Below, one piece after another: positions 1 through 64,000 of a stretch of DNA of 64,000 nt (position 1 is the first letter of the stretch; each line of letters opens with the position of its first letter). Below the pieces are notes generated by a model. It saw only the letters and a program-made list of their open reading frames with translations. It was not told where the DNA came from and made no database searches. This stretch comes from Thermoleophilum album (GTDB lineage: Bacteria; Actinomycetota; Thermoleophilia; Solirubrobacterales; Thermoleophilaceae). The position numbers were made by a program, and so were the translations under genes. The stretch spans positions 1,612,001-1,676,000 of the forward strand of contig NZ_CP066171.1 in assembly GCF_028867705.1 (NCBI RefSeq), read 5' to 3'.

Positions 1-893
1 GCTTCGGGGCGATCGCCGTGCTCGGCGCGCGCAGCGGCGCGGTGCGCGCGCTCGCCGGGGTCGCTCTCGCAGGCACCCAGCCGCCCGGCTCGACGTTCAA
101 GATCGTCACGGCCGCGGCCGCGCTGGCCGCAGGCGTCGCCGAGCTCGGCGACCGTTTCCCGCTCGCCCGCTCCGCGCGCGTCGACGGTGTCGAGATCCGC
201 AACGCCTACGACGAGCTTTGCGGCGGCACGCTCGTCGAGGCGTTCGCGCACTCGTGCAACTCGGTGTTCGCGCCGCTCGGTGTGCGGGTCGGCGCGGCTC
301 GGCTCGTGGCGATGGCCGAGCGGCTCGGCTTCAACCGCCGCCCGCCGGTGCCGGGCGCGGTAGCGAGCACGCTGCCCCCTGCGCGCGAGCTAGCAACGCC
401 GCTAGCTGTGGCGGCGACCGCGATCGGCCAGGGCCGCGTGCTCGCCTCGGCGCTCGGTATGGCGTCGGTGGTCCAAGCCGTAGCCGCCGACGGCGTGCGC
501 GCCAAACCGCACATCGCGCCCGCTGCGCCGCGCCGCCGGCGGGTGCTCGACGGCAGCGTCGCCGCCTCCCTGCGCACGCTGATGCGCGCCGTCGTCACCA
601 CCGGCACCGGCCGCGGTGCCGAGCTTCCCGCTCTCGGTGTCGCCGGAAAAACCGGCACCGCCGAGCTGTCAAGCCGACCGCCGTCCGACAGCACGGCCCC
701 GTCGGTGCGCGACGACCCCGCCCGGCTGAGCGCGTGGTTCTGCGGTTACGCACCGCACCGCAGGCCGGTGCTGGCGTTCTGCGTGCTGCTCGTCCGCCAA
801 GGTGCGGGCGGCGACGTAGCCGCTCCGACGGCAGCCGACTTCCTGCGCCGCGCCCTTGAGCTCGGGTGGCGTCCGACCGAGGATTCATCCTAA
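1..893 (+). CDS. Penicillin-binding protein, C-terminal transpeptidase domain (5' end outside window)
   Basis: This is the C-terminal part of a class B-type D,D-transpeptidase that cross-links peptidoglycan outside the membrane. The frame is open from base 3 to the TAA at 891-893, so the gene begins before the window. All three active-site motifs are visible: SxxK as GSTFK, SxN as SCNSV, and KTG as GKTGTAE. The segment between the opening strands (GAIAVLGARSGAV) and the SxxK is short, about 20 residues, compared with the longer loop usual in PbpA/FtsI enzymes. The next gene starts 7 bases downstream on the same strand. PbpA/FtsI subtype cannot be decided without the N-terminal half. Confidence 0.9.
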   Translation, partial: FGAIAVLGARSGAVRALAGVALAGTQPPGSTFKIVTAAAALAAGVAELGDRFPLARSARVDGVEIRNAYDELCGGTLVEAFAHSCNSVFAPLGVRVGAARLVAMAERLGFNRRPPVPGAVASTLPPARELATPLAVAATAIGQGRVLASALGMASVVQAVAADGVRAKPHIAPAAPRRRRVLDGSVAASLRTLMRAVVTTGTGRGAELPALGVAGKTGTAELSSRPPSDSTAPSVRDDPARLSAWFCGYAPHRRPVLAFCVLLVRQGAGGDVAAPTAADFLRRALELGWRPTEDSS

Positions 894-900
894 GGTGGCG

Positions 901-1557
901 ATGTCGAACGGGGGAGGCGCGGGGGAGCGTGTGTACTCGCAGGCGCCTCCGCCCACGCCGCTCTTCCGCTCGTGGCTCGCTGGCGAGCCCGAGCGTCACG
1001 TGCGCGCGTTCGAGCTTGCGCGCAGCTGGTACCTCGAGGGGCGGCGCATCGAGATGCGCGCCCTAGCTGCCGAGCTCGGGGTCAGCCGGCCCACGCTCTA
1101 CCGCTGGGCGGGCAGCCGCGAGCAGCTCGTCGCCGACGTGATCTGGTCGTTCGCCGACCACCTTTTCCGCACCGCCGTCGAGCGTGCCCGCGGCCGCGGA
1201 GCGCGGCGGATCCTGGAGGTGGCGCGGCGCTACACGCGCTGGGTCGCCGAAGCCGAGCCGCTGCGCCGTTTTCTCGAAGCTGACGCCGAGACGGCGCTCC
1301 GCATCCTCACCCGCCGCCACGGCGGTGTGCAGGGGCGTCTCGTCGCCGCCTACGAGGCGCTGCTGCGTGAAGAGATCGAGCGCTCGGCGCTGACCGTGCC
1401 GCTGCCGCCGCCGCTGTTCGCCTACCTGATCGTGCGCGTGGGCGAGGCGTTTCTCTACAACGACGCGATCTGCGCGCTCGAGCCCGACGTCGAGAGCGTG
1501 CTGACGGTCATCCGCGTACTGCTCCACAGCGGCAGCGCCAGCGCCGACGCTGCTTGA
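901..1557 (+). CDS. TetR-family transcriptional regulator, QsdR-like
   Basis: Predicted DNA-binding repressor. The N-terminal helix-turn-helix is clear: RIEMRALAAELGVSRPTLYR matches the TetR recognition segment, followed by WAGSREQLVADVIW. The C-terminal ligand-binding helices resemble the QsdR branch (LRRFLEADAETALRIL and the later AYLIVRVGEAFLYNDAI). I chose the ATG at 901 because it does not overlap the upstream penicillin-binding protein gene and has AAGG just before it; a start at 856 or 895 is possible. It is 218 aa. The ligand and target are unknown, and no operator for it was identified nearby. It is the only TetR-family regulator in the window, so it is a weak candidate for the palindromes near the acyl-CoA genes. 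Confidence 0.85.
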   Translation: MSNGGGAGERVYSQAPPPTPLFRSWLAGEPERHVRAFELARSWYLEGRRIEMRALAAELGVSRPTLYRWAGSREQLVADVIWSFADHLFRTAVERARGRGARRILEVARRYTRWVAEAEPLRRFLEADAETALRILTRRHGGVQGRLVAAYEALLREEIERSALTVPLPPPLFAYLIVRVGEAFLYNDAICALEPDVESVLTVIRVLLHSGSASADAA

Positions 1558-1661
1558 CCGCCGACGGCGCCTGGTCGGCGCCGCGGCTTGACCGAAACGG
1601 CCGCGGGCCCCGGCACCACCGGCCGCCGCTTGAGCGCGCGCCTAGGCTGTCTCGCCTTCGG

Positions 1662-2222
1662 CTAGAGGTCGAGCTTGATGCGACGCTCGGGCCCGCCCGC
1701 CCCTGCCGGCGGGCGGATCACCAGCACGAGCGGACGGTTCTCGGTGTTGGCGAGCGGCAGGCGGAAGAGCAGCATCGCTCCAGCCGTCGGCCCCTGCTGG
1801 GCGATCGAGCCCTCTTCGGGAATGCACTCGTTCGGCTGCAGCGTGCGCGGGTGGTAGGCGAGCGCGTTGCTGCGCGGCAGCGGCGTGGGTTTGAAGACGT
1901 TGCCCTGGTTGTCGACGACCTCGAAGTCGTCGGTCGCGCGGGCGGCACGCTCGCCGCGGTTGCAAACCTGCAGGAACACGCCGTAGAGCGCCTCGCCTGG
2001 CCGCTGCTCGGGACCGCGGTAGTAGTCCTTGTCGGGCGGGATGCGCAGGTTGAGCTGGCGCGTGATGAAGACGTTGTAGTCGAGTCCCGCGACCGGCAAG
2101 CGCAGCCCCTCGCGGGCCGGCTCCTCGATCCCGACCTTGTCCTTGTCGGTGCCACAGGCAGCGGCACCAGCGGCGACCAGTGCGAGGAGCGAAAGCAACG
2201 CGAGGCGTCTCGTGGCGTGCAT
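1662..2222 (-). CDS. Putative exported lipoprotein, DUF4352-like
   Basis: Predicted 186-residue lipoprotein of unknown function. It starts with a lipoprotein signal: basic MHATRR, a hydrophobic run, and a lipobox ending in AAAC at about Cys23. The mature part is a single beta-rich domain with a conserved-looking pattern (YGVFLQVCNRGERAA, DDFEVVDNQGNVFKP, PLVLVIRPP). This resembles the immunoglobulin-like DUF4352/telokin-like secreted domains that regulate or bind partners outside the membrane. The ATG at 2222 lies 14 bases after the end of the SRPBCC gene, so the two are probably co-transcribed. The family assignment is by pattern only. Confidence 0.75.
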   Translation of the reverse strand: MHATRRLALLSLLALVAAGAAACGTDKDKVGIEEPAREGLRLPVAGLDYNVFITRQLNLRIPPDKDYYRGPEQRPGEALYGVFLQVCNRGERAARATDDFEVVDNQGNVFKPTPLPRSNALAYHPRTLQPNECIPEEGSIAQQGPTAGAMLLFRLPLANTENRPLVLVIRPPAGAGGPERRIKLDL

Positions 2223-2236
2223 GGCGGCGCGGGAGT

Positions 2237-2869
2237 CTACCCGTCCACGCGCTGCGAGCGCGGCACGGTTGCGCTCGCCGCGCGTGCGCCCCGGGCGCGG
2301 AGCCGTTCGCCCGCCCAGCGGGTACCGAGCGCCGGGTCGGCACCGGCGTGGGCGCCAAAGCGCGGGCCTTTCTCGGGCTCGAGACCCGCGACGGTGGCGC
2401 GCCGCAGCGGTTCGGCGGGGGGCTCCTCGAACACCATCCGCAACCGCTCGAGCGCGGCGGCGACTCGCCGCCGCAGCCACAGCGAGCAGAGCGCGTCGCG
2501 CAGGCGGTCGAAGCGCGTGGCGGGGTAGGTCTCGAGCAGCAGCTCGACACGCGTGACGCCGGCGCTCTCGGAAACGAAACGCAGCTCGCATGCCGCACGG
2601 TTGCGGCCCACTCGCCCGTAGCGGATGCGCAGCAAAAGCTCCCGCGGGCGCTCCGCCGAGTAAACGTCGAGCTCGACGTAGGGCTTGCCGACGGGGGAGC
2701 GCACCTGGAAGCGGGCGGCGGCCCCACGGCCGACCGGGTTGGCGCGCGCGAGCCGGTAGTCGGCAACGAAGTGGTCGACCACTGCTGGCCAGGCGGCGAG
2801 ATCGGCGACGAAGTCGTAGACCTGGGCGGGCTCTGCCGTGATCGTCGTCGCCGCCGTGAACGCTGACAT
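2237..2869 (-). CDS. SRPBCC (START/polyketide cyclase-like) family protein
   Basis: Predicted small hydrophobic-ligand binding protein of the SRPBCC fold, cytoplasmic (no signal). The N-terminal pattern TITAEPAQVYDFVADLAAWP is the hallmark start of polyketide cyclase/CoQ-binding Coq10-like proteins, followed by alternating strands such as FQVRSPVGKPYVELDVYSAE. The domain ends near residue 150; the last 60 residues are Arg/Ala-rich and look like a low-complexity tail. It is 210 aa, longer than the usual 140-160. It lies between the zinc-knuckle gene upstream and the lipoprotein gene 14 bases downstream. The ligand is not predictable. Confidence 0.8.
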   Translation of the reverse strand: MSAFTAATTITAEPAQVYDFVADLAAWPAVVDHFVADYRLARANPVGRGAAARFQVRSPVGKPYVELDVYSAERPRELLLRIRYGRVGRNRAACELRFVSESAGVTRVELLLETYPATRFDRLRDALCSLWLRRRVAAALERLRMVFEEPPAEPLRRATVAGLEPEKGPRFGAHAGADPALGTRWAGERLRARGARAASATVPRSQRVDG

Positions 2870-2932
2870 CGGCGCTGGATGCTACCGGCGCCGGCGCGAG
2901 CGCAGCCTGTCGCCGACCGCGCCGCTAGCCGA

Positions 2933-3196
2933 TCAAGCGGCGCGCTGCGCGAAGCGGCGGCTGCAGGGGCTTTTCGCGAGCGTGCGGCCGAGCGCTCGTA
3001 CTCGCTCGCTGCGCACGGCCTGGCGACTCTCCTCCGGCAGGCGCGAGAAGCACAGGTCGCAGAGCGTGCGGCCGTCGTCGAGCTGGTGCCAGCGCTCACC
3101 GGTCAACAGCGTGCGCTCGCACCCGCTGCAGACCGTCTCGGCCGGACGGCTCGCGGCGAGACTGTGGCGAACGAGCAGTTGGGCGATGTCGGGCAT
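2933..3196 (-). CDS. Small protein with a paired-cysteine zinc-binding motif
   Basis: Hypothetical 87-residue protein. The recognisable part is CSGC, about 18 residues, then CDLC, a two-knuckle arrangement typical of a small zinc ribbon or treble clef, followed by a basic C-terminus. I chose the ATG at 3196 (MPDIAQLL); the frame stays open upstream to about 3316 but that part is compositionally poor. It is divergent from the FHA gene, whose product also begins with a four-cysteine zinc ribbon, and the 193 bases between them must hold both promoters. It may be in one transcript with the SRPBCC gene 63 bases downstream. Function unknown. Confidence 0.6.
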   Translation of the reverse strand: MPDIAQLLVRHSLAASRPAETVCSGCERTLLTGERWHQLDDGRTLCDLCFSRLPEESRQAVRSERVRALGRTLAKSPCSRRFAQRAA

Positions 3197-3389
3197 GCAG
3201 CAAGCTTCGCCCTCGCTGCGGACGCTCCTTCCCTGCCCGCGCCCTACGGCCGCTGCTTGCTGTGTACGGGCGGTGTGTAGAGCGGCGCCCGGATGGGTAA
3301 CTAGAAGGCCAGACACTCAGAGGAGTGCCCCGCCGGCAGTACCGGCGGCGAGCGGGTGCGAAGACGCAAGTAGAACGAGGGATCGCGTT

Positions 3390-4013
3390 ATGGCTAACCA
3401 ATCTGTGCAGCCGCTGCGCGAGGCGGGTACATACCGTTGCGAGGGGTGCGGGTACCTGCTCGCACTGCACGAGGGCGAGCAGTTGCCGGCCTGCCCACTG
3501 TGTGGCTCGAACAAGTTCCGGCACACGCTCTTCGATCCGCGCGATCCGTTCGGAGCGACCGTCGAAACGCCGGCAGCGTGGACACGTAACAGCCAAGCGC
3601 CGAACGATCCGCCGGAGTGGCTCGAACGCCTCGCCGACGAGCTGGCAAGCGAGGAGGGTTGCTTCCTGGCATTCGAGAGCGACGAGGGCAGCATCGAACG
3701 GGTGCGCCTGGAGCCGGGCTGGACGCGCATCGGGCGCTCGATAGCCGCGCAGCTGCGCCTCGACGACCCCACCGTGTCGCGCCGCCACGCTCTGATCTAC
3801 GTCGACAGCGCGGGCGCGCGCATCCTCGACGATCGTTCGCTGAACGGTGTGTTCGTGAACGGCCAGCCGGTCGAACTCACCGAGCTAGTGCACGGTGACG
3901 AGATCCGCATCGGCCGCTACCGGCTGTTCTTCGTCCACGGGGGCTACGCAGGCGAGGAGACAGCGGCGTCGACCGAGCGGCTCGTGTCGACGCCCGAGGA
4001 CGCCGTCGCCTGA
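3390..4013 (+). CDS. Zinc-ribbon plus FHA domain protein
   Basis: A 207-residue adaptor predicted to bind phosphothreonine peptides. Residues about 14-40 form a rubredoxin-like zinc ribbon (YRCEGCGYL then CPLCGSNKF). The C-terminal half is a complete FHA domain: TRIGRS, then PTVSRRHA (the phosphate-binding Arg/Ser/His core), then RSLNGVFVNG. The middle is an acidic linker. The ATG at 3390 is preceded by a GAGG at about 10-12 bases. FHA proteins usually read out Ser/Thr kinase signalling, but no kinase gene is present in the window. Its partner is unknown. The pairing with the divergent zinc-knuckle gene is suggestive only. Confidence 0.88.
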   Translation: MANQSVQPLREAGTYRCEGCGYLLALHEGEQLPACPLCGSNKFRHTLFDPRDPFGATVETPAAWTRNSQAPNDPPEWLERLADELASEEGCFLAFESDEGSIERVRLEPGWTRIGRSIAAQLRLDDPTVSRRHALIYVDSAGARILDDRSLNGVFVNGQPVELTELVHGDEIRIGRYRLFFVHGGYAGEETAASTERLVSTPEDAVA

Positions 4014-4056
4014 CGGCGGGGGACCAAAGGGCCGGGTCCCGGGCAACCAGCGGGAC

Positions 4057-4086
4057 GCGGGGACGGTGCAGCGGCGCCGTCCCCGT
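4057..4086 (+). terminator. GC-rich hairpin after the FHA gene, between convergent genes
   Basis: GCGGGGACGG at 4057-4066 can pair with CCGTCCCCGT at 4077-4086 around a 10-nt loop. It lies between the convergent FHA gene and gltD and could terminate either. There is no U-run after it, so intrinsic termination is uncertain. Confidence 0.45.
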
Positions 4087-4152
4087 CTCCCCGGCCCGTC
4101 GCCGTGAACGCGCCGGTCGCAGCCGCCGCGAGAGGGACGCCTGTGGCCGCCG

Positions 4153-5721
4153 TCAGCGCCGCTCGCGCGGGCCGACCCAGAAATCCTCGCCGACCGTGAC
4201 GGTGCCAGCGACCTCGGCCTGATGGCGCAGCGAGTTGATGTCGCCGTCTTCGTAGGCGAACAGTGCCTCCGCCGGGAGACGCCGCAGCTCGCCCGTCCCA
4301 CCGAGGTAGCGGTCGACGACGCGCGCGCAGCGGCGCCCCTCGGCGATCGCTGTCACCACCAGCGACTGGCCGATGCGCGCATCGCCGCACGCGAACACCC
4401 CGTCGACCGACGTGCCGTAGACCGGTGCCCGCACGTTGCCGCGCGCGTCGAGGTCGAGACCCAGCTCGCGCACCGGGCCGTCGTGCTCGGGATGGGCGAA
4501 GCCGATCGCGATCAGCACGAGATCGGCCGGCTCGGTGAACTCGCTGCCGGGGATCGGCCGCAGGTTGCGCGAGCTCGTGCCCTCGACGCGGCGTCCGCGC
4601 ACCGCCACCACGTGGCCGTCCTCGCCGAGGATCTCGGTCACCTCGCAACCGAAGCGCCGCTCGCCGCCTTCGTCCAAGGCGTAGGTGGTCGGGGTGCGCT
4701 TCGGCGGCAGCGGCCACGGCGACATCGGCGGTCGCCCAGATGGCGGCAACGGTGGATAGACGTCGAGCATCAGCACGTCGCGCGCCCCCTCGCGCAAGGC
4801 GTTCGAGATGCAGTCCATGCCGGTGTCGCCACCACCGACGACCACCACGCGCTTGCCCCGCGCCGTGATCTCCTCGCCCGGGGGCACATCGCGCGCCGGC
4901 CTTCCCTGCATCCGCGCCACCGCGCGGTTGCGCTGATACAGGTACTCCATCGCGAAGTGCACGCCGCGCAGGTCGCGCCCGGGCACCGCGAGCTCGCGGT
5001 GCACGCGCGAGCCGATCGCGACGACGAGCGCGTCGTGGCGGCGGCGCAACTCCTCGCTCGAGACGTCACGACCGACGTCACAGTTGCACTCGAAGCGCAC
5101 GCCCTCGGCTTCGAGCAGCTGCACACGCCGGTCGATCACCCACTTCTCGAGCTTGGCGTCGGGCACCCCGAAGCGCATCAGGCCGCCCGGTCCCTCGTCG
5201 CGCTCGTAAACGGTGACGAGATGCCCGCGCTTGTTGAGCTCGGCGGCGACGGCGAGGCCAGCGGGACCGGACCCGATCACGCCGACGGTCTTTCCGGTGC
5301 GCACCGACGGTGGCTCGGGCTTGATCCACCCCTCCTCGAAGCCGCGGGTTACGATCGCCAACTCGATCTGCTCGATCGTCACCGGGTCGGCGTTGATGTC
5401 GAGCACGCACGCCGACTCGCACGGAGCGGGGCAGATCGCGCCGGTGAACTCGGGGAAGTTGTTGGTGTGGTGGAGTTTCTGCAGCGCCTCGCGCCAGCGG
5501 CCGCGCCAAACGAGGTCGTTCCAGTCGGGGATCAGGTTGCCGAGCGGGCAACCCTCGTGGCAGAAGGGAACGCCGCAATCCATGCAGCGGCCGCCCTGCT
5601 CGCGCAGCGTCTGCTCGTCGGGGAGGTCGAAGTAGCGGTCGTAGTCGCGCACCCGCTCGCGCGGATCGCGCTTCACGAACCCGCGGCGCGGGAACTCGAG
5701 AAAGCCGCGCAGCTTGCCCAT
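4153..5721 (-). CDS. gltD: Glutamate synthase (NADPH) small subunit
   Basis: The beta subunit passes electrons from NADPH through FAD and Fe-S clusters to the large subunit for ammonia assimilation. The N-terminal cysteine sets (CMDCGVPFCHEGCPLGN and CPAPCESACVLD) are the two low-potential 4Fe-4S sites. Two Rossmann motifs follow: VIGSGPAGLAVA for FAD and VVVGGGDTGMDC for NADPH. At 522 residues it is slightly longer than the common 480-500. The ATG at 5721 lies 10 bases after the stop of gltB, so the two subunits are encoded in one operon, large subunit first. It converges on the FHA gene. Confidence 0.97.
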   Translation of the reverse strand: MGKLRGFLEFPRRGFVKRDPRERVRDYDRYFDLPDEQTLREQGGRCMDCGVPFCHEGCPLGNLIPDWNDLVWRGRWREALQKLHHTNNFPEFTGAICPAPCESACVLDINADPVTIEQIELAIVTRGFEEGWIKPEPPSVRTGKTVGVIGSGPAGLAVAAELNKRGHLVTVYERDEGPGGLMRFGVPDAKLEKWVIDRRVQLLEAEGVRFECNCDVGRDVSSEELRRRHDALVVAIGSRVHRELAVPGRDLRGVHFAMEYLYQRNRAVARMQGRPARDVPPGEEITARGKRVVVVGGGDTGMDCISNALREGARDVLMLDVYPPLPPSGRPPMSPWPLPPKRTPTTYALDEGGERRFGCEVTEILGEDGHVVAVRGRRVEGTSSRNLRPIPGSEFTEPADLVLIAIGFAHPEHDGPVRELGLDLDARGNVRAPVYGTSVDGVFACGDARIGQSLVVTAIAEGRRCARVVDRYLGGTGELRRLPAEALFAYEDGDINSLRHQAEVAGTVTVGEDFWVGPRERR

Positions 5722-5731
5722 CGCTTGCCCC

Positions 5732-10339
<4,608 letters not shown>

Positions 10340-10478
10340 CGAGGAGGAGGCCTCCCGCTGGCTTTCCTGCGCGGACAGCGGGGCCAGCTAAGGGTACCAG
10401 CGGCCTTTTCGCTGCAGCTGGCGCCGCGACCCGCCGAGGAGCGCTAGGGTCGGCACAATTGCGAGCGCGCTCGGAGCG

Positions 10479-11375
10479 ATGGCGAAAGTCGTAACGATCC
10501 TCTCACAGAAGGGCGGTACCGGGAAAACAACGACGGTCCGCACGCTCGCCGACTGCTACAGCCGTAGCGGCGCCCGCGTGCTGTGCGTCGACCTCGACCC
10601 GCAGGGCAACCTCTCGGACTACTTCGACGTCCCGCCCGACGCCCAGCCGACGGTGGGCGAGGTGTTGACCGGCCAGGCCAAGGCGCGCGACGCCGTCCAC
10701 AGCGACGTACTGCCGGCCAACCTCGGGCTCGCCGAAGCCGAGATCGTCTTGAGCGGAAAGATGGGGCGCGAGTTGATGCTGCGGCGTGCGCTCAAGGACT
10801 TGCGCCGCAACTACGACCTGGTGCTCGTCGACTGCCCGCCCTCGCTCGGCCTTTTGACCGTCAACGCGCTGGTCGCGGCCGACTACGCGCTTGTGACGAG
10901 CGCCGCCGAGTATTTCTCGCTGCAAGGTGTCGAACAGGCGCTCGAAGTGGTCGAGCTGGCGCGCGACAACTTGAACGAGGAGCTCGCGTGGGTCGGTGTC
11001 GTCCTGAACATGGCCGACATGCGTCTCGTCCACGCCCGCGAGGCGCTCGCCCAGCTGCGCGAGAGCTTCGGCGACAAGGTCTTCGACACGATCATCCGCC
11101 GCTCGGTCCGCTACGCGGAGTCGGCCGAACGGGGCGTTTCGATCCTCGACTACGCACCCGATCTCGGCGTCGACTACGTCGATCTGGCAGTGGAGCTTGC
11201 GCGCCGCATCGACTTCGAGAGCCCGCTGCGACGACTGCGTGCCTTGCGCCGCGAGCTCGCTGCCGGCAGCGGCGCAGCGGGCGAAGCCTCGACGCACGAG
11301 GGCGCGGCTGTCAGCGCCGATAGCGGCCACGCGGCCGGTTCGAAGCGCACAGCACCTGCCCGCACCAAACGCTAG
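10479..11375 (+). CDS. ParA/Soj-family ATPase, orphan
   Basis: A deviant Walker-A ATPase of the ParA/MinD group. KGGTGKTTT at about residue 11 is the signature P-loop with the first lysine, and VDLDPQGNLSDYF and LVLVDCPPSLGLLTVNAL are the switch segments. The 298-residue length fits chromosomal ParA/Soj, plus a disordered Ala/Ser/Lys-rich tail of about 40 residues. No parB or parS-like site was seen nearby, so it need not be the chromosome-segregation ParA; such orphans often position other cargo. A TAGGGT -10-like box lies at 10445-10450. The stop is 12 bases before the amidase ATG, so the two may be co-transcribed. Confidence 0.9.
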   Translation: MAKVVTILSQKGGTGKTTTVRTLADCYSRSGARVLCVDLDPQGNLSDYFDVPPDAQPTVGEVLTGQAKARDAVHSDVLPANLGLAEAEIVLSGKMGRELMLRRALKDLRRNYDLVLVDCPPSLGLLTVNALVAADYALVTSAAEYFSLQGVEQALEVVELARDNLNEELAWVGVVLNMADMRLVHAREALAQLRESFGDKVFDTIIRRSVRYAESAERGVSILDYAPDLGVDYVDLAVELARRIDFESPLRRLRALRRELAAGSGAAGEASTHEGAAVSADSGHAAGSKRTAPARTKR

Positions 11376-11387
11376 GCTGCGCGCGCT

Positions 11388-12830
11388 ATGGCGAAGCTCA
11401 GCTTGCGCCCAGCCGACGAGCTCGCACAGCTTGTTCGCAGCGGCGAGGTCACTGCCGAGGAACTGCTCGAGGATTGTCTGCAGCAGGTCGATCGCGTCGA
11501 ACCGCAGATCAACGCCTTCACGCTGATCGACCCCGACCGTGCCGCCGCCGAGGCGCGCGCGATCAAGCCTGGTGATCCACGCCCGTTCTGCGGCGTGCCG
11601 ATCGCAATCAAAGACAACGTCGCCGTCGCGGGCTGGCGGCTGACGTTTGCTTCCGACCTCTTCGGCGACTACAAGCCGAACCACGACGCCTTCCTGGTTC
11701 GCCGCCTGCGCGAGGCCGGCTTCGTGGTGATGGGCAAGACGAACATGCCCGAGTTCGGGATCCTGCCCGTCACAGGACCGCGGCGCTTCGGACCGACACG
11801 CAACCCGTGGGATCTCGCGCGCACCCCAGGCGGCTCGTCGGGCGGCGCCGCCGCCGCGGTCGCGGCCGGCATGGTGCCCGTCGCGCACGGCAACGACGGC
11901 GGCGGTTCGATCCGCATCCCCGCTGCCTGCTGCGGGCTCGTCGGCTTGAAACCGAGCCGCGGCCGCATCTCGCGCGGACCCGAGGAGGGCGACGACTTCC
12001 TCGTCCAGGACGGCGTGCTTACGCGCACGGTCCGCGAGACAGCGATGCTGCTCGACGTCCTCGCCGGCTACGAGCCGGGTGACGCCAGCTGGGCACCGCC
12101 GCCTCGCGGAACGTTTGCCGCCGCCGCCGAGCGCGATCCCGAGCGGCTGCGGATCGGTGTCGTCACGAAGCCGCCGCTTCCGACCGAGGTCGACCCGGTG
12201 GCGCTCGACGGCGTGCGCCGCGCCGCCGACCTTCTCACCGAGCTCGGTCACGAGGTCGTCGAGGTCGACCCGCCGTGGGGGGAGGTCGATCTTCTGCCCA
12301 CTTTCACGCGCATCTTCGGCACGCAGATCGCGGCGCTGATCGAGCTCGGTCAGCGCATCGGTGGTCGCGAGATCGGGCCCGAGGTGATCGAACAGCTCTC
12401 GCTTGCGGTCTACGAAAGCTCGCGCCAGGGCTCGGGGATCGACTTCTTCCTGTCTCTGCTCGAGCTGCAGGGGGCGGCGCGGGCGATCGTGTCGCTTTTG
12501 TTCTTCGGCGAGAACCGCCACGACGTGCTGCTCACGCCGGCGCTCGCGAAGCGGCCTGTGGCGATCGAAGAGATCGACCCGACAAGCGACGATCCCTGGG
12601 GCGAGTTCCGCAAGTCGGGCGAGTTCACGCCGTTCACGGCGGTGTGCAACATCAGCGGCCAGCCGGCGATCGTGCTGCCGCTCTACCAAGGCGACGACGG
12701 CTTGCCTTTGGCGGTGCAGCTGATCGGCCCGCCGGCCGGCGAAGAGCTGTTGCTCTCGCTCGCCGGCCAAGTCGAGCGCGCTGCGCCCTGGCACGACCGC
12801 TTCCCCGCCGTCGCGCTCGCCGGCGACTGA
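11388..12830 (+). CDS. Amidase-signature family hydrolase
   Basis: A 480-residue amidase-signature enzyme. The Ser-cisSer-Lys triad is visible: Lys75 in PIAIKDNVAVAG, the Gly/Ser loop GGSSGGAAAAVAAG, and the nucleophile in [17 protein letters not shown]. The last third matches standalone amidases (NISGQPAIVLPLY) better than GatA, and no gatB or gatC is adjacent, so a tRNA amidotransferase role is unlikely. Substrate is unknown. A TAGGCT box overlapping the parA stop codon lies 9 bases before the ATG, so a leaderless transcript is possible besides read-through from parA. A second amidase of the same superfamily lies at 62.3-63.8 kb. Confidence 0.9.
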   Translation: MAKLSLRPADELAQLVRSGEVTAEELLEDCLQQVDRVEPQINAFTLIDPDRAAAEARAIKPGDPRPFCGVPIAIKDNVAVAGWRLTFASDLFGDYKPNHDAFLVRRLREAGFVVMGKTNMPEFGILPVTGPRRFGPTRNPWDLARTPGGSSGGAAAAVAAGMVPVAHGNDGGGSIRIPAACCGLVGLKPSRGRISRGPEEGDDFLVQDGVLTRTVRETAMLLDVLAGYEPGDASWAPPPRGTFAAAAERDPERLRIGVVTKPPLPTEVDPVALDGVRRAADLLTELGHEVVEVDPPWGEVDLLPTFTRIFGTQIAALIELGQRIGGREIGPEVIEQLSLAVYESSRQGSGIDFFLSLLELQGAARAIVSLLFFGENRHDVLLTPALAKRPVAIEEIDPTSDDPWGEFRKSGEFTPFTAVCNISGQPAIVLPLYQGDDGLPLAVQLIGPPAGEELLLSLAGQVERAAPWHDRFPAVALAGD

Positions 12831-13011
12831 CCGCGGCGCGGGCACGGGCGAGGCACTGCACTGCGAACAGCTCCCGCTGGCCGGCGAGGTCTCGACAGGA
12901 CCGTGTGCAAGCGGTAGGGTCAGCGCCGTGGTAGCTACTGCGTAGCGAGGCGGGCCCACCTGCCACACTCTCGCTGCGCTACACGCACCGGGGAGGGAGG
13001 AGCAAGACGCG

Positions 13012-15534
13012 ATGACGACCGCCGCGCGGGAAGCGAACGACCGACAAAGGCGAGCTCCCTACGCACGCTTGCGCCGACGCTCGGCCCGGTGGCGCTCTGC
13101 GGTGGTGGCGGCGGCGCTAGCCGTTTGCGCCTTCTTCGCCGGCGGCGGCAGCGCCGCGGCGGCGAGCGACTTCGCGCGCTACATCCTGCCGCCGGGCAAC
13201 TACGGCGGTCTGCCGACCACAGACGAGTCGACCGACCAGCTCCCGCTCTACGACGCCCTCACCTACCTGCGCGGCCGCGTCACCCGCGCCGATGTCGTGC
13301 GCTACTACGTGCCGATGGACTTCCGGCCGGTCGGCGCGACGCGCGTCGAACCGACGCCGAACCCCGACGTGCGCATCGTCTACGACGCCTACGGGATCCC
13401 GCACATAACCGGCAAGACCCGCTCGGCACTGATGTACGGCGCAGGCTGGGTGATGGCACGAGACCGCCGCCTCTTGCTCCAACTCGGGCGCTGGCCGGCG
13501 CGGGCCGCGATCCTCGACATCCCCGGTGTCGACGCCTTCTCGCTCGTCACCAGCGCGACGCCCTTCGAGCCGAGCGCCCAAGCCGAGGCACTAGTGCGCA
13601 AGCAGCGCGACCTGATCGTCCGCACCTACGGACGTGAGGGGCAACAGTTGTTGCGCGACGGAAGCGACTACGTGCGCGGCATCAACGACTGGTTCCGCGC
13701 CCACGGCGGGTTCCCCGACGGCAAGGAGTTCACCGTCTACGACGGCATCGCCGTGACCGCCTTCATCGGCTCGATCTTCGGCGCCGGCGGCGGCAGCGAG
13801 TACCGCAACGCGATGCTCGCGGCGGCGCTCGAGCGCCGCTACGGGAAGAGCCGCGGCAAGCGCATATTCGACGACCTGATGCTGGCGGTCGACCCCGAGT
13901 CGCCGACGACGACGCGCCGGCGGTTCGGCTACGGCCCGCTGACGGGCGGCCGGATCCGCGGCTCGGTGACGCTCGACCCCGGCTCGGTGCAGCTGATCGA
14001 CGCGCGTCAGGGTCCGCTTGCCCCCGCTCGGGCGCGCAGCAGCGCCGTCGACCCGCCGCGCCGGCGGATGTCGAACTGGCTGCTCGTGTCGCCTAGCCGG
14101 TCGGCGAGCCGTCGCACGCTCGCTGTGCAAGGTCCGCAGCTCGGCTACTTCTATCCCGAGATCGTCTACCAGCAGGAGCTGCGCGGGCCGGGCATCCACG
14201 CCCAGGGCATCGCGGCCGCTGGGCTCGGTCTCTACATGCTGATCGGCCGCACCCGCGACTATGCGTGGAGCCTCACGTCGGCGGGGCACGACGTGCGCGA
14301 CGTCTACGTCGAGCGGCTCTGCGAGCCCGACGGTTCGCGCCCGACGCGCACCTCGACGCACTACCTCTACAAAGGCAAGTGCCGGGCGATGGGCCGCTTT
14401 TACGCCGGCAAGCTCGCCGGGCGTGACGTGTCGTTCATGACCACCGTGCACGGGCCGGTGATCGGCACCGCGACGCTCGGCGGCCGCCCGGTGGCGCTCG
14501 CACGCCGGCGCTCGACCCGCGGCCGCGAGGGTCTCAACCTGATGGCGCTGAAAGCGATGACCGAGGGTCGCGCGACGACGCCCGAGCGCTTCTTCAAGAT
14601 CGCCAACCGCTTCGAGTTCACCTTCAACTGGGGCTGGGCGTCCCGGCGCGCGACCGCCTACTTCTCGTCGGGCCGCCTGCCGGTTCGCGCGCGCGGCCTC
14701 GACCGGCGGCTGCCGACGCTCGGCGACGGCCGCTTCGAGTGGCGCGGGTACCTCTCCTGGCGCCAGCATCCCCACGACGTCGGCGGACCGGGCGGGCTCT
14801 TGCTCAACTGGAACAACCAGTCGGCGCCCGGCTTCATGCACGGCGACGACGAGCACTACGGCTCGGTGCACCGCGTCGAGATGTTCGACCGCTGGCCGCG
14901 GCGGCCACGGATCGAGCAGGTCGTGGGGATCATGAATCGCGCCGCCACCGAAGACCTCCGGGCGACACGGATATGGCCGACCATCCGTGCCGTGATGCGC
15001 AAGGGCAAGGCGCCCGACGCGCTCGCCGAGCGCGCGGCAGCGCTGGTCGACGCCTTCGCGCGCGCCGGCGGACCGGTGATCGATCGCGACCGAGACGGCT
15101 ACGTCGACTCGCCGGGCCGCGCGATCCTCGACGAGGCGTGGCCGCTCATCGCCCGGGCAGCGATGGCCGACAGGCTCGGCAGCGTGCTCGTCGACCAGCT
15201 CGCGCGCACCGTCGGCATCGGGGAATCGGCGGGCTTCGGCGGCGGCTGGTGGTCGTACCTCGACAAGGACCTGCGGACGCTTTTGGGGCGCCGCGTGCGC
15301 GGCCGGTTCGCGGTCAGCTTCTGCGGGCGCGGCAACGTCCGCCGCTGCGCCGCGACGCTGTGGCGTGCTTTCGCCCAAGCGACCGCCCGCCTTGCCCAAA
15401 GCCGCGGACCGGACCCGTCGAAGTGGCTCGCCGAGGCACCGCGCATCCGCTTCACACCGGGGCTGATTCCGAACACGATGGCCTGGACCAACCGTCCGAC
15501 CTACCAGCACGTGATCGAGTTCGCGCGCCGGTAG
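13012..15534 (+). CDS. Penicillin acylase family Ntn hydrolase, exported
   Basis: An 840-residue secreted or surface Ntn-hydrolase precursor. Residues 1-51 hold a basic stretch and a hydrophobic export signal ending near AAAAS. The alpha region contains VRIVYDAYGIPHITGKT and GAGWVMARDRRL, typical of acylase proenzymes. The autocatalytic beta-chain N-terminus is most likely Ser354 in MSNWLLVSP, with LYMLIGRTRDYAWSLT following. The family includes penicillin G, cephalosporin and acyl-homoserine-lactone acylases, so the substrate cannot be named. A TAGGGT box lies at 12915-12920 and a small palindrome (GCTACTGCGTAGC) at 12934-12946. It converges on thrB. Confidence 0.92.
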   Translation: MTTAAREANDRQRRAPYARLRRRSARWRSAVVAAALAVCAFFAGGGSAAAASDFARYILPPGNYGGLPTTDESTDQLPLYDALTYLRGRVTRADVVRYYVPMDFRPVGATRVEPTPNPDVRIVYDAYGIPHITGKTRSALMYGAGWVMARDRRLLLQLGRWPARAAILDIPGVDAFSLVTSATPFEPSAQAEALVRKQRDLIVRTYGREGQQLLRDGSDYVRGINDWFRAHGGFPDGKEFTVYDGIAVTAFIGSIFGAGGGSEYRNAMLAAALERRYGKSRGKRIFDDLMLAVDPESPTTTRRRFGYGPLTGGRIRGSVTLDPGSVQLIDARQGPLAPARARSSAVDPPRRRMSNWLLVSPSRSASRRTLAVQGPQLGYFYPEIVYQQELRGPGIHAQGIAAAGLGLYMLIGRTRDYAWSLTSAGHDVRDVYVERLCEPDGSRPTRTSTHYLYKGKCRAMGRFYAGKLAGRDVSFMTTVHGPVIGTATLGGRPVALARRRSTRGREGLNLMALKAMTEGRATTPERFFKIANRFEFTFNWGWASRRATAYFSSGRLPVRARGLDRRLPTLGDGRFEWRGYLSWRQHPHDVGGPGGLLLNWNNQSAPGFMHGDDEHYGSVHRVEMFDRWPRRPRIEQVVGIMNRAATEDLRATRIWPTIRAVMRKGKAPDALAERAAALVDAFARAGGPVIDRDRDGYVDSPGRAILDEAWPLIARAAMADRLGSVLVDQLARTVGIGESAGFGGGWWSYLDKDLRTLLGRRVRGRFAVSFCGRGNVRRCAATLWRAFAQATARLAQSRGPDPSKWLAEAPRIRFTPGLIPNTMAWTNRPTYQHVIEFARR

Positions 15535-15561
15535 GGCGCATATCGGACGCGGGTGCCGCCG

Positions 15562-16419
15562 TCAGAGCGCGCGCACGTCGACGCCGTGGTCGCTGAAGTT
15601 GACGCGGCGCACGTCGAAGTCGGGAAAGCGCGCCCGCGCTCGCTCGACCACCCGCCCGGTCTGCTGCCACTCGCACCAAAGCAGGACGGTGGGACCCGCC
15701 CCCGAGATCGTCGCGCCGAGCGCACCGAGCGTGCGCGCAGCAGCGACGAGTTCGAGCGAGCGTGGGTAGAGGTGCTGGCGGCGCGGCTGGTGGATGCGGT
15801 CGGCGAGCGCGGCAGCGACGAGCGAGAGATCGCCCCGCTCGAGCCCGAGCACCAGCTGGGCTGTAGCGGCGATGTTGTGGACACAGTCGGCCAGCGGGAT
15901 CTCGGCCGGGATCGCGCGCCGCGCCGCGGCGGTCGGCACCGTCTGCGGCGGTATCGCGATCACCGCCTCGAGCTCGGGCGGCGGCGCGATCCGTGCCACG
16001 CGCTCGGGCCCGCACACAACAAAGCCCCCGTAGACCGCGGCGGCGACGTTGTCGGGATGCCCCTCGATCTCGGTGGCGAGGGCGAAGAGGTCGGCGTCGA
16101 GCTCGAACATGTGGTCGGCCGCCGCCAAACCGGCGACGATCGCGGCCGCGCTCGAGCCGAGGCCGGCGGCGGGCGGGATCTGCGAGCGGATGCGGAACGC
16201 GAAGCGATCGGCAGGATGGAGCCGCTCGAACGCCTGCACGCAGAGGTTCGTGCGGTCAAGAGGAACGTCGGGAAGGTCGGCCTCGACCGAGAAGGCGCCG
16301 GTCTCCTCGACCTCGAGCTCGAGCACCGGCGACAACGACACTGCCAGCACGTCGTAGCCGGCGCCGAGGTTGGCGCTCGACGCGGGGGCGCGCACTACCC
16401 GCTTGCGGTGGAGCGCCAT
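15562..16419 (-). CDS. thrB: Homoserine kinase
   Basis: Phosphorylates homoserine with ATP, the penultimate step to threonine. It is a GHMP kinase: the N-terminal APASSANLGAGYDVL and the ATP loop PPAAGLGSSAAAIVAG are both intact. Its 285 residues fit the family. The start ATG at 16419 shares one base with the thrC stop (TGATG), so translation is probably coupled. It is the last gene of the lysA-hom-thrC-thrB operon and converges on the penicillin acylase gene with a 27-base gap. Confidence 0.96.
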   Translation of the reverse strand: MALHRKRVVRAPASSANLGAGYDVLAVSLSPVLELEVEETGAFSVEADLPDVPLDRTNLCVQAFERLHPADRFAFRIRSQIPPAAGLGSSAAAIVAGLAAADHMFELDADLFALATEIEGHPDNVAAAVYGGFVVCGPERVARIAPPPELEAVIAIPPQTVPTAAARRAIPAEIPLADCVHNIAATAQLVLGLERGDLSLVAAALADRIHQPRRQHLYPRSLELVAAARTLGALGATISGAGPTVLLWCEWQQTGRVVERARARFPDFDVRRVNFSDHGVDVRAL

Positions 16420-17435
16420 CACTCTGCGTCCGACTCGCCGTCGCCGCCGAGCACGGCGCGCTCGAGTGCCGCAAGCTCGGGCTCGCACGGCACGACACCG
16501 ACCGCCTTGCCGATCGCGGTGTCGGGGTCCTTGAGCCCGTGGCCGGTCAGCACGCAAACCACGGTTCCTTCCGCCCCGTAGCGCAGCAGACCGGCGACCG
16601 ACGCTGCCGACGCCGGCTCGCAGAACACGCCCTCGCGCGCGGCAAGGAAGCGGTAGGCGGCGAGGATCTCGTCGTCGCTGACCGCGCGCACGTGGCCGCG
16701 CGAGCTGGTGATCGCGTCCATCGCCTCCTCCCAGCGGGCGGGGTTGCCGATGCGGATCGCCGAGGCGACCGTCTCGGGTTCGGCGATCGGGTGGCCGTGG
16801 ACGAGCGGCGCCGCCCCCTCGGCCTGGTAGCCGTGCATCTGCGGCGCGACGCCGAGCTCGCGGAAACCGCGCCACCACGAGGTGATGTTGCCGGCGTTGC
16901 CGACCGGTATGCAGAGCACGTCGGGTGCTTCGCCGAGCTGATCGACGACCTCGAACGCGCCCGTCTTCTGCCCTTCCAGGCGGAACTCGTTGATCGAGTT
17001 GACGAGCGCGATCGGGTGGCGGTCGACGAGCTCGCGCACGAGCTCGAGCGCACGATCGAAGTTTCCGCGCAGCGCGATCACGCGCGCCCCGTGCATCAGC
17101 GCCTGGGCGAGCTTGCCGGTCGCGATCTTGCCCTCGGGAACGATCACGGCGCAGCGCAAGCCGGCGCGTGCGGCGTAGGCGGCGGCACTAGCGGCGGTGT
17201 TGCCGGTCGAGGCACAGACCACGGCACGAGCGCCCTCGCGCACCGCCGCCGACACTGCGACGGTCATGCCGCGATCCTTGAACGAGCCGGTCGGGTTGGC
17301 GCCCTCGAGCTTGAGAAAGACGCGACAGCCGGTGCGCTCCGACAAAGCCGGCGCCGGCACGAGCGGTGTGTCGCCCTCGCCGAGCGTGACGAGCGGATCG
17401 ACGGGCAGCCTGTCGCGGTAACGCCAGAGGCTCAC
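16419..17435 (-). CDS. thrC: Threonine synthase
   Basis: PLP enzyme converting O-phosphohomoserine to threonine. The PLP lysine lies in [15 protein letters not shown], and [13 protein letters not shown] binds the cofactor phosphate. The C-terminal half carries the typical [17 protein letters not shown]. The length, 338 aa, matches the short actinobacterial/Firmicute type. The start is GTG at 17435, with GGGGGGAG upstream. It lies 51 bases after hom and overlaps thrB by one base. Confidence 0.97.
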
Positions 17436-17486
17436 CGCGCGGCTCCCCCCGCCTGCCGACGCCTCTCGCCCCGCCCGCGTATCACC

Positions 17487-18737
17487 TCACGCACCGCTCG
17501 GCGCCTCGAATGTCTCTTCGATCACCCGGATCACGCGCGGCTCGCCGCGCACCACATCGAGCCGCGCGATCTCGGCGACAGCGGCACGGAAACGCGACTC
17601 GAGCACCGGATGGACGACCATCACGAGGCGCGCATCGTCGCCCAGCCCCCGCTGCACCACCGACTTGATTGACACCTCGTTGCGCCCGAGCACGTCGGCG
17701 ATCGCGGCGAGCACGCCGGGGCGGTCGGCCACCTCCATGTGCAGGTAGAAGGAGAACTCGACGTCGTCGACGATCTTCACCGCGCGCGGCGGCGGCGTGC
17801 GCGCCGAGGCCGGCAACATCGTCGAGACGACATCGCCGAGCACCGCCGAAGCGGTCTGGATGCCACCGGCACCCGGTCCCGAAAGCGTGATCTCGGTTAT
17901 GGCGGGACTCTCGATCGTCACGGCGTTGAAGGCGCCGTCGACGCTCGCCAGCGGGTGGTCGCGGTAGAGGAAGGCCGGGTACACCATCACGGCAAGTCCG
18001 TCGTCGATCCGCTCCGCCGAGCCGATCAGCTTCAGCGACAGACCGAGCTCGCGGGCGTAGGCGATGTCGTCGGGCGTGATCCGCTCGATCCCCTCGTAGC
18101 GAACGTCGTCGAGGCGCACGCACGCGTTGAAGGCAAGGCGCGCGAGGATCGCCATCTTCGCGGCGGCGTCCTTGCCCGAAACGTCCTCGGTCGGATCGGC
18201 CTCGGCGTAGCCCAGTCGCTGCGCCTCGGCGAGCGCGCGCTCGTAACTCGCTCCGGTGCGCGCCATCTCGGTGAGCACGTAGTTGGTGGTGCCGTTGACG
18301 ATCCCGTGCACGCGCTCGATGTGCGCGCCGGCGAGCGACTCAGAGATCACGCGGATCGCCGGGATCACACCCGCCACCGCGGCCTCGAAGCGCACCTGCA
18401 CACCGCGTTCGCGCGCCGCTTCGAAAACCTCGTCACCGTGCTGCGAGAGCAGCTGTTTGTTGGCGGTCACGACGTGGCGGCCGGCCTCGATCGCGCGCAG
18501 CACGTAGGTGCGGGCGGGTTCGATGCCGCCGATCAGTTCGACGACGGTGTCGCTGCCAGCGAGGATTTCGTCGAAGTCGCCTTGTGACCGCGTGAGGACG
18601 CCGGCGATCACCGGGCGCTTGCCGGTGAGCGCCGCGACCGCGTCGGCGCGCTCGGTCAGCAGGCGGTGGAAGGCACCGCCGACGGTGCCGTGACCGAGCA
18701 GGCCGACTCCGAAACGCTCGTGTTCAACCGACGTCAC
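17487..18737 (-). CDS. hom: Homoserine dehydrogenase
   Basis: Reduces aspartate semialdehyde to homoserine, the branch to threonine and methionine. The dinucleotide fold starts at VGLLGHGTVGGAF. The catalytic segment AEADPTEDVSGKDAAAKM holds the conserved Glu, Asp and Lys. Residues about 345-416 form an ACT domain (VADRPGVLAAIADVLG), consistent with feedback control by threonine. It has 416 aa. The GTG start at 18737 overlaps the end of lysA by 14 bases, tying the lysine and threonine branches into one transcript. Confidence 0.97.
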   Translation of the reverse strand: MTSVEHERFGVGLLGHGTVGGAFHRLLTERADAVAALTGKRPVIAGVLTRSQGDFDEILAGSDTVVELIGGIEPARTYVLRAIEAGRHVVTANKQLLSQHGDEVFEAARERGVQVRFEAAVAGVIPAIRVISESLAGAHIERVHGIVNGTTNYVLTEMARTGASYERALAEAQRLGYAEADPTEDVSGKDAAAKMAILARLAFNACVRLDDVRYEGIERITPDDIAYARELGLSLKLIGSAERIDDGLAVMVYPAFLYRDHPLASVDGAFNAVTIESPAITEITLSGPGAGGIQTASAVLGDVVSTMLPASARTPPPRAVKIVDDVEFSFYLHMEVADRPGVLAAIADVLGRNEVSIKSVVQRGLGDDARLVMVVHPVLESRFRAAVAEIARLDVVRGEPRVIRVIEETFEAPSGA

Positions 18738-20022
18738 GTAGGGCCAAATCCTCGTACGTCTCGCGGCGGACGACCACGCGGGCGTCGCCGTCCTTGCAGA
18801 AGATCACCGGCGGGCGCGGAACCGCGTTGTAGTTGTTGGCCATCGCGTGTCCGTAAGCGCCGGTGGCCGGGATCACGAGCACGTCGCCGGGCTTCGGCCG
18901 GTCGAGATGAACATCGCGGACGAGGATGTCGCCTGACTCGCAGTGCATCCCCGCGACCGTCACCGCTTCGCCGCCGCGACCGGGCCGGTCGGCGAGCTCG
19001 GCCTCGTAGCGGGCGTTGTAGAGCATCGGCCGGAGGTTGTCGGACATCCCGCCATCGACAGCCACGTAGGTGCGAACGCCGGGGATGCGCTTGACGGTCC
19101 CGACGGAGTAGATCGTTACACCGGCGTTGCCGACCAGCGACCGCCCTGGCTCGCAGAGCACCGTCACACCGTTGGGTGCGCGGCGCAGCAGGGCGTCGAC
19201 GTACTCGTCCACCGACGGCGGGGTCTGCTCACGCGTGTAGGCGATCGCGAGCCCACCGCCGAGGTTGAGCAGCGGCCACTCGCCAAGGCCGGCGAGCACC
19301 TCGGCGAGCCGCTCGTACGCCTCGAGGTCGAAGATCTGCGAGCCGATGTGCGCGTGCAGGCCGCGCAGGTCGAGCCCGATCTCGCGGCAGCGTTCGGCGG
19401 CGCGCTCGACGTCGGCGATCCCGAACCCGAACTTCGAGTCGACCTGGCCGGTTTGGATCGCGCGGTGGGTTTCAGCGGTGAAGCCGGGGGTGACGCGCAG
19501 CATCACGCGCTGGCCGGAGCCGCGGGCGAGCCGTTCCAGGCGGTCGAGTTCGTCGAACGAGTCGACGACGATCGTGCCGACCTTCTGCTCGAGCGCGTAG
19601 GCGAGCTCTCGCTCGGTCTTGTTGTTGCCGTGCATGTAGACGCGCGCCGGATCGAAACCGCCGCGCAGAGCGAGGAACAGCTCGCCGCCCGAGGCGACGT
19701 CGCAAGCCAGACCCTCGGCGGCGAAGAGCGCGTACGCGGCCGTGCAGGGGAACGCCTTGCTGGCGTAGATCACATCGAAGTGGTCGGTGCGGGCGCGAAA
19801 CGCTGCGAGGTAGGAGCGGGCGCGTGCGCGCATGTCGTCCTCGGCGTACACGTAGGCGGGGGTGCCGAACTCGCGCGCCAGCTCGACGAGGTCGCAACCC
19901 CCGATCTCGATCCTGCCGGCGGCGTTGACGCGCGTTCCGAGCGGCCAGACCTGCGCTGGCAGCTGGCCGCCACTTGTCGCTTGCGTCGCGGAGTTGCTGT
20001 CGGTTGTGGTTCGTTCGCTCAT
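18724..20022 (-). CDS. lysA: Diaminopimelate decarboxylase
   Basis: Makes L-lysine from meso-diaminopimelate. It is a fold III PLP decarboxylase: the PLP lysine sits in VIYASKAFPCTAA, HIGSQIFD is in the barrel, and the C-terminal domain has CEPGRSLVGNAG and MHCESGDIL, where the Cys/Glu complete the active site of the second monomer. The ATG at 20022 (MSERTT) gives 432 aa; the 110 codons open upstream are Arg-rich and unlike the family. A CATAAT -10-like box on the minus strand at 20146-20151 would give a leader of about 115 nt. It is the first gene of the operon lysA-hom-thrC-thrB. Confidence 0.95.
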   Translation of the reverse strand: MSERTTTDSNSATQATSGGQLPAQVWPLGTRVNAAGRIEIGGCDLVELAREFGTPAYVYAEDDMRARARSYLAAFRARTDHFDVIYASKAFPCTAAYALFAAEGLACDVASGGELFLALRGGFDPARVYMHGNNKTERELAYALEQKVGTIVVDSFDELDRLERLARGSGQRVMLRVTPGFTAETHRAIQTGQVDSKFGFGIADVERAAERCREIGLDLRGLHAHIGSQIFDLEAYERLAEVLAGLGEWPLLNLGGGLAIAYTREQTPPSVDEYVDALLRRAPNGVTVLCEPGRSLVGNAGVTIYSVGTVKRIPGVRTYVAVDGGMSDNLRPMLYNARYEAELADRPGRGGEAVTVAGMHCESGDILVRDVHLDRPKPGDVLVIPATGAYGHAMANNYNAVPRPPVIFCKDGDARVVVRRETYEDLALRDVG

Positions 20023-20220
20023 CGCCTCGGCCGCTTCGCCCCGCGACACCCCGGTCCGTCGCGGGCGGGCGTAGCGCACACCGCTCGTCCGAGCGGCCGC
20101 ACGGGCAACGCGGCAAGCGCGCTGCCTGGCGCGCGGAGTGGGCCGATTATGCCGCCCATGCCTTTCGCAGTGCAGCGAGGCCAGCGGGAGCGAGGTCCGC
20201 GGCTGGCGACAGCAGCGACG

Positions 20221-20243
20221 TGCGATAATGAAAATCGTTCTCA
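20221..20243 (+). promoter_or_regulatory. Extended -10 promoter overlapped by a Zur/Fur-like box
   Basis: TGCGATAAT at 20221-20229 is an extended -10 element. TGAAAAT-C-GTTCTCA at 20229-20243 is a 7-1-7 imperfect inverted repeat (5 of 7 pairs) of the AT-rich Fur-superfamily type, and resembles actinobacterial Zur boxes. Its AT-rich base composition stands out from the surrounding GC-rich DNA. A repressor bound here would cover the predicted transcription start of the metal transporter genes that begin at 20331. Confidence 0.75.
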
Positions 20244-20330
20244 GTTTCTGCGCTCGCGGCCGGTCGGCTCGGACCGGGCGACGAACGCGAGCGCGTCTCG
20301 ACCCGACCGCGCCAGCCGAGGGATCCGCCG

Positions 20331-21242
20331 ATGCTCTTTGCAGCGACCGCACTCCACGCCCAAGCGAGCCTTCCGCTCGCGGCGCAGCTCTCGCTGCTGA
20401 CCGATCCCCTGGCCCGCGACGCGACGCTCACCGCGGCTCTCGGCGGCGCCGTCCTCGGCGCGCTCGGCGCCTGGGCGGTGCTGTGGAGAGCCGCTTTCTT
20501 CGCTCACGCCGCCGCGAGCCTCGCGTTTCCCGCCGCTGTCGCAGCGACTGCCCTCGGCGCACCGATCGCCCTCGCGGGCGCCGCTGTGGCCGCGCTCTAC
20601 GGCGCAGCGGTCGGTGCGCTCGCGGGTTCACGACGCAGTCTGCGCGGAGGGCCGGTGCCCGACACGGCTACGGCGCTCGCGGTGGTTGCGGCCTTCGCGC
20701 TGGGCGTGATCGCGGCGGGGATTCTCGCCCCGTCCGGGGTCGGGCTCGAAGCGCTGCTCTTCGGCTCCGTGCTCGCGACCGGGCGTGGCGACCGCTTGCT
20801 GCTCGCGGCGGTAGCGCTCGTCGCGCTCGCGCTCCACCTCGCTCTCCGCCAGGCGTGGCTTGCGATCGCCTACGACGCTCGTGCCGCCGCCGCGCTCGGC
20901 CTGCCGGTAGTCGCCCTCAGGAGCGCCGGGTTGGTCGCGATCGCAGCGGCGATCGGAGCTGCGCTTCCCAGTCTCGGGTCGCTTCTCGCACCGGCGCTCG
21001 CCACCCTGCCGGCAGCGGCGGTGCTCGCGGTGCGCGCAAGCGTTCGAGCGCTCGTGCCGCTCGCAGCGCTGACCGCGGCGGCGAGCGGCGCGCTCGGCGT
21101 GGCGCTCGCCTTCGCCTTGGACCTACCCCCCGGCCCGATCGTCGCGCTCGTCGCGGTCGCGGTGTACGCCGCGAGCGCCGCTTTCGCGACCGTGCGGAGC
21201 AAGAGTGGTGCGACCGCGGCGGCACCCGCGCATTGGGGGTGA
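20331..21242 (+). CDS. Metal ABC transporter permease, ABC-3 (ZnuB/MntB) family
   Basis: A 303-residue integral membrane permease with about eight hydrophobic spans. The ABC-3 family features include the early GALGAWAVLWRAAFFAHAAASLAFPA, whose His lies in the conserved segment, and the central GVGLEALLFGSVLAT loop expected to contact the ATPase. The start is ATG at 20331 behind CGAGGGA. Together with the following ATPase and second permease it should form an importer for zinc or manganese; the Zur-like box upstream favours zinc. No solute-binding lipoprotein gene is adjacent. Confidence 0.88.
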   Translation: MLFAATALHAQASLPLAAQLSLLTDPLARDATLTAALGGAVLGALGAWAVLWRAAFFAHAAASLAFPAAVAATALGAPIALAGAAVAALYGAAVGALAGSRRSLRGGPVPDTATALAVVAAFALGVIAAGILAPSGVGLEALLFGSVLATGRGDRLLLAAVALVALALHLALRQAWLAIAYDARAAAALGLPVVALRSAGLVAIAAAIGAALPSLGSLLAPALATLPAAAVLAVRASVRALVPLAALTAAASGALGVALAFALDLPPGPIVALVAVAVYAASAAFATVRSKSGATAAAPAHWG

Positions 21243-22132
21243 CGGTCGTGCCGGCAAGCCGCTGCCCACGCCCCGCTGCCGCTAACGACACCGGCGCTAG
21301 CGCCGCCCGGCCGGCGGCGCCCACCACCGCGCGTGGCGACGCCAGCGCGAGCGCCGCAGCGGCCCCCTCCCCCCGCCAGCCGCTCGTCGAGGTCGCCGCC
21401 GCGACGTTCGGTTACGCAGGGCGCCCGGTGCTGCGCGACGTGTCCTTCACGGTCGAACCCGGCAGCGCAGTCGCTGTGATCGGACCGAACGGTTCCGGCA
21501 AAAGCACTCTGTTGCGCGCGCTCGCCGGCGAGCTCGCACCGCTCGCCGGCACAGTACGCACCACCCACCGGCCCGCCTACCTGCCGCAGGACTCGCGGCC
21601 ACGCAGCGACATTCCGCTCACCGCGTTCGACGTCGCGCTGATGGGCACGCTCGCCAGACGCTCACTGTGGCGTCCCCCACACCGCAGCGACCGCCGCGCG
21701 GCGTACGCGGCGCTCGCCGCTGTCGGGCTCGCCGAGCTTCGCGACGCGCCGTTCGCAGCGCTGTCGGGCGGTCAGAAACAGCGCGTTCTGCTGGCGCGCG
21801 CGCTCGCCCAGGGATCGCCGCTACTGGTGCTCGACGAGCCGTTCGCCGCTGTCGACGCGGCCGCCGCAGGCGAGCTCGAAGAGCTCTTGCTGTCGCTGCG
21901 CGTGCGTGGCCACGGGCTGGTCGTCGCGACTCACGATCTCGCCTCGGCGCGGCGGTTCGATCGGGTCCTCTGCCTGAACGGTCGCCAGTTGGCGTTCGAC
22001 CGACCGGAACGTGCGCTGACAGCGACGACGCTGACGGCGACGTTCGGCCGCGAGGCGCTCGTCATCGAGGGCGGCGGTCGCGCGATCGCCGCGGCAGCGC
22101 CGCACCGGCACTCCGACCACGGGGAGCGGTGA
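21239..22132 (+). CDS. Metal ABC transporter ATP-binding protein (ZnuC-like)
   Basis: The motor subunit of the metal importer. Walker A is [11 protein letters not shown], the signature is [15 protein letters not shown], Walker B is LLVLDEPF, and the switch His is in [10 protein letters not shown]. The GTG start at 21239 overlaps the upstream permease stop (GTGA), giving 297 aa. The first 40-45 residues are a Pro/Ala/Thr-rich extension before the domain begins at [16 protein letters not shown], so a later start is possible. The ATPase lies between two different permease genes with 4-base overlaps at both ends. Confidence 0.92.
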
Positions 22133-23019
22133 GCGCGACGTGCGACACTTGCACGGCGCTGCCGGCTGCGAGCCTCGTCGCGCAGCCGCTCGCAGCCGCC
22201 GGACTGGAGTTGGCACTCGTCGCCGCCACCGCTGGTGCCGCCGGTTGGCTGGTGCTGGGGCAGCGCACGGTGTTCGCAGCCGAGTCTGCCGCCCACGGAC
22301 TCCTTCCCGGCCTGGCGCTGGCGGCGGCGATCGGTGCTCCACTGGCAGCGGGAGCCGTGGCAAGCGCGCTCGCTTTCGCGCTCGTGCTCTTGGTCGCGTT
22401 ACGGGCACCCGCCGCGGGCCGCGGTCCGGCGATCGCGGCGACGGCGACGCTCTTTCTCGCCGTCGGCGCGCTCGCGACCCAGGCGAGCGCTAGCGGGCTC
22501 CGGCCCGAGCGGCTGCTGTTCGGCGATCCGTTGGCGACGACAACCGCCGACATCCTCCTCGCCGCTGCGGCGCTCGCCGCCACGGCGGCAGTGCTCGCAC
22601 GGGCGGGACGTCACCTCGTCGCGGCGCTCGCCGATGCGCGCTGGGCCCAAGCAGCGGGAATCGCGGTCGGGCGGCTGCGTCTCCTCTCGCTCGCGCTGAC
22701 GCTGCTCGCTGTGTCGGTGGCGGCGAGCACTGTCGGCGGGGTGCTCGCACTGGTGCTGGTGGTGGCGCCGGCGGTGACGGTGCACCCCTTCGCGCGTGGC
22801 CTGCGGCGCGCGCTTTGGGCAGCGCCTGCCGTTGCGATCGCCGGCTCGTGGTCGGGCCTCGCGCTCGCCTGGGTGCTCGACACCGCGACCGGGGCGACCG
22901 TCGCCGCGACGCTTGTGGCGATGGCGGCTGTGTCGGCCGCTTGCGGGTCAGCCGCTCGCCAGCGAGGCGCGTTCGCGCCGCGCCGCCGCAAGCTCGCGGG
23001 CGAGCAGGGCGAGCCCTGA
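22129..23019 (+). CDS. Second metal ABC transporter permease, ABC-3 family
   Basis: A 296-residue permease with eight or so membrane spans. The segments GWLVLGQRTVFAAESAAHGLLPGLALA and RPERLLFGDPLATTTADI are the family counterparts of those in the first permease, but the two proteins are clearly diverged. That suggests a heterodimeric channel as in MntCD/TroCD. The GTG start at 22129 overlaps the ATPase stop (GTGA). The last 72 bases overlap the end of the convergent lgt gene. No binding-protein gene follows. Confidence 0.88.
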   Translation: MSATCDTCTALPAASLVAQPLAAAGLELALVAATAGAAGWLVLGQRTVFAAESAAHGLLPGLALAAAIGAPLAAGAVASALAFALVLLVALRAPAAGRGPAIAATATLFLAVGALATQASASGLRPERLLFGDPLATTTADILLAAAALAATAAVLARAGRHLVAALADARWAQAAGIAVGRLRLLSLALTLLAVSVAASTVGGVLALVLVVAPAVTVHPFARGLRRALWAAPAVAIAGSWSGLALAWVLDTATGATVAATLVAMAAVSAACGSAARQRGAFAPRRRKLAGEQGEP

Positions 23020-23715
23020 CACGGTCAGGGCGAGCGCGATCAGCTGCGCGGCTGTGAGGCCGACGGCGACCTCAGGGTTGCGACGCACGAACTCGACGAG
23101 GAAACGGCCGAGGCCGGACAGCGCCAGGTAGAGCCCGAACAGGGCCGACGAGGAGAGGCGATCGCGCAGCCGCCACAGCAGCGCGGCCGTCAACCCCAGG
23201 GCCAGCGTTTCGTAGATCGGCGTGGGGTGCACGCGCTCGCTGGTGGGCACGGTGCCGTCGGGGTAGGCCATCGCCCAAGGCAGGTCCGAGCGCACCCCGT
23301 AGTCGCCGTCGCCCGAGAGCTGGCAGCCGATGCGGCCGATCGCCTGGCCGAGCGCGAGCGGCGCGGCGACGGCGCCCAACAGCCAGACGCCGAGCTCGCG
23401 CCGCGCGGCGGCCCAGGCGAGCGCGGCGAGCGCCCCACCGGCGAGCCCTCCGTACCAGACCAGCCCGCTGCCCGAGAAGATCTGACCGAGCAGATCGCTT
23501 TTCGCCTCGTCCCAGTGCTCGACGATGTAGTAGGCGCGAGCGCCGACGATGCCCCCAACCAGCGCGGCGACCGCGAGCTCCCACGCGAACTCGGGGGAGC
23601 GGCCGAGTTCGGCGAAGCGCCGGGCCGCAAGCGCGGCTGCGGCGACAAAGCCAGCGGCCATCGCAAGACCGAAGGTCTGGAGCGTGAGCGGGCCGATCCC
23701 GATCTCGGGAACCAC
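22948..23715 (-). CDS. lgt: Prolipoprotein diacylglyceryl transferase
   Basis: Membrane enzyme that attaches diacylglycerol to the lipobox cysteine of lipoproteins. The Lgt signature is present as QAIGRIGCQLSGDGDYG, with the expected GGIVGARAYYIV and GLVWYGGLAGG before it and FVRRNPEV near the end. It has seven predicted spans. The GTG at 23715 (MVPEIGIG) gives 255 aa; the frame stays open far upstream but that sequence is not membrane-like. Its 3' end overlaps the convergent permease gene by 72 bases. It would process the lipoproteins predicted at 1.7-2.2 and 36.5 kb. Confidence 0.95.
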   Translation of the reverse strand: MVPEIGIGPLTLQTFGLAMAAGFVAAAALAARRFAELGRSPEFAWELAVAALVGGIVGARAYYIVEHWDEAKSDLLGQIFSGSGLVWYGGLAGGALAALAWAAARRELGVWLLGAVAAPLALGQAIGRIGCQLSGDGDYGVRSDLPWAMAYPDGTVPTSERVHPTPIYETLALGLTAALLWRLRDRLSSSALFGLYLALSGLGRFLVEFVRRNPEVAVGLTAAQLIALALTVSGLALLARELAAARRERASLASG

Positions 23716-23904
23716 GCGCTCAGCGTAGCGGGGAGGCCGCCGCCGAACGCGACGACCGAACCACACACGACCGCGAAGCGAGCACGGCGCGCCGCAGCGC
23801 CGAGGAGGGTGGCTCGTGCGACCCGAAGCGCGACCCGCGTCCCCACCTCCTGCCGGCCGCCTACTATCGCTCGGGGACCGCGAAAGCCTGGGGACGAGGA
23901 GAGC

Positions 23905-25617
23905 GTGCGCGAGAGACGGGAGCGGGTCGGCAGTAGCTTGCGCGATCGGCAGCGCTGGTCGCCGGCGGTGGTGCGCAGCGGTGGCGCGCGGCCCCGCGCA
24001 GGCGCAGCGCAGCGGCTCGTTTTGCGCGCGCACGCCGCTTGGGTCGCGCTGGCGGCGTCGGTGCTCGCCGCCGTAACGGTGGTCGCGCTCGCCACAGCCC
24101 ACAACACGGCCTTCGCGGCGTCGGTCGCTGCGAGCGCGCCGAGGGCGGCTGCGGGCGGGGCGCCGTCCGGCACCGGCAGCTTGGTCGTCGATCCGCTGCG
24201 GCGCGCGATCCTGCGCGCGACGTTGAGCGACGCCGAGCGGGCGCGGCTCGCACGCGCGCCGCTGCCGGCAGGCGGCGGGGAGACACTGCCCGCCGCAGTC
24301 AGCGCCCTGACCGCGCCCGAACTCTCCGACCCGGCGCTCACAGCGGTCGACGCCAGCACCCGCCTCCCCTACGCCTGGCACCTCGCCGCGGTGCAGGCAC
24401 CTGCCGCTCTCGCGCTGCAGCCGAGCGGGGTCAAGGTCGCGATCGTCGACACCGGCGCCGACCTTGCGCACCCCGACCTGCGCGACGCAGCCGCCGCCAC
24501 CGTCGATCTACTCGGCACGGGGAGCGTTGCCGATCTCGACGGCCACGGCACTTTCATCGCCGGGCTGATCGCCGCCCGTGCCGGCAACGGTCTCGGGACC
24601 GCAGGGGTGGCAGGGAAGACGCCGCTCGTGATCGTGCGCGCCTCGACCGGTTCGAGGTTCAGCCAGGCGGCGATCGCCGACGGCGTCCTTGCGGCGGTGC
24701 GGCGCGGCGCACGGATCATCAACTTGAGTGTCGAAACGCCCACCATCGGCTACGTGTTCGCTGCAGCGCTCGCGCGCGCTGTCGAGCTCGACACGTTGGT
24801 GGTCGCCGCCGCCGGCAACAGCGGCGACGTGGGCAACGAGCCGCAACAACCGGCCGCGCTGCTAGGCGGCTACCGCGGCAGCGTCGGGTCCGGCCTGTCG
24901 GTAGCGGCGACGCTGCCGGACGGCCGCGCCGCCCGCTTTTCGACCCGCAACACCAGCGTCAGCGTGGCGGCCCCGGGAGCGATGGCGGATTGCCGCCGCG
25001 GCGTCTTTTCGACCCTGCCGCTCGCCAGCGACATCTCCTTCGACGACGACTCGCGCGCAAGCTGCAAGCCCCTTGTCTTCGCACCCGACCCGTTCGCGTC
25101 GGGCCGCTACGCGTACGGGCAGGGCACGAGCTTCGCCGCCCCGATCGTCGCCGGGGTGGCAGCGCTCGTGTGGGCCGCAAAGCCGCGTCTGCACAGCGAC
25201 CAGGTGGCGCGCATCTTGATGCGCACCGCCCGCCAGCGGGACGGCAGCCACCGCTGGACACCCGCCACCGGTTACGGCGTCGTGAACGCCGTCGCGGCGG
25301 TGCAACTCGCGCGCCGTTTCGACGTCACGCCACCGCCGGCGCGCGCCCGTCTGCGCGCGCTCGGGCGCGGGGTGTGGACCGTGCGCGTGCTGGCGTCGAG
25401 CGATCCCCGCCGGCGCGGCCAGCTGCGCGAGGGCGGCGTGCGCTACGCGCTCGTACTCGAGCGGGGCGGGGTGCGCCGACTGCTCGCCGGTCCTTCTCGG
25501 CGCCCGCCGAAGCGGCGCGTGAGTTTGCCGGCAGGTACACGGCGCGCCCGCCTCTACGTCGTCGCCTGCGACCGCGTGCTGAACTGCGCGCGCAAGACGT
25601 TCGCGTTGCGCCGCTAA
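23905..25617 (+). CDS. Exported subtilisin-like serine protease (S8)
   Basis: A 570-residue secreted protease. The GTG at 23905 follows GAGGAG, and a hydrophobic signal/anchor lies at about residues 45-75. The catalytic triad is complete: Asp182 in VAIVDTGADLAHPDL, His214 in DGHGTFIAGL and Ser409 in GTSFAAPIVAGVAAL; the oxyanion Asn is in AAAGNSGDVG. Two cysteines (DCRRG, SCKPL) flank a loop between His and Ser that could be disulfide-bonded. About 90 residues follow the catalytic domain and end with a Cys pair (VACDRVLNCARK). Substrate unknown. It converges on the M23 peptidase gene. Confidence 0.93.
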   Translation: MRERRERVGSSLRDRQRWSPAVVRSGGARPRAGAAQRLVLRAHAAWVALAASVLAAVTVVALATAHNTAFAASVAASAPRAAAGGAPSGTGSLVVDPLRRAILRATLSDAERARLARAPLPAGGGETLPAAVSALTAPELSDPALTAVDASTRLPYAWHLAAVQAPAALALQPSGVKVAIVDTGADLAHPDLRDAAAATVDLLGTGSVADLDGHGTFIAGLIAARAGNGLGTAGVAGKTPLVIVRASTGSRFSQAAIADGVLAAVRRGARIINLSVETPTIGYVFAAALARAVELDTLVVAAAGNSGDVGNEPQQPAALLGGYRGSVGSGLSVAATLPDGRAARFSTRNTSVSVAAPGAMADCRRGVFSTLPLASDISFDDDSRASCKPLVFAPDPFASGRYAYGQGTSFAAPIVAGVAALVWAAKPRLHSDQVARILMRTARQRDGSHRWTPATGYGVVNAVAAVQLARRFDVTPPPARARLRALGRGVWTVRVLASSDPRRRGQLREGGVRYALVLERGGVRRLLAGPSRRPPKRRVSLPAGTRRARLYVVACDRVLNCARKTFALRR

Positions 25618-25659
25618 ACCGCGCGACCCCTGTCCACCAGCGCGCGGCTCTCCGAGCTC

Positions 25660-26850
25660 TCAGAGATAGGCCATCGGGTTGACCGGCGAGCCGCCGACAC
25701 GAACCTCGAAGTGCAGGTGCGGTCCGGTGGAGTTGCCGGTCGAGCCGACGTAGCCGATCACCTGGCCCTGGCGAACCGAGGCGCCGCGCGAGGTCGCATA
25801 GCCCGAGAGGTGCGCGTAGCAGGTCGAGAGCGACGCGGTGTGCTGGACGCAGATGAAGTTCCCGTAGCCGCTAACCCACCCCGCGAGCACGACGACGCCG
25901 CTGTCGGCCGCGCGGATCGGTGTGCCGCTGGGTGCGGAGATGTCGATGCCGGCGTGCATGTGACCGGGCCGCGCCTCCCCGAAAACACCGGTAATCGGGC
26001 CGTTGACCGGCCAGATGAAGCGGCCCGAGCCGCGCCGCACGGGACCGGCGGCGCCGGGGGCGAAGGCACGCGGCGCCGCCGCCACGAGCGCCTGCTGCAC
26101 CCGCCGCTGGGCGGCTTCGAGCGCCGCGAGATCCTCCTCGACGTGCGCTTTGGTGCGCCGAACCCGTGCCAGGAGAGCGCGCCGCTCGCCGCGTGCACTT
26201 GCGAGCTCGGCGCGCGTCGAGGCGAGCTGTTGGCGTGTCGCCGCGAGACGGTCGCGCTGCTCGAGCACTGCGAGCGCCGTGCGCCGCTGAGCGCTCTCGA
26301 GCGCCGCGAGCTCGTCGGCTCGCCGCTTGGCTGCGACGCTTAGTGTGCGCACGCGATCAACCACCTGGGTGTCGGCGTCGGCGAGGCGCTCGAGGTACTC
26401 CAAGCGATCGAGCAGCTCGGCGAAACCGTCCGCTTCGAGCACGACGGTCCACGCGTCAGGACGGTCGGACTTGTAGATCGCCACGAGACGGGCGGCGAGC
26501 ACGCGCCGCCCCTCGGCGAGGCGGGCGCGCAGGCGCGCGAGCTCGTAGCGCGCGCGCTCAAGCCGCGCCTGGATGCGGCCCAGGCGCGCACGCTCGCGGT
26601 CGAGCCGGCGCTGCACCTGCCCGAGCTGGGCGCGTGTCGCCCGCAGCCGCCCGTTGATCCCCTCGATCCGCGCGCTGAGCGACGAGATGTCGGTCGTCAG
26701 CACCGACTCGCGCCGCTCGATACGCGAGAGCTCGGCGCGCTTTTCGCGCAGCCGCTCGGACAGGGGCTTCGACTGCACGGCGAGCGGCGCCGACAGCGCG
26801 GCGGCCACCGCACCAGCCAGCGCGACCGTTGGAAGTGCGAGCTTTCTCAT
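25660..26850 (-). CDS. M23-family murein hydrolase with coiled-coil (EnvC/NlpD-like)
   Basis: A 396-residue exported peptidoglycan peptidase or amidase activator. It has a signal peptide (residues 1-27), then about 200 residues of Arg/Glu/Leu-rich coiled coil, then a LytM/M23 domain. The zinc ligands appear present: HMHAGIDI near residue 297 and HLHFEV at His378/His380. Because the metal ligands are kept it may be an active endopeptidase rather than a pure activator. It is divergent from htpX with 337 bases between. Confidence 0.93.
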   Translation of the reverse strand: MRKLALPTVALAGAVAAALSAPLAVQSKPLSERLREKRAELSRIERRESVLTTDISSLSARIEGINGRLRATRAQLGQVQRRLDRERARLGRIQARLERARYELARLRARLAEGRRVLAARLVAIYKSDRPDAWTVVLEADGFAELLDRLEYLERLADADTQVVDRVRTLSVAAKRRADELAALESAQRRTALAVLEQRDRLAATRQQLASTRAELASARGERRALLARVRRTKAHVEEDLAALEAAQRRVQQALVAAAPRAFAPGAAGPVRRGSGRFIWPVNGPITGVFGEARPGHMHAGIDISAPSGTPIRAADSGVVVLAGWVSGYGNFICVQHTASLSTCYAHLSGYATSRGASVRQGQVIGYVGSTGNSTGPHLHFEVRVGGSPVNPMAYL

Positions 26851-27187
26851 CGTCCGTCGCTGCGCGCTGCGCTTACGGGGTTAGCTGTCGGGCTCGCGCG
26901 TTAGCGCGCTACGCCGCACCTGCGGCGATTCGCCCCGGCGCATGTGCGCTTGAGAACCGTGGGTCCCCCGCTCCCGCGCGCGGGATTCAGCGCAGCAGCG
27001 CTGCAAAGGTAGCGGCAGCGGCCGCGTTTGGCCAGCGCTGCAAGCGCGCTTGCGACCTGGCGGGAGTGCCGCCGCAGGGCGGTGCAGACCCGCGCCCTTC
27101 GTGCCGACGCACGGGTCGCACGCCGATCCAGCCGCCCCCGCGAAGCGTCCTTCCAGGCGTCGCGCCCTCTCTATAGTGGGCGTTGCA
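26851..27187. other. Intergenic region between the M23 peptidase and htpX genes
   Basis: No convincing gene was seen in these 337 bases. It must hold the divergent promoters. The only clear element is the -10 box near 27172; the rest is GC-rich without a clear hairpin or repeat. Confidence 0.6.
27172..27177 (+). promoter_or_regulatory. -10 box (TATAGT) close to the htpX start
   Basis: TATAGT ends 10 bases before the htpX ATG at 27188, so transcription would begin about 3 bases before the start codon. No ribosome binding site fits in that space, so htpX mRNA may be leaderless. Confidence 0.6.
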
Positions 27188-28087
27188 ATGGCGCGGCAGA
27201 GAGCAGTTCTAAGGGCGGACGCCGGACTGCAGGTCCGGATGCTTATCACGATGTTCCTCCTCGGCCTCCTCTACACCGCCTTCGTAGCGGTGCTGATGGC
27301 GGCCGGGGCCGGCGCGGTCGTGACCGCGCTGTTCGTCGCGGCGATGGCGGCGGCACAGATCTTCCTCTCCGACAAGCTCGCGCTCGCCGCGATGGGCGCC
27401 AAGACTGTCACGCCCGACGAGGCGCCCGCCCTGCACGCCATGGTCGAACGCCTGTGCGTGCAGGCCGACCTGCCGAAGCCGCGCATCGCGGTGGCCGAAA
27501 CGCCGGTGCCGAATGCCTTCGCGATGGGGCGCTCGCAGGAGAAGGCGACGGTGTGCGTGACCACCGGCATCATGGAAACGCTCGAGCCGCACGAGCTCGA
27601 GGGCGTGCTGGCGCACGAGCTCGCGCACATCAAGCACCGCGACGTGTTGATCATGACGATCGTCAGCTTCTTCGCCGCGGTGGCGTCGATGATCATGCAG
27701 ATGGCCTTCTTCTTCGGCGGCGGTTCCGACGACGAGGACGGCCCGCCGGTGGGGCTCGTCCTGCTCGTGGTGTCGGGGCTCGTCTATGTGCTCTCGTTCT
27801 TCCTGATGCTCGCGCTGTCGCGCTACCGCGAGTTCGCCGCCGACCGCGGGGCGGCGCTGATCACCGGCCGGCCGAGCGCGCTGGCGTCGGCGCTGGTGAA
27901 GATCTCGGGCGCGATGCAGCTCGTGCCGACCCAGGACCTGCGCGAAGCTGAACGCATGAACGCGTTCTTCATCGTTCCGGCGCGGGCGCGCAGCTCGATC
28001 GCCAACCTGTTCTCGACCCACCCGCCCGTCGAGCAGCGCATCCGCCGCCTCCAGGAGCTCGAGGCGCAGCTGCAGGCGGTGGCCTGA
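27188..28087 (+). CDS. htpX: Membrane zinc metalloprotease HtpX
   Basis: Membrane-embedded M48 peptidase for quality control of membrane proteins. Two N-terminal spans (about residues 18-60), the zinc site HELAHIKH at residues 143-150, a further hydrophobic pair, and the third ligand region RYREFAADRG are all present. It has 299 aa, normal length. The ATG at 27188 seems leaderless. It is followed by pspAB after 97 bases, a pairing known from actinobacterial Psp envelope-stress modules; the remaining partners pspA-pspAA lie 5 kb away on the other strand. Confidence 0.95.
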   Translation: MARQRAVLRADAGLQVRMLITMFLLGLLYTAFVAVLMAAGAGAVVTALFVAAMAAAQIFLSDKLALAAMGAKTVTPDEAPALHAMVERLCVQADLPKPRIAVAETPVPNAFAMGRSQEKATVCVTTGIMETLEPHELEGVLAHELAHIKHRDVLIMTIVSFFAAVASMIMQMAFFFGGGSDDEDGPPVGLVLLVVSGLVYVLSFFLMLALSRYREFAADRGAALITGRPSALASALVKISGAMQLVPTQDLREAERMNAFFIVPARARSSIANLFSTHPPVEQRIRRLQELEAQLQAVA

Positions 28088-28184
28088 GCGGGTCGCACCC
28101 GGCGCGCTGCGGGTTCTGGGCGAAGTCGGTGACGAGACGGCGGGGGCGGGGAGCGCAGCACGAGACGGGAGCCAGGCAAGCGCG

Positions 28185-28763
28185 ATGGGCTTGAGGGACG
28201 TCCTCTTCGGGGGCGGTGGTCGGCTTAAGCGCCCGCAGCGTCGCGGCAAGGGTGTCGGCGCGATCGTCGGCGGGGCGTTGACGCTCGAGAGCGAGGCGGG
28301 CATAAAGCCCGCCGGTGCGGCCGCGCTCGTTTTCCAACCCCTCGCCACCGGCGACTTCCAGGCGATCGTGCGCGAAACGGAAGAGCTTTTGCACGCCACC
28401 GGCCAGGAGTTCGGCACCCGTGTCGAGGCGCTCTCCGACTCGTTCGGCTACCGCTGGCTGGTTCTCCGCGACGAAGACTTCGACGACCTCGCCGTCGCGA
28501 TCGAGCAGAGCGCCGACCAGCTCGACAGCGCCGGCTACGGCGACCGCCTCCTGTGCGCGCTCTTCGCGTTCGACGACCACGGGCAGCGGCTGTTTCTGAT
28601 CTACAACTTCAAGCGCGGCAGCTTCTACCCGTTTGTTCCCCGCGGCGGCGAGAAGGAGCGCGACACCGAGCGCGAGCTGCGTTTGAAGGCGCAGATCGGC
28701 GACAGCTTGCCGATCGAGCGCGACCTGGCGCGCTGGTTCCCGCTCTGGGAGATCCCGCTCTAG
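28185..28763 (+). CDS. PspA-associated protein PspAB
   Basis: A 192-residue cytoplasmic protein matching the PspAB family found next to HtpX and PspA in actinobacteria and relatives. It opens with MGLRDVLFGGGGRLKR; the central segments YRWLVLRDEDFDDLAV and LCALFAFDD, the C-terminal FKRGSFYPFVP, and the closing LARWFPLWEIPL are characteristic. Its biochemical role is not established. Its position directly after htpX suggests joint action in membrane stress. A four-copy 18-bp tandem repeat begins 8 bases after its stop. Confidence 0.85.
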   Translation: MGLRDVLFGGGGRLKRPQRRGKGVGAIVGGALTLESEAGIKPAGAAALVFQPLATGDFQAIVRETEELLHATGQEFGTRVEALSDSFGYRWLVLRDEDFDDLAVAIEQSADQLDSAGYGDRLLCALFAFDDHGQRLFLIYNFKRGSFYPFVPRGGEKERDTERELRLKAQIGDSLPIERDLARWFPLWEIPL

Positions 28764-28770
28764 CCCCGCG

Positions 28771-28842
28771 GCGGGGACGGCCCGCGCGGCGGGGACAGCC
28801 CGCGCGGTGGGGACAGCCCGCGCAGTGGGGACAACCCACGCA
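28771..28842. repeat. Four 18-bp tandem repeats
   Basis: Units begin at 28771, 28789, 28807 and 28825, of the form GYGGGGACRRCCCGCGCR with a few substitutions accumulating toward the right. The array is non-coding, between pspAB and the convergent S15 hydrolase gene. Each unit contains GGGGAC and a C-rich half. Confidence 0.9.
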
Positions 28843-28929
28843 GCGTCGAACTGGCGCACGGAGTCCCTCCGCCACGCGCGCGGTCCCTCGTCCCCACCCC
28901 AGGAGCCTCGACGCTACGCGCGCCGGTCG

Positions 28930-31398
28930 TCAGCCGCCGTTGCCGGCCGCTACCCAGCGGCGCACCGGCTGGCCCCGCAGCGCGCCGGCGGGTGGCAGCG
29001 GATGACCGCCGGCGTCCTTGCCGCGCACCACGGCCAGCACCACGCGCGAGGCGAAGCGTCCGCCGAGCGCGATCTTGTTGAGCGTCTTGCCGCGCTCGAT
29101 CGTCTGGAACTCCCACGAGGGGCGGTCGCCTCCGGGGGCGCTCACGACGATGCGGATGCGCGACCCGGCGCGAAAGACGTGTGCGACGGGCCACAGCGGC
29201 ACGCGCACCAGCGCCCAGCGGGCCCGCGGCAGCGGCGCCGCGTCGCGCTCGAGATGTGTCGGGCGCGGGTCGACCACGGTCGAGCGGCGGCGGTCGAGAT
29301 GGCGGTGCGAAGCGCGCAGCCAGCCATTTTGGACGTACACCTCGCTGCCGTCCGGCCGCACCTCGGTGAGCGTGACCTGGATGTCGGTGTCGCGCGCCGA
29401 AGAGCGCAACCAAAGGTCGACGCTGCCCGGCCCCGCCACCACCGTGTCGCGGGTCAGCGGGGCGGTGGCGAAAGCGACGGCGTTGCGCGCCGGGAGCGGC
29501 CGCCAGTCGTAGGGCGGTCGCGGCTTCCAGGCGTCGGCCTCGCTCGCGCCGGGGAGCGTGCGCATCGGCCGCGCAGCGGGGTCCGAACGGTAAGCGACGG
29601 CGGAGGCACTGCGTGGCTTCGCGCCAAGACCGCCGCCCGGCCGGAAATAGAGCGCGGTGGCGACGGCCTCGCGCGGCGGCCAGCGGTCGAAGGCAAGCTC
29701 CCACGGCGCGCCGATCGAGCCCGGTCCCCACGGACCGGCGCCGTTCTCCATCAGCACGCGCACCCGCGGATCGCGCTCGAACGCCGACCGCGCGCTCGCC
29801 ACCGACGTGTAGGCGGCGAAACGCGACTGCTCGAGCGGGGCGGCGGGAGCGTCGGCCAGAACCCGGTAGAGCACACCGCCCAGCGCAAGCACCTGGTCGG
29901 GAATGCGCGGCACCTCGTCGGCGACGTAGAGCTTGAGGAACTCGACCCAGCGGGTGATCACCGACGGCGACAACGCGTCGACGTGGGTGCCGTTCTGGAG
30001 CGTGATCCACACGCGCTTGCGGCGGCTGATGGTGTTCAGTGCCTCGGGGAAGTGACCGCCAGTCTGCTCGTCCTGGAACTGGCCGACGAGGAAGATCGGG
30101 ACGCGTGCGCGCTGGAGCCACGCTCCTGGCGAGCGCTGGCCGAAGATGCGCGGATCGCGGAAAGGCGTGCGCTCTTGGAGGGCAAGCGCGTCCTGCGTCT
30201 GCAGACGCAACAGCTGGTTGCGCGCGCAGTTTTGGTCGCCGCGGCGCACCAGCTCGCGCGCGTAGGGTTGGCCGCCGTAGGGTGCGGGCTCGGCGTCGCG
30301 CTGACGCTCCTCCACCCAGCGCTGCGCGAACCCCGAGTTGAAGATCCCGCCCGGGTACCCGGTGCCCTCGTAGAGGTCATCGGTCACCGACAGCGGCGCG
30401 ATCGCGGCGAGGTGCGGTGGACGGGTGCCGGCCACGAACAGCTGGCTGATGCCCGAGAACGAGATCCCGACCATGCCGACCTTGCCGCCCTTGACCCACG
30501 GTTGGGCGGCCACGGTCTCGATCGCGTCGTAGCCGTCGTAGGTGGTGGGCAGATCGAAGAGGTCGAAGTCGCCGCCCGAGCAGCCGGAGCCGCGCATCTG
30601 CACGCTGACCGTGGCGAAGCCAAGGAGCGGCGCGATCACCGATCCGACCGCCGTCGACGTGGCCGGGGCGAGCGGATCGTTCACCCCGCCGGAGCCACCA
30701 GTGAGCGCGCCGGCCAGCGCGCTGAGCAGGTCGTGAGGCGCTGCCACCTGGTAGCCGGAGTACTCGACCACGGTCGGGAAGGGACCGTCGGCGAGCGTCT
30801 TGCCGGGCGGGAGACGGACGGTCATCGCGAGCTTGATGCCGTCGCGCATGCGCACGTAGTTGAGACCCTCGTGCAAGCGGATCCGCCGGTAGAAGGACGG
30901 CGGCGGGTTGTCGCCGGGACGCAGTACGCGCAGCGACACCGTGCGCGGCGAGCGCCCTGGAGCGCGAACTACGCGATAGCGCCCTGGCGCGAGTTCGCGG
31001 AAGATGAGGCTGCCGAAGTCGTCGGCCCGCCCCTGCCGCACGACGCGACCGCGGCGGTCGAGAAGGCGCAGCTTCTCGCCCCGGCGAGCACCTACCACGT
31101 AGGCGTAGCGCACCCCGCCGCGCGCCGCGAAGGGCACCTTCGCCGGTGGTTCGAGCGTTCCCCCGTAACCGCCCGCGGCACGCGCACCGCCGAGCGCCAC
31201 GCCCGCAACTGGAAGCTGGGCGAGCGTCGCAGCGCAGGCGATCGCGACCACCGCAGCAGCGAAGGCGACCCGGCGCGGCCGCTGTGCGCGGAAAGCGACG
31301 CGTCGCGTGGGCGCCCGCCGACCCTGCCGCACCTGCGGCGCCGGTGCGAGGCCGCTCGCTCCCCGCTCACCCCCCCTAGTTACTGCGTAGCGGTACAC
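28930..31398 (-). CDS. Exported CocE/NonD-type hydrolase (X-Pro dipeptidyl-peptidase S15 fold)
   Basis: An 822-residue serine hydrolase with an N-terminal hydrophobic export segment (about residues 45-70). After an N-terminal beta domain the alpha/beta-hydrolase core starts at MRDGIKLAMTVRLP. The nucleophile is in GISFSG (about Ser311), the acid in VGQFQDEQTGG and the base in NGTHVDAL. The last 250 residues form the jelly-roll C-terminal domain of the family (LTRDTVVAGPGSVDLWL). Relatives include cocaine esterase and X-prolyl peptidases, so the substrate is open. The GTG at 31398 is the farthest start; a GTG near 31337 would also keep the signal. Confidence 0.88.
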   Translation of the reverse strand: MYRYAVTRGGERGASGLAPAPQVRQGRRAPTRRVAFRAQRPRRVAFAAAVVAIACAATLAQLPVAGVALGGARAAGGYGGTLEPPAKVPFAARGGVRYAYVVGARRGEKLRLLDRRGRVVRQGRADDFGSLIFRELAPGRYRVVRAPGRSPRTVSLRVLRPGDNPPPSFYRRIRLHEGLNYVRMRDGIKLAMTVRLPPGKTLADGPFPTVVEYSGYQVAAPHDLLSALAGALTGGSGGVNDPLAPATSTAVGSVIAPLLGFATVSVQMRGSGCSGGDFDLFDLPTTYDGYDAIETVAAQPWVKGGKVGMVGISFSGISQLFVAGTRPPHLAAIAPLSVTDDLYEGTGYPGGIFNSGFAQRWVEERQRDAEPAPYGGQPYARELVRRGDQNCARNQLLRLQTQDALALQERTPFRDPRIFGQRSPGAWLQRARVPIFLVGQFQDEQTGGHFPEALNTISRRKRVWITLQNGTHVDALSPSVITRWVEFLKLYVADEVPRIPDQVLALGGVLYRVLADAPAAPLEQSRFAAYTSVASARSAFERDPRVRVLMENGAGPWGPGSIGAPWELAFDRWPPREAVATALYFRPGGGLGAKPRSASAVAYRSDPAARPMRTLPGASEADAWKPRPPYDWRPLPARNAVAFATAPLTRDTVVAGPGSVDLWLRSSARDTDIQVTLTEVRPDGSEVYVQNGWLRASHRHLDRRRSTVVDPRPTHLERDAAPLPRARWALVRVPLWPVAHVFRAGSRIRIVVSAPGGDRPSWEFQTIERGKTLNKIALGGRFASRVVLAVVRGKDAGGHPLPPAGALRGQPVRRWVAAGNGG

Positions 31399-31512
31399 GC
31401 GCAGCCGAACCTAACCGCTGATCGGTCGCGGTGCAAGTGCGGCGAGGAACTGCCCGGTCGACCGGCACGCGCTGAAACAAGCGAGCGCCGGCAGCACCCG
31501 CGAGCAAGGTGG

Positions 31513-31531
31513 TTTAATACACGAATATGTA
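31513..31531 (+). promoter_or_regulatory. AT-rich promoter and small palindrome at the start of the NirK-associated membrane gene
   Basis: TTTAAT at 31513-31518 is a plausible -10 box ending 8 bases before the ATG at 31527. TACACGAATATGTA at 31518-31531 has TACA/TGTA arms around six bases and covers the start codon. It is one of the few AT-rich spots in the area. A repressor site is plausible, but the regulator is unknown. Confidence 0.4.
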
Positions 31532-32843
31532 CAAAAGTGCTGGCGCGCCCTCGCGCTGCCGTCACCGTGGTCGCCTGACCGGGGACGACGGTCCGCGCCC
31601 CACCGACTTCCTGTTGCTCCACTTCCTGGGCGCGCTCGCGTACCTCGCCGCGGCGCTCGCAGCCGCAACCACAGCGGCCCTGACAGGCACTGCGAGCGCG
31701 CGCTGGCTGGCGTTGCACCTCGCGTTCGTAGGCGGTGTGTCGCAGCTCGTGCTCGGCGCCGCCCCTTTCTTCGCTGGTGCGGCGCTCGCGGCCGAGCCAC
31801 CACCCGCTGCACTGGTGCGACTCGAGCTCGCCGCATGGAATCTCGGTGCCGCGCTGCTCGCCGTGGGGTACGCCGTTCGCGCCGACGGCCTCGTAGCTGT
31901 CGGCGGCTGCGCGCTGGCGGCGGCGCTCGTCATCTTCGTTGGCACGCTCGAACTTTTGCGGCGCAGGTCGCTGCAGCGCCGGGTCGCCGCCGTCGCCTGG
32001 TACCAAGCTGGTGCTGCGGCACTAGCCGGTGCGGGCACTCTGGGCCTCTCGACTGCTCTCGGTTTGCCGCTCGCGACCGGCGATCCCATCGGCGCGCACG
32101 CAGTCGCGGCCGTAGGCGGTTGGTTCGGCGGTGCGATCGTCGGGACGCTGCACACCTTCTATCCGTCCTTGACGAGCACACGCTTGCGCTGGCCGGCTTT
32201 CGAAGCGGTGGCTTTCGGCGGCTGGTTCGCGGGGATCGCGGCCGCCGCCGGCGGTTACGCGCTCGCTTCCAGACCGCTGGCCGCGGCGGGATGGTGCGCG
32301 CTAGCGCTGGCGACCGCAGCACTGCTCGCCAATGTCGCGGCCTCGGCTTGGGCAGCGCGGCGAGCGCTGACGCTGCCCGCTTGGCTCGTCGGGTGCGGGC
32401 AGCTGTTCCTCGCCGTGGCCGTGGCGTCGGGTGTCGTCACCGCTGCTACCGGCATCGGCTCTCCGCACACCGATCCGTGGCCGATGCTGCCCCGCAGCGA
32501 CGCTTTCGCTGTGCTCGCTCTGGCGGGCTGGCTGGGCTTGACCGTGGCCGGTTCCGCGATCCATCTCTTGGGCGTGCTGGCGCGCGTGCGGGCACTGACT
32601 GGCCGCGGTTTTAGAGCGCGTCCTCGCCCGTCGCGCCCCGCCCGCCTGGCGGCGTTCGGCCGTGGTCTGAGCGCGCTCGCACCGCTCGCGATCGCGGCCT
32701 TCGCTGTCGCCCTGCAAGCGTCAGCGCCCGCACCAGCGCGCGCCGGCGCCGCGACCGGGGCGGCAACCACCGCCGCAGCGCTCGCCTTCGTGGTAGCTGC
32801 ATCGGCTGTCGCGGCCGTACGCGCCCGACCGCTACGCGTCTAA
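31527..32843 (+). CDS. Multi-span membrane protein resembling the membrane domain of actinobacterial NirK fusions
   Basis: A 438-residue protein with 11-12 predicted spans and conserved-looking polar/His positions: LALHLAFVGGVSQLVLGAAP, GAHAVAAVGGWFGGAIVGTL, HTFYPSLTSTRLRWP and VAGSAIHLLGVLAR. These segments resemble the N-terminal membrane portion of actinobacterial multicopper oxidase/NirK fusion proteins, where similar His-containing helices occur; this comparison is from memory. Here it is a separate gene, and a NirK-like protein lies 12 kb away. Buried histidines could bind heme or copper. The ATG at 31527 lacks a well-spaced ribosome site and may be leaderless. The hemerythrin gene follows after 26 bases. 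Confidence 0.65.
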   Translation: MYKSAGAPSRCRHRGRLTGDDGPRPTDFLLLHFLGALAYLAAALAAATTAALTGTASARWLALHLAFVGGVSQLVLGAAPFFAGAALAAEPPPAALVRLELAAWNLGAALLAVGYAVRADGLVAVGGCALAAALVIFVGTLELLRRRSLQRRVAAVAWYQAGAAALAGAGTLGLSTALGLPLATGDPIGAHAVAAVGGWFGGAIVGTLHTFYPSLTSTRLRWPAFEAVAFGGWFAGIAAAAGGYALASRPLAAAGWCALALATAALLANVAASAWAARRALTLPAWLVGCGQLFLAVAVASGVVTAATGIGSPHTDPWPMLPRSDAFAVLALAGWLGLTVAGSAIHLLGVLARVRALTGRGFRARPRPSRPARLAAFGRGLSALAPLAIAAFAVALQASAPAPARAGAATGAATTAAALAFVVAASAVAAVRARPLRV

Positions 32844-32869
32844 AGGCGCGACGAAAGGAGGTAAGTGCG

Positions 32870-33304
32870 GTGCCTGTACGCCACCCGTCGCTCGTGAAGC
32901 TGTCGCGCGACCACCACCGCGCGCTCGTTCTGGCCGCACGGATGCGCCGGTCGAGCGCCAACGACGCTGGCGAGCTCGCCACCCAGTTCCTCGCTTTCCT
33001 CGACGAGGCCGACGCCGTTCACTTCACGGAAGAAGAACGGTTCGTGCTGCCTCTCCTCGCCCAGCACTTGGGCAGCGCTCATCCGCTGATCGCGCGAACG
33101 GCATGCGAGCACGCCGAGCTACGCGCTCGCGCTAAAAGCTGGGGAGAAGGCGGCTGCGAGCGAGTCACGCCCGAGGCTGTGCGGGCAACGGGCGAGCTGC
33201 TGCACGATCACGTTCGTATGGAGGAGCGCGAGCTCTTTCCCTTGGTCGAAGCGCACGCGACAGCGGAACAGCTCGCGGCACTTCAGACGCAGCTCGAGAG
33301 TTAG
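32870..33304 (+). CDS. Hemerythrin HHE-domain protein
   Basis: A 144-residue four-helix bundle expected to bind a di-iron centre. Iron-ligand helices are visible: SRDHHRAL, VHFTEEERFVLP, CEHAELRA and LLHDHVRMEERELFPLVE. The GTG start at 32870 has the strongest Shine-Dalgarno in the area (AAAGGAGGT at 32854-32862). It follows the membrane protein gene by 26 bases and is probably co-transcribed. Such proteins respond to oxygen, NO or oxidative stress, or repair Fe-S clusters; which one applies here is not visible from sequence. Confidence 0.9.
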   Translation: MPVRHPSLVKLSRDHHRALVLAARMRRSSANDAGELATQFLAFLDEADAVHFTEEERFVLPLLAQHLGSAHPLIARTACEHAELRARAKSWGEGGCERVTPEAVRATGELLHDHVRMEERELFPLVEAHATAEQLAALQTQLES

Positions 33305-33366
33305 CGGCAGCGGCCCGCGTCGCGACGGCGCATCACGGCGCCCCAGCGCGCTGCCCGAGCGCCGAG

Positions 33367-33768
33367 CTACGCCCAGAAATCCGGCAGCCGCTCGCCGTCG
33401 CCGGGGTGGCGCGGACCGAAAACGAGGATCGTCATGCCGTCCGGTCCGGCCTCGAAGCGGCGCGCTACTGGTGGTGCGACACGCAGCGCGTCGAAGCGCC
33501 GCAGCTCGACGGTGTCGTCGTCGAGCCGCACGCGCCCGCTGCCTTCGAGCACCACGTACACCTCCTCGGCCTGCTGGTGGCGGTGCCCGAACGGCTGCTT
33601 GCGCCCCGGGCGCAGGCGCTGCAGGCAGACACCGGTCGCCTCGGTGGCGAGCGCTTCGTTGGCGAAGCGCGCCTCGGTGATCTCGCTGAAGCCGAAACGC
33701 GCCGCGAGATCCTCCACCTCGAGCAGGTTCACGTGGGTGTAGCCACCCGCCCGCTCGTCCGACATCAC
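33367..33768 (-). CDS. Cupin-domain protein
   Basis: A 133-residue single-domain cupin. The metal motif is visible as GHRHQQAEEVYVVLEGSGR (motif 1, with the two His and a Glu), and the later RFDALRVAPPVARRFEAG is motif 2. Motif 2 lacks the usual His, so metal binding would be incomplete. The start has two consecutive Met codons at 33768 and 33765. It converges on the hemerythrin gene and lies about 100 bases after pspAA on the same strand. Function unknown. Confidence 0.85.
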   Translation of the reverse strand: MMSDERAGGYTHVNLLEVEDLAARFGFSEITEARFANEALATEATGVCLQRLRPGRKQPFGHRHQQAEEVYVVLEGSGRVRLDDDTVELRRFDALRVAPPVARRFEAGPDGMTILVFGPRHPGDGERLPDFWA

Positions 33769-33874
33769 GACCCTCCTCTCTGTCGTCGCTCTCTGTCTTC
33801 GCTCTCTCGGCGGGCGCTGGCGCGGCCGGCCAACGCACAGCTATCTGCCAGCGCAACAGCGCCGGTCGGCTCCC

Positions 33875-34156
33875 CTAATCGTCGGGGATCAGCCCCTCGC
33901 CGGTGAACTCGCGCTGGGCCTCCTTGAACGTGATGTCGCGCGGCGGCAGGATCACGTCCGACTCGACGAGCTCGTCGTCGGCCAGCGGCGCACCCTCGCC
34001 CTCGACGAGCGCGATCATCTGCGCGAACAGGTCGCGGAAGCGCGCCTCGTCGCCCCCTTCCACCGCCTCGACACAACGGTTGTCGAGATCGTTCAGACGC
34101 TCGGCGAGATCGTCCGAGAGGCGGTACTGGCGCTCGCCAGCGATGCGCACGATCAC
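33875..34156 (-). CDS. PspA-associated protein PspAA
   Basis: A 93-residue acidic protein matching the PspAA family. It begins MIVRIAGERQYRLSDD and carries LNDLDNRCVEAVEGGDEARF and VILPPRDITFKEAQREF, typical of this small PspA partner. The GTG start at 34156 overlaps the pspA stop (GTGA), so the two are translationally coupled. In other actinobacteria PspAA binds PspA or links it to HtpX and PspAB; the details are not established. Confidence 0.88.
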   Translation of the reverse strand: MIVRIAGERQYRLSDDLAERLNDLDNRCVEAVEGGDEARFRDLFAQMIALVEGEGAPLADDELVESDVILPPRDITFKEAQREFTGEGLIPDD

Positions 34157-34944
34157 GACCCACCTCCGGCGCCCGCACCACTGCTCTGCCCTGCGTCGCC
34201 CTTGCCGGCATCGAGCTGGCCCGCCGCGCGCCCGCCGGGACCGATCTCACCCTTGAGACGAGCGAGCTCGCGCTCGATCTGGTCGCCGGTCTCGAGCTGA
34301 GCGAGCTGACGGTCGATGTCGTCGCTGCCCGACCCGAGCGCCGCGAGATCGTCGAACGTGCCGGCACGCTCGAGCTCCTCGACGGCGGCGGCGCGGGCTT
34401 GCATGTCCTCGACCTTCTCTTGCGCACGCTGCAGCGCGAGGCCGAGATCGGCCATCTGCTCGCCGACGCCGTGGGCGGCTTCCGAGATCCGCACCTGCGC
34501 CTCGGCGGCCGAGTACTGCGCCTTGATGACCTCCTTCTTGGTGCGGAACGCCTCGACTTTGGCGCGCAGGCGCTGCTCGTTCTCGGTCAGTCGCTGCTGC
34601 TGGCTCTCGAGCTCGGCGATCTGCTGGTCGAGGCTTTGCAGCTCGCGCTGAGCGAGCGCCTTGCGCTCGAGCGCCGCGCGTGCGAGGTCTTCGCGCCCGT
34701 GGGCGAGCGCTTGCCGCGCCTGGGCCTCGAGCTTGGCGACCTGCTGCTCGAGCTTCTGCGACTGCATCTGCAGCCGCTTTTTCGACGTGACTACGTCGGC
34801 GATGCCCTTCTTGACGTTCTGGAGCAGCTCGACCTGTTTGCGGTAGCCGTAGTCGAGCGTCTCGGCCGGGTCCTCGGCGCGGTCGAGCCACTTCGAGATC
34901 TTGGCCTTGATCGTCGTCGAAAGCCGCCCTGCTAACCCTGGCAA
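34153..34944 (-). CDS. pspA: PspA/IM30/Vipp1-family membrane-stress protein
   Basis: A 263-residue ESCRT-III-like coiled-coil protein that binds stressed inner membranes. It begins with the expected short amphipathic helix (LSTTIKAKISKWLDRAEDP), then long helices rich in Gln/Glu/Lys (YGYRKQVELLQNVKKGIADV and further), and ends with a Gly/Ala-rich tail. The start is TTG at 34944, chosen because GGAAGGAGG lies 5 bases upstream and no ATG or GTG in frame fits the family N-terminus. pspAA follows with a 4-base overlap. The gene is separated from htpX-pspAB by four unrelated genes. Confidence 0.92.
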   Translation of the reverse strand: MPGLAGRLSTTIKAKISKWLDRAEDPAETLDYGYRKQVELLQNVKKGIADVVTSKKRLQMQSQKLEQQVAKLEAQARQALAHGREDLARAALERKALAQRELQSLDQQIAELESQQQRLTENEQRLRAKVEAFRTKKEVIKAQYSAAEAQVRISEAAHGVGEQMADLGLALQRAQEKVEDMQARAAAVEELERAGTFDDLAALGSGSDDIDRQLAQLETGDQIERELARLKGEIGPGGRAAGQLDAGKGDAGQSSGAGAGGGS

Positions 34945-35029
34945 GCACGCCTCCTTCCGGTCGCTGCGACGCCGTGCCACGGGTAGCGTAGACGCCCCGC
35001 GCACCGGCGACGAAGGGGAAGCTGGCGTC

Positions 35030-35076
35030 AGGCCGCCGCCTCGGCGGCAAGGGGGTGTTAGGCCGCCGCCTCGGCG
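35030..35076. repeat. 17-bp direct repeat duplicating the end of the acyl-CoA dehydrogenase gene
   Basis: AGGCCGCCGCCTCGGCG occurs at 35030-35046 and 35060-35076, a 30-base spacing. The right copy begins at the last base of the acyl-CoA dehydrogenase stop codon and covers its final codons (AEAAA). The left copy is non-coding, which suggests a short tandem duplication. Confidence 0.85.
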
Positions 35077-36317
35077 CGCTCTTGCGAGCGCAGGAGCTCG
35101 GCCGCCTCGGCTAGGCGGCGCCGGTACTCCTCGCGCTGGAGGCGCGAGATCACGAGCCGCTGCACCTGGGCCGTGCCCTCGAAGATCTGGTAGATCTTCG
35201 CGTCCCGGTACCACTTCTCGAGCGGGCAGTCGGTGGTCTGGGCGTAGGGACCGACAAGGTCCATGCAGGTAGCCGTCGCCCACATCGCCACGTCGCCCGC
35301 CTTGAGCTTTGCCATCGAGCCCTGGCCGCCGGTGAGCGGCACGCCGTTACGCGCCATCCACGAGGCGCGCCACACGAGCAAGCGCGCAGCCTCGATCTCG
35401 GTCGCCACATCGGCGATGGTCTGCTGGACGCGCTGGTGCTCGATCAGCGGCTTGCCACCCTCGTAGGTGCGCTCGAGGTAGTCGAGCGTCCACTCGTAAG
35501 CCGCCTGGGCGATACCGAGCGCCGACGCACCGACGAGCGGGCGCGTCATCTCGAAGGTCGCGAGCGCGTTCGAGGAGCGCCCGGTGGACTCGCCGCGACG
35601 GGCCCGTTCGAGCTTGCGCTGCAGCTTGTCGTAGCCGCCGAGGAGGTTCTCCATCGGCACGCGGCAATCCTCGAGCACGATCTCGGCCGTGTGCGAGGCA
35701 CGGATACCGAGCTTCGACTCTTTCTTGCCCTGCCTGAGCCCGGGCGTGCCCTTGGGAACGACGAACGAGGCCTGGCCGCGGTAGCCGAGCTCGGGATCGA
35801 CCGTCGCCACCACCACCGTCACATCGGCGATGCCGCCGTTGGTGATGAACACCTTGGTGCCGTTGAGAACCCACTCGTCGCCGTCAAGGCGCGCGGTCGT
35901 GCGCAGCGAGCGCACGTCGGAGCCGGCCCCGGGCTCGGTGACGGCGTAGGCGCCGAGCTTGATCTCGTCGCCGGTGCCGTAGCACTCGGGCACCCAGCGC
36001 ATGATCTGCTCCGGAGTGCCGGAGGCTGCGATCCCCGCTGCCGCAAGGCCGGAACCCTGGATCGCGAGCGCGATGCCGGCGCAGCCCCAGTGGAGCTCCT
36101 CGGCGTAGATCGCGGTCATGAGCCCGTCGGGGTCGGCGGCCATGCGCTGCATGTGGTCGAGCCCGTGCAAACCCCACTCGCGCGCCGCCTTGATCGCCTC
36201 CCACGGCACCTCCTCGGTGCGGTCGTAGTGGGGCGCGATCGGCCGGATCACCTCGGCGGCGAAGCGCCTGCAGAGCTTCTTGAACTCGACGTGCTCGTCG
36301 CTAAGCCGAAAGTCCAC
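35058..36317 (-). CDS. Acyl-CoA dehydrogenase (short-chain/isovaleryl type)
   Basis: A flavin dehydrogenase of 419 aa that forms the 2,3-double bond of an acyl-CoA. The FAD/substrate signature AYAVTEPGAGSDVRSL and the strand NGTKVFITNGGIADV are clear. The catalytic glutamate is in QIFEGTAQVQRLVISR near residue 385, which distinguishes it from the two dehydrogenases at 38-40 kb. The GTG start at 36317 has AAGGAGG upstream. Two interleaved palindromes at 36338-36356 lie just before it, suggesting control by a TetR-type repressor. The acyl substrate is not predictable. Confidence 0.94.
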   Translation of the reverse strand: MDFRLSDEHVEFKKLCRRFAAEVIRPIAPHYDRTEEVPWEAIKAAREWGLHGLDHMQRMAADPDGLMTAIYAEELHWGCAGIALAIQGSGLAAAGIAASGTPEQIMRWVPECYGTGDEIKLGAYAVTEPGAGSDVRSLRTTARLDGDEWVLNGTKVFITNGGIADVTVVVATVDPELGYRGQASFVVPKGTPGLRQGKKESKLGIRASHTAEIVLEDCRVPMENLLGGYDKLQRKLERARRGESTGRSSNALATFEMTRPLVGASALGIAQAAYEWTLDYLERTYEGGKPLIEHQRVQQTIADVATEIEAARLLVWRASWMARNGVPLTGGQGSMAKLKAGDVAMWATATCMDLVGPYAQTTDCPLEKWYRDAKIYQIFEGTAQVQRLVISRLQREEYRRRLAEAAELLRSQERAEAAA

Positions 36318-36337
36318 GGGCTCTCCCTCCTTGCGCT

Positions 36338-36356
36338 TGACTGGCTAGTCAGCCAG
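36338..36356 (-). promoter_or_regulatory. Interleaved palindromes, probable TetR-type operator before the acyl-CoA dehydrogenase gene
   Basis: TGACT-GGCT-AGTCA (36338-36351) and CTGGCT-AGTC-AGCCAG (36341-36356) are both perfect inverted repeats and overlap. They lie 21 bases before the start codon and after a possible minus-strand -10 box (TATCCT, 36368-36373). Related TGGCT/AGCCA palindromes occur between the thiolase and 3-hydroxyacyl-CoA dehydrogenase genes. Confidence 0.65.
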
Positions 36357-36501
36357 GGGCCGCGGGCAGGATAGCGAGAGCCCAGCGAGTAAGTTGCGCA
36401 CGAGTGCGGGGAGGGATCGCGGCCGGTCACGCCACACCCTCCTCTCGCCGCCGGCGGGTCGCGCCGCCGGCAGGTCTTGGCACGACGGAGCGAGTGGCAG
36501 G

Positions 36502-37773
36502 ATGAGCGCCGAGAGCATCCAGAGGGCGGTCCGCGCGCCGAACGTGCGCCGGGCACCGGCAGCGACGCGCCGTCACGGCTTGCTGCGTGCTCGTGCGTTG
36601 CTACGCGGTCGCGCCGCGCTTCTGTGCGCCGCAGCTGCCGCGGCGCTGGCGGGGTGCGGCGGCGCTGGCGAGGGCCGCCCACCCCAGCTGGGCGTTCGCG
36701 CCGGCGACGATGAGGCGGCTGCGAAACTTGGTTTCCCCGCAGCAGCGACGCGCAACACGGTGCGCGTCGGTGGCGGCGACGCGGTCGCCGACGCCGCCGC
36801 CGTGGCCCGCGTCTTTTACCCCGCCACGACGAGCGCCACGCGTCCGCGCGCGGTCGTGCTGATCGACAGCCGCCGCTGGCAGGACGCGGTGAGCGCGGCG
36901 CCGCTCGCCGGCGATCCGCTCGCCGCCCCGCTGCTGTTCGCTACCGGTGGCGACATCCCCGCGGTCACGCGCGACGCCCTCGCCAGTCTCAGACCGCTCG
37001 GATCGGATCTCGCCGACGACGCGCAGGCGATCGTGGTCGGCGACGGAACGCCCGCGCCGGCTAACCTCCGTGTCCGCCGTTTGCGGGGCGAAGATCCCTA
37101 TGCGGTCGCGGCCGAGATCGACCGCTTCGCGGCTGCTTTGCGCCGCAAGCCTTCGCCGCGCGTCGTGATCTTCTCGGGCGAGCGACCCGAGTGGGCGATG
37201 CCGGCGGCGGCGTGGGCGGCGTTCTCCGGGGACGCTGCGCTACCGGTTCGCGCCACGACCGTGCCGGCGCCGATCCGGCGCGCGCTCGCCCGCCGCGAGG
37301 GCGACGCCCAGATCTTCCTGCTAGGTCCCGAGTCGGTCCTGCCGCGGGGGCTCGAGCGCAAGCTGCGCAGCTTCGGACGGGTGCGTCGTGTCGGCGCCCG
37401 CGCGCGCAGCGCCGTCGATCTGGCGATCGCCTTCGCCCGCTACCGCGCGGGAGGCTTCGGCTGGGGCGTCGTCGTTCCGGGCTACAACCTCACCCTTGCC
37501 AACGTCGCGCGCCCCCTCGACGCCGCCGCGGCGGCGCTACTCGCTACCAAGGGGGTTTTCGCGCCGCTGCTCCTCACCGACCGTGCCGACACGCTGCCGC
37601 GAGCGCTCCAGCAGTACCTGTTGAGCATCCAGCCGGGCTACGAAGGAACGCCGCAGGACTCGGTCTACAACCGCGTGTGGATCCTCGGTGACGACCGCGC
37701 GGTGTCGATTGCCGCCCAAGCTCAGCTCGATCGCCTGGTCGAGCTCGTGCCGGTGCAACCGCAGGCTCCCTGA
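36502..37773 (+). CDS. Cell-wall-binding-repeat-2-like lipoprotein
   Basis: A 423-residue predicted surface protein. A hydrophobic signal ends in a lipobox (AALAGC) at about Cys52. The ATG at 36502 makes the N-terminal region long, so a later start, such as the TTG about 13 codons before the hydrophobic run, is possible. The mature part carries patterns of the CWB2 repeat: AVVLIDSRRWQDAVSAAPLA, DPLAAPLLFATGGDIP and later GVFAPLLLTDRADTLPRALQ. CWB2 modules bind secondary wall polymers in Gram-positive bacteria. No enzymatic domain is visible. Family call is from motif resemblance. Confidence 0.7.
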   Translation: MSAESIQRAVRAPNVRRAPAATRRHGLLRARALLRGRAALLCAAAAAALAGCGGAGEGRPPQLGVRAGDDEAAAKLGFPAAATRNTVRVGGGDAVADAAAVARVFYPATTSATRPRAVVLIDSRRWQDAVSAAPLAGDPLAAPLLFATGGDIPAVTRDALASLRPLGSDLADDAQAIVVGDGTPAPANLRVRRLRGEDPYAVAAEIDRFAAALRRKPSPRVVIFSGERPEWAMPAAAWAAFSGDAALPVRATTVPAPIRRALARREGDAQIFLLGPESVLPRGLERKLRSFGRVRRVGARARSAVDLAIAFARYRAGGFGWGVVVPGYNLTLANVARPLDAAAAALLATKGVFAPLLLTDRADTLPRALQQYLLSIQPGYEGTPQDSVYNRVWILGDDRAVSIAAQAQLDRLVELVPVQPQAP

Positions 37774-37776
37774 CGA

Positions 37777-37850
37777 GCCGCGCAAGCTCGTTGACGGCCG
37801 GCGCAAACTCGCTACCGCCCCGCGCAAGCGCCCCACAGCCCCGCGCGAAG
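37777..37850. repeat. Degenerate 20-21-bp tandem repeats
   Basis: About three and a half units built on CCGCGCAAGC occur right after the stop of the CWB2-like gene. Read in the frame of the next gene they encode heptads such as RKLVDGR and RKLATAP. They lie upstream of the chosen start of that gene. Confidence 0.6.
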
Positions 37851-37910
37851 GACCTGCCGCCGCGCGGCCGGCCGACACGGGGCGGGGCACTGCCGTAAAC
37901 CGCTGGCGTC

Positions 37911-37916
37911 TAACTT
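37911..37916 (+). promoter_or_regulatory. -10 box (TAACTT) close to the 90-residue gene
   Basis: TAACTT ends 8 bases before the GTG at 37925. The arrangement fits a leaderless transcript, as at htpX and the acetyltransferase gene. Confidence 0.45.
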
Positions 37917-37924
37917 TTGCGGCC

Positions 37925-38197
37925 GTGAGCGAGTACGAGCGACCCGACCGGCTGCGCCGCGAACCGACGATCGCCGACATTCACGAGCTCGTCGGCGCCG
38001 CCACCCCGCACTTCGCCCTGCAGATCCGCAACCGCATCCGCAACCTGATCGTTGGGCTGCCCGACGACCACCCCGTGCGCCAGGAAGGCGAGCGCTGGAT
38101 CGCCCACCTCGAAGAGGTCGCGCGTGGCGCCGAAGCACGGGGACCGGTCGTCCCCGGCGAGCGCGGGCTCAAAAGCTACGTCGGCGATCGCGTCTGA
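37925..38197 (+). CDS. Small conserved-looking hypothetical protein
   Basis: A 90-residue soluble protein with no motif I recognise. Its balanced composition (RREPTIADIHELVGAATPHF, ALQIRNRIRNLIVGLPDDHP, VRQEGERWIAHLEEVARG) looks like a helical domain rather than antisense noise. The GTG at 37925 is chosen because the upstream part of the frame is the tandem repeat. It converges on the acyl-CoA dehydrogenase gene at 38225. Confidence 0.6.
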   Translation: MSEYERPDRLRREPTIADIHELVGAATPHFALQIRNRIRNLIVGLPDDHPVRQEGERWIAHLEEVARGAEARGPVVPGERGLKSYVGDRV

Positions 38198-38224
38198 ACG
38201 GCGCTGCACTAGCGCCGCGACACT

Positions 38225-39229
38225 TCACGCCGCCAGCCCGGCGAGATCGGCCACGCGGTCGCGCAGCTCGCGCCCGCGCGCCCACAGGTGGGCGTCGGTG
38301 CGGGCGCGCTTGAGGAAGAAGTGGAGATCGTGCTCCCACGTGAAGCCGATGCCGCCGAACACCTGTAACGCCTGGGCGGTCGTGCGCCACCCGGCGTCGC
38401 TCGCGTAAGCCTTGGCCATCGCTGCCGCCAGCTCGAGCGACTCCGGTTCGGCATCGGCTGCCCAGGCGGCGTAGTAGGTGAGGGAACGGGCGCTCTCGGT
38501 CTCGAGCAGCATCTGCGCAAGACGGTGCGACACGGCCTGGTAAGCGCCGATCGGACGGCCGAACTGTTTGCGCTCGCGTGCGTAGGCGACGGCCATCTCG
38601 AGTGCGCGCTGGGCCACGCCGACGAGCTCGGCCGAGAGCGCGACCAGCGCGCGGTTGAAGCCGGGTTCGGCGTCGCCAGCCAATGGTTCCCCCGCGCCCA
38701 CTAGACGGACGCGTGCGTAGCGGCGCGTGAGGTCGATCGTGTCGAGCTCCTCAGCGGTGAACGAGCCGCGCTCGTAGACGCGGGCGCGCCCTTGCCCGAC
38801 CGCGACCACCAGCTCGGCCTCGGTTGCGTCGGGCACCAGCCGCCCTGCGCCGTTGTGCACCACCGCGAGCGTTGCAGCGAGCTCGCCACGCGCGATCGGC
38901 GCAAGCCAGCGCCGCCGCTGCTCTTCGCTCCCTGCCGACGCGATCACGAGACCAGCGGCGGCGCGCGACAAGAAGGGAACCGGAGCGAGCGCGTAGCCGA
39001 GCTCTTCGGCCAGGATCACGAGCTCGACGGTGCCAAGTCCCTGCCCCCCATACTCTTCGGCGACGAAGATCCCCGGCCAGCCGAGCTGGCACAGCTCGGC
39101 CCACGCTTCTTCGTCGTAGCGCCGGCCTTCGGCCAGCTCGCGCACGCGCTCGGCGCTGAAGCGCGCGGCGAGCAGCTCGCGCGCCGTGCGCTTGATCGCT
39201 TGCTGGTCGTCGTTGAAGTCGAAGTTCAT
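38225..39229 (-). CDS. Acyl-CoA dehydrogenase-like subunit lacking the catalytic Glu motif
   Basis: A 334-residue FadE-type protein. It has the N-terminal helices (ARELLAARFSAERVRELAEG) and GVAQRALEMAVAYARERKQF, then GGIGFTWEHDLHFFLKRA. The EGT-type catalytic segment of homotetrameric enzymes is absent. This is the pattern of one subunit of the alpha2beta2 dehydrogenases described for mycobacterial sterol degradation (ChsE/FadE pairs). The partner is encoded 4 bases upstream. Substrate is probably a bulky acyl-CoA; this is inference. Confidence 0.88.
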   Translation of the reverse strand: MNFDFNDDQQAIKRTARELLAARFSAERVRELAEGRRYDEEAWAELCQLGWPGIFVAEEYGGQGLGTVELVILAEELGYALAPVPFLSRAAAGLVIASAGSEEQRRRWLAPIARGELAATLAVVHNGAGRLVPDATEAELVVAVGQGRARVYERGSFTAEELDTIDLTRRYARVRLVGAGEPLAGDAEPGFNRALVALSAELVGVAQRALEMAVAYARERKQFGRPIGAYQAVSHRLAQMLLETESARSLTYYAAWAADAEPESLELAAAMAKAYASDAGWRTTAQALQVFGGIGFTWEHDLHFFLKRARTDAHLWARGRELRDRVADLAGLAA

Positions 39230-39233
39230 GTCC

Positions 39234-40370
39234 TCACCTCAGCTTCGGCAGCCCGAGCACGCGCTCGGCCACGATGTTCTTGAGGATCTCGGTCGTACCG
39301 CCCTCGATCGAGTTCGCCCGTGCGCGCAGAAAGCGGTAGACCCACGGCGAGTCCCACACGGGTCCGTCTTCGCCCCGCAGCTCGATAGCGAGCTCGGTCA
39401 GCCGCTGGCTGATCTCCGACCACTGCCATTTCGGCAGCGACCCCTCGGGGCCGGGCACGCCGTGCCGCTGGATCCGCGAAAGTCCCCGCCAGCTCGTTAG
39501 GCGGAGCGCCTCGACCTCGATCTTGAGCTGGGCGATGCGGTCGCGCACCAGCGGGTCGTCGGCGACCCCGCGTTCGCGTGCGAGCGCGACGAGGTCGTCG
39601 AGCATCAGGCGCACGCCGGCGGCGGCAGCTGCGCCGAGTCCTGAGCGCTCGTGCATCAGCGTCGTGATCGCCACCGCCCAGCCGTTACCCACGCCGCCGA
39701 CGACGTTCTCGTCGGGCACGCGTGCGCCCTCGATGAAGAGCTCGTTGAACTCGGCTTCGCCGGTGATCTGGCGGAGCGGGCGCACCTGCACGGCGTCCTG
39801 CTCCATGTCCATGATGAAGTAGGTGAGCCCCTGGTGCTTAGGTGCATCGGGGTCGGTGCGCGCCAAGAGCATGCACCACTTCGCCTTGTGGGCGTAAGTC
39901 GTCCAGACCTTCTGACCGGTGATCACCCACTCGTCGCCGTCGCGTACGGCGCGCGTCTTGAGCGAGGCGAGATCGGAGCCCGCTTCCGGCTCCGAGAAGC
40001 CCTGGCACCAGATCTCTTCGCCCGACAGGATTGGCTCGAGAAAGCGGCGCTTCTGCTCCTCGGTGCCGTGGTGGATGACCACCGGGCCGCCCATCAGCAA
40101 GCCGAGGATGTTGGCGGGCTGGGGTGCCTTCGCCCGCACCATCTCTTCGGAGTAGATCGCTTGCTCGATCACCGTCGCGCCGCGCCCGCCGTACTCGCGC
40201 GGCCAAGACACGCCGGCCCAGCCGCCTTCGTGCAGCTTGCGCTGCCAGCGACGGCGGTACTCGAACGCCTCGTCGGGATCTTCGGGTTCCGGGCCGGGAT
40301 GGTTGGCCTCGAGCCACGCACGCAGCTCGTCGCGGAACTTCTGCTCGGACGGTGACAGCGTTAGGTCCAT
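39234..40370 (-). CDS. Acyl-CoA dehydrogenase, probable catalytic partner subunit
   Basis: A 378-residue FadE protein. It has the substrate/FAD segment WCQGFSEPEAGSDLASL, the strand ITGQKVWTTYAHKAKW and the C-terminal RANSIEGGTTEILKNIVAER typical of FadE subunits in two-subunit dehydrogenases. The next dehydrogenase gene starts 4 bases after its stop, so the pair is almost certainly co-translated and forms a heteromer. It is divergent from the acetyltransferase gene. No palindromic operator like that of the other acyl-CoA genes was seen in its 80-base upstream region. Confidence 0.92.
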   Translation of the reverse strand: MDLTLSPSEQKFRDELRAWLEANHPGPEPEDPDEAFEYRRRWQRKLHEGGWAGVSWPREYGGRGATVIEQAIYSEEMVRAKAPQPANILGLLMGGPVVIHHGTEEQKRRFLEPILSGEEIWCQGFSEPEAGSDLASLKTRAVRDGDEWVITGQKVWTTYAHKAKWCMLLARTDPDAPKHQGLTYFIMDMEQDAVQVRPLRQITGEAEFNELFIEGARVPDENVVGGVGNGWAVAITTLMHERSGLGAAAAAGVRLMLDDLVALARERGVADDPLVRDRIAQLKIEVEALRLTSWRGLSRIQRHGVPGPEGSLPKWQWSEISQRLTELAIELRGEDGPVWDSPWVYRFLRARANSIEGGTTEILKNIVAERVLGLPKLR

Positions 40371-40438
40371 GGCGACTCCGAACTTAACGTTTCCTCTTGG
40401 TGTAAACCAGGGGTGCCGTCGTTAGACGTGGCAAGCGC

Positions 40439-40444
40439 TAGGGT
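40439..40444 (+). promoter_or_regulatory. -10 box (TAGGGT) close to the acetyltransferase gene
   Basis: TAGGGT ends 6 bases before the GTG start at 40451, so the transcript would begin at or next to the start codon. Confidence 0.5.
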
Positions 40445-40450
40445 GGTCGT

Positions 40451-41248
40451 GTGAGCGCGCTCCGCTCGATGGCGTCGCTGGGCTGGCGCCTGCGATCGCG
40501 CTGGGAGGTCGGCGGTGTGGCGGCGGTGGCCGAAGCAGCTGCCGCACGGGTGGGTATTAGCTCGCTTGTGCTCTTCGACCGCCCGCTGGCGAGCGACGAT
40601 CGCCACGGCGGTCCGGCGCCCAGCGAGGTTGGGAGCGAGCACGCCTTGTGCGACGGCGATGTCGTTTTCGCCCCGCTCGGCCACGACGACAGCTCCGCCT
40701 ACGCCGAGCTGCGACCGTTCCAAGGCGCGAACAAGCTCGCCCGCCGGCTCGCGGCGGGCTCGATCGGCATCGGCGCCTGGCGCGGCGGCGAGCTCGTCGG
40801 CGCCGCATGGTGGCATCCCGGAGAGGCGTGGATTCCCGAGCTCGGGATCCGGATCCCGCTGCCGCCGGGATGGGTTTACGCCTACGACGCCTACACCCGC
40901 CGCGACCAGCGCGGGCGCGGTATCGCCCGCGGCCGCGCCCTGGCTTCTTTCGCGCTCCTCGCCCGCGCCGGCTACCGCCACGGACTCTGTTACGTGCTGG
41001 CCCACAACCGTTCCAGCTTGCGCGTCGTCACCAGCGTCGGTTGGCGTGTGCTCGCGCGCGCCCGAGCCGCGACCCTGGGCGAGCGCACGGTCGTGCTCTG
41101 GACAGCGCCCAAGCAGCCGCCGCGGCTAGAGCGGTATCGCCGCGTCGGTGGCCGCTGGCCGCGGCCGCGATCCGAAGATCGCGACCGCGGCAGTGGCAGC
41201 GAAGTGCTGGCACGGCTCGCTGGCGTGCGCAGCGCCGCTCGCGCCTAG
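40451..41248 (+). CDS. GNAT-family N-acetyltransferase-like protein
   Basis: A 265-residue protein. The acetyl-CoA binding region is seen as YDAYTRRDQRGRGIARGRA (motif A, with the R-G-R-G-I-A loop) followed by AHNRSSLRVVTSVGWR (motif B). The first 130 residues are a divergent half, and the C-terminal 40 are basic and probably disordered. Substrate unknown. The start GTG at 40451 appears leaderless. The TAG stop shares its bases with the convergent thiolase stop (CTAG at 41245-41248). Confidence 0.8.
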   Translation: MSALRSMASLGWRLRSRWEVGGVAAVAEAAAARVGISSLVLFDRPLASDDRHGGPAPSEVGSEHALCDGDVVFAPLGHDDSSAYAELRPFQGANKLARRLAAGSIGIGAWRGGELVGAAWWHPGEAWIPELGIRIPLPPGWVYAYDAYTRRDQRGRGIARGRALASFALLARAGYRHGLCYVLAHNRSSLRVVTSVGWRVLARARAATLGERTVVLWTAPKQPPRLERYRRVGGRWPRPRSEDRDRGSGSEVLARLAGVRSAARA

Positions 41249-42444
41249 ACGCGCTGGATCAGCGTCGCGGTGCCGAGCCCGCCACCGCAGCACATGGTCA
41301 CGAAACCGATCTCGGCGTCGCGGCGCTCGAGCTCGTGGAGAAGCGTGGTGATGAGCCGCGCACCGGTCGAGCCAAGCGGATGGCCGAGCGCGATCGCACC
41401 GCCGTTCACGTTGACGCGGTCCATGTCCGGCTCGAGCTCGCGGCGCCAGGCGGCGACGACCGACGCGAACGCCTCGTTGATCTCGATCAGGTCGATGTCG
41501 TTGATCGTCATCCCGTTGCGCTCGAGGATCCGCTTGGTCGCCGGGATCGGGCCGGTCAGCATGATCACGGGGTCGACGCCGACCGTCGTCTGGTCGACGA
41601 TCCGCGCCCGCGGCTTGAGCCCGAGCTCGTCGGCCTTCTCGCGACTCATCAGCAACACCGCCGCGGCGCCGTCGGAGATCTGCGACGAGTTGCCGGCGGT
41701 CACCTTGAGGTTCTCTTCGCCGCCCACGTACGGCGCCGCCTGCGGGAAAGCGGGCTTCAGCTCGGCGAGCTTCTCGAGGCTGGTGTCGGGACGGATCCCC
41801 TGGTCGGTTACGTAGGTCGTGCCGTTGACTTGGAAGGGCACGATCTCGCGCTCGAAGCGACCCTCTTCGGTCGCCTGGTGGGCGAGCATGTGGGAGCGCA
41901 GACCGATCTCGTCGAGCTCGGAACGCGGGATCTCCCACTTCGCGGCGATCATCTCGGCGGAGATCCCCTGGGGCACGAGCGCGTAGCGTTCGAGCAGCTC
42001 CTGCGGCCACGGGGTACCGACGTCGTCGGCCCACTTGAAGCCGATGCCCATCGGGATGTGGCCCATGTGCTCGACGCCGGCACCGATGACCACGTCGTGC
42101 ACGCCGGCGGCGATCTGGGCCGCCGCGAAGTTCACCGCCTGCTGCGCCGACCCGCACTGTCGGTCGACGGTGGTGGCCGGCGTTTCGATCGGCAGCCCCG
42201 CTTGCAGCCAGGCGTTGCGCCCGATGTTGAAGGACTGCTCGCCGTACTGCTGCACGCAGCCGCAGATCACGTCCTCCACGAGCGAGGGTTCGATCCCCGC
42301 CCGTTCGATCACGGCCTTGTAACAGGCGCCGAGCAGCGCGTTCGGATGAACGTCCTTGTAGTAGCCCTTTTCGGGGTGGCCGCGACCGATCGGTGTGCGC
42401 GCGGCCTCGACGATCACGACCTCGCGTCCGGGACCGTTCCTCAT
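41245..42444 (-). CDS. Acetyl-CoA acyltransferase (thiolase)
   Basis: Cleaves 3-ketoacyl-CoA in the last step of beta-oxidation. It has 399 aa. The nucleophilic Cys lies in VDRQCGSAQQAVNFAA, the catalytic His in NGGAIALGHPLGSTGAR and the second Cys in MCCGGGLGTA. The DRQCGS context is the one I recall from the FadA5/FadA6 group used in sterol and ring degradation rather than the CASG context of fatty-acid thiolases. It is divergent from the 3-hydroxyacyl-CoA dehydrogenase gene and shares the operator region at 42.54-42.58 kb. Confidence 0.94.
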   Translation of the reverse strand: MRNGPGREVVIVEAARTPIGRGHPEKGYYKDVHPNALLGACYKAVIERAGIEPSLVEDVICGCVQQYGEQSFNIGRNAWLQAGLPIETPATTVDRQCGSAQQAVNFAAAQIAAGVHDVVIGAGVEHMGHIPMGIGFKWADDVGTPWPQELLERYALVPQGISAEMIAAKWEIPRSELDEIGLRSHMLAHQATEEGRFEREIVPFQVNGTTYVTDQGIRPDTSLEKLAELKPAFPQAAPYVGGEENLKVTAGNSSQISDGAAAVLLMSREKADELGLKPRARIVDQTTVGVDPVIMLTGPIPATKRILERNGMTINDIDLIEINEAFASVVAAWRRELEPDMDRVNVNGGAIALGHPLGSTGARLITTLLHELERRDAEIGFVTMCCGGGLGTATLIQRV

Positions 42445-42528
42445 CTCGCTCGTGCCTCCTCCCGACTGTCAGCCGTTGCGCGGCTTTTGGAACCTCCGCC
42501 CCGAGCACCGCCGCGCGCGCGTCGGCGC

Positions 42529-42580
42529 TAGGGTACGGTCCTCCTGACCGGCAGGTCAGCCATCTTGGCTGGCCAGCCAA
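42529..42580. promoter_or_regulatory. -10 box and two palindromic operators in the divergent thiolase/dehydrogenase promoter region
   Basis: TAGGGT at 42529-42534 is a plus-strand -10 box. Just after it come CTGACC-GGCA-GGTCAG (42544-42559, perfect 6-4-6) and TTGGCTGGCCAGCCAA (42565-42580, perfect 16-base palindrome). They lie between the divergent thiolase and 3-hydroxyacyl-CoA dehydrogenase genes. The second shares TGGCT/AGCCA halves with the site at 36338-36356. Confidence 0.7.
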
Positions 42581-42731
42581 ACATCTGCCGTCAGTTTACG
42601 GGATTCGTACGGCGCGAACGCCGCCCGCACCGCCCGGCACGCGTCGCCGCGCCGGTTGGCGTCCGAGCGGTCGCCGGCGTCCCGCGCGAACAGTCCAGCA
42701 CAGCGAAGCGAGCGAGAAACCAGGAGGAAAC

Positions 42732-43499
42732 TTGGCCGCGCAACAGGTGCAAAAGCTCGGCATCGTCGGGAGCGGAACCATCGGCGCCGGATTGGCACGA
42801 GCGGCGGCGGACGCCGGCATCGAGGTGCTGGTGTGGGCGCGCTCGCCCGAGCGGGCGCGCGAGCGACTCAAGCGCGACCTGCCGGTGACGAGCGAGCTCG
42901 CCGACCTCGCTGGCTGCGACCTGGTCGTGGAATCGGTAGCCGAGGAACTGGCCGTAAAGAGGGAGCTGCTCGGGCGCCTCGACGCGACGCTGCCCGGGGA
43001 CACCCCCATCGCCAGCACGACCTCTTCGCTGTCGGTGGCCGAGCTCGCCACCGCCAGCGGCCGGCCGGAAAGGTTCGGCGCCCTCCACGTCTTCAATCCG
43101 GTAGAGAAGATGAAGCTCGTCGAGCTCGCGTTTCCTGCCGAGGCGAGCGAGGAGACGCGGGCGCTGCTCAAGGGTGTGTGCGATCAGCTCGGGAAGGTCG
43201 CGGTTGAGGTGCCCGACGTGCCCGGGTTCGTCGTCAACCGCCTGCTCTTCCCGTACCTCTTCGACGCCGTCCGCCTGCTCGAAGAGACCGGCCTCGACCC
43301 GAAGTCGATCGACACCTGCATGAAGCTCGGCGCCGGCCACCCGATGGGGCCGCTGGCGCTCCTCGACTTCGTCGGGCTCGACGTTTCGGCTGCGATCGGC
43401 GAATCGATCGGGGTCGAGATTCCGCAGCGGGTGCGCGACCTGATCGCCCAGGGTCGCCTCGGGCGCAAGACCAAGGCCGGTTTCTACGAGTACGAGTGA
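42732..43499 (+). CDS. 3-hydroxyacyl-CoA (3-hydroxybutyryl-CoA) dehydrogenase
   Basis: NAD-dependent dehydrogenase of 255 aa, without a fused hydratase. The Rossmann motif is GIVGSGTIGAGLARAAAD, the catalytic His is in ALHVFNPVEKMKLVE, and the C-terminal helical domain has VPGFVVNRLLFPYLFDAV and HPMGPLALLDFVGLD. The TTG start at 42732 is favoured by CAGGAGG 4-5 bases before it; a GTG at 42747 is the alternative. It is divergent from the thiolase gene. The fused dehydrogenase/hydratase FadB is not found in the window. Confidence 0.95.
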   Translation: MAAQQVQKLGIVGSGTIGAGLARAAADAGIEVLVWARSPERARERLKRDLPVTSELADLAGCDLVVESVAEELAVKRELLGRLDATLPGDTPIASTTSSLSVAELATASGRPERFGALHVFNPVEKMKLVELAFPAEASEETRALLKGVCDQLGKVAVEVPDVPGFVVNRLLFPYLFDAVRLLEETGLDPKSIDTCMKLGAGHPMGPLALLDFVGLDVSAAIGESIGVEIPQRVRDLIAQGRLGRKTKAGFYEYE

Positions 43500-43540
43500 G
43501 CGACACGCGCACGGCGTGGACGGCTCCGACTAGACAGAGC

Positions 43541-43569
43541 GCTGGGGGCCGGCGGAGCCGGCCCCCAGC
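43541..43569. terminator. Bidirectional hairpin terminator between convergent genes
   Basis: GCTGGGGGCCGGC (43541-43553) pairs perfectly over 13 bp with 43557-43569 around a GGA loop. TTGGTT follows on the plus strand. It separates the 3-hydroxyacyl-CoA dehydrogenase gene from the convergent NirK-like gene. Confidence 0.85.
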
Positions 43570-43603
43570 TTGGTTCGGGGTGGATCGGAGGTCGACCGGG
43601 GCG

Positions 43604-45019
43604 CTAGCGCACCACTTCGATCGTCGTCCTCTGTCCGGCCAGATAGTGGCCGGGGACGAGACACCAGAGCACGTAGCGACCCGGTCGCAGGGTGACCGTC
43701 ACCCGCTCCGTGGCGCAGGACCCCAGCATCCTGCCGCGCGCCAGGGCGGCAGCGGGCGACGGCTCGGCCCCCTTCATCGGAAGAGGGGCACGGCCGACAG
43801 CGAAGCGATGCATCGCTTGCCCGGCGTTGCGGACCACGAAGGTCACGCGGCCGGCCTTCACCGTATGGGCTGCCGGGCGCACGTACATCTCGCCGAGTTC
43901 GACCGCAACCTTGCCGCGGCCGAGCGCGCTCGACCGGGCTGCTCGCGAGCTGGCGCGCTCACCGTGTGAGCGGACGCTCGTCTCCGCTGCGCCGGCGGTC
44001 TGCAGGACGCCGACAGCACCCCGCGCCGCGTCAGCGAACGAGTGGTCGACGAACGGGTAGGCACCTTCCTCGTCGAGCGTGAACTCCACGTACCCGCCTT
44101 GCGAGGGCGCGAGGTTGATGGTCTGGCTCGAGCGGAAAACGGTGTTCTCGACGACCGCGCGATCGAACACCGTCCCGATCACGTGGAACGCGCTCCAGCG
44201 GTTCGGACCCCCGTTGAGAACCCACATCCGGATCCGCTCGCCGCGCCGAACGGTGATCGGCGCCTGCTTGTACTGGTTGGCGTAACCGTTGAAGGCGACG
44301 ACGTCGGGATTACGGGCGCCCATCTGCGCGAGATCGCCAGGGGCGCCCGGCTTGCCGAGGTAGTGCTCCTGCTGCGTCACCCACAGCTCGCGGTCGACCG
44401 GGGCCAGACCACGCGGCCTCACCACCATCATGCCCGCCATCCCGTTGCCCACGTGCCAGAGAACGGGCTGGGTGGCACAGTGATACATGAACACACCGGG
44501 GTGCTTGGCAGTGAACGCGATGACCTTTGTCTTGCCCGGCGCGACGTCGACGTAGTGACGACTCGGCGCCACCTCGGCCGAGTGGCAGTCGATCGAGTGC
44601 GGCATCGTCACGTGCATGGTGCGACCGCCGCCGTTCGTGAACTCGATCCGCACGCGATCGCCCTGGTTGACGACGATCGGTGGCGATGCCCCCGTCCCCG
44701 GATAGCTACGACCGTTGACCGTGTAACTCCACACCTCGGTCGGGGGCAGGTTCGGCGCCACCTTCACGACGTGCTGGGTGACGCCGACGCGAAACACCTT
44801 CACGGCACCGGGCGGGACGGACGGCAACGTTGGGTCTACGCGCTTGAAGCTCTCGTAGCGGATGTGTGCTTGCGCTCCTCGAGTCGCGCGCGCCGCTCGC
44901 GTCTGAGACGGTGCCGATGCGATCGCGGCGTCGCGACGCTCGCTGCTTTTCGCGATCGCGAAGAGCGCGATGATCAGGCTCAGGAGAGCCGCGAAGGCCG
45001 CCAAGCCACCCAAGATCAA
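43604..45019 (-). CDS. NirK-like multicopper protein with an extra C-terminal cupredoxin domain
   Basis: Predicted membrane-anchored, outward-facing copper protein. Residues 1-24 are a hydrophobic anchor. Cupredoxin 1 (about 75-205) has HSIDCHSAE and MYHCATQPVLWHVGNGMAG, matching type 1 ligands (His, Cys, His, Met) and two type 2 ligands plus the catalytic Asp of nitrite reductase. Cupredoxin 2 has FHVIGTVFDR and FVDHSF, which supplies the third type 2 His, but the catalytic His of classic NirK seems replaced by Val. A third cupredoxin (about 375-471) has MHRF and LWCLVPGHYLAGQ, so its axial Met looks like Gln. The TTG at 45019 is uncertain: the frame is open upstream and reads plausibly. Confidence 0.82.
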   Translation of the reverse strand: MILGGLAAFAALLSLIIALFAIAKSSERRDAAIASAPSQTRAARATRGAQAHIRYESFKRVDPTLPSVPPGAVKVFRVGVTQHVVKVAPNLPPTEVWSYTVNGRSYPGTGASPPIVVNQGDRVRIEFTNGGGRTMHVTMPHSIDCHSAEVAPSRHYVDVAPGKTKVIAFTAKHPGVFMYHCATQPVLWHVGNGMAGMMVVRPRGLAPVDRELWVTQQEHYLGKPGAPGDLAQMGARNPDVVAFNGYANQYKQAPITVRRGERIRMWVLNGGPNRWSAFHVIGTVFDRAVVENTVFRSSQTINLAPSQGGYVEFTLDEEGAYPFVDHSFADAARGAVGVLQTAGAAETSVRSHGERASSRAARSSALGRGKVAVELGEMYVRPAAHTVKAGRVTFVVRNAGQAMHRFAVGRAPLPMKGAEPSPAAALARGRMLGSCATERVTVTLRPGRYVLWCLVPGHYLAGQRTTIEVVR

Positions 45020-45147
45020 GGCGACCGTGGTTCGCGTCCACGTCCCAGTGCCGGCTCCTTCAGCAGCGGACTTGGCGTCCGCACCGTTTGGCTGCCGACA
45101 CCGCTCTGTTCGCTGGACGGTCTCGGAGGTGACAACGTGCTGGGCAC
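45016..45147 (-). CDS. Possible 43-residue leader ORF overlapping the NirK-like start
   Basis: GTG at 45147 follows a strong AAAGGAGG on the minus strand and opens a 43-codon Pro/Ser-rich frame. Its TGA overlaps the TTG start of the NirK-like gene (TTGA). The peptide itself looks unlike a folded protein. It may be a coupling leader. Alternatively, it marks a frameshift that separates the true start from the copper protein's own frame. Confidence 0.35.
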   Translation of the reverse strand: MPSTLSPPRPSSEQSGVGSQTVRTPSPLLKEPALGRGREPRSP

Positions 45148-45196
45148 CTCGACCCCTCCTTTCGGAAGACGTGCGGCCTTGTGCTTCAGGATCTGA

Positions 45197-45622
45197 CCCG
45201 CACGCGGTGCAACGGGGGCGGCGGCGCTCGAGCGGTTACTCGAAGCTGCTCGCACCGAGATCCACCCGCTCCGTCTTGCAGCGAGCCACAGCGCTCGCGA
45301 AGCGTTCGTAGACGACTTTCTGGCGCGGCTGCACGACGAGGGGGGACCGCTCGTCGAGCTCTTCGTTGCGAACAGTCAAATCGTGCGGCGCCTCGGAGCC
45401 GACGGGAGTGCCGATATCGGTGTCGCGGCGCGGCGCCCCGGCGCCACCCCCAACCCTTCCGTCGAAGAACGCGAGATCTGTCCCGACGAGCTTGTGTGTG
45501 CGGTGGCGCGCGCTCATCCGTGGGCCCTGCGGGGCACGATCGCTCTCGCCGAGCGCATAGCTGCAGCAGCGGCTCGAGCGCAAGCGGTCGGAACGGATGT
45601 CGACACGCCGCCTGCGACTTGA
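45197..45622 (+). pseudogene. LysR-type regulator remnant (ligand-binding domain only)
   Basis: The frame from 45197 to the TGA at 45620-45622 encodes a recognisable LysR effector-binding segment: LRLAASHSAREAFVDDFLA, VELFVANSQIVRRLGADG, ADIGVAARRPGATPNPS and CPDELVCAVARAHPWALRG. The helix-turn-helix half and the last third are missing. A stop codon at 45194 closes the frame upstream, and no start codon with a ribosome site precedes the homology. It lies divergent to the NirK-like gene, where an intact LysR regulator would be expected. I infer a decayed or truncated gene. Confidence 0.75.
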
Positions 45623-45697
45623 CCACGACTCGCCTTGCCCCCGGCCGGTGCAGCGCACGGCACCGCGGGCCCGGCACGACCGCGACCTTCTAGTTCG

Positions 45698-47176
45698 TCA
45701 ACCCGACCGCTGGTTGGGGTCGGCCGCCGCCTGTTCGACCGGCCGGCCTTCGCCGGGAGGCGGCGGCTCTGAAGAAGTCGTACGCCCGCTGTCGGCACGG
45801 TCGTCTTTCTGACCGTTGCGGCCGGGCTTGCGGCCGTCTTTCTGGCTCTCTGACGCTGGCTCTGGCTCGCCGCGGTGGTCGCGGATGCGGACCGCTTCGA
45901 CACGGTTCTCGCGCACCGACTCGACGCGCAGCGAAAACCCGTCGATGCGCACCAGGTCGCCCCGCTTCGGCAAACGACCGAGCTGACCGAAGACGTAGCC
46001 GCCGATCGAGTTGTAATCGCCCGGCTCGATCGCGAGATCGATGCCGTAGTCGCGCAGATCCGAGATCGGAACGTGCCCACGCACCCACCAGTCGCCGTTG
46101 CGCAAGCGGCGCACGCCGGTGACGACCGGATCGGTCTCGTCGGCGATCTCGCCGACGATCTCCTCGAGGATGTCCTCGACCGTAACGATCCCGACCGTCC
46201 GCCCGTACTCGTCGATCACGACCGCGAGCGACGCACGCTCGCCCTGAAGGTCGGCGAGCAGGTCGTCGAGCGGCTTCGTCTCGGGCACGATCAAAACGTC
46301 CTTGACGGCGTCGTCGATCGGTGCGTCAAACCCGTGCGTGAGCACGCGTCGCGCCAGCGAGTTGACGTGCACGACCCCGCGCACCTTGTCGGTCGAGCCC
46401 TGCTCGGTGACGACGAGGCGGGTGTGTCCCGAGTCGACACAGCGCTGCAGTGCAACACCCGCGCTTTCCGAGATGTCGCACGTGACGACAGCGGGGATCG
46501 GCGTCATCACGTGGTGCGCCTGCTGCTCGTGGAGGTGGAAGACGCCCGACAGCATCCCCGCCTCGCCCGGGTCGAGCTTCGCCGCGCGCAGTCCGCGCGC
46601 CACCAGGTACTTGAGCTCTTCGGCGGTTACGTCCTCCTCGAACTCCTTACGCGGATCGACACGCAGCAAGCGTAAAACGGAGTTGGTGGCACCATTGAGA
46701 ACGCGGACCGCAGGCCCGAAGATGGTGTTGAACCAGCCGAGCGGGCGCGCAAGCAACACCACCGAGCGCTCGGCGTGAACAACCGCGAACAGCTTCGGCA
46801 CCTGCTCGCCGAGCACGATATGCAGCGCGGTCACTACTACGTAGGCAAGCGTCACCGATAAACCCAGAGCGACAGCGTCGCCCAGCGTTCCGGTGAGCAG
46901 CGGCTCGACCAGCTTCGCCACCGCTGGCTCGCCAAGGAAACCGATGCCGATCGCGGTCATCGTGTTGCCGAGCTGGCAGGCCGCGAGGTACTGGTCGATG
47001 CGCTCGAGCTGGCGGAGCGCGACGCGAGCGCCGCCGCTGCCCTGCTTGGCGAGCTCCTCCAGGCGGCTTTGGCGCGCGCGCACGAGCGCGAACTCGGCAG
47101 CGACAAAAAAGCCGTTGAGAGCGATCAGGGCAAGTACGGCGAGAATCAGCAGCAGCGGCGTCAAGTCGCTGGCCAC
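45698..47176 (-). CDS. CNNM/CorC (hemolysin C-like) membrane protein with CBS domains
   Basis: A 492-residue protein. Residues 1-150 form the DUF21/CNNM membrane domain (LNGFFVAAEFALVRARQSRL, LGNTMTAIGIGFLGEP, VLGEQVPKLFAV). A tandem CBS pair follows (HVMTPIPAVV to YGRTVGIVTVEDILEEIVGE), then a CorC/HlyC domain (WWVRGHVPISDL, DYNSIGGYVFGQLGRLPKRG). The last 60 residues are charged and disordered. Relatives are linked to magnesium or sodium/magnesium transport; hemolysin is a historical name. It lies alone between the LysR remnant and the GGDEF gene, and nothing suggests an operon partner. Confidence 0.92.
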   Translation of the reverse strand: MASDLTPLLLILAVLALIALNGFFVAAEFALVRARQSRLEELAKQGSGGARVALRQLERIDQYLAACQLGNTMTAIGIGFLGEPAVAKLVEPLLTGTLGDAVALGLSVTLAYVVVTALHIVLGEQVPKLFAVVHAERSVVLLARPLGWFNTIFGPAVRVLNGATNSVLRLLRVDPRKEFEEDVTAEELKYLVARGLRAAKLDPGEAGMLSGVFHLHEQQAHHVMTPIPAVVTCDISESAGVALQRCVDSGHTRLVVTEQGSTDKVRGVVHVNSLARRVLTHGFDAPIDDAVKDVLIVPETKPLDDLLADLQGERASLAVVIDEYGRTVGIVTVEDILEEIVGEIADETDPVVTGVRRLRNGDWWVRGHVPISDLRDYGIDLAIEPGDYNSIGGYVFGQLGRLPKRGDLVRIDGFSLRVESVRENRVEAVRIRDHRGEPEPASESQKDGRKPGRNGQKDDRADSGRTTSSEPPPPGEGRPVEQAAADPNQRSG

Positions 47177-47271
47177 CTCCCCACCGACGGGGCCGACCCT
47201 GCGCTGTTCAGCGGCTCGCTACTTCGAGGCGGATCGTCGTCGCTCATCGGCGGAAGCTCACAAACACGCTA

Positions 47272-49560
47272 TCAGCTCGAGACGTTGGCGAACGGCGCTC
47301 CGGGGATCGACAGGGCAGCGTCGACAAGGTCGGGATCGAACTGCCGCCCACGCTCGCGGTCGAGCTCCTCCGCTACCTGCGCCGGTGTCAAGGCGCGCCG
47401 GTAGGGGCGATCGAGGGACATCGCCGCGATCGCCTCGGCGAGGTGGAGCAAACGCGCCGCGAGCGGGATGCTGTCGGCGCGCAAACCGTCGGGATAGCCG
47501 CAGCCGTCGAAGCGCTCGTGGTGCGAGCGCACGATCCGCGCCAGCTCGATCGCGCCGAGACCGCGCAAAAGCGCCTCCCCCGCCAGCGTGTGAACGCGCA
47601 CGAGCTCGTAGCCGCTGCGGTCGAGCGGCCGCTGCGAGCGCAGCATCTCCGGTGGCCATGCGAGCTTGCCGAGCGCCTGAACGCGGGCCGCGCGCTCGGC
47701 GAGGAGCGTCGTGTGCGCGTCGAGCTCGGCCTGGCGAGCGATTTCTCGCACCAGCCGCAGCGTCAACCGTGTGTGCGTCTCGCTCGCAGGGTCGCGCCGG
47801 TGGAGCGCCGCGACGAGAGCGGCAAGCTGGGGCCCCAACGCCTCCTCCACTGTGCGCTTGCTTCCCTGGGGTTGTGCTAGCCGGAGCCGATCGGCAGGCG
47901 CGTGCGGTCGTCGCGACGGGATCGCCGTCGCCTCCGCCTCGTCGCGATCCCCCGCCGCGCGCTGCTTGTCGCTCCCGCCGGCGCTCTTGTCGCTTGCGCC
48001 ACCCTCAATCACCGCCAGGCGGTGGCGCTCGGGCGCTCCCCGCGGACCCGACTGTGCCGCACCTCTCGCGCCGGCGCCGCTCCCAGGCCGATCGGCAAGC
48101 ACGGCGCGGTCCTTGCCCGCGCGTTTGGCCTTGTAGAGAGCCCCATCCGCCGCGGCGATCAGCTCGTCGCGGCTCGTGCCATGCACGCCCGCCTCGGCGA
48201 CACCCACGCTGATCGTCAGCTTCACGGGAGCGGCGATCGCTCGCACGCGCTCGCATAGGCGTGTCGCAGCACGCAGCGCGCTCGCTGCTTCGGTCGCCGG
48301 CATCACCACGGCGAACTCCTCGCCGCCGATGCGGAACGCTTCGTCGTCGCCGCGCGTACCGCTGCGCAGCGCATCGGCAACGGCACGCAAGGCGTCGTCG
48401 CCAACCGGATGCCCGTAACGATCGTTGATCTGCTTGAAGTCGTCGATGTCGAGGAGCGCGAGCGACAGCGGTGCCGAGCCGTGGGCGAGAAGTTCCTCGA
48501 GTCGCTCGTGGAAAGCGCGGTGGGCCGGCAGCCCGGTGAGCGAGTCGAGCCGCGCCTGTTCCTTCGTGTGTTCCCAGAGCAGCGCCCGGCGCAGCGCCAG
48601 CGCGCCGACGTCGGCGGCGTTGCGGACGACAAGATCGAGCTCCGATCCAGGCTCGGGCGCTGGCGAGGGGGCGACCGCGCCGAGCAGCTGGTCGCCGTCA
48701 CGCAGCTCGAGCAGGGCGACGTCCGCGGCGAGCGACGCCGCCGCGTCGCGCACCGGCAGCTGCTGCGGTATGCGCCCCGCCTCAGAGACGCGCGCGTCGA
48801 CGAGCTCCAGCAGCGCCCCGCGAGCGATGTAAACACCGCACGCCGACGCCCGCAGGCCGTCGCTGGCAGCGCGTGCCAGACATCTGGCGACCGCCTCGGG
48901 GTCGATCGCCGCGCTCAGCTCCACGGTCAGTTCGTGCAAGCGGCGCAGGCGCCGCAGCTGCGTTTCACGGGCTTGCCGCAACTGTTCGTTCTCGACGGCG
49001 GTGGCGATGCGGTAGGCGACCGCACGCAGCTCCGCCTCGTCGGCGCGCGAAAAGGGCTCGTCGGCGCGGCGGCCTACAACAATCACCCCGACCTCGCGGC
49101 TACCGACGAGCCGTGTCCAGGCGACGTGCGCGAGGCCGTAGCCGGCGAGCCAGCTCGGTAGCAGCATGTCGCCCATCGACACGAGCACCGCGTCGCGCGA
49201 CAGCGCGGCACGTAGCTCGTCGCCGAGCGGCACCGGCCGCTCCGGCGAGGCGTGGGCGGCGAGACCCCAGCGAGAGGCGATCGCGAGGTCGTCGTCGGGC
49301 CCGACCAGCACCACGCATATGTCGGCTGAAAAGAGCGACGCGATGTCGGTCGCGGCGAGCTCGAGCGGCGCGCCGCGGCCGGGATCGGAACGGCCGAGCA
49401 GCGACACGACCTGAGCCAGCCGTGTCGCCCGCATCAACGCCTGGCTCGCGCGGCGTTCGACGTCGGCAAGGCGGGTGCGCAAACGCTCGTTCTCCTCGCG
49501 CAGCCGCAGAAGAGCCTGCTCCCACCCATCCTCCGAGCTGCGAAGGGGGGCCTGGTGCAT
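47272..49560 (-). CDS. GAF-GGDEF protein with a degenerate HD-GYP domain
   Basis: A 762-residue cytoplasmic signalling protein. It has an N-terminal coiled coil, one or two GAF-like sensor domains (about 60-330), a GGDEF domain with an intact GGEEF at residues 412-416 (LTGLPAHRAFHERLEELL before it), a 90-residue Ala/Arg-rich linker, and a C-terminal HD-GYP-like domain. The last keeps VHTLAGEALL and HHERFDGCGYPDGLR, but the HD pair is replaced by QALGK near residue 626 and a later AD by AEAIAAM. It probably makes cyclic-di-GMP but is unlikely to degrade it. The FIST gene ends 13 bases upstream. Confidence 0.9.
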   Translation of the reverse strand: MHQAPLRSSEDGWEQALLRLREENERLRTRLADVERRASQALMRATRLAQVVSLLGRSDPGRGAPLELAATDIASLFSADICVVLVGPDDDLAIASRWGLAAHASPERPVPLGDELRAALSRDAVLVSMGDMLLPSWLAGYGLAHVAWTRLVGSREVGVIVVGRRADEPFSRADEAELRAVAYRIATAVENEQLRQARETQLRRLRRLHELTVELSAAIDPEAVARCLARAASDGLRASACGVYIARGALLELVDARVSEAGRIPQQLPVRDAAASLAADVALLELRDGDQLLGAVAPSPAPEPGSELDLVVRNAADVGALALRRALLWEHTKEQARLDSLTGLPAHRAFHERLEELLAHGSAPLSLALLDIDDFKQINDRYGHPVGDDALRAVADALRSGTRGDDEAFRIGGEEFAVVMPATEAASALRAATRLCERVRAIAAPVKLTISVGVAEAGVHGTSRDELIAAADGALYKAKRAGKDRAVLADRPGSGAGARGAAQSGPRGAPERHRLAVIEGGASDKSAGGSDKQRAAGDRDEAEATAIPSRRPHAPADRLRLAQPQGSKRTVEEALGPQLAALVAALHRRDPASETHTRLTLRLVREIARQAELDAHTTLLAERAARVQALGKLAWPPEMLRSQRPLDRSGYELVRVHTLAGEALLRGLGAIELARIVRSHHERFDGCGYPDGLRADSIPLAARLLHLAEAIAAMSLDRPYRRALTPAQVAEELDRERGRQFDPDLVDAALSIPGAPFANVSS

Positions 49561-49573
49561 CTCGCCGCCCCTC

Positions 49574-50863
49574 TCAAGCGGACAGCGCGAGCACCGCGAC
49601 GCTCGCGTTGTGGAAGCCCGTGCTGCCGGTTACCCGCCCGAACTCGCCGTAGGTGAAGAACCCGCAGAGCCGGCTCGTACCGCAGGCGCTCGCTATCCGC
49701 CGCGGCTCCTCGACTACGGCGTGCCCGAGGATCGGCTTGCGCGCTGCACACGAGAAAGCAAGCACGGTCGCGGCTGGCCCGGCGAGCTCGCCACGCGCTT
49801 GACGCGCCGCCTCCTCGGCGCCCTCCAGCAACTCCTCCGCGCTCGCCTCCATCACCTGCACCACCGTGTTCTCGGGGACATAGGCGAACATCGCCAACCC
49901 GCCATCGGTGGCGTCCAGCACGTGCCGCACGTCGTAGCGCCCGCGGGCGTTCGGTATTCCGAGCGGGTGGTCCATCGCGAACGTCGCGAACGGCTGAGCG
50001 TCAGGGAGCGGGCGGTCGCGCGCCTCGAGGTAGGCGTCTCGTGCCGGTCTGCCCTCGAGTTCGACGATCACGTTCCCCGCGGCACGCGTGACGAGCATCG
50101 GGGCGCTCGCCGGGCGCCAACCGTGGGCGACACCGACGCCGATCGGGTCGCTCGACTCGATCCAGAGCGCGACCACGCTGTTGGTGCTGGCGCCATCGGC
50201 GTACTGCCACGTGCGGGTGATGCGCAGGTCGTCTCCCGCCGCTCCGCCGACGATCGGCACCGCGGCGCCCGTCACCTCGTAGGCACCGCGAACGATCTCG
50301 CGCTGGTCGCCGGCGAGACCGTCGCTGAGCAGCACGAGCGCGGCGTGTCGGCCCTTGCCTTCGGCGGTCGCCTGCGCCCGCGCCTGCTCGGCGGCAGCGC
50401 GTGCCGCACCGGCCAGCTCGCAGCCGAGATCGCAGCGAGCGATCCCGAGACGGAGACGTCGCGACGAGAGATGCACGGCGCAGCACCCCGTCGCGATGGT
50501 GGCCGCGGCAGTGAAGGCACCGTCGCTCGAGCAAGCCACAAGGCGCGCCGGCGACACCGCGTCGGCAGCACGCTCGAACGCGCCCACAGGGTCTTGGAAG
50601 CCTGCGCTGAAGAGCACCACCGCATCACCCGCTTGCAGGTCGCGCCCGGCCAGCGCTCGCTCCACCGCTTCTTGAGCGGCACGGAGAGGATCGTCCGCCT
50701 CCGAGATTCCGACGCCGCTTGCGCTGCGGTGCGCCGACAGCTGCGCGAGGTCTGCTCCCTCGCCCCCACCGCTACATCGATCGCGACGATCGGAGCGTGG
50801 CACCGCACGCGCACGGTGGTCGAGCGCAGAGCCGGGGCCCTCGTAGCGGGAAGGTTCGGTCAT
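49574..50863 (-). CDS. FIST-domain sensory protein
   Basis: A 429-residue soluble sensor with FIST_N (VVLFSAGFQDPVGAFERAAD, VACSSDGAFTAAATIATGC, VLLSDGLAGDQREIVRGAYE) and FIST_C (RGRYDVRHVLDATDGGLAMF, ETTVQ-like PENTVVQVMEAS, CGFFTYGEFG near the end). FIST domains are proposed to sense small molecules such as amino acids. The ATG at 50863 (MTEPSRYEG) is the most likely start. The GGDEF gene begins 13 bases after its stop, which strongly suggests that FIST input controls the cyclase. Confidence 0.88.
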   Translation of the reverse strand: MTEPSRYEGPGSALDHRARAVPRSDRRDRCSGGGEGADLAQLSAHRSASGVGISEADDPLRAAQEAVERALAGRDLQAGDAVVLFSAGFQDPVGAFERAADAVSPARLVACSSDGAFTAAATIATGCCAVHLSSRRLRLGIARCDLGCELAGAARAAAEQARAQATAEGKGRHAALVLLSDGLAGDQREIVRGAYEVTGAAVPIVGGAAGDDLRITRTWQYADGASTNSVVALWIESSDPIGVGVAHGWRPASAPMLVTRAAGNVIVELEGRPARDAYLEARDRPLPDAQPFATFAMDHPLGIPNARGRYDVRHVLDATDGGLAMFAYVPENTVVQVMEASAEELLEGAEEAARQARGELAGPAATVLAFSCAARKPILGHAVVEEPRRIASACGTSRLCGFFTYGEFGRVTGSTGFHNASVAVLALSA

Positions 50864-51102
50864 GACGGCATCCGGGCGGCCGCGGGCCGTCGCCTCGGTC
50901 GTGCGAGGACGGCCGCTACGGCCGGCCTTGCCGCTTATCGTCGACCGGGCAAAAGAGCGCTTTAGAGCGGCACGCCGATACCGACAAAGCTCCGAGCCGC
51001 GGCGACCGAAAACATCGGCCACCGGTCACTTCGGCGACTGGCCGCCGCGGCGACACCACCCGCGCGCCACCGCTCTACCGGCCGCTAGCGCGCCTGACCG
51101 CT

Positions 51103-51387
51103 CTATTGGTCGGTGATCTCGTCGATCCGCCGCGCGAGTTCGAAGTCGCGCTCGGTCAGCCCGCCGGCCGAATGGGTGGTGAGCGTGAGACGCAACCGGT
51201 CCCACGAGATCGCGACATCGGGATGATGGTTCAGCTCGTCGGCGACCTCAGCGATCCGCGCAAGCATCCGCACCGAACCGGCGAAATCGCCGCAACGCAA
51301 CTCTTTGACGATCGTTTCCCCCTCGCGTCGCCAACCGGCGAGCGTCGCAAGTCGCTGGGCGATCGCGGAATCGTCGAGACGTGCCAT
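51103..51387 (-). CDS. phhB: Pterin-4a-carbinolamine dehydratase
   Basis: A 94-residue enzyme or DCoH-type protein that dehydrates 4a-hydroxytetrahydrobiopterin. The signature is complete: DELNHHPDVAISWDRLRLTL with both His, then THSAGGLTERDFELARRID. No phenylalanine hydroxylase gene is nearby. The ATG at 51387 is only 13 bases from the divergent GTG of the BtuF-like gene, so the two promoters must overlap the coding starts or one start lies further in. Confidence 0.92.
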   Translation of the reverse strand: MARLDDSAIAQRLATLAGWRREGETIVKELRCGDFAGSVRMLARIAEVADELNHHPDVAISWDRLRLTLTTHSAGGLTERDFELARRIDEITDQ

Positions 51388-51400
51388 CTTTGACTCCGGC

Positions 51401-52327
51401 GTGAAGATCGTTTCGCTGGTTCCCTCGGCCACGGAAGCGCTATTCGCGCTCGGGCTCGGCGCGCAAGTGGTTGGCGTGACGCACGAGTGCGACTACCCGC
51501 CCGAAGCGGAAGCGCTGCCCAAGCTAACGCGCAGCGTACTCCCTCCCGGCCTCCCCGCGCGCGAGATCGACCGGCGCGTGCAGGAAACCCTAGGCGGCGG
51601 GCAAGCGATCTACGAGCTCGACGCTGCGCTGCTCGCCGCACTGCAGCCCGACCTGATCGTCACCCAGGAGGTCTGCACCGTCTGCGCCGTCTCCTACAAC
51701 GACGTGCTGGCGGTGGCGGCACGCGTCGAGTCGCGCCCACGCGTGCTCGCGCTCGATCCAGCGACGCTCGGCGAGGCGTTGGCCGACATCGAGCGTCTGG
51801 CCGAAGCCTGCGGCGTGCCGGAGCGCGGCAAGGAGCTCGCCGACGAGCTCGGTCGGCGCATCGAGCGGGTAGAGCGCGCCACGGCGGGTGTCGGGCGACG
51901 CCCGCGCGTCGTCGCTCTCGAGTGGCTCGATCCGCCGTGGATCGCCGGACACTGGGTTCCCCAGATGATCGCCCTGGCCGGCGGCGAGGACGTGCTCGGC
52001 ATGCCGGGAGAGCCGTCGCGACGCGCCACGTGGGAGGAGATCGCGCTCGCCGCCCCCGAAGTGGTGGTGGTGATGCCGTGCGGCTACCGCGTCGAGCAAG
52101 CTGGCAGCGAAGCGCTGCGCATGCACGACGCGCTCGCGCCGCTCGGCGCGCGGGTCGTCGCTGTCGACGCCTCGGCCTACTTCTCGCGTCCCGGCCCGCG
52201 CCTCGCCGACGGGATCGAGCTACTCGGCCACATGCTGCATCGCGAGCTTGTGGCCAGCCCCGGTCGGGGACGCGCGGTCGAGGTCGATCTCGCCCGCGCT
52301 GGTGCGGCGCCGAGCCAGCGCCGCTAG
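51401..52327 (+). CDS. Signal-less BtuF-like (Fe3+/B12 ABC-binding fold) protein
   Basis: A 308-residue periplasmic-binding-fold protein without a signal peptide. The helical-backbone type III binding fold is apparent: KIVSLVPSATEALFALGLGA, GVTHECDYPPEA, LQPDLIVTQEVCTVCAV and LEWLDPPWIAGHWVPQMIAL. The motif TQEVCTVCAV is typical of the cytoplasmic cobalamin-binding-like group. No transporter subunits are adjacent. The GTG at 51401 begins directly with the fold. Ligand unproven. Confidence 0.88.
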   Translation: MKIVSLVPSATEALFALGLGAQVVGVTHECDYPPEAEALPKLTRSVLPPGLPAREIDRRVQETLGGGQAIYELDAALLAALQPDLIVTQEVCTVCAVSYNDVLAVAARVESRPRVLALDPATLGEALADIERLAEACGVPERGKELADELGRRIERVERATAGVGRRPRVVALEWLDPPWIAGHWVPQMIALAGGEDVLGMPGEPSRRATWEEIALAAPEVVVVMPCGYRVEQAGSEALRMHDALAPLGARVVAVDASAYFSRPGPRLADGIELLGHMLHRELVASPGRGRAVEVDLARAGAAPSQRR

Positions 52328-52345
52328 CGACGGGTGGCAGCGGGA

Positions 52346-53158
52346 CTAGTACGACCCGCCGGCGACCGCCAGGGAAGCGACGAACGCGCCCGCAGCGACC
52401 GCGAACGCGGCAAGCGCCGAGCTTTGTCCGCGCAGGCCGACGGCCGGTGCGCTTGCGACGAGCAACGCCGCCAGCGCCCCACCGGCGAGCCCTCCGAGAT
52501 GCCCGCCGATCGAGATCCGCGGCACGAGAAAGGTGATCAGCAAGTTGAGAACGATCCACGCGCCGAGTCCGCTCTCGAACAGCGGTATGCCCTGACGCCA
52601 CAACAGCACAGCAGCCGCACCCATCAGGCCGAACACCGCGCCCGACGCACCCACCGTTATCCCCGTCGGGGACAAAAGCAGCGCCCCCAACGCGCCACTC
52701 ACGAGGGACGCGAGATAGATCGCGACGAAACGCGCTTGACCTAGCCGCTCCTCGAGGATCGTGCCGAGCACGTACAGCGCGAGCATGTTGAAGGCGAGGT
52801 GGAAGACGCCGGCGTGGAGGAACCCGGCGGTCACGATCCGCCACCACTCGCCGGCCGCTACCGCCGCCCGCGATAACCCGGCGTCGGCGATCAGTGAGCC
52901 GGCCCCGCCACCGCCGGTAGCGGCGCCGCCCGCGAGCAGCTCGCCCGCGAACACCGCCACATTGAGGGCGATTAGGGCGTAGGTGAATCGCGGCACCGCC
53001 GCGGCCGCCCCGCGCATCACGCGCGTCGTCTCGCCCGAGCACTCGGGGCAGCGCATCCCCACCGGTGTGCTCGTCATGCACTCGGGGCAGATCGGGCGCC
53101 CGCAGTTCGAACAGGACACGCCGGTCTCACGGCGCGGGTGGCGGTAGCAAACGGGCAC
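52346..53158 (-). CDS. Rhomboid-family intramembrane protease with N-terminal zinc fingers
   Basis: A 270-residue serine protease that cuts within membranes. Residues 1-45 hold paired cysteines of a B-box-like zinc motif (CYRHPRRETGVSCSNCGRPI, CPECMTS, CPECSG). Six spans follow. The catalytic Ser is in VGASGAVFGLMG and the His in GGHLGGLAGG; GFLHAGVFHLAFNM is the loop motif. The GTG at 53158 starts just before the first zinc cysteine. The adjacent DUF4383 membrane gene is divergent. Confidence 0.93.
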   Translation of the reverse strand: MPVCYRHPRRETGVSCSNCGRPICPECMTSTPVGMRCPECSGETTRVMRGAAAAVPRFTYALIALNVAVFAGELLAGGAATGGGGAGSLIADAGLSRAAVAAGEWWRIVTAGFLHAGVFHLAFNMLALYVLGTILEERLGQARFVAIYLASLVSGALGALLLSPTGITVGASGAVFGLMGAAAVLLWRQGIPLFESGLGAWIVLNLLITFLVPRISIGGHLGGLAGGALAALLVASAPAVGLRGQSSALAAFAVAAGAFVASLAVAGGSY

Positions 53159-53303
53159 GCCGCGGAGCCTAGCTGGCTGGCAAGCACGGGCGAACCGCCT
53201 CGCGCGTGACAACAGCTGGGCAACCGTACCGTCGCCATATGCGTATAGGAGTAGTGAGAGGCGCAAGCCCAACGTCACCACACAGGTAGGAGGTCAGGGA
53301 AGG

Positions 53304-53723
53304 ATGGAAAACCGCGCGCCAGCACAGCTGTACGCGCTCGTGTTCGGAGCCGTCTTGGTGGTCGCCGGGATCGTCGGCTTCTTCTACTCGGCGAGTTTCG
53401 GATCGCCCGGAGACGTCGACGCGATCCTCGGGATCCTCGACATCAACGGCTGGCACAACCTCGTGCACATCGCGACCGGAGCGCTCGGGCTCGCCGCGGC
53501 AGGCTCTTACGCGAGCTCCCGGACGTACGCGATCCTGCTCGGCGTCGTCTACATCGTGGTCGCCGTTTGGGGATTCGTGATCGGCTCGGGCGAGTCGATC
53601 CTCGGCATCATCCCGATCAACACCGCGGACAACGTCCTGCACCTCGCGATCGGGCTCGTCGGCCTCGGCGCGTACCTCGCCACGCCGGCGGTCGAGCGGC
53701 CAAGCACGGCTCCCCAGCACTGA
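53304..53723 (+). CDS. DUF4383-like small membrane protein
   Basis: A 139-residue protein with four hydrophobic spans (VFGAVLVVAGIVGFFYSA, VHIATGALGLAAAG, AILLGVVYIVVAVWGF, VLHLAIGLVGLGAYLA). The repeated WHNLVHIATGALGL and DNVLHLAIGLVGLG half-motifs are typical of DUF4383. Function unknown. AGGAGG at 53288-53293 precedes the ATG by 10 bases. A strong terminator follows at 53778-53810. Confidence 0.85.
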   Translation: MENRAPAQLYALVFGAVLVVAGIVGFFYSASFGSPGDVDAILGILDINGWHNLVHIATGALGLAAAGSYASSRTYAILLGVVYIVVAVWGFVIGSGESILGIIPINTADNVLHLAIGLVGLGAYLATPAVERPSTAPQH

Positions 53724-53777
53724 GTCGCGACGTTCGGGATCGGTCGACTTCGCGATCGAGACCGGTCGACTGCGCTA

Positions 53778-53810
53778 GGGCGACCCGCGCCGGCGCGGGT
53801 CGCCCTTTTT
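53778..53810 (+). terminator. Intrinsic terminator with T-run
   Basis: GGGCGACCCGCGC (53778-53790) pairs with GCGCGGGTCGCCC (53793-53805) and TTTTT follows. It ends the DUF4383 transcript and faces the convergent glycosyltransferase gene. It is the clearest canonical terminator in the window. Confidence 0.93.
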
Positions 53811-53883
53811 CCATCTCGCTCGCCGCGTCGGCGCCGGGTGCACCTCGCAGAGCACTGCTTGCAGCCAGCCGCCCGATCGCTTC

Positions 53884-55101
53884 TCACGCAAGCTGTGCCG
53901 CCGTCACCGCGACGGCCACCGGCGCAGCGATGGCGACCAGGAAAGCAACGTGCCAGGCCAGCCGCACAGCGCGTGCAGCGAGGGTGTGGGACCGCAACTC
54001 GACCGGTGAGCCAGGGCGAGCCTTGAAGAACGTGATCCGGTAACGGCCGGCGCGCCGCCAGCGCAAACGCGTAACGAAGTAGTGGAGCGCACCGATCGGC
54101 GGCATGATCAGGGCCTGGGCAAGCGTGTAGTAGGGAAAGGCGATCAGCCAGCGCGAGCGCACAGGCCAGTTCGACAGCGTGGTGAGCAACGTGTACACAA
54201 GAATCAGCACAGGAATCACCTGCGTCGCCGTGATGAGTTCATGCCACTTGCCGTGCAATAGCAGGTAGATCAAGCCGACGTTGTACATAGCGAGAACCGG
54301 GAAGCGAATCTGCTGCTCGAAGTTCAACACCGAAAGACGGAAGTGTCCTGCCCACCAGCAGCGCCGCTGCTTAAACAGCTGTCGGAACGTTTCGGGAACG
54401 ACGGTGTAGACGACAAAGTCGACGTGACGCACCTTGAGCTGCAGGTGCTCGGCAATCACGCCGGTTTCGATGTCCTCACCGAAAAACCACAGCGAGTGCT
54501 TGCGCATGATCGTCCGCATCGCTTCGGTGCGCACGATGTGACAGGCACCTGAGGTAGCCCACGGGCGCACGTGGCGCCCGCGCATAGCGATGTCGTATTC
54601 GACGCCTTGCAGCTGTTCGGCGACCGTGTGACGCCGCGACGGGAGCACCTTCACCGAGCACACGTCGGCATCGGCGTCTTCGGCTGCCGCTACCGCTTTG
54701 CCGAAATCATCGGCCGGGAAGGAGTCGCCGTCGAGCCGTAGCACCCATTTCGTATCGACAGCGGCCAGAGCCTTGCGGATCGTTTGCGCCGGGCTGATCT
54801 TTGGGTCGTCCCAGGTGCGGAAAACACGCCACCCTTCGCGCTCGATCCGGTCTGCGAACGCCGCCATCTGCGGTGTGTGGACGTTGCAGGCGAGCAGGAC
54901 TCGATCCTTGTAGGGCTCGAGGTGCTCGCGATTGCCCCAGTAGCGGGGATCTCCCCAGATAGGAACAATGATTGTGTAGTCGCGTGTGGTGCGTCCTGTG
55001 GGCCGCACCACACGCCAGCTCATCCCCGCGGCGACGTTCTGGACGTCGAAGGCGAGCAAAAACAGAACGACGAGCAGAGGCGGAACGATGTCGGGGATCA
55101 C
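53884..55101 (-). CDS. Membrane GT2-family glycosyltransferase
   Basis: A 405-residue processive-type glycosyltransferase related to the chitin/hyaluronan/cellulose synthase group. It has one N-terminal span, a GT-A domain with the nucleotide/metal motif LRLDGDSFPADDFG, the acceptor motif WFFGEDIETG and QRRCWWAGHF, and then three or four C-terminal spans. It lacks a PilZ domain. Its codon usage includes more AT-ending codons than neighbours (for example around 54.2-54.5 kb), a weak hint of different origin. A small membrane-protein gene lies 41 bases upstream on the same strand. The polymer is unknown. Confidence 0.87.
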   Translation of the reverse strand: MIPDIVPPLLVVLFLLAFDVQNVAAGMSWRVVRPTGRTTRDYTIIVPIWGDPRYWGNREHLEPYKDRVLLACNVHTPQMAAFADRIEREGWRVFRTWDDPKISPAQTIRKALAAVDTKWVLRLDGDSFPADDFGKAVAAAEDADADVCSVKVLPSRRHTVAEQLQGVEYDIAMRGRHVRPWATSGACHIVRTEAMRTIMRKHSLWFFGEDIETGVIAEHLQLKVRHVDFVVYTVVPETFRQLFKQRRCWWAGHFRLSVLNFEQQIRFPVLAMYNVGLIYLLLHGKWHELITATQVIPVLILVYTLLTTLSNWPVRSRWLIAFPYYTLAQALIMPPIGALHYFVTRLRWRRAGRYRITFFKARPGSPVELRSHTLAARAVRLAWHVAFLVAIAAPVAVAVTAAQLA

Positions 55102-55142
55102 CGCCGTCGCTCCCCGCCACTCGCACTACCGGAGTGCGCCTG

Positions 55143-55397
55143 TCAGCGCTGTCGTTCCTCGACGAACGCGACGCGCTCGAGCACGGCTTGACGATCGAGC
55201 GCCGGGTCGAGCACGTCGTGCTCGCCGGTGGCGCGCTCCTCGGCGCGACGGGCGATCTCGCCGATCGCGAGGAAAAGAAGCAGCACCGCACAGGTGATCG
55301 CAGCGACCGCGCTCAACGAGAGCTCACCCAGCTGAGGCGGCACGACCACAGCGGCGGTGATGGCGCTTCCAGCGCCTCCGATCGCGCGGACGGACAT
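55143..55397 (-). CDS. Small membrane protein upstream of the GT2 gene
   Basis: An 84-residue protein with one or two hydrophobic spans (ITAAVVVPPQL, LSAVAAITCAVLLLFLAIGE) and a charged C-terminal tail (EIARRAEERATGEHDVLDPA). Not recognised. The ATG at 55397 has a strong AAGGAGG at 10 bases. Being 41 bases before the glycosyltransferase gene, it may be a partner subunit or an assembly helper. Confidence 0.7.
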   Translation of the reverse strand: MSVRAIGGAGSAITAAVVVPPQLGELSLSAVAAITCAVLLLFLAIGEIARRAEERATGEHDVLDPALDRQAVLERVAFVEERQR

Positions 55398-55792
55398 CGG
55401 CGGGGGACCTCCTTGCGTCGACAGGTCGGGGCTTTCGCTCTCCTCGGCGCCCAGCTCGCATCCCTGCCTGTGGCGCCTGCGTAGTGGTGAATCGTCAATC
55501 CCGAAAGTTGCTTTACGTAGGACATCCGTCCAGCTGCGCGGCCAGCGGCTCAGGCCACCCGCGCGAACTGCCGACCCGTGGTTCGGGGGCTACACCGCGG
55601 GCACCGAGCGAAGGGATCGGTGTGGGGGGTCCGTCCGGTCGCTGCGTCCGCGGGCAACTTGCGGGGGCGCCGCCCTTAGGGCGGCGCCCCTTGTCGTGCT
55701 CAGAATCGCGGCCTTCTTTGCCTGCGAGCCGCTTCAACTGGCGGCACCACGCCTGCTGCGGCAGCCCCAGGACCGAAGAGTGCCGCGGGCGG
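55398..55792. other. Gene-free leader/intergenic region before the GT2 operon
   Basis: I see no protein gene in these 395 bases. On the minus strand, about 55.42-55.52 kb reads as a leader with several short complementary stretches (for example ACAGG with CCTGT) and a TTGACG that could be a -35. It could be a structured 5' UTR, but I could not match it to a riboswitch class. A large hairpin lies at 55664-55690. Confidence 0.5.
55664..55690. terminator. Perfect 12-bp hairpin, possible terminator of the sigma/anti-sigma operon
   Basis: GGGGCGCCGCCC (55664-55675) pairs perfectly with 55679-55690 around TTA. It lies about 100 bases after the stop of the anti-sigma-like gene on the minus strand. 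No clear U-run follows in either direction. Confidence 0.6.
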
Positions 55793-56137
55793 TCATGAGC
55801 GGCGACGGGCCGCGCGGGCCAGGCGCCGAAGGGACGCCGCGCGCGCAGCCGCCGCGGATACCACCCTGCGCGCGCCGCGTGACCGCGAGCGCCGCGCGTG
55901 CTGCCAGCGCAGGAGCGCCAGCGCCGTGGCGGCGGCGCCACCGGCTACGAGGGCGATCACAGCCCGCAACCAACGGCGCGGATCGCGCAGCGCTTTCAGC
56001 TCCCAGTCGGCGAGCTCGTCGGCAGCGGCGTCGCGAACGCCGCGCAGCCTGTTCTCGAGCCTGTCACGCAGCCCTAGCGACGGCTCCACCGGCCGCAGCG
56101 CGCTGCGCAGCAAGGTTTCGACGTCTGCTTCGCTCAT
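55793..56137 (-). CDS. Putative single-span anti-sigma-like protein
   Basis: A 114-residue protein with an acidic/charged N-terminal cytoplasmic half (MSEADVETLLRSALRPVEPS, RDRLENRLRGVRDAAAD), a transmembrane helix (AVIALVAGGAAATALALL) and an Arg-rich C-terminus. No zinc anti-sigma motif is seen. It starts 89 bases after the ECF sigma gene on the same strand. Its role as a membrane anti-sigma factor is inferred from context and topology. Confidence 0.6.
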   Translation of the reverse strand: MSEADVETLLRSALRPVEPSLGLRDRLENRLRGVRDAAADELADWELKALRDPRRWLRAVIALVAGGAAATALALLRWQHARRSRSRGARRVVSAAAARAASLRRLARAARRRS

Positions 56138-56226
56138 AGCGGTCGCGTCAGCACACCCATCGCCCGCGGTTCGTCACGGAACGCTCGTTCGCCTTCACTA
56201 CCAAGTACCGATTTTTCGCTGGAACG

Positions 56227-56850
56227 CTACGCGTCACGGTGCGCTCTCACCTCCGCCCTACCTTCGCGCGCATCGCGGCTGTTGGCGTCGCGCCCCTCGG
56301 CCGGCTCGCCCGTCTCGCCGCGCCGCTCGGCGAGGGCCCGCTCGAGCTGGCGGATCGCACGGTGCAGCAGCACCTTCGTGGCGCCCTCCGAGCGCCCGAG
56401 TGCACGAGCGATCTCGCGGTTGTCCATCCCCAGGGCGAAGCGCATAACAAGCGCGTCGCGGCGGTCTTGGGGCAGCTCGACGACGCACGCCAGCACCTCG
56501 CGCACCTCGGCGCGCTCGGCGGCGAGCGTCTCCGTGTCGAGCGGGCTCGGCAGCGGGCTCGCCTCGTCGAGCGCGGTTTGCGGCCGGCGGCTGCGGTCGC
56601 GGTGCAGGTTGGCGGCGAGGTTGTGGGCGATGCGAATCAGCCACGGCCGCAACGGCCTGCCGTTGGCCTCGGCGCGTGCCCGGGCGTAGTGTCTGTAAGC
56701 CTGCAGGAACGTCTGCTCGGTTAGGTCCTCGGCGTCGTGGTGGTTGCCGACGCGGTAGTAGGCGTAGCTGTAGACGTCGCGCAGGTGCGTCCGGTAGAGC
56801 TCGCTGAACTCGCGATCGAGCTCAGCCTTCGAGGGCTCGCGCTTGCTCAC
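56227..56850 (-). CDS. ECF-type RNA polymerase sigma factor
   Basis: A 207-residue two-domain sigma factor. Sigma2 is visible (FSELYRTHLRDVYSYAYYRV, DAEDLTEQTFLQAYRHY, RPWLIRIAHNLAANLHRD), and sigma4 ends with MDNREIARALGRSEGATKV and LLHRAIRQLERAL. The last 30 residues are charged. A single-span protein that may be its regulator is encoded downstream. No matching target promoter was identified in the window. Confidence 0.93.
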   Translation of the reverse strand: MSKREPSKAELDREFSELYRTHLRDVYSYAYYRVGNHHDAEDLTEQTFLQAYRHYARARAEANGRPLRPWLIRIAHNLAANLHRDRSRRPQTALDEASPLPSPLDTETLAAERAEVREVLACVVELPQDRRDALVMRFALGMDNREIARALGRSEGATKVLLHRAIRQLERALAERRGETGEPAEGRDANSRDAREGRAEVRAHRDA

Positions 56851-56878
56851 GCCGCAAGCGAGGCTAGAGGCAGGTGCG

Positions 56879-58729
56879 TCACGCCGGACGCTGAGTCGGC
56901 CGCGGACGCCGGACGCGCTCGAGCCAGCGCTGGTGGTCGAGCCGACCCTCGAGATGGGCGCGCAGCGAGCGGATGAAGGGAGCGTCGACCCCCGCTTCGC
57001 GCATCCGCTGTTCGAGCAACGCCACCAATCTGCGCGCCTCGTGCACCGAGGTCCGTACCCGTCGCGGCTTCGGCGGAGCGGTGCCGCGCCGCTCGAGCCG
57101 CGCCAGCACCGCGCTCACGACCTGTCCAGCCCCAGCCGGACCGAGCAGCGTGCTGGGGCGCGCCCCGAGACGCCGGGCGAGGTGTTCGACCTCCTCGAAC
57201 ACCCTGCCCACCGCCACACCGGCGAGCGTGACGCTCTCGCTTGCAGCAGCCTCGGCGGCGGCAGCGGCAGCGCTTTGCGCGCAGACAGCGAGCTCGAGGC
57301 CGATCACGTCAGTGGTCTCGTCGACACCGAGCCCGCCCGCGCGCAGCGCCTGCGCGACGCGCGCGCGGGCAGCGGGGTCGGTCGCAGCGACCACCGCGCA
57401 CCCCTCGCCGCGAGCGATCGCCGCGACGTCCAGCTCGTCGTCAGCGAGAGCTGCTCCGCCGATAGCGACAACCGAACCTGAGCGCAGCTGCTCGGCGACG
57501 TACGCAGCCGGGGTAGCGCCCGTCGGTCCGACTAGGCCGCTCGCCGCTACCAGCACAGCGGTGCGCTCGCCGATCAGCGGCCGTATGCGCGCCACCGCGC
57601 TCGGCAGCTCGTCGGCACCGACGGCGAGGACGACGAGGTCGGGCTGTGCGCACCGATCGGGCTGTGCGCAGCGATCGGACTGTGCGAACCCGTCGCTCTC
57701 CGCTCCCCTGCCGTGCCGGCGGTCGTCGGCCGCGGGCGCCGCCACGCGCGTGACGGCGACACCAGCACGCTCGAGAGCCGCAGCAAGCGCATCGCAGGTA
57801 GCTCCCTCGCCGACGCACACCGCGCGTCGCAAGGGCGGGTCGCCGCCGAGCCACTCCCACTGCACCTGTACGTGCGGCCACACCCTTTCCAACACCGCCT
57901 CGGCCAGCGACGGCGACGGTCGGTCGACGCGCGGGAAGCGCAGCGGGGCGCCGCACCGGACGCGCACTTTGACCGGCCGGATGATCAGGCCGCGGCGTGC
58001 GCGCTCGGTGCCGGAGACCGCGATCGGAATCACTGGCGCGCCGGATTCGAGCGCCAAGCGCCCGACGCCGCGCCGCGGGCGGCCGAGCGAGCCGTGGCGG
58101 ATGCGCGTGCCTTCGGGGAAGATGACGACCGCCTCGCCGCGCTCGAGCAGCGTCAGCGCCGTCGCCATCGCCTCTTCATCGGACTCGCCGCGGCGAACTG
58201 GGAACGCGCCAAGCCAGTTGAGATAGCGCCCCCAGAAACGGCGCTCGAACAGCTCGCGCTTGGCCACGAAGTAGATCGGCCGGCGCAAACAGCAACCGAT
58301 CACGAACGGGTCGAGAAAACTACGGTGGTTGCTGGCGAGGATCACGGGCCCGTCGGGGATGTGCTCATGGCCGATGCGCTCGAGCCGGAAGTAAGCGTGG
58401 ATGAGCGGCTGCAGGACGATGCGTGTCAGCCAGTAGACGACCCGGTTCACGCCGCGACGTCGGGTGAGGTCGTGGAAGCGCTCGAGCGCGCGGTCGGAGG
58501 GGTTGGGGCGACCCGCAGGCCCCGGCCGCTCGCCGCGGGCAGAGCGATCCGCGCGATCGGTGCGGGGAGAGGATGCGACTACCGGGGTCGCTGTCGGGGT
58601 CGACGGGTCGCGCGCGTGGTCTGCCGCCTCGGTCGGCGCTGCGATCTTGCTGCTCTCTGTCGGGACGGCGAACGTGCGCGACGCGTCAGCGCCGTCGAGT
58701 TCGCGCACCCCACCGCTCTCTGCGCTCAT
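56879..58729 (-). CDS. PlsC-type acyltransferase fused to a degenerate GpsA-like domain
   Basis: A 616-residue fusion. An N-terminal disordered segment (about 1-85) precedes a 1-acylglycerol-3-phosphate acyltransferase domain with ILASNHRSFLDPFVIGC (HX4D) and VVIFPEGTRIRHGS. From about residue 330 a Rossmann-like segment (AVCVGEGATCDALAAALERA) leads into sequence resembling glycerol-3-phosphate dehydrogenase GpsA (DVIGLELAVCAQSAAAAAAE, FEEVEHLARRLGARPSTLLG, GPAGAGQVV). The GpsA catalytic Lys, in ELGGALKN of true enzymes, is not present. Short 18-bp tandem repeats at about 57643-57690 encode the CAQPDR/CAQPDL stretch. Membrane association is likely. Confidence 0.85.
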   Translation of the reverse strand: MSAESGGVRELDGADASRTFAVPTESSKIAAPTEAADHARDPSTPTATPVVASSPRTDRADRSARGERPGPAGRPNPSDRALERFHDLTRRRGVNRVVYWLTRIVLQPLIHAYFRLERIGHEHIPDGPVILASNHRSFLDPFVIGCCLRRPIYFVAKRELFERRFWGRYLNWLGAFPVRRGESDEEAMATALTLLERGEAVVIFPEGTRIRHGSLGRPRRGVGRLALESGAPVIPIAVSGTERARRGLIIRPVKVRVRCGAPLRFPRVDRPSPSLAEAVLERVWPHVQVQWEWLGGDPPLRRAVCVGEGATCDALAAALERAGVAVTRVAAPAADDRRHGRGAESDGFAQSDRCAQPDRCAQPDLVVLAVGADELPSAVARIRPLIGERTAVLVAASGLVGPTGATPAAYVAEQLRSGSVVAIGGAALADDELDVAAIARGEGCAVVAATDPAARARVAQALRAGGLGVDETTDVIGLELAVCAQSAAAAAAEAAASESVTLAGVAVGRVFEEVEHLARRLGARPSTLLGPAGAGQVVSAVLARLERRGTAPPKPRRVRTSVHEARRLVALLEQRMREAGVDAPFIRSLRAHLEGRLDHQRWLERVRRPRPTQRPA

Positions 58730-58815
58730 CCACTAGAGCGCTACCCGCCGCCGCGCGCGCGGTTACGCGCAGTCGCAGTGCGGTGACCCGTCGCCGCTTC
58801 CCACTGCGCGGCTCA

Positions 58816-58888
58816 AGCCCGCCCCCGGACTCGAACCGGGAACCCCTGCATTACAAGTGCAGCGCTCTACCAATTGAGCTAGGCGGGC
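58816..58888 (-). tRNA. tRNA-Thr (anticodon TGT)
   Basis: The minus-strand sequence folds as a 73-nt cloverleaf. The acceptor stem is GCCCGCC/GGCGGGC, the anticodon arm is CTGCA-CTTGTAA-TGCAG with anticodon TGT (reads ACA), and the T arm is CCCGG-TTCGAGT-CCGGG. The discriminator is T and the 3' CCA is not encoded. It lies between the PlsC-fusion gene and sigH. Confidence 0.97.
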
Positions 58889-59009
58889 GTTGTGGTGTCA
58901 GTTCAGCGTAGCGGCACGGAAGCGATGCACCGCCGGCGCGGCGCGCCTACGAGCGGCCTGCGCAAGGGGCACACGCCCCCGCAGCGACAGCGCCGCCGCC
59001 GGGGCGATC

Positions 59010-59963
59010 CTACGCTGCTTCGGCGAGCTCGACGCCCGCGGCGCGGCGCTGTGCGCTCGCCGCGCGTGCCTTGGCGGGCTTGCGCCGCGCACCCTTGGTT
59101 GCGACTGCCGCTAGGCCCGGAGCACCCGCGTTGCGGCCACGCGCCGCGAGCGGGTCGGCATCGCGCGCCGCGAGGTGCGTGCCGACCTTGCGCTTGACGC
59201 GCTGCAGGGCGTTGTCGACCGCTTTGGCGTCGCAACCCAGGCGCCCGGCGATCGCCTCGTAGGAGTGACCGTCGAGGTACAGGGATAGCACCCGGCTCTC
59301 TAGCTCGGAGAGACGCGTCGTGAGGCACTCGAGGAGGCTGTTGAACTCCTCTTGGCGGATTACCTCGGCGGCGGGGTCGCGGTCGATCGTGCCGGCGAGA
59401 ACCTCGTCCAGCGTCTGGTCGCTGTCGGCGGCCGCCGCCGGTGTCTGCGAGAACGACACGTATTCGTTCAGCGGTGTGTGCTTGTGGCGGGTCGACGTTT
59501 TCACCGCGGTGATGATCTGACGGGTGATGCAGAGCTCGGCGAAGTTGCGGAAGCTCGATTCGCGGTCCCAGCGGTAGTCGCGAATCGCTTTGTAGAGACC
59601 GACAAGCCCTTCCTGAACGAGATCGTCGGCGTCGCCACCGACGAGGAAGTAGGACGAAGCCTTGACGCGCACGAAGCCGTGGTAGCGGCGCACCAGGGCT
59701 TCTACAGCGTCGCGCCGACCGCGCTTCGCCAGCGCCACCAGATACTCATCATCAACCTCAGGTTGAGAGTTAGATCGCGTACCGTTCTTGGCGCGCGCGA
59801 GCTCTGGCGACTTGCTGGAAGCGTGCTCCGGCGCCGCCTTCGCGCGCGCGGCCACGCTCGTCGCCGCCGGTTCCGTGACTGCTCGACTAAGCGCTGCCGC
59901 TTCTGCGGCCGGCTCGTCGCTAACGGTCTCGATACGTGGGGAGGCAGCAGAGGTGGTTGCCAT
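59010..59963 (-). CDS. sigH: SigH-type sigma-70 factor (Spo0H family)
   Basis: A 317-residue alternative sigma factor. After a disordered 70-residue N-terminus, sigma2 (YLVALAKRGRRDAVEALVRR, DDLVQEGLVGLYKAIRDYR, FRNFAELCITRQIITAVK) and sigma4 (LSELESRVLSLYLDGHSYEA, GCDAKAVDNALQRVKRKV) match the SigH/Spo0H branch. The ATG at 59963 is supported by GGAAAGGAG 7 bases upstream. It lies downstream of rlmB, as in the Firmicute order. It has its own promoter and operator at 60051-60105 and a repeat of the operator core inside the gene. A 50-residue Arg/Ala tail follows sigma4. Confidence 0.9.
   Translation of the reverse strand: MATTSAASPRIETVSDEPAAEAAALSRAVTEPAATSVAARAKAAPEHASSKSPELARAKNGTRSNSQPEVDDEYLVALAKRGRRDAVEALVRRYHGFVRVKASSYFLVGGDADDLVQEGLVGLYKAIRDYRWDRESSFRNFAELCITRQIITAVKTSTRHKHTPLNEYVSFSQTPAAAADSDQTLDEVLAGTIDRDPAAEVIRQEEFNSLLECLTTRLSELESRVLSLYLDGHSYEAIAGRLGCDAKAVDNALQRVKRKVGTHLAARDADPLAARGRNAGAPGLAAVATKGARRKPAKARAASAQRRAAGVELAEAA
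59752..59766. promoter_or_regulatory. Internal palindrome sharing the AACCT-N-AGGTT core
   Basis: TCAACCT-C-AGGTTGA is a perfect 7-1-7 palindrome within the 5' part of sigH. Its 11-base core is the same as that of the palindrome at 60051-60067, with 300 bases between centres. It could be a second operator used for looping or roadblock repression. Confidence 0.5.
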
Positions 59964-60050
59964 CGCAAGCTCCTTTCCGGGCAGAAGCCCCGAAGCTCCG
60001 TGGCGCCTACCTCCCCTCGGCGCCGGACTAAGCCGACTGTCGTTTCTAGA

Positions 60051-60105
60051 CTGAACCTTAGGTTCAGCCTCAAGCAAGTTATCGGTATCGCAACAGAAAT
60101 GTCAA
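60051..60105 (-). promoter_or_regulatory. sigH promoter with a perfect palindromic operator
   Basis: On the minus strand, TTGACA (60105-60100) is a consensus -35, overlapping the rlmB stop codon. TAACTT (60081-60076) is a -10 with an 18-base spacer. Transcription would start near 60069. CTGAACCT-T-AGGTTCAG at 60051-60067 is a perfect 8-1-8 palindrome lying from about +2 to +18, the usual position of a repressor operator. Confidence 0.75.
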
Positions 60106-60824
60106 GAGCAGCCTTTCGGTTGCAAAATTCCTTGCCGCAGCGCGCTGACGCCGTAGGCGAGCGCAGCGGCAGCGGCAGCGACGTTGAGCGAACCCACTCG
60201 ACCGCGCTGTTCGAGCGCGACCACAGCGTCGCTCACCGCGCGCACGGTGCGTCTTGCGCCCCGACCCTCCGACCCGAACACGAGCACGACGCGACCGCTG
60301 TAGTCGTAGCGGTGCCAAGGGTCTCCCTCGACATCGGCGAGGTAGACCCAGGCGCCTGCCTCCTTCGCGCGCTCGAGCCAGCGCGGGAGCGTCTTGACAC
60401 GGGCCACGCGCACGTGTTCCACCGCCCCCGCTGACGCACGACAGACGGCCGCCGTGACGCCAACCGCCCGCCGCTCGCAGATCACCACCCCGCTGGCGCC
60501 GACAGCGTCGGCGATCCTGCACACCGACCCGAAGTTGTGCGGATCCTGCACCTCGTCCAGCGCCAGCACGAGCGCGTCGCGCTCGGCGAGCAACTCGTCG
60601 GCGTCGACGTACGGGTAAGGATCGGCGAGCGCGACCACCCCCTGATGCTCCACGCCGGCGAGCTCGTCGAGCTGCGAGCGCTCGACACTCCGCACCGGCA
60701 GCGCGGCGGCGAGCAACCACTCCTCGCTGGCGACCCGGGCGGTCGCGAGCACCTCGCGCACACCTCGCCGGCCGGCACGCAGCAGCTCGCGGACGGGGTT
60801 GCGGCCAGCGACGATCTCACCCAC
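60102..60824 (-). CDS. rlmB: TrmH-family (RlmB-type) 23S rRNA 2'-O-methyltransferase
   Basis: A 240-residue SPOUT methyltransferase. It opens with MGEIVAGRNPVRELLRAG, the usual substrate-domain start. The three SPOUT motifs follow: LDEVQDPHNFGSVCRIADAV, LVFGSEGRGARRTV and RGRVGSLNVAAAAAALAYG. The GTG at 60824 is chosen because it fits the family N-terminus; the frame is open further into cysS. Target in 23S rRNA (G2251 in E. coli) is by family. It follows cysS by 76 bases. Confidence 0.92.
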   Translation of the reverse strand: MGEIVAGRNPVRELLRAGRRGVREVLATARVASEEWLLAAALPVRSVERSQLDELAGVEHQGVVALADPYPYVDADELLAERDALVLALDEVQDPHNFGSVCRIADAVGASGVVICERRAVGVTAAVCRASAGAVEHVRVARVKTLPRWLERAKEAGAWVYLADVEGDPWHRYDYSGRVVLVFGSEGRGARRTVRAVSDAVVALEQRGRVGSLNVAAAAAALAYGVSALRQGILQPKGCS

Positions 60825-60900
60825 CCCACTCCAGCCACCACTACCGGCCAGCCCGGTGTGGTCCAGTCGGCCGCGGGCCGACGCGTCCTGGCCCCGTCGG

Positions 60901-62265
60901 CTACCGGCGGACGAGCTGTGGCCCCGTCGGCGTGTCACGCACTTCCCAACCAAGCTCGCGCAGGCGCGCGCGCAACGCGTCGGCGCGGGCGAAATCGCGC
61001 TCCCGCCGCGCCCGCTCGCGCTCCTCAAGGAGCGCCTGCGCCTCGCCGTCGGCGGTCACCGCTGTGTCGCCGGCCAACAGCGAGTCGAGTCCGAAAACCC
61101 ACAGCAAATCGCGCAGCCGACCGGGACCGAGGCGCTCGCCCGCATCGAGCCTGCGGTTGAGCTCGCCGACCCACTCGAACACGACGGCGCGCGCCTTCGG
61201 CGTATTGAAGTCGTGGGCGAGCGCCGCATCGAAACGCTCGACCAGCGCGTCGGCGCCAGGCAGCTCGGGACCGTCGGGATCGAGTCGGCGCCCCAGCTCG
61301 CGCACACGTTCGGCAGCACGTTGCGCTTCGGCAAGCAGCTCCTCCGAGAAGCGCAACGGCTGGCGGTAGTGGCCCCCGACGAAGTACATGAGCAGCGCCT
61401 CGCGACCGAAACGGTCGAGCACCTCGTGCAGCCGGCGGATGTTGCCGACCGATTTGGCCATCTTCTCGTCGCCGAGCTCGACCATGCCGTTGTGCATCCA
61501 GATGCGCGCGAGCGGCCGGTGCCGAGCGGCCTCCGTTTGCGCGATCTCGTTCTCGTGGTGCGGAAAGATGAGGTCCGAACCACCGCCGTGAATTTCAAAC
61601 TCAAGGCCCAAAAGCGCCTCGGCCATCGCCGAGCACTCGATGTGCCACCCTGGCCGCCCCTCGCCCCACGGCGACGGCCACCAAGTGTCCTCGTCGGGCT
61701 TGCGCGCCTTCCAGAGCGCGAAGTCCTGGGGAGCCTCCTTGCGGCGGGCAGCGTCGTCGCCCTCGCCCTGCTCCATCTCCTCCAGCGAACGGTTCGACAG
61801 CTTGCCGTAGTCGGCGAAGCTGCGCACGCGGAAGTAAACGTCGCCGTCGACTACATAGGCATGGCCCTGGCGCACTAGCTCATCGATCAGGGCGACGATG
61901 TGATTGATCGTCTCGCTCGCGCGCGGCTCGGCGTCGGGTCGGCCGAGACCGAGGCGGTCGGTGTCGGCGATGTAGTGGCGCGTCATCTCGGTGGCGAGCT
62001 CGGTGCTCGCCACACCGGCGCGCCGCGCCGCCTCGTAGATCTTGTCGTTGATGTCGGTGATGTTGATCACCAGCCGCACGTCGTAGCCCAAGCGCGTCAG
62101 GAAGCGCTTGAGGAGCGAGAAGACCACGTAGGGGCGCGCGTTACCGACGTGGATGCGGTCGTAGACCGTCGGTCCGCAGGCGTAGATACCGACCCTCGGT
62201 GGCTCGCGCGGCTCGAGCCGCCGGACGCTGCCGGATAGCGTGTCGTGGATCGCGACCTCGCGCAC
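60901..62265 (-). CDS. cysS: Cysteinyl-tRNA synthetase
   Basis: A full-length class I synthetase of 454 aa. Visible are the HIGH-like HVGN in [18 protein letters not shown], zinc ligands ([22 protein letters not shown]) and the KMSKS loop, here KMAKS in [14 protein letters not shown]. The GTG at 62265 (MREVAIHDT) is the likely start. In other bacteria ispF is directly upstream; here an amidase gene intervenes. rlmB follows. Confidence 0.97.
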
Positions 62266-62309
62266 GCCGGCAGTGTACGTGCGCAGGCGACGCGCGCTAC
62301 TCGGGCGGC

Positions 62310-63800
62310 CTAGCCGCGCGCCGCGCGCACCGGGGCTGCGACGCCGTCCTCGGCCAGCGGCGGGCGGGGCGGATCGGCGAGCCCGAGCGCCGCCTCGATC
62401 TCGGCCCCGACGCGCATCAGAAGCGACTCCGCGCCGCGCGGGGCGACGAGCTGCACCGAGCGTGGCAGCCCGTCGCCGGCGATCCCCGCCGGCAGCGCGA
62501 GCGCCGGCAGGTCGAGATGGTTCCAGGCGATAGTGAACGGGTAGACCTGGCCCATCGCGAAGAGCGTGCGCAGCGCACCCGTACCCTCCCACTCCGTCGC
62601 TGCGACCGGAGGTCGCGCGACCGTCGGGGTAACGAGCAGGTCGTAGCGCGAGAAAAACTCGTCGAAGCGTTCGCGACTGGCAGCTGCGTGCGCGAGGGCG
62701 CGATCGAGCACCCGGTCGGGCACCGCGCGGCCGAGACGCACGAAGCCGCGCGTTCGCCGCTGCAGGCGCGCGGGCAGGTCGAGCGCTGCCGCGTCGTCGG
62801 CGATGCCGCGCAGGTAGCGGGCGATCGCGGGCAGCGCCAAAAGCCCGTAGGGAGGGGCAGCGCGCTCGACGGTGTGCCCGAGCCGCCGCAGCTCGCCGGC
62901 GATCCGTTCGACCGCGTCGCGCACCGACGCGTCGACCAGCGCTGGCAGCTGCGGGCGCGTCGAGACCGCGATCCGCAACCGAGGGGGGCGCTCGGCGACA
63001 GCTTCCGACCACGCGCGCCCAGAACCATCGGGAGAGCGGTCGGCGACCGCGTCGAGCAACAGCGCCGTGTCCGCTACTGTGCGAGTCAGGAAGCCGTAGA
63101 CGATCAGCCCGTTCCAAGGGTTCTCGGCCGGGGCTGTCGGCACCAAACCGCGCGCAGGCTTCAAACCGACGAGGTGACAGCAGGCGGCGGGGATGCGGAT
63201 CGATCCCGCCCCGTCCGACGCCGTCGCGGCGGGCACGAGGCCGGCAGCGACCGCCGCGGCACTCCCGCCCGACGATCCGCCAGGCGTGCGTTCGCGCTCC
63301 CAAGGGTTACGCGTCACCCCGAAGCCGAGCGACTCCGTCGCCCCGATCGCGGTGAGCTCGGGAACGTTGGTCTTGCCGACGACGACCGCGCCGGCGGCGC
63401 GCAAGCGCCGAACGAGCTCGCTGTCGCGAGCGGCCGGTCTCGTCACGGCGAGCGTTCCGCGCGTCGTCAGCTCGCCAGCCACGTCCTGGTCGTCCTTGAT
63501 CGCGACCGGAAGGCCGAGCAGCGGGCGCTCGTCACCGGCGGCGCGGCGGGCATCGGCCTGCTCTGCTTCCGCTAGCGCGCGTTCAGCGAAGACGCAGCGA
63601 AAAGCGCCGAGCTCGCCGTCGATGCGCTCGATCCGCGCCAGCAGCGTCGCGACGAGTTCCCGTGCCGACAGCTCGCGCCGCGACAGCGCCGCCAACACGC
63701 CGCGCACGCCAGCGAACGCGAGCTCCTCGCCCGTGCCGCTCTGCGCGCCCCCTGGATCCGCGCTGGCGCGGTGCTCTCGACCCGCCCCTCCGTCGCTCAT
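62310..63800 (-). CDS. Amidase-signature family hydrolase inserted between ispF and cysS
   Basis: A 496-residue amidase. The triad is visible: Lys in [18 protein letters not shown], the loop [15 protein letters not shown], and the nucleophile in [20 protein letters not shown]. The C-terminal [14 protein letters not shown] is typical of standalone amidases. No gatB or gatC is near. The ATG at 63800 follows GAGGGGGG. It lies 44 bases before cysS and 72 after ispF on the same strand, so it is likely read with them. It is a paralogue, by superfamily, of the amidase at 11.4 kb. Substrate unknown. Confidence 0.9.
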
Positions 63801-63872
63801 CGTCCCCCCTCTCGAGTCGCCTCTTGTCGCTCCTCGCACACTCCCGGCACCGCCGATCGCTGGCCACCGCCG

Positions 63873-64000
63873 CTAGCTCGCCGGCGCGACAGTCGCGACC
63901 GCGAGCGCGGCGACGCCCTCCCCGCGGCCGACGAACCCCATGCCCTCGCCGCGCGTGAACTTAACGTTGACGCGGTCGAGTGAAACACCGAGCACTTGCG
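63873..64000 (-). CDS. ispF: 2-C-methyl-D-erythritol 2,4-cyclodiphosphate synthase, C-terminal end
   Basis: Only the last 41 or so codons lie in the window; the gene continues beyond base 64000. The sequence reads [20 protein letters not shown] and then [10 protein letters not shown] before the TAG. This is the conserved C-terminal IspF pattern (kinT..EGLGFIGRGEGIAA-like) of the non-mevalonate isoprenoid pathway. The position upstream of cysS-rlmB-sigH agrees with the conserved gene order. Confidence 0.9.

What the first reader, a model, noticed from the sequence alone, without database searches (positions are those of the whole stretch)
43604..45019. NirK-like copper protein with a third cupredoxin and an altered catalytic site
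The sequence shows nitrite-reductase-like ligands for type 1 and type 2 copper (HSIDCHSAE, MYHCATQPVLWH, FVDHSF) with the catalytic Asp kept. The segment that in classic NirK reads HLIGGHG here reads FHVIGTVFD, so the catalytic His seems to be missing. A C-terminal cupredoxin is fused, with LWCLVPGHYLAGQ, where the axial Met appears to be Gln. This suggests a changed activity (another oxyanion, O2 or NO) with a built-in electron-transfer domain of low potential.
Basis: partly seen in the sequence, partly recalled or inferred. Interest (0 to 1): 0.72.

Follow-up and report, generated by a model that had tools for sequence, protein, structure and literature searches.

The report
Three-domain copper nitrite reductase, intact catalytic site
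This gene encodes an ordinary-looking copper nitrite reductase whose supposedly missing catalytic histidine is in fact present, and what sets it apart is a membrane anchor at one end and an extra electron-carrying copper domain with an unusual glutamine ligand at the other.

Summary
The ORF is real and NirK-like, but the catalytic site is not altered. The catalytic His is the first His of HLIGGHG (clade-I motif TRPHL; clade-II motif SSFHV/I/P). Here it is His279 in SAFHVIG, it is invariant in 40 of 40 relatives, and it aligns with His244 of Geobacillus NirK. A published analysis says the His that regulates the primary proton channel is absent from Geobacillus and three-domain NirKs; that it is this same residue is my identification. 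Asp144, all T1/T2 ligands and Ile281 are kept. A changed substrate is therefore unsupported.

The C-terminal cupredoxin is real: auracyanin-like, C-x4-H-x4-Gln, with Gln463 aligned to auracyanin B's axial Met. Gln is kept in 8 of 10 Solirubrobacterales homologues and is Met in two. The core-plus-C-terminal-cupredoxin layout is known from Thermus TsNirK, which has Gln in the core T1 and Met in the third domain, the reverse of this case.

Best reading: a membrane-anchored clade-II NirK with a fused T1 relay. The gene is sporadic (absent at this site in a congener), has no recognisable NOR, NarG or NosZ partners, lies beside a truncated LysR remnant, and its 5' end is unresolved. New variant of a known kind.

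The parts
43604..45019 (-).
44951..45019 (-). N-terminal hydrophobic helix, probable signal anchor; conserved xAAEG cytoplasmic motif lies just upstream at about 45056-45067
   Evidence: sequence; N-termini of relatives
45145..45162 (-). Strong Shine-Dalgarno (AAAGGAGG, 45155-45162) and GTG (45145-45147), one base out of frame with nirK: true start unresolved (real indel, assembly error, or other start)
43985..44812 (-). Two-domain NirK core (residues about 70-345)
44582..44599 (-). Sensing loop H141-S-I-D144-C145-H146: T1 His, AspCAT, T2 His; Cys145 is Phe (37) or Leu (2) in the 39 other rows
44438..44482 (-). H180 (T2), C181 (T1), H189 (T1), M194 (T1 axial Met)
44177..44185 (-). His279 = HisCAT (His255 AfNiR, His244 in the Geobacillus chain), Ile281 = IleCAT; reader thought the His absent
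44120..44125 (-). Gln299-Thr300, equivalent of Gln239-Thr240 in TsNirK and Glu279-Thr280 in AfNiR
44042..44044 (-). His326, third T2 Cu ligand (His306 equivalent)
43607..43924 (-). C-terminal auracyanin-like cupredoxin (residues about 366-471)
43808..43810 (-). His404, T1C ligand
43631..43663 (-). C453-LVPG-H458-YLAG-Q463: T1C Cys, His and axial Gln
43541..43569 (.). Perfect 29-bp palindrome between convergent nirK and 3-hydroxyacyl-CoA dehydrogenase: probable bidirectional terminator
   Evidence: sequence; reverse-strand self-match
45215..45538 (+). Truncated remnant of a divergent LysR-family-like regulator (matches residues about 80-189 of the G298 homologue; N-terminal part missing)

Best explanation
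A membrane-anchored, clade-II copper nitrite reductase with a complete catalytic site and a fused C-terminal type-1 copper relay. Shown by sequence: seven core Cu ligands, AspCAT (D144), HisCAT (H279), IleCAT (I281), and a third T1 site with His404/Cys453/His458/Gln463. Inferred by homology: the core trimerises; nitrite binds at T2 between subunits; Asp144 and His279 supply protons; electrons pass T1 to T2 through the Cys181-His180 bridge, making NO. Inferred, not shown: an electron donor docks at the C-terminal T1, whose Gln ligand lowers its potential so that transfer to the Met-ligated core T1 is near-isoenergetic or downhill (T1C to T1N to T2, as proposed for TsNirK). The genome has no recognisable NOR, NarG or NosZ, so the likely roles are nitrite removal, an auxiliary electron sink or NO production rather than full denitrification (inference).
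For: phmmer and Foldseek put Geobacillus, AniA and TsNirK NirKs on top; AF2 model pLDDT 92.3. Catalytic and ligand residues invariant in 40 relatives except the T1 axial position, 37 Met/3 Gln. Literature placement of HisCAT in TRPHL/SSFHV. Residue-level alignment with the Geobacillus chain: H279 to H244, D144 to D98. Core dN/dS 0.09 against HR41 and no excess of changes in the window lineage (11 against 10) imply a retained function. C-domain: auracyanin top by sequence and fold; Gln at auracyanin's axial Met. TsNirK precedent for C-terminal T1 relay. Gln effect on potential. NOR, NarG, NosZ not found.
Against: No biochemistry. No coordinates were available to measure the T1C-T1N distance, and trimer and domain packing were not modelled; the linker has pLDDT below 50, so the third domain may be mobile. 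HdNir's extra T1 domain is too far to relay electrons. NCBIfam TIGR02376 matches at 139 bits, below its 296-bit curated cut-off. The 5' end lacks an in-frame canonical start before the helix and the neighbouring regulator is truncated, so the gene may not be expressed normally in this genome.
Confidence: 0.72

Rival explanations
1. Changed enzyme: a NirK-derived protein that lost its catalytic His and acts on another oxyanion, O2 or NO.
For: Motif differs from classic HLIGGHG (sequence).
Against: The catalytic His is the first His of that motif and is present; AspCAT and IleCAT kept; same motif in Geobacillus NirK. No HxH pairs of a trinuclear oxidase site are visible in the alignment.
Confidence: 0.04
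2. The third cupredoxin is not an electron relay but a docking, copper-storage or structural appendage, as the extra domain of Hyphomicrobium HdNir is electron-incompetent; donors feed T1N directly.
For: HdNir precedent; linker of pLDDT below 50; 7 of 17 members of the same clade lack the domain; it was lost twice or gained more than once.
Against: T1 ligands His, Cys, His invariant in 10/10 C-domains; TsNirK precedent for T1C to T1N within about 14 A.
Confidence: 0.3
3. In this genome nirK is a decaying gene: the 5' end and divergent regulator were damaged by a deletion, and the congener lacks it.
For: LysR-like gene reduced to a remnant here but of near full length beside nirK in L005, L008, L009, L010, L158; no in-frame canonical start upstream of the helix, strong SD+GTG out of frame; locus absent in same-genus G115; Cys145 unique.
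Against: All ligands intact; core dN/dS 0.09; substitutions not accelerated in the window lineage. An assembly indel would explain the start equally well.
Confidence: 0.25

Closest known systems
Thermus scotoductus TsNirK (PDB 6HBE; PMC6400189)
   Same: NirK core plus C-terminal cupredoxin with its own T1 Cu; top Foldseek hit; HisCAT conserved.
   Different: TsNirK has SerCAT instead of Asp, Gln in the core T1 and Met in an amicyanin-like third domain (Cys428, His431, Met434); the window has AspCAT, Met in the core and Gln in an auracyanin-like C-x4-H-x4-Q loop, plus an N-terminal membrane helix.
Geobacillus NirK (GtNir/GkNir, 3wi9, 3x1e) and Neisseria AniA (clade II)
   Same: Best sequence matches; Geobacillus NirK has the same FHVxG motif around HisCAT and no second His.
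   Different: No third cupredoxin; IleCAT is Val in GtNir/GkNir, Ile here.
Actinobacterial NirK with N-terminal membrane and cupredoxin domains (PMC4770552)
   Same: Homologous core, about 40-45% identity.
   Different: Their extra cupredoxin is N-terminal; here it is C-terminal and the N-terminus is a single helix.
Auracyanins A and B (Chloroflexus, Roseiflexus; 1qhq, 2aan, 6kol)
   Same: Closest solved fold and sequence of the C-terminal domain; auracyanin B has identical loop spacing.
   Different: Axial Met in auracyanin B at the aligned position; free-standing.
Nitrosopumilus maritimus multicopper oxidase with C-terminal cupredoxin (9CCK)
   Same: NirK/MCO-type core with C-terminal cupredoxin.
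   Different: Only 21% identity; site details not examined here.

Membership tests
Copper nitrite reductase NirK, clade II | T1 ligands His2-Cys-Met in domain I | tested here: met
   H141, C181, H189, M194; His and Cys 40/40, Met 37/40
Copper nitrite reductase NirK, clade II | T2 ligands three His (100, 135, 306) | tested here: met
   H146, H180, H326, 40/40
Copper nitrite reductase NirK, clade II | AspCAT and HisCAT in the clade-II SSFHV/I/P-type motif | tested here: met
   D144, H279 in SAFHVIG
Copper nitrite reductase NirK, clade II | Homotrimer and nitrite-to-NO activity | not testable with these tools
   needs protein
NCBIfam equivalog TIGR02376 (Cu_nitrite_red) | Score above curated cut-off 296.3 | tested here: not met
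   139.2 bits, E 1.8e-40; so not filed as this equivalog; whether other clade-II NirKs pass was not tested
TsNirK subgroup (C-terminal T1Cu NirK) | C-terminal cupredoxin with T1 ligands | tested here: met
TsNirK subgroup (C-terminal T1Cu NirK) | SerCAT in sensing loop and Gln in core T1 | tested here: not met
   Asp144 and Met194 here; so same layout, not the same subgroup
Two-domain laccase / multicopper oxidase | Trinuclear cluster His pairs (HxH motifs) | tested here: not met
   HC without HCH, and DH without HxH, at the equivalent places; this is a sequence reading, no MCO profile was aligned for it
Stellacyanin-type (Gln-ligated) cupredoxin | Gln at the axial Met position with Cys-x4-His-x4-Gln spacing | tested here: met
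   alignment to auracyanin B; 8/10 fused homologues Gln; coordination itself not tested

The most novel reading that the evidence does not exclude
A lineage-specific three-copper NirK of Solirubrobacterales in which a Gln-ligated auracyanin-like domain acts as a dedicated lower-potential entry relay to a Met-ligated core (the mirror image of TsNirK), with the axial ligand tuned during evolution by ligand change or by swapping the whole third domain.
Probability: 0.35. Interest if true: 0.45.

Novelty: new variant of a known kind. Interest (0 to 1): 0.28.

Why it matters
It corrects a mistaken claim of an altered active site. It adds a natural case in which Gln and Met are exchanged between the two T1 sites relative to TsNirK, with Gln- and Met-type third domains on otherwise related cores. 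That makes the question of how axial-ligand tuning sets the direction of electron flow in fused NirKs testable with natural homologues.

Tried and rejected
Missing catalytic His: rejected by motif literature, alignment and conservation. Multicopper-oxidase reading: no HxH pairs seen. NOR, NarG, NosZ in the own genome: not found (two COX1 hits, both with a CoxB-like gene upstream and read as cytochrome oxidases by context; NarG and NosZ models below cut-off). Met axial ligand elsewhere in the C-domain: Met403 directly precedes His404 and is replaced in the two Met-type domains, so it is an unlikely ligand. C-domain swap in L089/L090: suggested (52% identity to a free cupredoxin against about 33-38% to most fused sisters) but AU p=0.36, so not shown. 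C-domain and the extra 6-residue loop before the T1 His: the loop also occurs in members without the C-domain, so the two are not linked. A family scan of the LysR remnant failed because the coordinates given held a stop, and a Pfam scan of the G298 regulator used a wrong end and returned nothing (protein 6), so 'LysR-family' rests on my reading of its sequence. No paper describing Solirubrobacterales three-domain NirK was found in the open-access library, which does not prove none exists.

Full report
CHECK OF THE OBSERVATION. The ORF at 43604-45019 on the minus strand is real (471 aa; the frame is open to 45235). It belongs to the copper nitrite reductase superfamily: the best solved relatives are Geobacillus NirK (3x1e, E 1.3e-47) and AniA. 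The C-terminus carries an additional cupredoxin that is absent from those structures.

THE CATALYTIC HISTIDINE. The catalytic residue is the first: a survey of NirK puts the active-site His in TRPHL (clade I) or SSFHV/I/P (clade II) (PMC4770552), and in TsNirK HisCAT is His216 with ValCAT two residues on at 218 (PMC6400189), which matches His255/Ile257 of HLI in the classic enzyme (my knowledge of AfNiR numbering). The window reads SAFHVIGTVFD. His279 aligns with His244 and Asp144 with Asp98 of the Geobacillus chain, counted from the phmmer alignment, where the matched Geobacillus segment itself reads SSFHVVGTVFD. In a 40-sequence alignment His279, Asp144, the three T2 His, and the T1 Cys and two His are invariant; T1 Met194 is Met in 37 and Gln in 3; no sequence has a His at the second position. 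The TsNirK paper notes that a His regulating the primary proton channel in classic two-domain NirKs is not found in TsNirK, GtNir or three-domain NirKs; I identify this with the second His, which the paper does not spell out. Ile281 (IleCAT) and Gln299-Thr300 (equivalents of TsNirK Gln239-Thr240) are also kept. The altered-site claim and the changed activity inferred from it fall.

THE THIRD CUPREDOXIN. Residues about 366-471 form a confidently predicted cupredoxin (pLDDT 89 alone). By sequence and by fold it is nearest to auracyanins. Its ligands are His404, Cys453, His458 and Gln463; the loop CLVPGHYLAGQ aligns with CTFPGHYLAGM of auracyanin B, so Gln sits at the axial Met position. Gln is present in 8 of 10 fused homologues and Met in two (L009/L089, L010/L090). 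Free-standing relatives of the domain in the class mostly have Met, with several separate Gln cases. Gln for Met lowers potential in rusticyanin (667 to 563 mV, PMC11881046). A lower T1C potential is therefore a reasonable inference, not a measurement.

RELATIVES AND EVOLUTION. A scan of 85,000 species genomes and of 399 genomes of the class found the fused form only in Solirubrobacterales/Thermoleophilaceae-type genomes among the loci I read. A core tree puts 17 rows in one clade (100/100), 10 with the C-domain; the fewest changes are three, compatible with one gain and two losses. The Met-type pair nests among Gln-type cores. Its C-domain is closer to a free Met cupredoxin (52%) than to its fused sisters, but a single clade of fused domains is not rejected (AU p 0.36). 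The closest homologue is from Bacterium HR41 (88.7%). Against it the core has dS 0.70, while flanking genes have 0.06-0.11 and the C-domain 0.16, and the mismatch profile rises sharply over 44741-43930. This is best explained by homologous replacement of the core in one of the two lineages. Core dN/dS is 0.09 and substitutions are not concentrated in the window lineage.

SURROUNDINGS. nirK is a single gene between a CNNM/CorC-type gene (45698-47176, -) and a 3-hydroxyacyl-CoA dehydrogenase (42654-43499, +). In the same-genus genome G115 these two are adjacent and the 2.2 kb between 43503 and 45697 is missing. In five relatives a divergently placed regulator that I read as LysR-family lies next to nirK at near full length; in the window only a piece survives (45215-45538). 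Upstream of TTG 45019 the frame carries the conserved xAAEG motif but no canonical start; a strong Shine-Dalgarno with GTG at 45147 is one base out of frame. TTG 45019 would also leave the helix without its N-terminal positive charge. A real indel and an assembly error cannot be told apart here. The genome (2.11 Mb, one contig) shows two haem-copper oxidases that I read as cytochrome oxidases from their context, and no NarG or NosZ above cut-off.

MECHANISM. Most likely a membrane-anchored clade-II NirK reducing nitrite to NO at a normal T2 site, fed through a fused C-terminal T1 relay (T1C to T1N to T2), as proposed for TsNirK. The presence of sites is shown by sequence; catalysis, trimerisation, relay and potential are inferred. 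The chief rivals are a non-relay appendage and a gene decaying in this genome.

COMPARISON. TsNirK shares the layout but has SerCAT, Gln in the core T1 and Met in an amicyanin-like third domain: the reverse arrangement. The window is therefore not a member of the TsNirK subgroup as defined by those features. It does not reach the TIGR02376 equivalog cut-off, so I file it as a clade-II NirK on ligands and catalytic residues, and as a new variant of a known kind.

Noticed in passing
window 45215-45538 (+); full-length counterparts in L005, L008, L009, L010, L158: Truncated remnant of a divergent LysR-family-like regulator that lies at near full length beside three-domain nirK in five relatives.
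   Followed up: yes
window 43503-45697; L157 (G115): The nirK segment is absent at the syntenic site in a same-genus genome, whose flanking genes are separated by about 70-85 bp.
   Followed up: yes
window 44741-43930 against L004: nirK core is far more diverged from HR41 (dS 0.70) than flanking genes (0.06-0.11) or the C-domain (0.16): a mosaic pointing to homologous replacement of the core.
   Followed up: partly
L009/L089 and L010/L090, C-termini: Third cupredoxin with Met instead of Gln, closer to a free cupredoxin than to sister fusions; possible domain swap (AU p 0.36, not shown).
   Followed up: partly
L015, L098, L020: Actinobacterial NirK-like proteins with Gln at the core T1 axial position, as in TsNirK.
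   Followed up: no
L117, L129, L130, L136, L141: Further cupredoxin domains of the class with Gln at the axial position, apparently arisen more than once.
   Followed up: partly
window 44585-44587: Cys145 in the sensing loop HSIDCH; other rows have Phe or Leu. Effect unknown.
   Followed up: no
window 47272-49560 and 49574-51022 (-): GAF-GGDEF-HD protein next to a FIST-domain protein: a likely sensory pair, unrelated to nirK.
   Followed up: no
window 43541-43569: Perfect 29-bp palindrome between convergent genes, probable bidirectional terminator.
   Followed up: no
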